The notes beneath the pieces were generated by a model that saw nothing but the letters and a program-made list of their open reading frames with translations, ran no database searches and was not told where the DNA came from. From Bacteroidota bacterium (GTDB taxonomy: Bacteria; Bacteroidota; Bacteroidia; Bacteroidales; UBA1556), in assembly GCA_003973505.1 (NCBI GenBank), contig QNXT01000273.1, positions 1 to 24,922 of the forward strand: a stretch of 24,922 bases of DNA, written 5' to 3'. The position numbers and the translations under genes were made by a program. Every line of letters begins with the position of its first letter. Within the stretch, counting starts at the first letter, position 1. Below, one piece after another: positions 1 through 24,922 of this stretch.

Positions 1-29
1 AAACCCGAAATACTACGTACTCCGGGTTT
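1..29 (-). terminator. Probable terminator hairpin after queA
   Basis: A 7 bp inverted repeat (AAACCCG at 1-7, CGGGTTT at 23-29) lies about 20 bp beyond the queA stop codon. The loop is 15 nt. Any T-tract on the minus strand would lie outside the window, so the call rests on the stem and its position only. Confidence 0.4.
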
Positions 30-49
30 CTAAATTATTTCTTCGAGTT

Positions 50-1099
50 TTATATTATCAACATCGCATCACCATAAGTAAGGAAATTATACTTACGCTT
101 AATGGCTTCTTTATAAGCTTTCATTAATAAATCGTAACCGGCAAATGAGGCTACAAGCATCATCATAGGTGTCTTAGGTGCATGAAAATTAGTAATCAAA
201 GCATCGGCAATACTGAACTCATAAGGAGGGAAAATAAATTTATTTGTCCAACCTTCGTAAGGCTTTAAATGCTTAGAAATACTCACCGACGACTCCATTG
301 CTTTCATGGAAGTCGTTCCTACAGCTACAACTTTACGTTTATTATTTATCGCCTCATTGACAATCTCAGCCGTTTTTTCTGAAATATACATCTCTTCAGA
401 ATCCATTTTATGCTTCGAAAGATCTTCTACTTCAATATTACGGAAGTTACCCACACCTGCGTGAAGTGTTACTTCGGTAAATTCAATGCCTTTAATCTCC
501 AAACGTTTTACCAATTCACGACTGAAGTGCATACCTGCAGTAGGAGCAGCAACAGCACCCTCTTTTTGTGCAAAAACAGTTTGATAACGCTCTTTATCAA
601 TCTCTTCCGGCTCACGATTCAAATCTGGTGGAATGGGTGTTTCTCCCAAGCTTTCTATTGTTTTCTTAAAATCTTCATAAGGACCATCGAATAGGAAACG
701 AAGAGTACGACCTCTCGAAGTGGTATTATCTATCACCTCCGCTACCAACTCATCATTCTCACCAAAATACAACTTATTACCAATACGAATCTTACGCGCT
801 GGGTTTACCAACACATCCCAAAGGCGGGTTTCCCGGTTCAATTCACGAAGTAAGAATACCTCAATCTTAGCTCCTGTTTTTTCCTTAGTACCAAACAAAC
901 GTGCTGGAAATACTTTTGTATTATTGATTACAAACACATCCTTATCATCGAAAAAATTAAGAATATCCTTAAAATAGTAATCCTCAATACTTCCGTCTTT
1001 TCTATTTACTACCATCAAACGCGACTCGTCACGATTTTCTCGTGGCATTTTGGCAATCAATTCTTTTGGTAAATTATAATTAAACTTGGAAAGTTTCAT
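50..1099 (-). CDS. queA: S-adenosylmethionine:tRNA ribosyltransferase-isomerase QueA
   Basis: This cytoplasmic enzyme transfers and isomerises the ribosyl group of S-adenosylmethionine onto 7-aminomethyl-7-deazaguanine in tRNA, giving epoxyqueuosine in the queuosine pathway. The 349-residue product has the usual family length. It begins with the typical N-terminus ([12 protein letters not shown], with [12 protein letters not shown] just after) and carries the family segments [33 protein letters not shown] and [12 protein letters not shown]. The start ATG follows an A/T-rich leader, and a candidate promoter lies about 140 bp upstream. It follows truB after a 269 bp gap, so it may be transcribed alone or by read-through from the ftsX-uppP-truB group. 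Grouping two tRNA-modifying enzymes here is sensible but not proof of co-regulation. I see no truncation. Confidence 0.97.
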
Positions 1100-1235
1100 A
1101 TATATATTATTTTTTTATTTAGTAATATCGCATTGCCCTAAGACAAATATTTCATAATACACTCTATTTTATAAAGTTAAAAACACCTTCTCTAATGAAT
1201 TTTGCGGTGTGTTTACCACGCTAAAAAGCGGCTGC

Positions 1236-1266
1236 AAATATACTACATTTAAATGCTTTTGTAAAG
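1236..1266 (-). promoter_or_regulatory. Candidate queA promoter (Bacteroidota type)
   Basis: On the minus strand TATATTTG (1236-1243) matches the Bacteroidota -7 consensus TAnnTTTG. A weak TTTA at the -33 position lies 19 bp further upstream. This predicts an mRNA leader of roughly 130 nt before queA. The match is by eye and the -33 element is poor. Confidence 0.4.
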
Positions 1267-1368
1267 CCTTTTATTTTATTAGCGAAGCTATTAGGAATTA
1301 TTAACGAAATATTAACAAAAAGGTTACTTAAATAGTTTCAATTCTGAAATATTGCAACATCTAAAACC

Positions 1369-2076
1369 TTATTCTTGCATATTATTCACTTGCTGCATAA
1401 TCAGTTCTTTCACTTGGCCAACGGTGAGCGCATCGTCAACCGAGTATTCTCCAATCATAGTGCGACGTAATAACTGTAAATAGCCGCCTGAATTGAGGCG
1501 CAAACCAAAATCACGGGCAATGGATCGGATATAGGTTCCTTTACTGCATTTTATTTCAAACTCCACCACGGGAAAATCGATATTAGTAACCTTAAAATGA
1601 TGAATGAAAATCTTTCGGCTTTTCATTTTTACCTCTTCATTCTTACGAGCATAGTCGTATGCACGTTTACCATCAACTTTTATTGCAGAAAATACCGGCG
1701 GTGTTTGTTCGTGTTCACCTTCGAAACTTTTGGCACAGTCTAAAACATCCTGTTCGCTAATATGATCTATCGGAAATGTTTGATCAACCTCCGTTTCTAA
1801 ATCAGCGGATGGCGTGGTAGCTCCCAGAAAAATTTTTCCGGTATAAACCTTTTCCTGAGCTTGTAGGCTATCAATTTTCTTTGTGGCCTTACCTGTACAT
1901 ATCAGTAGTAAACCCGTAGCCAAAGGGTCTAAAGTCCCCGCATGACCCACTTTGAATCGACGAAGGTTATAAGCTTTCTGTAAAGTACCGCGAATGGATT
2001 TTACAGCATCAAAAGATGTCCATGACACTTCTTTATCGATTAAGAGAATTTCTCCGGCTACAAAATCAAAGGCCAT
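1369..2076 (-). CDS. truB: tRNA pseudouridine(55) synthase TruB
   Basis: TruB isomerises U55 in the T-loop of tRNAs to pseudouridine. The 235-residue product shows the family's motif GHAGTLDPLATG at residues 44-55; Asp50 is the expected catalytic residue. Further family segments are the region around KVDGKRAYDYAR and CSKGTYIRSIARDFG. The C-terminal PUA-like extension of some TruB proteins is absent or minimal, as in many short bacterial forms. Its ATG overlaps the stop codon of uppP by one base in a TAATG arrangement, which suggests translational coupling. In Enterobacteria truB sits downstream of infB; here it is instead joined to ftsX-uppP. Downstream lies queA. Confidence 0.96.
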   Translation of the reverse strand: MAFDFVAGEILLIDKEVSWTSFDAVKSIRGTLQKAYNLRRFKVGHAGTLDPLATGLLLICTGKATKKIDSLQAQEKVYTGKIFLGATTPSADLETEVDQTFPIDHISEQDVLDCAKSFEGEHEQTPPVFSAIKVDGKRAYDYARKNEEVKMKSRKIFIHHFKVTNIDFPVVEFEIKCSKGTYIRSIARDFGLRLNSGGYLQLLRRTMIGEYSVDDALTVGQVKELIMQQVNNMQE

Positions 2077-2861
2077 TAGTCAATACTTAGATTAACACCA
2101 AAGAAATAAAGCACAAGAATAAGCACCCCGATAATAATTCGGTAGTAACCAAATATGGCAAAACCGTGCTTAGTAAGATAAGAGATAAAGGATTTGATGG
2201 CAACCAAAGCCACTAAAAAGCCTATCACATTACCAAAAATAAGGATTCCAATATTGTCAGAGTTAATGGCTTCGTAACCCTTCAGCATTTTGTAAGCAGT
2301 TGCTGCAAACATCGTTGGAACGGCTAAAAAGAATGAAAACTCCGCAGCCTGCTTTTTTGAAAACTTCTGAGTCATACCTCCGATAATTGTTGCAGCCGAA
2401 CGAGATACGCCGGGAACCATGGCAATTACTTGAAATAGTCCGATTTTCAAAGCATCGGAATAGCTTATTTCACGTTCCTCGATTTTATCATTTCCTTTAA
2501 ACCAACGATCGACAAATACAAGAACTATTCCTCCAAGAATCAGCATAATAGCCACAACATAAACACTTTCCAACAGCTCATCGATATAATCATTCAGAAG
2601 CAATCCAAAGAAAGCCGCAGGTAAAAATGCCACAAATAATTTATAGTAAAAACTCATGGACTGGAAAAATCGTTTCCAGTAAAGCACAACCACCGAAAGA
2701 ATGGTTCCAAACTGAATAGCAATTAAGAAAACACGGGAAAACTCTGTACTTTTCATACCCATAAGTCCTTGGGTAATGATCATATGTCCCGTTGAAGATA
2801 CAGGCAAAAACTCTGTTAAGCCCTCTACAATAGCAAGAATAAAAGCTTCAATCCAAGTCAT
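2076..2861 (-). CDS. uppP: Undecaprenyl-diphosphatase UppP (BacA)
   Basis: This integral membrane enzyme removes a phosphate from undecaprenyl diphosphate, recycling the lipid carrier used for peptidoglycan and other surface polymers. The 261-residue protein is strongly hydrophobic, with about seven to eight membrane segments. It holds both signature motifs: [14 protein letters not shown] at residues 13-26 (with Glu13, Glu17 and His26 as expected functional residues) and PGVSRSAAT at 150-158 (Arg154). Start and stop both lie in TAATG overlaps, with the small DUF3098-like gene upstream and truB downstream, so translation is probably coupled along the operon. Family members confer bacitracin resistance when overexpressed; nothing here indicates that role. 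Confidence 0.97.
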
Positions 2862-3112
2862 TAATTATCTTTCTTTTTACGATACATAATTGCATAAATC
2901 TCAAGAAAGAAACCCGCTAACATAAATAGTGGTGCTACAATAAGTCGTTGACTATTGAATATTTCTGGATTAAAAACATTTGGGTCATCAGAACCTCCAC
3001 CTGCTAAAAGGAAAAAACCAATTAGAAGCAATAGAATGCCTATGCCCATAAGCATATAATTCTTTTTATTAAATGCAAATTGCACTTCTTCGTTTGTATT
3101 TGAAACTGCCAT
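2861..3112 (-). CDS. DUF3098-type small membrane protein
   Basis: The 83-residue protein has two predicted membrane helices, around residues 18-38 ([19 protein letters not shown]) and 55-75 ([19 protein letters not shown]). They are joined by a loop rich in Asp, Asn and Pro, and the tail is short and basic. I recognise it as the small DUF3098 family commonly found between ftsX and uppP in Bacteroidota; its function is not known to me. The gene starts 11 bp after the ftsX stop and overlaps uppP by one base. A role linked to the divisome or cell-wall lipid cycle is only an inference from these neighbours. Confidence 0.85.
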
Positions 3113-3123
3113 AATTTATTTTT

Positions 3124-4008
3124 TTATGATAGATAAATATTATCTAATGTCATTCTTAAGTATTTGCGGACGGCCAATGAACTTGACCACCATGATATTA
3201 AAACGCCTACCAAAATAATACCGCCAAATAACATCAAGTACATATCAATATATTGAAGATTAACCAAGTCGGGGAATAGAATATGAATTTTATACAAAAT
3301 TGCAATTAGAATCCCTATGGTCAATACCGAGCTAATTAGCCCTTGAATAATTCCTTTCCAAACAAAAGGCTTACGGATAAAGCCTTGTGTTGCACCAATC
3401 AATTGCATGGCGCGTATGATAAATCGACTGGAATAAACCGAAAGTCGTATTGTATTATTTATCAAAACAATAGAGATAAGCAACAGGAGAACAACCACGA
3501 TTAAAAAAACCATGGTTATGCGGCCAATATTCTTATTTACCATCTCTACATAGCTTTTATGGTAACGAACATCCTCCACTCCTTTATGAGTTTCAATAAT
3601 ACTTGCAAGCTGGGCAAGGCTATCAACATTAGCGTAATCTTCATTCATAAACACCTCAATGCTTGCATGCAAAGGATTTTCCCCATTTAAAAATTTAACA
3701 AAATCCTCTCCTATATCTTTGGAATAAGTTTCTGCTGCTTCTTCGGGAGATATATACTTTGTAGATTTCACATTCTGCTTGGCATCAAGATATTTTTTCA
3801 GGCGCATAATATCAGCTTCCTTAGCATCTTTGGTCATATGCACCTCGAGTTGAATATTCTCGCGTACATGTTTACTAATAAGCTTAGCCTGAAGCACTAA
3901 CAAACCCAAAGAACCCAAAACAAACAGCACTAGTGTAATACTAATAACCGAAGTAATATAGGATGCCTTAAGCCTTTTCTTGGTGTATTTATCTTCTTGT
4001 TTTGCCAT
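3124..4008 (-). CDS. ftsX: Cell division protein FtsX (ABC-transporter-like permease)
   Basis: FtsX is the membrane partner of the ATPase FtsE. In studied bacteria the pair transmits a signal across the membrane to activate peptidoglycan hydrolases at division. The 294-residue protein has one N-terminal membrane helix (about residues 17-40), an extracytoplasmic domain (about 41-165, containing the EVHMTKDAKEADI stretch) and three C-terminal helices (about 168-187, 218-240, 257-277), the standard FtsX layout. The region between helices 2 and 3 carries the RLSVYSSRFIIRAMQLIGAT segment typical of the family. No ftsE is in the window. It is the first gene of the group leading to truB. A secreted M23 peptidase lies on the other side of the OsmC-like gene and could be a client, but that is speculative. 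Confidence 0.93.
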   Translation of the reverse strand: MAKQEDKYTKKRLKASYITSVISITLVLFVLGSLGLLVLQAKLISKHVRENIQLEVHMTKDAKEADIMRLKKYLDAKQNVKSTKYISPEEAAETYSKDIGEDFVKFLNGENPLHASIEVFMNEDYANVDSLAQLASIIETHKGVEDVRYHKSYVEMVNKNIGRITMVFLIVVVLLLLISIVLINNTIRLSVYSSRFIIRAMQLIGATQGFIRKPFVWKGIIQGLISSVLTIGILIAILYKIHILFPDLVNLQYIDMYLMLFGGIILVGVLISWWSSSLAVRKYLRMTLDNIYLS

Positions 4009-4359
4009 ATCTACCGATGTGATTTCAGCCGCTAAAGTAGTAAAAAATGGTGTTATCTGAGAGCATATTTATAATGCAATTTCCAGACTCGCAATCTTTC
4101 AGTTTATACTACATCAATTTTATCGCTTAGCTAACGCAAAATTGCAAGCTATATTATTTATCATCTCCCGAATCCTGTTTTTAGCAAGGAATAACAAGCA
4201 AAGTCTCAAATGGGAAAACCCTGTCAAGAAAAGGAATCATTGTTACACACATTTTACTGATATTCTACATTTTGCATCACATATTTGGAAACTATTTTGA
4301 CTTTAATTAGAAACAGTGGTAAGGAAAAATATCAAAATTCTCAATCAAATTCTTATTTG

Positions 4360-4367
4360 TATATTTG
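4360..4367 (+). promoter_or_regulatory. Candidate promoter -7 box of the OsmC-like gene
   Basis: TATATTTG matches the Bacteroidota -7 consensus TAnnTTTG exactly, 67 bp before the start codon. No good TTTG is present at the -33 position. A transcript would begin around 4374, at the foot of the hairpin described next. Confidence 0.45.
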
Positions 4368-4372
4368 CCGCG

Positions 4373-4398
4373 TTTTTAGGAATCTCTTTTCCTAAGAA
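4373..4398 (+). promoter_or_regulatory. 5'-end mRNA hairpin of the OsmC-like gene
   Basis: TTTTTAGGAA (4373-4382) and TTCCTAAGAA (4389-4398) form a 10 bp stem with one G-U pair and a 6 nt loop. If the -7 box at 4360-4367 is used, this hairpin sits at the very 5' end of the transcript, where it could protect the RNA from decay. There is no T-tract, so it is not a terminator. Confidence 0.45.
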
Positions 4399-4434
4399 TA
4401 TGAAATAGAGTATAACAATAAAATAATACATAAG

Positions 4435-4854
4435 ATGGCAACAACAACAATTGATGTAAAGTGGAAAGATAAGATGGCATTTGATGCTAAAGTAAATGGT
4501 CATATTATCCCTTTGGATGCTGATGAGCGTGTAGGAGGCGAGAACTATGGTCCAAGACCCAAGCCATTAACTTTGGTTTCGCTTGGTGGATGTACAGGAA
4601 TGGATGTAATTTCTATTCTAAACAAAATGCGCGTTTTCCCTGAGGATTTTAATGTAAATGTAAGTGGTGAGCTTACTGATGAGCACCCAAAGTATTTTCA
4701 TAAAATCCACATTATCTATTCTTTCAAAGGAAAAGACCTTCCTATGGAAAAACTAGAAAAAGCGGTTAACCTTTCTCAAGATCGTTATTGTGGTGTGACT
4801 GCAATGCTTGATAAAGTAGCTGAAATGACACACGAAATTGTTATTGAGGAATAA
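4435..4854 (+). CDS. OsmC/Ohr-family thiol peroxidase-like protein
   Basis: OsmC-family proteins are dimeric cytoplasmic enzymes that reduce organic hydroperoxides with a pair of cysteines. The 139-residue product has the family length. Both redox cysteines are present: Cys53 in the SLGGCTGMD segment, which caps the central helix, and Cys119 in QDRYCGVTAML. The preceding GPRPKPLTLV matches the usual lead-in to the first cysteine. It reads as a general OsmC-type protein (YhfA-like) rather than Ohr, but I cannot fix the subfamily from sequence alone. The gene stands alone on the plus strand with its own promoter, 5' hairpin and strong terminator. The true substrate is unknown. Confidence 0.92.
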   Translation: MATTTIDVKWKDKMAFDAKVNGHIIPLDADERVGGENYGPRPKPLTLVSLGGCTGMDVISILNKMRVFPEDFNVNVSGELTDEHPKYFHKIHIIYSFKGKDLPMEKLEKAVNLSQDRYCGVTAMLDKVAEMTHEIVIEE

Positions 4855-4876
4855 TAACTCATTAATAAAAAAAACG

Positions 4877-4910
4877 AATCGGGCTTTAGGCAACTAAAGT
4901 CCGATTTTTT
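4877..4910. terminator. Bidirectional terminator between the OsmC-like and M23 genes
   Basis: A 13 bp stem (4877-4889 with 4894-4906, one G-U pair) is closed by a GCAA tetraloop of the GNRA type. It is followed by T6 on the plus strand and by a T8 tract on the minus strand. It lies between two converging genes and can end both transcripts. Confidence 0.9.
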
Positions 4911-4936
4911 ATTTAAAGCCTACTGAGAATATGAAA

Positions 4937-5812
4937 TTATCGCACTCTTATTTTTTGCCCTATACGAATAATGCTGGTTTGATTTATTCCATTTAAGTAG
5001 CAAAGTTTGCTTACACTCGTGTGATATCGCCGTGCAATTCTCCCCAAATTATCACCACTACGTACAATATGGTATTTGGCGTTTTTATCAGCCTTTATAC
5101 GATTTAAGTATTTGAAATGCTCCGGAGTGAGATATACGGTGTCTGATAATAGTTTATAATTCTCAAAGTCGATAAGAGATTCTGGATTTATGGCTGCGCC
5201 TAAATACCGTAATTCAAAATGCAGATGACTACCTGTTGAACGCCCTGTATTTCCTCCAAAGGCAATTACATCACCCGCTTTTACAAACTGGTTTGTATCT
5301 ACTAAAGCCTTTAGGAGATGTGCATAAACCGTTTCCAAACCATTATCGTTTCGAATTACAATTACATTCCCATAACCTTTATCATAGCGCACCACACGCA
5401 CCATTCCATCAAAAGCACTCACCACTTGATCGCCTGTAACCAAATCTATATCAATACCATAATGGAAGCGATAGCGCCGATACCCAAATCGGGAAGTAAC
5501 TTCTCCCTTGAAAGGATGATAGTACAACTTTCCTTGATCGCGGTTTTGCAATACAATCATTTGAGAATCCAACTTCAAATCTTCTCCATCGAGACGATAA
5601 CGAATCTGTTGGGTATTCCAACTATGATAGATATAATTGGCTGGATAACGTAATTTGGTCAATGAATCGTAAATATTATAAAAATTCGCTGCCAAATCAG
5701 CACTATCATTCTGGCTCTCAAAAATCTCAGTTTGCAAAGTGTCAAGCTGAGCAAAAAGGGGTTTTATCTGAACAGAGATAGCTATTATAAAAATGAAGAT
5801 GATGCTACGCAT
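4937..5812 (-). CDS. Secreted M23 metallo-endopeptidase with C-terminal LysM
   Basis: This protein is expected in the periplasm, cutting peptide bonds in peptidoglycan. The 291-residue product has a signal peptide (residues 1-21, cut near LFAQ). An M23/LytM domain spans about 100-215: zinc and catalytic residues are visible in HYGID (His117, Asp121), YAHL (His165) and SHLHFE (His196, His198), so it looks enzymatically intact. A LysM domain at about 247-290 (YHIVRSGDNLGRIARRYH to IGQKIRVR) should anchor it to glycan strands. LysM after the peptidase is the reverse of the common order. The gene starts only 24 bp after the T9SS cargo gene and has no obvious promoter, so the two are probably cotranscribed. 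Confidence 0.94.
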   Translation of the reverse strand: MRSIIFIFIIAISVQIKPLFAQLDTLQTEIFESQNDSADLAANFYNIYDSLTKLRYPANYIYHSWNTQQIRYRLDGEDLKLDSQMIVLQNRDQGKLYYHPFKGEVTSRFGYRRYRFHYGIDIDLVTGDQVVSAFDGMVRVVRYDKGYGNVIVIRNDNGLETVYAHLLKALVDTNQFVKAGDVIAFGGNTGRSTGSHLHFELRYLGAAINPESLIDFENYKLLSDTVYLTPEHFKYLNRIKADKNAKYHIVRSGDNLGRIARRYHTSVSKLCYLNGINQTSIIRIGQKIRVR

Positions 5813-5836
5813 ATACTTTAATATATCATCTCACCC

Positions 5837-8035
5837 CTAGTCTTTTACAAACTTCTTGACTATTACTCCGTCATCAGTATAAATACGTAGGTAGAATAAA
5901 CCCGATGGAAGTTCGGAAACATTAATACTTTCTCTGTTTGCGAAACGCATACTACGAAGTAACTGGCCATCCATACTTAGAATTTCCACCTCCTTAATAG
6001 GCTGATTTGAGGTATTATTAATTCGAAGAACATCTTTTGTAGGATTTGGATAAATATGGAAAGACTGCGCTTTTTCCATATTCTCAATACTTGTACAATT
6101 TACAAATAGCGCCAAGGTAGAGTCATCTATAGTACATCCATAATTACTAATTTCTACCGAAATATACTTTCCTCCATAACCAATCCCTGTAGAATCCAAA
6201 GTATAAGTTTGGTTGGTAGAACCGTCAAACCATAAATACGTATAGCCCGGACCTGGATCTAAAACCAAAGTTTGACCACCACATACAGCAGTGTCATTGG
6301 GTAATTTTGAATAGGGGTAATCATGAATAGCAACATTTATTGAATCATAATTATTCGTAGAATCTGCATCATCAGTCATATTAATCATCATTCTAAAAAC
6401 CTGATTTCCTATAGGAAGCCCAGGAACAGGCGTTGCAAATGTATGTGTATAAACAGCACCTGGAGCCAAGCTTGATATTTGCGCTAAGCCAGTGTTAATA
6501 GCACTACCCAACACCATAGTATAAACAATGGGAACATTAACCGAGGTAAGTGTAACATTGCCTGTATTCTTAATATCCACTTTCAAAACATAATGATCTC
6601 CATAGCACATACTTGTATCCAAATGAATAGAATCAATAGCTACATCAGTTATGGAGAATTCATCAGCTCCCATATCAGGTGTTACTGAATTTCGCTTTTG
6701 TCCATCAATATCCTTATTACTAAAAGGACTTGTATTGGAAGATGTTCCTTGTAAAGCAACATTTGAACTAACAATATGGAGATCGGTAACACTCATAAAA
6801 TTAGGAATAAAATTCAAAGAATTCACTTCTTTACTTGTAGCTGTTTGCCATGCAGCCAATGTGGTATAATATGTTGAGTTATTATACTTTCCCATATTTC
6901 CATTAGGAAAATAATAGTTATTATAATCCAACTCCAAAAATGCGTTTGGAGCATTATACACTTTCATACAGCTTGCATTACCATCCATTTGAACGATATT
7001 ATTCTTAAAGCGATTTGCGTTAGTAGCAGAACCTTGAAAGTAAGCACCAATGGCCGATGCTCCTACTATTCTAATGCTATTAAAATAAATATTCTGATGT
7101 CCCGTATTATTTAACGTTATTCCGGTACCCGTACCTGCAATACTGATAAAATTATTTGTTATCAAACCTGTAGCACCACCTCCTGATGAAGTCTGCAAGG
7201 ATAGTCCTGTTCCTTTTGTCAAGGCCAATTTATTATTCTCAAAAACAAAAGCGCTGTCAATATAATTTCCAATAAACGCCGTATAAGTAGAGGCACTTCC
7301 GGCATTATTAGTTACTTTATTTCCACTAATAAGGGGAGCACTTTGATAAGATAAGCGCATTGCATACTTCCCTTGATTCTCAAAAATATTATTACTAACA
7401 ATCGTTCCATCGCATTTCACACTACTACTTGGACCGAAGTGATAAATCGCATTTGCCCCATTCACAAAACGATTATTTACAAAAGAGCTATATTCGTGGG
7501 TGTTAGTACCACCATTCACTGCATAAATCAGTGTTGTTTGATCTGAAGTACTATTAATGGCGTCATTCATTATTACGTTATTCTCGAATGATATGGAATC
7601 ACAGGCTCCTTCAAAGCGAACTACCATAGCATAGCCTCCAGCACCATAGCGTTTTATGGTCATCGATTTAAAGCTAATATGATCAGCCCCATCAAGTTTA
7701 ACTACATAATTATCTGTAGCAGTAGTTGCGGCCGCATACTTTAAAATTACGGATGTACTATCTCCATTACTCGACTGGAATACAATCGTATTAGTATCAC
7801 TTGCTCCTGTAACACTTGCCAAAACAAATTGCTCATCATAAGTACCTGGCGCTACATTAAAAACTACCGGACCATTTACTCCACTCGAGTTAAGGTCAGA
7901 TACTGCTGCTGAGAAAGTAGCATAATCAGGGTTTGTACCCCCAATGGTTTTTGTTCCACTCAACTGAGCGAAAATATTGTTTGAAAAAAATACGATTACT
8001 GCAAGAACTAGAAGAAAACGCTTTGATAAATTCAT
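5837..8035 (-). CDS. Secreted beta-helix protein with T9SS type A sorting domain
   Basis: The 732-residue product is expected to be exported and attached to, or released from, the cell surface by the type IX system. Signal peptide: residues 1-23 (LVLAVIVFFSNNIFA). Residues of about 25-440 form a right-handed parallel beta-helix, seen as repeated Asn-rich turns (NNVIMN, NNRFVNG, NNIFENQ, NNFISI, NNIVQM). A CARDB-like beta-sandwich follows at about 460-580, then an Ig-like segment (YTYLWFDGST) and a C-terminal sorting domain from about 658 (FHIYPNPTKDVLRIN) ending KKFVKD. A start 36 bp upstream is possible, but it would overlap the -7 box and place residues ahead of the signal peptide. The ligand or substrate is unknown; no polysaccharide-lyase active site is recognised. 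M23 follows. Confidence 0.9.
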   Translation of the reverse strand: MNLSKRFLLVLAVIVFFSNNIFAQLSGTKTIGGTNPDYATFSAAVSDLNSSGVNGPVVFNVAPGTYDEQFVLASVTGASDTNTIVFQSSNGDSTSVILKYAAATTATDNYVVKLDGADHISFKSMTIKRYGAGGYAMVVRFEGACDSISFENNVIMNDAINSTSDQTTLIYAVNGGTNTHEYSSFVNNRFVNGANAIYHFGPSSSVKCDGTIVSNNIFENQGKYAMRLSYQSAPLISGNKVTNNAGSASTYTAFIGNYIDSAFVFENNKLALTKGTGLSLQTSSGGGATGLITNNFISIAGTGTGITLNNTGHQNIYFNSIRIVGASAIGAYFQGSATNANRFKNNIVQMDGNASCMKVYNAPNAFLELDYNNYYFPNGNMGKYNNSTYYTTLAAWQTATSKEVNSLNFIPNFMSVTDLHIVSSNVALQGTSSNTSPFSNKDIDGQKRNSVTPDMGADEFSITDVAIDSIHLDTSMCYGDHYVLKVDIKNTGNVTLTSVNVPIVYTMVLGSAINTGLAQISSLAPGAVYTHTFATPVPGLPIGNQVFRMMINMTDDADSTNNYDSINVAIHDYPYSKLPNDTAVCGGQTLVLDPGPGYTYLWFDGSTNQTYTLDSTGIGYGGKYISVEISNYGCTIDDSTLALFVNCTSIENMEKAQSFHIYPNPTKDVLRINNTSNQPIKEVEILSMDGQLLRSMRFANRESINVSELPSGLFYLRIYTDDGVIVKKFVKD

Positions 8036-8068
8036 AGATAATACTTTTATATCAATTAATAATTTTGT

Positions 8069-8076
8069 CAAAAATA
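8069..8076 (-). promoter_or_regulatory. Candidate promoter of the T9SS cargo / M23 operon
   Basis: TATTTTTG on the minus strand fits the Bacteroidota -7 consensus, 34 bp before the preferred start codon. The -33 element is not clear. Its position supports the shorter N-terminus chosen for the beta-helix protein. Confidence 0.4.
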
Positions 8077-8129
8077 AAACAAAAAAATCATTGTAACATT
8101 ATTAAATTAATATGGTATAAGACCCATTG

Positions 8130-8145
8130 TTAGAAAGCTTTCTAA
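8130..8145. promoter_or_regulatory. 16 bp perfect palindrome in a divergent promoter region
   Basis: TTAGAAAGCTTTCTAA is a perfect inverted repeat located between the beta-helix gene (minus) and the small lipoprotein gene (plus), 34 bp before the latter. It has no loop and no T-tract, so a dimeric regulator's operator is more plausible than a terminator. No regulator is known. Confidence 0.35.
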
Positions 8146-8178
8146 TTATCATCTAGCTGGGAACGTAAAAACTTTGCC

Positions 8179-8364
8179 ATGAACAATACATCCATTTTAG
8201 TAAAACGAACATTTTTTATCGCAATTATATCCCTTGGAATGTTAAGCATTACCTCATGTAGTGCAAGAAATCATAAAAAAAGAAAAAACACAAATGTGAC
8301 AAAAACAAGCAAGTCGCTTAATATAAAAAACACAAGGAACTACCGTAAAAGACCTTGGTACTAA
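8179..8364 (+). CDS. Small basic lipoprotein of unknown function
   Basis: The 61-residue product starts with a basic stretch and a hydrophobic helix (residues 9-24), then a lipobox-like LSITSC with Cys27 as the expected lipidation site. The mature part is only about 35 residues and very basic (NHKKRKN, KTSKS, YRKRPWY), with no acidic residue. I do not recognise a family with a function. The orientation, the signal sequence and the strong terminator 30 bp after the stop support a real gene despite its size. The upstream region contains a perfect 16 bp palindrome. A strongly cationic lipoprotein might bind an anionic envelope polymer, but this is speculation. Confidence 0.65.
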   Translation: MNNTSILVKRTFFIAIISLGMLSITSCSARNHKKRKNTNVTKTSKSLNIKNTRNYRKRPWY

Positions 8365-8393
8365 CCTATTCTAGCAACGCTCATATAAACACA

Positions 8394-8426
8394 AATGCCT
8401 GTTTAGGGATGTCCTAAACAGGCATT
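8394..8426. terminator. Strong hairpin terminator between converging genes
   Basis: AATGCCTGTTTAGG (8394-8407) pairs perfectly over 14 bp with 8413-8426, leaving a 5 nt loop. A TAATTTTTA tract follows on the plus strand. It lies between the lipoprotein gene and the S46 peptidase gene and probably serves both, although the minus-strand T-tract is weak. Confidence 0.85.
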
Positions 8427-8448
8427 GTAATTTTTAGCTAAGCCTTTA

Positions 8449-10617
8449 TTATTTTTGACCTACAAGTTGCATTTCATCAATCAAATTGGTCGCTCCTGCA
8501 TATTTATCAATAATAAATAATACATAACGGATATCCACAGAAATGGTACGTTGAAGTTCAGGCTCAAAAGCAATATCTCCACTCATAGCTTCCCAGTTTC
8601 CATCAAATGCCAAACCTATCAACTCGCCTTTGCCATTGATTACAGGGCTTCCTGAATTACCACCTGTAATATCATTATTTGACAAAAAGCAAACATGAAG
8701 CGTACTATCTTGGCCATAAATTCCATAATCCTTTTTCTCATATAATTCCTTCAAACGTGCAGGAACGATAAACTCCGGATTATTTGGATCTTCCTTAGCC
8801 ATCAAACCATCAATAGTGGTATAATATTTATAATGTATTGCATCAGCAGCATCATAACCACCTACAGTACCATAAGTTAAGCGCATAGTAAAGTTTGCAT
8901 CTGGGTAAAACTTCTTATCTTTTTCCATTTTACGTAATGCATCAATAAATAATCGGTTTCCTCTTGCCAATTGCTCCGTAGCTTTTTCCGACTCTTTCTT
9001 AAACTTATTATAGCTATTTCCAAAGGCCATCATTGCTACATAGGCAGGATCTTCAGCCAATTCTTTTGCTGTGGGTTTATCGAGAAACTTCATCAACTTT
9101 TCCTTATCACAAAACATTGTAGCTTTATATACATCGGCAGCCATGGCATCATAGTCTAATCGATATTTTATGGAAGCATCAATTAAATATTGAGGTTGCT
9201 GATCCTCGATAACATTTTCATGAAACATTTGCATCATCTTAGCAAACACCTTTTGATCGGTAGGTTTATTATAATCTTTAAAAAACAAATCAGCCTTCTT
9301 CTTCAAGTCAGCAGTTAAAGCAGCTATCTCACCCTGATCACGTTTGCGCATTTTCAATTGGGCAAGCAGCTTCCTATACGACCTGCTTAAATTCAAGATT
9401 TCAGGCCCGTAAACGATAGCCTCATAATAATAATATTTTTGAACTGTATATTTGTCAATGGTTTTATAGGCTTCTTCAATATCAGCTAAAGCATTACCAT
9501 ATTTGGCTTGTCGGTCTTTATCAGCATCAATCCACTCTACCAATTTATCCTCAGTGGCTTTCTTCTTCTCAGCAACTTTTAGTTTTTTCAAACCTTTGCT
9601 CATTCCAATAAAGTTCTTCCAATAATTTGCCACACGTGCATACTTTGAAGCATATTGAATACGCACCTTTGGATCCGCTTTCATATCTTCTGAATAGATA
9701 TCCAATTTAGCACGACGAATTTTTATGCGTGTAGGATATACCAAATTCAAATTGTGGTGAATTCCGTATGAAGTAAGATAACGATCGGTACTTCCTGGAT
9801 AACCCATAATCATAGCAAAATCTTTCTCTTTAACGCCAGCCACCGAAACAGGTAAAAATTTCTTTGGTTTCATGGGAATATTATTTTCAGAATATTCAGC
9901 TGGGCTGCCATCAGGAGCAGTATAAACACGAAACATCGAGAAATCTCCAGTATGACGTGGCCACATCCAGTTGTCCGTATCGCCACCATATTTCCCAATT
10001 GATGAAGGAGGAGCTCCAACCAAGCGAACATCGTTATAGGTTTGCATTATAAACATATAATACTCATTCCCTTTGAAAAAGGGTTTAATAACGACATCGT
10101 ATTTTCCGTCATCGTTGTTTTTTTCTTTCAATTCACGGATTGCTTTACTAATTACTGAAGCACGTTTTTCTTCAGACATCTTATCATTTACTTTCGATAA
10201 AACTTGCTTAGTAACATCATCAATACGTATCAAAAACTTAACAAAGAAACCAGGGTTTGGCAATTCTTCTTCCTTTGTCATAGCCCAAAAACCATCGGTA
10301 AGATAATCGTGCTCAACAGTAGAATGCGATTGGATACTACCAAAACCACAATGATGATTGGTTAGGATAAGACCTTCATTGGAGATAATCTCTCCTGTAC
10401 AACCATTTCCCAATTGAATAATTGCATCTTTTAAACTGGAGTGATTCGCACTATAAATTTCTTCTGCAGTGAGCTTTAGCCCTTCATTCTGCATGTCCAC
10501 ATAATTCAATCGCTTGATAAGTAGTGGCAACCACATTCCTTCGTCAGCCTTTGCTTTTGTAGCAAATGTTGTCGATAAAAATCCTATTATAAGGATTAAT
10601 AAAAAACTCTTTTTCAT
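8449..10617 (-). CDS. S46 family dipeptidyl-peptidase, DPP7-like
   Basis: S46 enzymes are periplasmic serine exopeptidases that remove dipeptides from peptide N-termini; they feed peptide-using Bacteroidota. The 722-residue product has a signal peptide (residues 1-24, ending near KAKA) and the full family length. The trypsin-like triad is visible: His89 in TNHHCGFG, Asp225 in RHTGDF and Ser655 in GGNSGSP. The specificity position, 18 residues after the serine, is Gly673 (AFDGNWEA). Porphyromonas DPP11 (acidic P1) has Arg there and DPP7 (hydrophobic P1) has Gly, so DPP7-like specificity is inferred. The central helical domain (about 290-580) is present. The gene appears monocistronic, with a weak promoter candidate at 10640-10668. 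Confidence 0.96.
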   Translation of the reverse strand: MKKSFLLILIIGFLSTTFATKAKADEGMWLPLLIKRLNYVDMQNEGLKLTAEEIYSANHSSLKDAIIQLGNGCTGEIISNEGLILTNHHCGFGSIQSHSTVEHDYLTDGFWAMTKEEELPNPGFFVKFLIRIDDVTKQVLSKVNDKMSEEKRASVISKAIRELKEKNNDDGKYDVVIKPFFKGNEYYMFIMQTYNDVRLVGAPPSSIGKYGGDTDNWMWPRHTGDFSMFRVYTAPDGSPAEYSENNIPMKPKKFLPVSVAGVKEKDFAMIMGYPGSTDRYLTSYGIHHNLNLVYPTRIKIRRAKLDIYSEDMKADPKVRIQYASKYARVANYWKNFIGMSKGLKKLKVAEKKKATEDKLVEWIDADKDRQAKYGNALADIEEAYKTIDKYTVQKYYYYEAIVYGPEILNLSRSYRKLLAQLKMRKRDQGEIAALTADLKKKADLFFKDYNKPTDQKVFAKMMQMFHENVIEDQQPQYLIDASIKYRLDYDAMAADVYKATMFCDKEKLMKFLDKPTAKELAEDPAYVAMMAFGNSYNKFKKESEKATEQLARGNRLFIDALRKMEKDKKFYPDANFTMRLTYGTVGGYDAADAIHYKYYTTIDGLMAKEDPNNPEFIVPARLKELYEKKDYGIYGQDSTLHVCFLSNNDITGGNSGSPVINGKGELIGLAFDGNWEAMSGDIAFEPELQRTISVDIRYVLFIIDKYAGATNLIDEMQLVGQK

Positions 10618-10676
10618 AAAAATCTGATTAATCTAGTTTCGAAATTATTTATTATAACGGCAAACAAACAATATGA

Positions 10677-11765
10677 TTAAACATATTGTTCCCCTTTTTC
10701 AATTTGAATATCGTTCACAATATTCCGTATCATTTGCTCATCTTCTTTTCTGCAAATAAGTAATGAATGATCTCCTTCGGCAACAATATAATCTTCAAGA
10801 CCTTGTATTACAACCAATTTATTTTTTGGCATATTAACAATACAATTCTTCGAATTATAAGTCATCACCTTGTTTCCAATCACAGCGTTGCCATCAGCAT
10901 CTTTTTCTTTAATATCGTATAACGAGCCCCAAGTGCCTAAATCAGACCATCCAAAATCGGCAGCATATACATACACATTCTGGGCTTTCTCCATAATACC
11001 GTAGTCAATAGAAATATTGCTACAAACCGAGTAGGTATCATTAATAAAAGACGATTCTTCTGCCGTATTATACTTTCCTTCTCCTTCGGCAAATAATGAA
11101 TCTACTTCAGGAAGATAGTTTTTGAATGCAGACATAATACTCTTTAAGCTCCAGATAAAAATTCCGGCATTCCATAGAAAATCGCCACTTTCTAAAAATT
11201 GCTTGGCCATTTCCAATTGAGGTTTTTCGGTAAAGGTTTTCACCTTTTTAATATCCTTATTTTTTTCATAAGGAGCATCGCCATTATATTGTATATAGCC
11301 ATAACCTGTATCGGGGCGACTGGGTTTAATTCCCAATGTAAGCAGCCAATCATTATTAGCAACCACATCCAATGCTTCAGTTACAACCTCCACAAACACA
11401 TCTTCTTTCATAATGATATGATCAGATGGAGCTACAACGATGCGAGCATCAGGATTCTCCGACAGGATTTTATAATTCGCATAGGCAATACAGGGAGCTG
11501 TATTTCGACGAGAAGGTTCGCATAAGACCTGACTTTCCTTAATCATTGGAAGTTGTTCAATTACCAAGTCTTTGTAACGTTCGTTGGTAACAATCAGAAT
11601 ATTCTCTGGAGGACAAACCTTCAAAAAACGATTAAACGTTTGTTGAATTAAGGTTTCACCAGTTCCTAAAATATCGATAAATTGCTTTGGGCGAGCAGTT
11701 TTGCTCATTGGCCAAAATCGAGCACCGACTCCACCAGCCATTATTACGCAATAATTATTTTTCAT
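10677..11765 (-). CDS. manC: Mannose-1-phosphate guanylyltransferase
   Basis: This cytoplasmic nucleotidyltransferase makes GDP-mannose from mannose-1-phosphate and GTP, a precursor of GDP-fucose and mannose-containing surface glycans. The 362-residue product shows the N-terminal nucleotide-binding signature (MAGGVGARFWPMSKTARPKQ, residues 9-28), the APSDHII segment and FTEKP, the usual FVEKP sugar-phosphate loop. GDFLWNAGIFIW and YGIMEKA also fit the family. It lacks the cupin phosphomannose isomerase domain found in longer bifunctional ManC proteins. It lies between a terminator after infB and the S46 gene, with 59 bp to the latter, so possibly some read-through. No polysaccharide locus is nearby. 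Confidence 0.93.
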   Translation of the reverse strand: MKNNYCVIMAGGVGARFWPMSKTARPKQFIDILGTGETLIQQTFNRFLKVCPPENILIVTNERYKDLVIEQLPMIKESQVLCEPSRRNTAPCIAYANYKILSENPDARIVVAPSDHIIMKEDVFVEVVTEALDVVANNDWLLTLGIKPSRPDTGYGYIQYNGDAPYEKNKDIKKVKTFTEKPQLEMAKQFLESGDFLWNAGIFIWSLKSIMSAFKNYLPEVDSLFAEGEGKYNTAEESSFINDTYSVCSNISIDYGIMEKAQNVYVYAADFGWSDLGTWGSLYDIKEKDADGNAVIGNKVMTYNSKNCIVNMPKNKLVVIQGLEDYIVAEGDHSLLICRKEDEQMIRNIVNDIQIEKGEQYV

Positions 11766-11808
11766 ATTTTTCTTTTATCAAATGAACAATGAGAAGTAAA
11801 AAATGCTT

Positions 11809-11849
11809 AAAAAAAAGCTGATTGGAATATTTCCAATCAGCTTTTTTTT
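11809..11849 (-). terminator. Terminator after infB
   Basis: A perfect 19 bp inverted repeat (11809-11827 with 11831-11849) encloses a 3 nt loop, with A8 and T8 flanks. It lies 6 bp beyond the infB stop codon and separates the rimP-nusA-infB operon from manC. The symmetrical flanks would let it work in both directions. Confidence 0.92.
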
Positions 11850-11855
11850 GAATAA

Positions 11856-14837
11856 TTATAGTGAACGTTCTACTTCTTTCAATTCGTAACCTTCAATGAT
11901 ATCATTAACCTTAATATCATTAAATTTATCAATATTCAATCCACATTCGTAACCTTTGGATACTTCTTTCACATCATCTTTGAAACGTTTAAGTGATCCA
12001 AGAGCACCTTCGTAAATCACAATACCATCACGTATTAAGCGGATTTTTGTATTTCGTGTAATCTTACCATCCAATACATAACAACCTGCAACAGTACCCA
12101 CTTTCGTAATCTTAAATACTTCACGTACTTCAACGCTACATACTATCTCTTCAACAACATCTGGTGAAAGCATTCCTTGCATCGCTTCTTTTACTTCATC
12201 TATTGCTTTGTAAATTACTGAATAAGTTCGGATATCAATTTGCTCTTTTTCTGCCAACTGTCGTGCAGCTGGGGAAGGACGAACTTGGAAAGCAATAATA
12301 ATTGCATCCGAAGCTGAAGCCAAGGTAACATCAGCCTCATTAACCTGTCCTACAGATTTATGAATGATATTTACCTGAATCTCGTCCATACTTAATTTCA
12401 CTAAGGCATCTGATAATGCTTCGATAGAACCATCCACATCACCCTTTACAATCAAGTTCAACTCTTTGAAATCACCAATTGCCAATCGACGGCCAATCTC
12501 ATCCAAAGTAATATGTTTTTGTGTACGTACTCCCTGCTCACGTTGCAGTTGTTCACGCTTACTCGCAATGGATTTTACCTCTTTTTCATCAGAGTAAACA
12601 CGGAAAGCATCTCCCGCTTGAGGAGCACTATTCAATCCTAATACCAAAACAGGAGTAGCTGGACCTGCCGTTTTAACTAACTTATTCCGTTCGTTATACA
12701 TGGCTTTTACTTTACCATAACTCATACCCGCAAGAACGATGTCACCTACTTTCAATGTTCCATTCTGAACTAACATCTTGGTAACATATCCTTTTCCTTT
12801 ATCCAAGGAAGCTTCAAGTACGGTTCCGTTGGCTTTACGATTTGGGTTTGCTTTAAGATCGAGCATCTCGGCCTCAAGTACAATCTTTTCCATTAATTCG
12901 TCAACACCTGTACCCTTTTTGGCTGATATATCTTGCGACTGTATCTTACCACCCCAGTCCTCAACCAATAAATTCATATTAGCTAATTCTTCTTTAATTT
13001 TATCAGGGTTGGCTCCCGGCTTATCAATTTTATTGATAGCAAATATAATGGGAACACCCGCAGCTTGTGCGTGGTTGATCGACTCCTTCGTTTGAGGCAT
13101 GATACTATCATCTGCAGCAATCACAATTACTGCAATATCTGTAATTTTAGAACCCCTTGCACGCATGGCAGTAAATGCCTCATGACCCGGAGTATCTAAG
13201 AAAGTAATTTTACTTTTATCTTTCAATTCTACCTCATAGGCACCAATGTGCTGGGTAATTCCTCCAGCCTCACCGGCAATTACGTTGGTAGTACGGATAA
13301 AGTCAAGCAAGGAAGTTTTACCATGGTCAACGTGACCCATTACGGTAACAATAGGATTACGAGGCACTAAATCTTCCTCTTTATCCTCTTCAATGGCTTC
13401 TGACTCTTCTATTTCTTTCACATTAAGGAACTCCACTGTATAGCCAAATTCTTCAGCCACAATTACAATGGTTTCCGCATCCAATCGTTGGTTAATAGAA
13501 ACAAATAGACCTAATGACATACAAGTGGCAATAACATCATTGACACTAATATCCATCATGGTAGCCAATTCATTTGCTGTAACAAATTCTGCTACTTTAA
13601 TAGTTGACTTTTCTTGCTCCATTTTCTCCATTTCAGCCATCTGAGCTTTACCTATATTATCCCGTTTTTGACGGCGGTGCTTCACAGATGTTTTCTTGGA
13701 TGAATCATTCAAGCGAGCCAATGTTTCCTTAATTTGCTTAGAAATATCCTCCTCAGACAATTCTGGTTTTAAGTCTTTTTTCTTTTTCTTATTCTTAAAA
13801 CGACTATCCTTCGATTTTTGCTTTTGATTGGCATTTTGCTTCTGATTCGCATTAGCTGGTTTAACACCATCTTTACGAATCCGCTTACGCTTCTTCTTTT
13901 TATTTGGATTATCCGACGATGATCCTATCGGTTTTTTCTTTTCTGATTTACGCTCTACAGGTAAATCTATTTTTCCTAGAACAGTAGGCCCACTAAGTTT
14001 CTCTACTTCTGTCTTCACAAAATTATCTTCTCGTGGAGCCTTCACTTCCTTCTCAGGTGCAGGAGTTGGAGCTTCCACTACGGGAGTCTCTTTTACAACT
14101 TCTTCCTTCACCACTTCCTTTTCTTTAGCTTTTTGCTGAGCTTCGGCTTGTTTTGCCTTCTTCGACTTTTTATCAGGACGTGTTTTTTGATTCATCCCTT
14201 TTAAGTCAACCGTACCTAAAATCTTTGGCCCTTTTGAAGTTTCCTTTTTTGGCTCTTCTTTAGGCTCTTCCTTTGACTCCAATTTGGCAGGCTCTTCAGC
14301 TACAGGTATTTTTTTAGCATCTACTTGTGTATCAACAGCAACATCTTCTTTCACAAGCTCTGCTTTAGCATCCTTAGGCTCTTTTTTTGCTTCCTCTTTA
14401 TTCGCTTTTTTCTTGCCCTTATCCAAGTCGATACTCCCCACCACTTTTGGTTTGGGAATTTCTGTCTTAATCACTTGCGCAGCTTTACGCGCTTCTTCCT
14501 CTTTACGTGCTTCTTCAGCAGCTTTTTCAGCGGCTAATCTTTCACGAGCCAAGGCCTCTGCAGCTTCTCTTTCTGCTTTTTCCTTCTCCAATTTCTCTTT
14601 CTCTGCACGACGAGCACTTGTAAACTCATGTTTTACTGCCTCTTTCTGCGCTTTCAACGACTTATCGGACTGGAAATTTGCATCCAAAAGATCATACATC
14701 TCAGGAGTAATCTTGGTATTTGGACTACTCTCGATTTCAAACCCTTTGCCAGATAAAAATTCAATTATGGTTGATGTACCAACATTAAACTCCCCTGCCA
14801 CTTTTCTCAAACGTTTGTCTTTTCGTGTTGCTGTCAT
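11856..14837 (-). CDS. infB: Translation initiation factor IF-2
   Basis: IF-2 is the GTPase that brings initiator tRNA to the 30S subunit and promotes subunit joining. The 993-residue product is long. An IF2_N motif lies at about 1-55, a Lys/Glu-rich low-complexity linker at about 60-410, and a second IF2_N domain at about 411-470. The G domain follows: GHVDHGKT 501-508, [16 protein letters not shown] with the catalytic histidine, NKIDK and SAKKGTG. Domains II, III and IV follow to the end. Within the linker, a motif of the form VxGxIDL recurs three times at 75-80 residue spacing. The gene follows nusA by 72 bp and ends at a strong terminator. Confidence 0.98.
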
Positions 14838-14909
14838 ATTATTATTTTAAACTTTGAGTATTGCCTTTATTAATTCTGTATTAGATAATTGGTTGTAATT
14901 CTTTGTTGA

Positions 14910-16145
14910 TTATTCAAATTCTGATTTAAGAATATTAACCACTGATTTTACAGTTTCTTCTTCAAGATCGGTACGACGTACCAACTCTTCGATTCCAATA
15001 TCTAATACACTTTTAGCGGTATCACAACCTATATTTCTGAACTCGTCGATAATCCAAGCATCTATTTCATCTGAGAATTCGTTCAAATCCACATCCTCCA
15101 TATCTTCTTCGCTATCGCGATATACATCAATTTCGTAACCAGTAAGTCTTCCTGCCAACTTAATATTATGTCCACCTTTACCAATGGCCAATGAAACCTG
15201 ATCAGGTTTTAGGTAAACATCTGCTCGCATTTCATCCTCATTTAATACGATGGATGTAATTTTTGCAGGACTCAACGAACGTTGAATATATAAACTCATA
15301 TTGGTAGTATAATTGATTACGTCAATGTTTTCATTACGCAATTCACGTACAATACCATGAATACGAGAACCTTTCATTCCCACACAAGCACCTACAGGAT
15401 CAATACGATCATCGTAAGATTCTACCGCTACTTTAGCACGTTCACCAGGTTCGCGAACAATATTCTTAATGGTAATTAATCCGTCGAAAATCTCAGGCAC
15501 TTCCATTTCGAATAAGCGTTCCAAGAATATTGGAGAAGTACGAGAGAGTATAATTACAGGATTATTATTTCGTGTTTCAATCTTAAGAACAATCGCACGG
15601 ATATTATCTCCTTTTCTAAAAAAGTCTGAAGGAATCTGCTCTGTTTTTGGAAGAATTAGTTCAATACCTTCATCATCTAATACCAAAATCTCTTTTTTCC
15701 AGATTTGATATACTTCACCCGAAACAACATCACCTATACGATCCTTGTATTTCTTAAATTCGTTATCACGCTCAAATTCTTGAATTTTAGCCACCAAATT
15801 TTGACGAATAGTCAATACTTCACGACGACCAAAATCACTCAATTTCACCTCTTCTGAAACCTCTTCACCTACTTCAAAGTCAGGCTCAATTTTAATAGCA
15901 TCAGAATAAGCAATTTGACGATTTTCATCTTCCACAGCTCCATCTTCCACCACTTCGCGGAAACGCCAGATCTCCAAATCACCTTTATCTACGTTTACAA
16001 TAATATCGTAATTATCATCGGTACCATAGGTTTTTAAAAGAGTGTTACGAAAAACCTCTTCCAAAATACGCATCATGGTTGGGCGATTAATATTTTTGAA
16101 TTCCTTAAATTCGGCAAATGATTCTACCAGATTGATACTGTCCAT
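14910..16145 (-). CDS. nusA: Transcription termination/antitermination factor NusA
   Basis: NusA binds RNA polymerase and nascent RNA, affecting pausing, termination and antitermination. The 411-residue product has the N-terminal polymerase-binding domain (about 1-130), an S1 domain (about 135-200, GDVVSGEVYQIWKKEI) and KH domains (about 225-345). PVGACVGMKGSRIHGIVREL and DQVSLAIGKGGHNIKLA are the recognisable KH1 and KH2 loops. A short acidic C-terminal helical region follows (about 350-411). The duplicated C-terminal repeats of E. coli NusA are not present. It lies 11 bp after rimP and 72 bp before infB, the classical order. In E. coli this operon is autoregulated by NusA; here that is unproven. 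Confidence 0.97.
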   Translation of the reverse strand: MDSINLVESFAEFKEFKNINRPTMMRILEEVFRNTLLKTYGTDDNYDIIVNVDKGDLEIWRFREVVEDGAVEDENRQIAYSDAIKIEPDFEVGEEVSEEVKLSDFGRREVLTIRQNLVAKIQEFERDNEFKKYKDRIGDVVSGEVYQIWKKEILVLDDEGIELILPKTEQIPSDFFRKGDNIRAIVLKIETRNNNPVIILSRTSPIFLERLFEMEVPEIFDGLITIKNIVREPGERAKVAVESYDDRIDPVGACVGMKGSRIHGIVRELRNENIDVINYTTNMSLYIQRSLSPAKITSIVLNEDEMRADVYLKPDQVSLAIGKGGHNIKLAGRLTGYEIDVYRDSEEDMEDVDLNEFSDEIDAWIIDEFRNIGCDTAKSVLDIGIEELVRRTDLEEETVKSVVNILKSEFE

Positions 16146-16156
16146 ATCTTATAATT

Positions 16157-16615
16157 TTATTTTTTAAAACTTATTGCTGCTTTGGTTTCTTTTATTTCAT
16201 CAAAAGAAATATTCACTTTAGGCTCAACTTTAGCCTTTATCTGTTTTTTTGTTAATTCTAATTCTAAATCTAAGCCTTTCTCGTCAAAAGCTAAGAGTGT
16301 TGCTGTATACTTTTTCATTTCGTGAGTAATCACCTCCACTTTTCTACCGATGTATTTTTGGTACTGACGAGGCATTACAAAGGGGTTTGATAATCCAAAA
16401 GAGGTTACTTCAAGGGAAAAATCTTCTTCTTCACGGTCGAGATTATGTTCCACATTACGACTTACCGACATACATTTTTCGATACTTAAACCCTCATCTG
16501 CATCTAAAGTAATGGAGATTTTATTTCCTGCACTAATATCCACATCCACAATAAAGATATCGGTACCTTCTATGCGTTCTTCAATTAACTCTAATACTTT
16601 TTTCTTACTTATCAT
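16157..16615 (-). CDS. rimP: Ribosome maturation factor RimP
   Basis: RimP assists late assembly of the 30S subunit. The 152-residue product has the usual size and two-domain layout. The N-terminal alpha/beta domain (about 1-75) contains DVDISAGNKISITLDADEG and the SRNVEHNLD segment, followed by FSLEVTSFGLSNPF, the most conserved family stretch. A small C-terminal SH3-like beta domain (about 85-152) follows. It is the first protein gene of the rimP-nusA-infB operon. Only 20 bp separate its ATG from a hairpin with a weak T-tract, and the nearest good promoter is the one before tRNA-Gln, so its transcription probably begins there. Confidence 0.93.
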   Translation of the reverse strand: MISKKKVLELIEERIEGTDIFIVDVDISAGNKISITLDADEGLSIEKCMSVSRNVEHNLDREEEDFSLEVTSFGLSNPFVMPRQYQKYIGRKVEVITHEMKKYTATLLAFDEKGLDLELELTKKQIKAKVEPKVNISFDEIKETKAAISFKK

Positions 16616-16635
16616 ATATAATATTTTGGATAAAC

Positions 16636-16661
16636 AAAGAGGGGACTAATGTCCCCTCTTT
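16636..16661 (-). terminator. Hairpin between tRNA-Gln and rimP (terminator or attenuator)
   Basis: An 11 bp perfect stem (16636-16646 with 16651-16661) has a 4 nt loop. On the minus strand the tract after it is broken (TTTGTTTATC), so termination is likely partial. It lies 20 bp before the rimP start codon. It could end the tRNA transcript, regulate read-through into rimP, or do both. Confidence 0.7.
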
Positions 16662-16724
16662 ATCAAATCTCCTTCTGTCGGTATCAGAAACGATACCAGG
16701 GAATGCTTTTCGGGCTTTCCCTTG

Positions 16725-16795
16725 TTGACCCACAAGGATTCGAACCTTGACTGACAGTACCAAAAACTGTAGTGCTACCATTACACCATGGGTCA
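16725..16795 (-). tRNA. tRNA-Gln(TTG)
   Basis: A 71 nt cloverleaf: acceptor stem TGACCCA/TGGGTCA; D-arm GTGTAATGGTAGCAC; anticodon stem ACAGT/ACTGT with loop TTTTGGT, so the anticodon is TTG (reads CAA and CAG); and T-arm with GGTTCGAATCC. The discriminator base is A. CCA is not encoded and must be added after transcription. Just downstream are two small hairpins (16680-16697 and about 16698-16722) before the rimP leader, which may serve 3'-end processing. Confidence 0.95.
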
Positions 16796-16814
16796 GTACC
16801 CCCTAACGGGACTG

Positions 16815-16844
16815 CAAAATTACACTATTTTTTAATATTTCAAA
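16815..16844 (-). promoter_or_regulatory. Promoter of tRNA-Gln and probably rimP-nusA-infB
   Basis: On the minus strand TTTG (16841-16844) and TAATTTTG (16815-16822) are separated by 18 bp, close to the Bacteroidota -33/-7 consensus. The -7 box lies 20 bp before the tRNA 5' end. This is one of the two clearest promoters in the window. Confidence 0.6.
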
Positions 16845-16936
16845 GATAAAGAATAAAATTTGTAAAAAATCTTTTTATAAATTATATATTTATCTAATTA
16901 TCAATTGTATAACTTGCAATATTTTTTATTAAAATT

Positions 16937-18835
16937 TTAGTATGCACGTTCATTACGACCTTCGATGTAGTTGATAAAGGACTGATTTACCACCTTTACT
17001 CCACCTGGGGTTGGATATTTACCCGTAAAATACCAATCTCCACGATCATTTGGAATAGCATCATGTAAAGCCTCTATACTTTGGTAAATAATCTCCACTT
17101 CAGCAGAAATATCTTTCGGCGTAAGCAATTCACTAATTTTAGCCGACACTTGCTCGGCGGTAAAAGGTTCATATATTTCTCGTACCACATTCACCTGATC
17201 CTCTTTTGGTTTCTCAACCTCAACAAGGGCTTTCTTATAAACATCATTAATTACCGATTCCATATTCTTCTCTTTCAAGAGTGCAATAGCAGCTTGAAAA
17301 GCAATAAAGTCATTCAATTTTGCCATATCAATTCCATAGCAATCAGGATAACGAATTTGCGGAGCTGATGAAACCACTACAATCTTTTTAGGGTGTAGGC
17401 GGTCAAGAATACGAAGAATACTCTGTTTTAATGTAGTTCCTCGCACAATAGAATCATCAAGAATAACTAGTGTATCGACATAATCTTTTACCGCTCCGTA
17501 AGTAACGTCATACACATGAGCTACAAGATCGTCGCGTTGATTATCTTGAGTAATGAAAGTACGCATTTTCACATCTTTCACCGTAATCTTTTCGATACGA
17601 GGTTTTTTATTTAGGATTTCTTCAATTTCTTCAATACTTCCTTTACCATCAAGCTTAAGTATTTGATCACGCTTTACCTCGCTACAATAATCGGTCAAAG
17701 CCTCAGCCATTCCACGAAATGCTACAGAAGCCGTATTGGGTATATAAGAGAAAACCACATCTTTCAAATCGTGGCCTACCGACTTTAAAACCTGAGGCAC
17801 CAAATTGCGGCCTAATTTTTTTCGTTCTTTATAAATATCACAATCGGAACCTCTTGAAAAGTATATTCTCTCGAATGAACAAGACAAACGCTCTCGGGCT
17901 TTGTTAATCTCAACATGAGAAGTATCGCCATTCATTTTTACTATTAGAGCATGACCTGGAGCAATTTCTTTTACCGAATCGACAGGCACATTAAAGGCAG
18001 TTTGGATAACAGGTCGTTCTGATGCCGCAACAATAACCTCATCATCCTGATAGTAATAGGCTGGACGAATACCATTGGGGTCGCGAAGGATAAAGGCATC
18101 ACCATGACCAATCATTCCAGCCATTGCATAACCACCATCCCAACGTTTGGACGATCTTTTAAGAATTTCAACCAAATCCAACTCTTCGGCAATAATATCG
18201 GTCATCTTTCGCTTTGAAGCCTTATTCTTATTGGCCTGATAGATGCGATCCACATCCTCATCTAAAAAGTGACTAATTTTTTCGAGAATAGTAACAGTAT
18301 CTGAGGTTTCAATGGGATGCTGTCCTAATTCAATAAGATTCGCAAAAAGCTCATCCACATTGGTCAGATTGAAGTTACCGGCAACCACCAAATTACGTGT
18401 TTTCCAATTGTTATGACGAATAAAAGGATGTAAATAATGCACACTATTATCGCCAAATGTACCATATCGCAAATGACCAAGAAAAACTTCTCCTGTAAAA
18501 TGCGCATTCTTCTTCAGCCAATTAACATCGTTCAGAAGGTCTGGATTTTGCTCTTGTATATTACTATACTCATCATAAATCCTGGCAAATATATCTTTAA
18601 TTGGAGAACTATCTACAGAGCGAATACGATCGATGTACTTCATTCCTGGCTCGGTGTCAATCTTAATGTTTGCTATACCAGCTCCATCTTGACCCCGATT
18701 GTGCTGCTTTTCCATCAAGAGGTACATCTTATTTATTCCGTAGAAGCTTGTTCCGTACTTCTCACGATAATATTCAAGAGGTTTTAATAGTCGTACAAAT
18801 GCGATTCCGCACTCATGTTTAATCTGTTCACTCAT
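16937..18835 (-). CDS. PurF-like glutamine amidotransferase / phosphoribosyltransferase
   Basis: The family reaction is the first step of purine synthesis: glutamine plus PRPP gives phosphoribosylamine. The 632-residue product is about 130-160 residues longer than classical PurF. Cys9 (KHECGIAF) would be the N-terminal nucleophile after removal of an 8-residue propeptide. HNRGQDGAGI (45-54), HLRYGT (121-126) and RDPNGIRP (251-258) belong to the Ntn amidotransferase domain; VILDDSIVRGTTL (457-469) is an intact PRPP loop. The classical oxyanion segment NGNLTN reads NFNLTN here (Asn154, Phe155). Additional length lies at about 58-115 and 385-440. Bacteroidota carry such long paralogues beside ordinary PurF, so the exact reaction should be regarded as open. 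It is probably transcribed alone, from the promoter at 18872. Confidence 0.85.
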   Translation of the reverse strand: MSEQIKHECGIAFVRLLKPLEYYREKYGTSFYGINKMYLLMEKQHNRGQDGAGIANIKIDTEPGMKYIDRIRSVDSSPIKDIFARIYDEYSNIQEQNPDLLNDVNWLKKNAHFTGEVFLGHLRYGTFGDNSVHYLHPFIRHNNWKTRNLVVAGNFNLTNVDELFANLIELGQHPIETSDTVTILEKISHFLDEDVDRIYQANKNKASKRKMTDIIAEELDLVEILKRSSKRWDGGYAMAGMIGHGDAFILRDPNGIRPAYYYQDDEVIVAASERPVIQTAFNVPVDSVKEIAPGHALIVKMNGDTSHVEINKARERLSCSFERIYFSRGSDCDIYKERKKLGRNLVPQVLKSVGHDLKDVVFSYIPNTASVAFRGMAEALTDYCSEVKRDQILKLDGKGSIEEIEEILNKKPRIEKITVKDVKMRTFITQDNQRDDLVAHVYDVTYGAVKDYVDTLVILDDSIVRGTTLKQSILRILDRLHPKKIVVVSSAPQIRYPDCYGIDMAKLNDFIAFQAAIALLKEKNMESVINDVYKKALVEVEKPKEDQVNVVREIYEPFTAEQVSAKISELLTPKDISAEVEIIYQSIEALHDAIPNDRGDWYFTGKYPTPGGVKVVNQSFINYIEGRNERAY

Positions 18836-18871
18836 TCAGAATTGTGTTTTTCAGGCGTTTGTATCAAGCGG

Positions 18872-18879
18872 CAAAAATA
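18872..18879 (-). promoter_or_regulatory. Candidate promoter of the PurF-like gene
   Basis: TATTTTTG on the minus strand matches the -7 consensus, 36 bp before the start codon. No clear -33 TTTG is at the right distance. The nested palindrome begins 85 bp further upstream. Confidence 0.4.
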
Positions 18880-18960
18880 CATTTTTTTAAATGCATATTT
18901 TATATTTTTACACAAAATAAAATCTTATTCTCAAATCCACAATCAATTAAATTATCATTT

Positions 18961-19233
18961 TAATAACCTGAGTTCGACGTAAGATTTCACTCACAGAAAG
19001 TCAATAGCAGACCAGATTTGCTGCTAAATATCACGAAGTAATAGCGGGCTATTTCGAATGGTATTTAGTGCGAAGATGGTTTGCTATTGACTTTTTATAT
19101 AAATTTCGATAATTAGCCCATATACTTCCCCAAATATACTCGAATTATCTCGATAGTCCATCGTAAATTTGAGTCGTATATGAACTAATTATCTGAAACT
19201 GTGAGCAAAGCTTACATCGAACTCAGGTTAATA
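18961..19233. mobile_element. MITE-like nested palindromic element with TAATA flanks
   Basis: The sequence from 18964 to 19230 is one large imperfect palindrome without an open reading frame. The outer stem joins 18964-18996 and 19199-19230: the terminal 20 bp have one mismatch, then a small internal loop and CTCACAG/CTGTGAG. Directly inside it, arm 1 (18997-19094) is closed by an 18-position stem with 17 Watson-Crick pairs (AAAGTCAATAGCA...) and continues through CTAAATA/TATTTAG and ATAG/CTAT to a 4 nt loop. Arm 2 (19104-19198) is closed by TTTC-GATAATTAG-CATATAC paired with its complement. The result on paper is a three-way junction. TAATA at 18961-18965 and 19229-19233 could be a target duplication. 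No transposase is present. A structured RNA or attenuator is the alternative. Confidence 0.55.
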
Positions 19234-19256
19234 GCTAGATAATTAAAGAATTAAGC

Positions 19257-19288
19257 AATAAAAAAAGAGCCCCATAATGGAGCTCTTT
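19257..19288 (-). terminator. Terminator after the EF-G2 gene
   Basis: AAAGAGC (19264-19270) pairs with GCTCTTT (19282-19288), and an inner CCA/TGG pair extends the stem past one mismatch. On the minus strand it is followed by seven T residues and ATT. It lies 26 bp past the stop codon of the EF-G-like gene. Confidence 0.8.
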
Positions 19289-19313
19289 ATACTTATTACT
19301 AAAAGCTGAATTA

Positions 19314-21443
19314 TTAATCTTCAGCTTCTTCCTCTTCGTATTTTTTAAGTAATTCTTTTTGCACATCGCTAGGTACTTGTTGGTATTCAGCATATTTCAT
19401 ACTAAACATACCACGTCCCGATGTCAACGAGCTTAAAGCGGTACTATAACGATTCATCTCGGCCAAAGGCACACGGGCATTAATCTGCTGCATATGTCCT
19501 TGAGCTTCCATTCCCATAATCATAGCACGACGTCCTTGAAGGTCAGTCATTACATTACCCATCATATCTTCTGGAACAAGTACAGTAACATCATAAATAG
19601 GCTCCATAATTTTTGGACCTGCATTTTTAAATGCAGTACTAAAAGCATGACGACCTGCTAATTTAAATGAAATTTCATTGGAATCAACTGGGTGCATTTT
19701 ACCATCATATACATATACAATGATATCGCGTGCATAAGAACCTGTTAAAGGACCTTCTTCCATACGCTCCATAATACCTTTTAAGATAGCTGGGAGGAAG
19801 CGCGTATCGATGGCTCCACCAACAATACAATTCTTGAAAATAAGTTTACCTCCCCAATCTAAATCATACTCATCAGTACCACGAACATTAAAATCACTAG
19901 GATCGGTATAGCCTTCTTCATAAGGTTTAATCAAAAGATGCACCTCTCCAAACTGACCGGATCCACCAGATTGTTTTTTATGGCGGTAATCAGCTTTGGC
20001 CGACTTGGTAATGGTTTCACGATAAGGAATTTTTGGTGTTTCGAAATGGAATGGAATCTTATACACTTTATCAAAATACCATTTTGCAACATTGATGTGC
20101 TGCTCACCCATACCTTCGATAATCAACTGTTTCAACTCACGTGAATAGCCTACTCTGAATGAAGGGTCACTTTTATGCATTTCGTTTAATACCAATCCCA
20201 TCTTTTCATCATCGCTGGAATTTTCAGCCTTGATGGCAGTACTATAAATTGGATCTGGGAATTGAATTGGATCCAAAACAACATCTTTATTAGCTGATGT
20301 TACCAAAGTTTGGTTACTATGTGTATCTTTTAACTTAATAGCGGCTCCAATATCTCCGGCACATATCTTGGCTACCTTTTCCCTTTTTTTACCCACACTT
20401 ACCAAAAGTTGTGAAAGACGCTCTTTATTTCCTGTATTGGAATTTATCAAGTCCATTCCTTCTTCCACATGACCTCCATACACACGGAAATAAGAAATCT
20501 CGCCCAAATGCGGTTCTACCTCTGTTTTGAAAACAAATAAAGTAGTAGGATCGTCAGGATTACTATTGTATTTTTTACCATCACTACCTTTACGGTAACG
20601 ACGTTTTGGAAGTGGAGCCGATTTATTGATAAATTCTAAAATACGACCCGCACCGATACATTCTTTTGCAGAAGTAATAAATACAGGGAAATAAGCACGA
20701 TTGGCAATTCCTAAACGAATACCTTCGCGTAATTGGTCGATGGTTAAGGTATCGTTTTCGAAATAAATCTCCATCAACTCTTCAGAACCTTCAGCGGCAG
20801 CTTCAATTAAAGCTTTTTCCAGTTCTTCGGCTTTGGCTTTCTCCGATTCAGGAATATCGGTAATCTCAGCATCACCACCTCCTTTTTTGTATTTGATTTG
20901 TTTCATATAAACCAAATCAATTACAGTATCAAAATCGGGACCCTGATTTACAGGATACTGCGCAATGGTAACTTTATCGCCAAAGGCAGTTTTCAATTGA
21001 CTCATGGTTTCATCAAAATTAGCCTTTTCATGATCTAATTTATTGATGATAAATACTGTAGGCGTATTTCGGCTAAGTGTGTTTCTCCAACCGATTTCCA
21101 CTCCCACATCTACACCCTCATGGGCATCAACCACTAAAAGAGCCGTGTCGGCTACACTAAGTCCAGTAGCTACTTCCCCCACATAGTCAGCAGTACCCGG
21201 AGTATCAATAATATTGATTTTTACTCCTTCATAAACCGTATGCAAAATTGTTGATACTACAGATTGTTCTTTATCTAATTCGATATCACGAAAATCTGAA
21301 ACAGTGTTCTTATCTTCAATTGTTCCACGGCGTTTAATAGATCCTCCTTCGAAAAGCATGGCCTCAGCCAGTGTGGTCTTTCCTGCTTTCGCCCCGCCAA
21401 CCAAGGCAATATTTTTAATTTCGTTGGCTTGAAAAATTTTCAT
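19314..21443 (-). CDS. Elongation factor G paralogue (EF-G2 type)
   Basis: The 709-residue product has all five EF-G domains: a G domain (about 1-290), a beta-barrel (about 300-390), domain III (about 400-475), domain IV (about 480-600, with SGGSGQFGEVHL) and domain V (about 605-690). The G motifs differ from canonical EF-G. The P-loop is GGAKAGKTTL (16-25). Switch I reads KEQSVVSTI in place of ERGITI. Switch II reads DTPGTADY, with Thr84 where the catalytic His normally stands; NKLD (134-137) is kept. This is not the housekeeping fusA. Bacteroides EF-G2 is described as supporting translation in starvation without GTP hydrolysis, which fits these changes, but equivalence is inferred. The gene stands alone, with an A/T-rich leader and a terminator. 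Confidence 0.9.
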   Translation of the reverse strand: MKIFQANEIKNIALVGGAKAGKTTLAEAMLFEGGSIKRRGTIEDKNTVSDFRDIELDKEQSVVSTILHTVYEGVKINIIDTPGTADYVGEVATGLSVADTALLVVDAHEGVDVGVEIGWRNTLSRNTPTVFIINKLDHEKANFDETMSQLKTAFGDKVTIAQYPVNQGPDFDTVIDLVYMKQIKYKKGGGDAEITDIPESEKAKAEELEKALIEAAAEGSEELMEIYFENDTLTIDQLREGIRLGIANRAYFPVFITSAKECIGAGRILEFINKSAPLPKRRYRKGSDGKKYNSNPDDPTTLFVFKTEVEPHLGEISYFRVYGGHVEEGMDLINSNTGNKERLSQLLVSVGKKREKVAKICAGDIGAAIKLKDTHSNQTLVTSANKDVVLDPIQFPDPIYSTAIKAENSSDDEKMGLVLNEMHKSDPSFRVGYSRELKQLIIEGMGEQHINVAKWYFDKVYKIPFHFETPKIPYRETITKSAKADYRHKKQSGGSGQFGEVHLLIKPYEEGYTDPSDFNVRGTDEYDLDWGGKLIFKNCIVGGAIDTRFLPAILKGIMERMEEGPLTGSYARDIIVYVYDGKMHPVDSNEISFKLAGRHAFSTAFKNAGPKIMEPIYDVTVLVPEDMMGNVMTDLQGRRAMIMGMEAQGHMQQINARVPLAEMNRYSTALSSLTSGRGMFSMKYAEYQQVPSDVQKELLKKYEEEEAED

Positions 21444-21720
21444 ATGCTTGTGTTTTATATGTTTATATAATGTGTTTTATGTTTCTTTTATTTTGAAGCT
21501 GTGTTAGGTCTTCTAAAAGAGGTGTAAATGTAATAAATATTACAATTCGTTCAGCGAGATTTTTGCATATAATGTGTATAAATTGATCTAATTTCCATAT
21601 TTGTATTTTGAGTTGTCTTTTTTGTTTTTCTTCTTCTGTATTTCTTGATTCTTTTTTAACTCTATGAAAATAAAACGACAATAGTGAAGCGTATTATCTA
21701 TTCAAATTTTTACATAAAAA
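21444..21720 (-). other. Upstream region of the EF-G2 gene
   Basis: This A/T-rich stretch between the kinase terminator and EF-G2 holds no convincing gene. No TAnnTTTG box was found, so the promoter may depend on an activator. A direct repeat of ATAAAACACA (minus strand) lies at 21471-21480 and 21449-21458, just before the start codon. An inverted repeat TGTAAT-AAAT-ATTACA lies at 21529-21544. A 72-codon frame at 21463-21681 was considered and rejected. Confidence 0.4.
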
Positions 21721-21764
21721 AAGCCACCGCTTTACCAATTCAATAATTAGTAAAACGATGGCTT
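21714..21764 (-). terminator. Terminator after the PfkB kinase gene
   Basis: A 19 bp stem (21721-21739 with 21746-21764) has a 6 nt loop and three G-U pairs when read as minus-strand RNA. It is followed by T7 (21714-21720). The wobble pairs fit only the minus-strand RNA, which agrees with the direction of the kinase gene. Confidence 0.9.
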
Positions 21765-21784
21765 AGTATTTTTTTGATTATTGA

Positions 21785-22753
21785 CTATCCAATCATATCA
21801 TAGATTCGTTGCCAACGTTCTTCATCCATTTTTGCACCAATAACCTCTATAACATTTCCAGCGGTAATAGAGCCAATACGAGCAGCCTCATCAAGACTTA
21901 CTCCTTTATGCAAACCATATAAAAATCCAGACGCATATAAATCACCTGCACCGGTTGTATCAATACTATTGGCCTCAATCACCCCTGCAGTATAAACTTT
22001 ACCTTGATGTTTTACCATAGAACCTTTGCTACCAATTTTTACAATGGCATATTCTGCAACTTCAGCAATCGCATGTAAAGCTTCTTCAGGCTCCTTGCCC
22101 GTGAAGGATTTAGCTTCTTCTTCATTGGCAAATACAATATCAACATACTCTTTGATAATTCGTTGTAGAAATTCCAAATTATCCTCTACAACATTATAGC
22201 TAGCAAGATCTAAGCTAATTTTCAATCCATTTTCTTTAGCAAGAATCACCGCACGCTCCACGAGTGCATAATTTTGAACTAAATACCCTTCGATATGAAA
22301 ATAATCGTAGCCGGCAAACATTTCAGCAGTCAAATCCTCTGCCGAGATTTCTACAGCTGCACCTAAAAAGGTTGCAAAAGTACGTTCCGAGTCGGGACTC
22401 ACTAATGCCACAGCCACACCCGATTTTGTTTCGCTTTCGGCCAATTGAGGATTTACACCCGCATCAAAAAGGTCTTTTTTGAAGAATTCACCGATTTCAT
22501 CTTTCCCAACTTTACCAATAAAACCCGTTTCTACGCCCAACTTTGCCAATCCATGAATGGTATTTGCAGCAGAGCCACCCGATGCCTGACTGCGTTGAAA
22601 GCCCTCACTCATTGCAAGCACATTACTTGCTGTATCCCAATCTACCAATTGCATACTTCCCTTTGGAAGATTATTTTTTTCGAGGAAATCATCGCCATCT
22701 ATTTGGATTAACATATCCACTAGGGCATTTCCCATGCCTAATATTTTTGCCAT
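21785..22753 (-). CDS. PfkB-family carbohydrate/adenosine kinase
   Basis: The 322-residue ribokinase-fold enzyme phosphorylates a sugar or nucleoside with ATP. Family signatures are present: the substrate-binding N-terminus (GNALVDMLIQID), GGSAANTIHGLAKLG (59-73) and DTTGAGDLYASGFLYG (265-280), whose Asp271 is the expected catalytic base. The N-terminal pattern and VSPDSERTF...LGAA segment resemble the adenosine-kinase-like branch common in Bacteroidota, but substrate specificity cannot be fixed from sequence. If it is an adenosine kinase, it would salvage adenosine to AMP. That would be complementary to the PurF-like gene nearby, although the two are separated by EF-G2 and two terminators. 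It is probably transcribed alone. Confidence 0.9.
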   Translation of the reverse strand: MAKILGMGNALVDMLIQIDGDDFLEKNNLPKGSMQLVDWDTASNVLAMSEGFQRSQASGGSAANTIHGLAKLGVETGFIGKVGKDEIGEFFKKDLFDAGVNPQLAESETKSGVAVALVSPDSERTFATFLGAAVEISAEDLTAEMFAGYDYFHIEGYLVQNYALVERAVILAKENGLKISLDLASYNVVEDNLEFLQRIIKEYVDIVFANEEEAKSFTGKEPEEALHAIAEVAEYAIVKIGSKGSMVKHQGKVYTAGVIEANSIDTTGAGDLYASGFLYGLHKGVSLDEAARIGSITAGNVIEVIGAKMDEERWQRIYDMIG

Positions 22754-22920
22754 TATTCTATTTTTTAATATTTAAGATTGCAAAGGAACGTTTTTTTTTG
22801 ATTTATCGCTTTTCGACTAGCCAAAATCATCAAGAAAATAGCAATCTACAACCACGGTAGAAAAATAAAACGATTCCGATAGCAAAACAGCTCATAAACT
22901 TGAGTCTCCTTCCAAAATAA

Positions 22921-22955
22921 AAAAAAAGCAGCAAGTGTATGACTTACTGCTTTTT
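22921..22955 (-). terminator. Terminator after the cytochrome c peroxidase gene
   Basis: A 14 bp stem (22923-22936 with 22942-22955) with a 5 nt loop and one G-U pair on the minus strand is followed by a run of T residues and TTATTTTG. It lies 20 bp beyond the stop codon. Confidence 0.88.
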
Positions 22956-22974
22956 CATTAAGTGTTTTTTATCT

Positions 22975-23991
22975 CTATCTTAACTTACCTGTCAAGCTAC
23001 CCAAGAAAGCAACAATGCTTTTGGTTTGCTCATCCGTTAAATCTTTTCCTATTTCGGTTTTAGACATAATTTTTACGGCTTCACCCAAATCTTTTACACT
23101 ACCATCATGAAAGTAGGGATAAGTCATTGCAACATTACGCAAAGAAGGTGTTTTGAACACAAATAAGTCAGCATCATTATGTGTCACCACATATTTACCA
23201 CTATCGATAGGATTGCTGTTGGTTAATGTCCAATAATCAGCGAATAAGCCAAATTTCATAAACATAGTTCCACCTAATAGTGCTCCATTATGACAAGTTG
23301 TACAACCTGCATCCATAAAAACTTTCAAACCCTCGATTTGCTCTTGAGTAAGGGCATCTTGCTCACCAGAAAGATAGGCATCAAAAGGCGATGGAGTAAG
23401 TAGTGTACGCTCAAAAGCGCCTATGGCCCATGTGATATTTTTATAAGTTATTGGGTCTTTTTCATTAGGATACACATCGGCAAACATTTTCACATACTCA
23501 TCATCCGCTTTAATACGAGCAATTACAGCTTCTTCGTCAGGCATTTCCATCTCCACAGGGTTCAAAATAGGTCCCCCAGCCTGCTCCTCCACATCAGCGT
23601 TACGACCATCCCAAAATTGAGCAACATGAAGTGCTGCATTAAAGGTAGTAGGTGAATTTCTTGTTCCTTTTCCACCATTATTTCCTGTTGAAGTTGGTTG
23701 ATTATCCACTCCATAAGTATCTAAACTATGGCAAGTATTACAGCTTTGCGTATTATCTTTCGACAATCGCTTATCCATATACAATTTCCTACCTAAAGCA
23801 ATTTTTTCCTCTGTTAAAGGATTTGCTTCATTTGGTGCCTCATTTGGCAACACTTTAAAATTCTTAATTGCTAAATCAAATACTTCTTGATTATCAATTT
23901 TAGGAGCACTTACTTTTTTGGGAGCTTCATTATTTCCACATGATGCGAAAAACATAGCGATCCCCACTACAAGAATTAAAACTTTTTTCAT
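22975..23991 (-). CDS. Di-heme cytochrome c peroxidase, lipoprotein
   Basis: The 338-residue product belongs to the bacterial cytochrome c peroxidase/MauG family, which reduces hydrogen peroxide in the periplasm using electrons from small cytochromes. Two heme c motifs are visible: CNTCH (84-88) and CTTCH (230-234), together with the family segments FWDGRNADVEEQAGGP and TPSLRNVAMTYPYFHDGS. The signal sequence ends in a lipobox-like FFASC with Cys18, so the protein is probably membrane-anchored. A longer reading frame begins 66 bp upstream, but it would overlap the candidate -7 box and place 22 residues before the signal peptide. It is flanked by its own terminator and tRNA-Leu. Confidence 0.94.
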   Translation of the reverse strand: MKKVLILVVGIAMFFASCGNNEAPKKVSAPKIDNQEVFDLAIKNFKVLPNEAPNEANPLTEEKIALGRKLYMDKRLSKDNTQSCNTCHSLDTYGVDNQPTSTGNNGGKGTRNSPTTFNAALHVAQFWDGRNADVEEQAGGPILNPVEMEMPDEEAVIARIKADDEYVKMFADVYPNEKDPITYKNITWAIGAFERTLLTPSPFDAYLSGEQDALTQEQIEGLKVFMDAGCTTCHNGALLGGTMFMKFGLFADYWTLTNSNPIDSGKYVVTHNDADLFVFKTPSLRNVAMTYPYFHDGSVKDLGEAVKIMSKTEIGKDLTDEQTKSIVAFLGSLTGKLR

Positions 23992-24014
23992 GGCTTTCTG
24001 TTTTTTTGTTCGTT

Positions 24015-24022
24015 CAAATATA
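24015..24022 (-). promoter_or_regulatory. Candidate promoter of the cytochrome c peroxidase gene
   Basis: TATATTTG on the minus strand matches the -7 consensus exactly, 23 bp before the preferred ATG. There is no convincing -33 TTTG. Its position argues against translation from the upstream ATG at 24057. Confidence 0.45.
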
Positions 24023-24086
24023 CAATAAATGATATACGTTTTTAGTAGGTTTTTCAAATACCTTAAAAAACTTCTTACCCAAAATT

Positions 24087-24119
24087 AAAAAAACCCAACT
24101 CTCACAAGTCAGGTTTTTT
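24087..24119 (-). terminator. Terminator after tRNA-Leu
   Basis: A 13 bp stem (24088-24100 with 24107-24119) with a 6 nt loop and two G-U pairs ends in a T-tract on the minus strand. It begins two bases past the tRNA 3' end, so the tRNA is probably a single-gene transcript. Confidence 0.85.
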
Positions 24120-24120
24120 G

Positions 24121-24204
24121 TACCCAGGGCCGGGGTCGAACCGGCACGAGTGTTACCTCATTGGTGTTTGAGACCAACGCGTCTACCAATTCCGCCACCT
24201 GGGC
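24121..24204 (-). tRNA. tRNA-Leu(CAA)
   Basis: An 84 nt class II tRNA. The acceptor stem is GCCCAGG with CCTGGGT, which leaves a G1-U72 wobble. The D-arm contains GGTAGACGC. The anticodon stem is TTGGT/ACCAA with loop CTCAAAC, giving anticodon CAA (reads TTG). A long variable arm (TGAGGTAACACTCGTG region) and T-arm GGTTCGACCCC follow. The discriminator is A, and CCA is not encoded. Confidence 0.95.
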
Positions 24205-24227
24205 ATTCCGTTTCAAAATCGGAAGTG

Positions 24228-24257
24228 CAAAGATACACTTTTTTGAAAAGCAGACAA
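24228..24257 (-). promoter_or_regulatory. Promoter of tRNA-Leu
   Basis: TTG (24255-24257) and TATCTTTG (24228-24235) on the minus strand are 19 bp apart, a good Bacteroidota -33/-7 pair. The -7 box is 24 bp before the tRNA 5' end. Confidence 0.55.
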
Positions 24258-24353
24258 TATTTTTCACCTATTTTTAAATCTCATGCAAAATTCCGTTTCT
24301 GCCAGTTTATTATGATATATATCAAAGCACCACAAACTAAACTGAAAATCAAT

Positions 24354-24361
24354 TACTTTTG
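24354..24361 (+). promoter_or_regulatory. Candidate promoter of the Reeler-like gene
   Basis: TACTTTTG fits the TAnnTTTG consensus, 28 bp before the start codon at 24389. A -33 element is not evident. Confidence 0.4.
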
Positions 24362-24388
24362 TTTTATAAACTCATTTAAACATCATTT

Positions 24389-24922
24389 ATGAAAAATCGA
24401 TTTTTACTTTACACTGCAGCCATTTCCATGGCAATTGTTCTTATATCAGGAATTGCAAACCTAAGTCATTCACCTGGTAAAAAATCAGGTTCACCTGGTG
24501 ATGGTGCAAATTGTACAGCTTGCCACGCAGGAACCACTCAAACTGCAAGCAACTGGATTACAACTAATATTCCCAGTTCAGGCTACACACCAGGGAGCAC
24601 CTATACCATAACATTAACAGGAACTCATAGTGGCGTAGCCAAATTTGGTTTCGAACTGACAGCAGAAGATGCTTCAAATGCCAAGGTGGGAACTTTTGTA
24701 ATTTCAAACAGCTCTGAAACACAACTTACCAACGCCAATCACGCCGTTACACATACAGCAAATGGCGTGAGTCCTTCAAACAATAGTAAAAGTTGGAGTT
24801 TCGACTGGACAGCTCCTGCAGCAGGCACTGGAGACGTTACTTTCTATGCATCACTCAATGCGGCTAATGGAAATGGACACCCCTCTGGTGATGTGATTTA
24901 CGACACGCATACCGCTTTTACC
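24389..24922 (+). CDS. Reeler/choice-of-anchor-V-like secreted protein (partial)
   Basis: The frame is open from the ATG to the window edge, giving 178 residues without a stop, so the C-terminus is missing. A signal peptide covers about residues 1-23. Then comes the sequence SPGDGANCTACHAG, whose CTACH (42-46) is a possible c-type heme or metal-binding motif. From about residue 55 a beta-rich domain resembles the Reeler/choice-of-anchor-V domain (YTPGSTYTITLTG, KFGFELTAED, SFDWTAPAAGTGDVTFYASLNAANGNG). In Bacteroidota such proteins commonly end in a T9SS sorting domain, which would lie beyond this window. The function is not established. A T9SS cargo gene of another type lies at 5837-8035, so surface export is plausible. 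Confidence 0.85.
   Translation, partial: MKNRFLLYTAAISMAIVLISGIANLSHSPGKKSGSPGDGANCTACHAGTTQTASNWITTNIPSSGYTPGSTYTITLTGTHSGVAKFGFELTAEDASNAKVGTFVISNSSETQLTNANHAVTHTANGVSPSNNSKSWSFDWTAPAAGTGDVTFYASLNAANGNGHPSGDVIYDTHTAFT

Follow-up and report, generated by a model that had tools for sequence, protein, structure and literature searches.

The window, the whole 24,922-nucleotide stretch of DNA that was analysed, belongs to Bacteroidota as judged from its genes, which include a Bacteroidota-type EF-G2 and a T9SS sorting domain. The gap between a purF-like gene (16937–18835, minus strand), whose product has only distant kin (best match 67% identity), and fusA2 (19314–21443, minus strand) hosts a 263-bp element that extends from 18966 to 19228. 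The initial annotation had described a nested palindrome at 18964–19230. The palindrome is real, although its ends were placed two bases too far out on each side: the predicted minimum free energy (MFE) of RNA from 18940–19260 is -119.4 kcal/mol, compared with -55.7 ± 4.4 kcal/mol for 100 dinucleotide shuffles (z -14.6), none of which is as stable. The MFE structure is a Y with a three-way junction closed by the pair 18996–19199, from which branches of 98 nt (18997–19094) and 95 nt (19104–19198) emanate, as expected from the arms of about 95–98 nt originally proposed. The closing pair directly adjoins both arms, in keeping with the proposed lack of unpaired bases between outer stem and arms, but the arms themselves do not abut each other as had been thought, because nine unpaired bases (19095–19103) separate them. 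Within the element 77% of bases are paired, which agrees with the earlier estimate of well over half, and no open reading frame of at least 80 amino acids overlaps it, again as annotated. The features of the element are as follows.

18961–18965, no strand: left target-site duplication TAATA (sequence; flank-pair comparison)
18966–18983, plus strand: left terminal inverted repeat ACCTGAGTTCGACGTAAG (found twice in the window, 0 expected; IS982-family ends are the same or near-identical)
18966–18996, no strand: outer stem, left side (two outer helices with 94.5% and 92.7% of cells paired)
18997–19094, plus strand: arm 1, a hairpin that folds better on the plus strand (G.T 119 vs A.C 8; MFE lower on plus in 35/35 copies)
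19014–19017, plus strand: 5′ half of the AGAT/AGAT internal loop, tandem G.A mismatches (alignment columns 51–54; one G to A in 25 rows)
19045–19048, plus strand: CGGG apical loop of arm 1 (closing pair, formed by columns 81 and 86, of four alternative types)
19074–19077, plus strand: 3′ half of the AGAT/AGAT internal loop (columns 111–114, invariant in 25/25 rows)
19104–19198, minus strand: arm 2, a hairpin that folds better on the minus strand (G.T 12 vs A.C 47 read on plus; MFE lower on minus in 31/35 copies)
19149–19152, minus strand: apical loop of arm 2, CGAG in the window (columns 189–192; CGGG in 20/25 aligned copies on the minus strand)
19199–19228, no strand: outer stem, right side (MFE fold and alignment)
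19211–19228, minus strand: right terminal inverted repeat ACCTGAGTTCGATGTAAG (window end-pattern search)
19229–19233, no strand: right target-site duplication TAATA (sequence; flank-pair comparison)

The palindrome had also been placed between a terminator and a promoter. A terminator-like site (19264–19288, minus strand) does adjoin the element, but a sigma-70 scan lists no promoter on the other side. A sequence that we take to be a Bacteroidota-like TANNTTTG promoter motif is readable at 18872–18879 on the minus strand. The same sigma-70 scan finds no recognisable promoter at the element, and a terminator scan of the window makes no terminator-like call within it. An Rfam search of the window gives nothing at the curated threshold except two tRNAs; at a relaxed threshold, a stretch of the window and four relatives give sub-threshold matches only.

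The element is made up of inverted ends ACCTGAGTTCGAYGTAAG, a 5-bp TAATA target duplication and no gene. Beyond ACCTGAGTTCGACGTAAG and its inverted partner ACCTGAGTTCGATGTAAG, no further end match occurs in the window, even when three mismatches are allowed. Among 45 distinct flank pairs of the ACCTG end type, 31 have identical 5-bp duplications (10.2 are expected from flanks of different copies); the 45 take in some shortened copies and one element with the same ends and another interior (L210). The terminal inverted repeats are of the IS982 type, with an AC start and T at position 9. In the available part of the family description (PMC7335449), IS982 ends start with AC, follow the consensus AC(N)6T and are accompanied by direct repeats of 2–10 bp.

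In genomes that belong to the same order as the window, transposase genes are found between the same or near-identical ends, which agree with those of the element over about 18 bp at most. The element L209 (genome G179) is 1041 bp long, has TAATA duplications and encodes a 299-residue transposase that matches the IS982 model NCBIfam NF033520 (E 5.7e-82). L190 (G422) carries a 253-residue ORF that matches the same model (6.9e-80) and has flanks without a 5-bp duplication, and L354 (G304) carries an open frame of 303 residues (E 3.1e-82), a TATTA duplication and ends with two and one mismatches to the element ends. In L352 (141–1178, G087) the IS982-type transposase frame is broken into two overlapping frames, which were searched as two pieces. 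Among relatives with ACCTG-ended copies that were checked for an autonomous partner, IS982 is present in G304 (open frame) and G087 (broken frame). It is also present in G179 and G588, and the copies read in these two genomes have AGGG ends. The MITE, one of three identities offered in the initial annotation, is borne out by its inverted repeats and target duplications, by the many copies found in relatives and by IS982-family elements that share its ends. That this sequence would be a non-autonomous MITE derived from IS982 is well supported, and IS982-derived MITEs are a kind of element already known.

Several related structures were observed alongside. A further IS982-type frame contains an internal TAG (L356, G444:C134:3790-4287) and, by its transposase domain and a single end, could be assigned to the type; this and the broken frame of L352 sit in genomes rich in element copies. 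Two elements are cut to little beyond two IS982-type ends, namely L177:1501-1554 (54 bp) and L202:1506-1538 (33 bp), the latter flanked by TATTA. The IS982-ended element L210:206-547 (G291; 342 bp) is flanked by TATTA duplications but differs in its interior, which includes a GC-rich hairpin. A further subfamily may be represented by L336:983-1299 (G359), where a variant type of end, beginning with AAGGCCACCTCTAATAATT, has its partner at a distance of about 317 bp.

The initial annotation would have regarded the palindrome as a local accident had it been single-copy in its genome, unconserved in relatives and untranscribed; in relatives, many copies were found. A DNA search of the genomes of 50 of the 80 purF-type loci gave matches at E ≤0.1 in 11, with strong matches only in G041 (Marinifilum flexuosum DSM 21950, locus L057), where 14 pieces match. 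In the family of G041, 11 of 56 genomes, G041 counted, match at E ≤0.01. Within the order, 27 of 393 genomes contain an exact match to TANTA followed by the end, whereas the reversed control pattern has none among the matches listed. The model matches 24 of 40 genomes at E ≤0.01, with a best E below 1e-15 in 20, in a set picked mostly for earlier hits and including weak matches in G154, G192, G454 and G068. The element is multi-copy in G041, G087, G088, G304, G324, G276 and others; G087 alone has 51 model matches counting both strands, which represent at least 48 distinct places. With stricter filters, a class sample yields 8 of 149 genomes (its centre G041 counted), all with best matches of at least 65 bits, and a phylum sample yields 2 of 148, its centre G046 and G683, where the isolated match (G683:C1:1488735-1488924; 34.5 bits, E 2.6e-4) is weak and within the range that ends alone give. 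The named hosts are M. flexuosum (G041) and a MAG labelled Flavobacteriaceae (G046). The element is thus patchy across Bacteroidia. BLAST found no match in plasmid or phage records with the window as query, in plasmids with L301 and L187, or in phages with L255. To look for an orthologous empty site, the 80 purF-type loci were searched for fusA2 by tblastn; none of them has a close fusA2 alongside (a distant 26% match lies in L061); the purF control of this search was found at 80 of 80. At 86 distinct insertion sites, where neighbouring genes were crudely approximated by long ORFs, the copies sit between genes that are tandem in 29 and 19 cases (one count for each orientation), convergent in 16, divergent in 10 and undetermined in 12, so that no clear orientation bias against neighbouring genes is seen.

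The fold is conserved between copies. Of 30 complete copies, 25 were aligned with MAFFT, leaving out two near duplicates (L124, L144), one copy with a deletion (L154) and two that align poorly (L195, L218); L198 and L214, which are also near duplicates, were kept. A structure of 99 pairs was derived by RNAalifold from 12 diverse rows, with one small hairpin between the arms removed. Over the 25 rows 90.5% of cells are paired, a figure that leans favourable because the structure was derived from the same sequences. Double changes are the stronger point: 68 pairs show change on both sides, and double-changed cells number 276, compared with 48–79 (and 33–48% of cells paired) when partners are slid by 1–3 columns, while 0 of 500 shuffles reach the observed value. 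Each arm behaves likewise in a separate MAFFT alignment with its own 22-pair RNAalifold structure, arm 1 (34 of 35 non-redundant copies, L296 being left out for its short arm) with 200 double-changed cells against 39–83 after sliding and arm 2 (35 of 35 copies) with 118 against 24–66. The pair that closes the apical loop of arm 1 takes all four Watson-Crick types (UA 11, AU 7, GC 5 and CG 2; n=25). Shuffles and slides served as the controls; the copies are related, so these counts are inflated by kinship and do not represent independent events. Pairing is maintained by compensatory change.

The loops are conserved too. AGAT occurs on both stem strands of arm 1 (19014–19017 and 19074–19077), which creates two adjacent G.A mismatches between A-U pairs. 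The AGAT/AGAT columns show one change in 25 rows and nearby pairs vary freely; in a deeper set the motif is lost or altered in several copies, e.g. L252, L262, L254, L297 and L298. The apical loop of arm 1 is mostly CGGG (22–24 of 25 per column), as is that of arm 2 on the bottom strand (20 of 25 at its single variable column); the arm 1 loop is variable among AGGG-ended copies. A kissing interaction of the apical loops was dismissed on visual inspection, as several copies have loops that cannot pair.

Palindromes can acquire apparent compensatory changes through template switching. The element could then be an ordinary IS982 MITE, its fold a functionless by-product of inverted duplication tidied by such palindrome correction. 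The firm MITE identity and the existence of other interiors between the same or similar ends speak for this explanation, and template switching would supply the apparent compensatory changes. Yet this process should not keep the AGAT/AGAT mismatch in 24 of 25 copies while flanking pairs change, nor should it give opposite wobble biases in the two arms next to a neutral outer stem, which is the pattern seen. In top-strand reading, the MAFFT alignment shows 119 G.T and 8 A.C cells in arm 1, 12 G.T and 47 A.C cells in arm 2, and 12 and 14 in the outer stem, which carries the ends (per-pair sign tests give p=3e-6, 0.031 and 1, respectively). The unbiased outer stem acts as an internal control for the asymmetry of the arms. 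The by-product explanation is accordingly rather unlikely in our judgement.

By the G.T/A.C pattern, each arm is a hairpin specific to one strand, the top one for arm 1 and the bottom one for arm 2, and both face inwards. Folding energies follow the same division. Among 35 non-redundant copies (selected greedily at <85% identity from 89 best-strand rows, themselves drawn from the best 150 of 169 matches in 91 sources), the MFE of arm 1 is lower on the top strand in every copy (35 of 35) and that of arm 2 is lower on the bottom strand in 31, with three opposite and one tie. Arm 2 has the weaker per-pair asymmetry, and in a model-fitted alignment, which was fitted to the top strand, arm 1 has 122 G.T and 14 A.C cells and arm 2, with 39 and 49, is near neutral. 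There is good support for selection on the arms in the form of a folded single strand, which is most likely RNA. The structured RNA, another of the identities first offered, thus gains covariation and strand-specific G.T tolerance in its favour, but it matches no Rfam family at the curated threshold.

The two arms may be related to each other. Twelve distinct elements (loci L187 and L230 being one copy) were compared with the arm-1 model R2, built with arms of the compared copies. It matches the bottom strand of arm 2 in nine of them at E ≤0.01 and in eleven at E ≤1, and no match is listed on the top strand of arm 2 in these 12. The cross-match scores are about the size of matches of arm 1 to its own complement, higher or lower depending on the element, and therefore suggest, short of proof, that arms 1 and 2 might be inverted relatives. 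Selection of the arms on opposite strands argues against a stand-alone small RNA gene that is mobile by chance, as does the lack of a recognisable promoter and, besides two tRNAs, of any Rfam match at the curated threshold; strong covariation is the property that such a gene would share, and we regard this explanation as very improbable.

DNA energy parameters also favour the modelled strand (34/34 and 34/35). Since the asymmetry is common to RNA and DNA parameters, these tests do not separate RNA from single-stranded DNA, and the arms could be single-stranded DNA or cruciform hairpins, recognised for example in transposition or on the lagging strand. The inward orientation of each arm from its end would suit such DNA hairpins, as would insertion between genes with no clear preference for one orientation. 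Against them stands the finding that the core travels between different ends.

A model built solely from ACCTG-ended copies also finds copies with AGGG-type ends (TCTAATAATT or similar). These unrelated AGGG...CCCT ends are flanked mostly by TTA and TAA, and the copies match with E values per genome down to 2.3e-24 (L298, G179) and, in the class sample, 1.8e-18 (L253, G511). A 2-bp repeat is present in 15 of 19 AGGG-type flank pairs (9.7 expected), which makes a TA duplication plausible, though not proven. In G511, a 1245-bp element with AGGG-type ends has two overlapping frames whose pieces match the IS5-family transposase model NF033581 (E 7.4e-58 and 1.5e-24), and the core is therefore carried by the ends of two transposase families, IS982 and IS5. 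IS630 was also considered as the carrier of AGGG ends and was rejected, with a hit in 2 of 8 genomes and one over the cut-off.

Conversely, ends occur without the core. The whole-element model R1 has no match in the IS elements L190, L209, L352, L354, L361 and L365; among elements whose ends are of the IS982 type, L210 and L094 are matched by none of the models R1, R2 and R3, L160 is matched by no arm model, and L201 has a recognisable arm 2 only. R1 takes in the ends, and the ends-only elements L160, L004 and L005 reach 26–36 bits (E 3.6e-4 to 3.4e-6), so R1 matches in that range do not show an interior. In IMG/VR, an 18-base end pattern retrieves six contigs, of which L004 and L005 score 34–36 bits with R1 and the remaining four no better than chance; the arm models find nothing in L004, and three further patterns retrieve no contig. 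By this sequence comparison, L004 and L005 appear to have their ends, and not their interior, in common with the element. Both represent a gene-free 163-bp version of another IMG/VR structure, L001:9824-11209, whose two inverted ACCTGAGTTCGA ends lie 1386 bp apart. The gene between them codes for a C-5 cytosine DNA methyltransferase (343 aa, PF00145) and not for a transposase, and no matching target duplication is seen.

Elements with IS982-type ends and no arms show that the arms are not needed for movement, and core and vehicle are separable. A core common to two transposase families is unlikely to be a transposase-specific site, arm-free IS982-ended elements exist, and DDE transposases are not known to require hairpins of this kind, all of which makes the single-stranded or cruciform DNA explanation unlikely. 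Exchange of vehicles also raises a broader possibility, that of a class-wide, transposase-independent RNA device, formed by the strand-specific hairpin pair and the tandem G.A loop, packaged between the ends of at least two IS families and kept because the folded RNA itself benefits the element or its host. The element would then be a selfish regulatory RNA that changes vehicles. We put this forward tentatively, as a conjecture with somewhat less than an even chance.

Inward-facing hairpins would meet read-through transcription from both sides, and in the window a T run (GACTTTTT) forms the end of arm 1. Both properties would be expected of a bidirectional terminator or an mRNA-stabilising element, REP-like in effect. 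The T run, however, is not kept in the AGGG-ended copies read, no terminator-like call falls inside the element, and insertions are not concentrated between convergent genes (16 convergent and 10 divergent sites; n=86). A role as terminator or stabiliser is therefore quite unlikely.

The account that we favour, and to which we give a slightly better than even chance, is that of an IS982 MITE mobilised in trans, whose interior consists of two inward hairpins that act at the RNA level. An IS982-family transposase, supplied in trans, would recognise the ACCTGAGTTCGA ends and insert the element into TANTA with duplication of 5 bp; comparison of ends and flanks supports both of these steps well. 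Read-through from either neighbouring gene, if it occurs, would produce the correctly folded arm first, and each arm, a hairpin with an internal loop, may be recognised by a host nuclease or RNA-binding protein. Such recognition could cut, cap or insulate read-through transcripts and limit polar effects, which would make insertions cheap for the host and allow a high copy number. One sense-folding arm per direction fits the neutral orientation of the insertions, because the first arm met is the folded one. MITEs are usually seen as decaying leftovers of transposons, whereas the interior of this MITE shows covariation, strand-specific wobble tolerance and a conserved loop. If the RNA interpretation is true, bacterial MITEs can bear selected RNA modules that act on incoming transcripts from both sides.

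NEMIS/Correia and ERIC sequences are intergenic MITE-like repeats, and hairpins in their transcripts can affect mRNA processing. The window element, likened to them by description only, differs in its two inward-facing hairpins on opposite strands, its conserved internal loop and its phylum. The literature searched, with incomplete coverage, yielded no account of the fold of the element. With the REP sequences, the third identity originally suggested, it shares the property of being a repeated extragenic palindrome, but a 263-bp unit with transposon ends and target duplications does not agree with the 20–40 bp palindromes of REPs (PMC3733652). For a MITE of P. gingivalis, no IS982 link is shown in the portion of PMC4596501 that was available. 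Likeness to the IS982 family lies in the AC-starting ends and the repeats of 2–10 bp given in the same available part of PMC7335449, and in the transposase that L209, L190 and L354 carry between ends identical or nearly so to those of the element; unlike these IS elements, the window element has no transposase, and R1 has no match in L190, L209, L352, L354 and L365. The closest known counterpart in kind is MITECca01 of Cardinium, also a member of Bacteroidota, an IS982-derived MITE some 240 bp long that is present in 169 copies (PMC9769881, in part). It resembles the window element in phylum, size, IS982-type ends, lack of a transposase and mostly intergenic location, and its high copy number resembles that of the window element in relatives. 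As presented in the accessible sections of PMC9769881, MITECca01 is lineage-specific and derived from its parent IS, and no conserved fold is reported there, whereas the fold of the window element spans many genomes and two kinds of ends.
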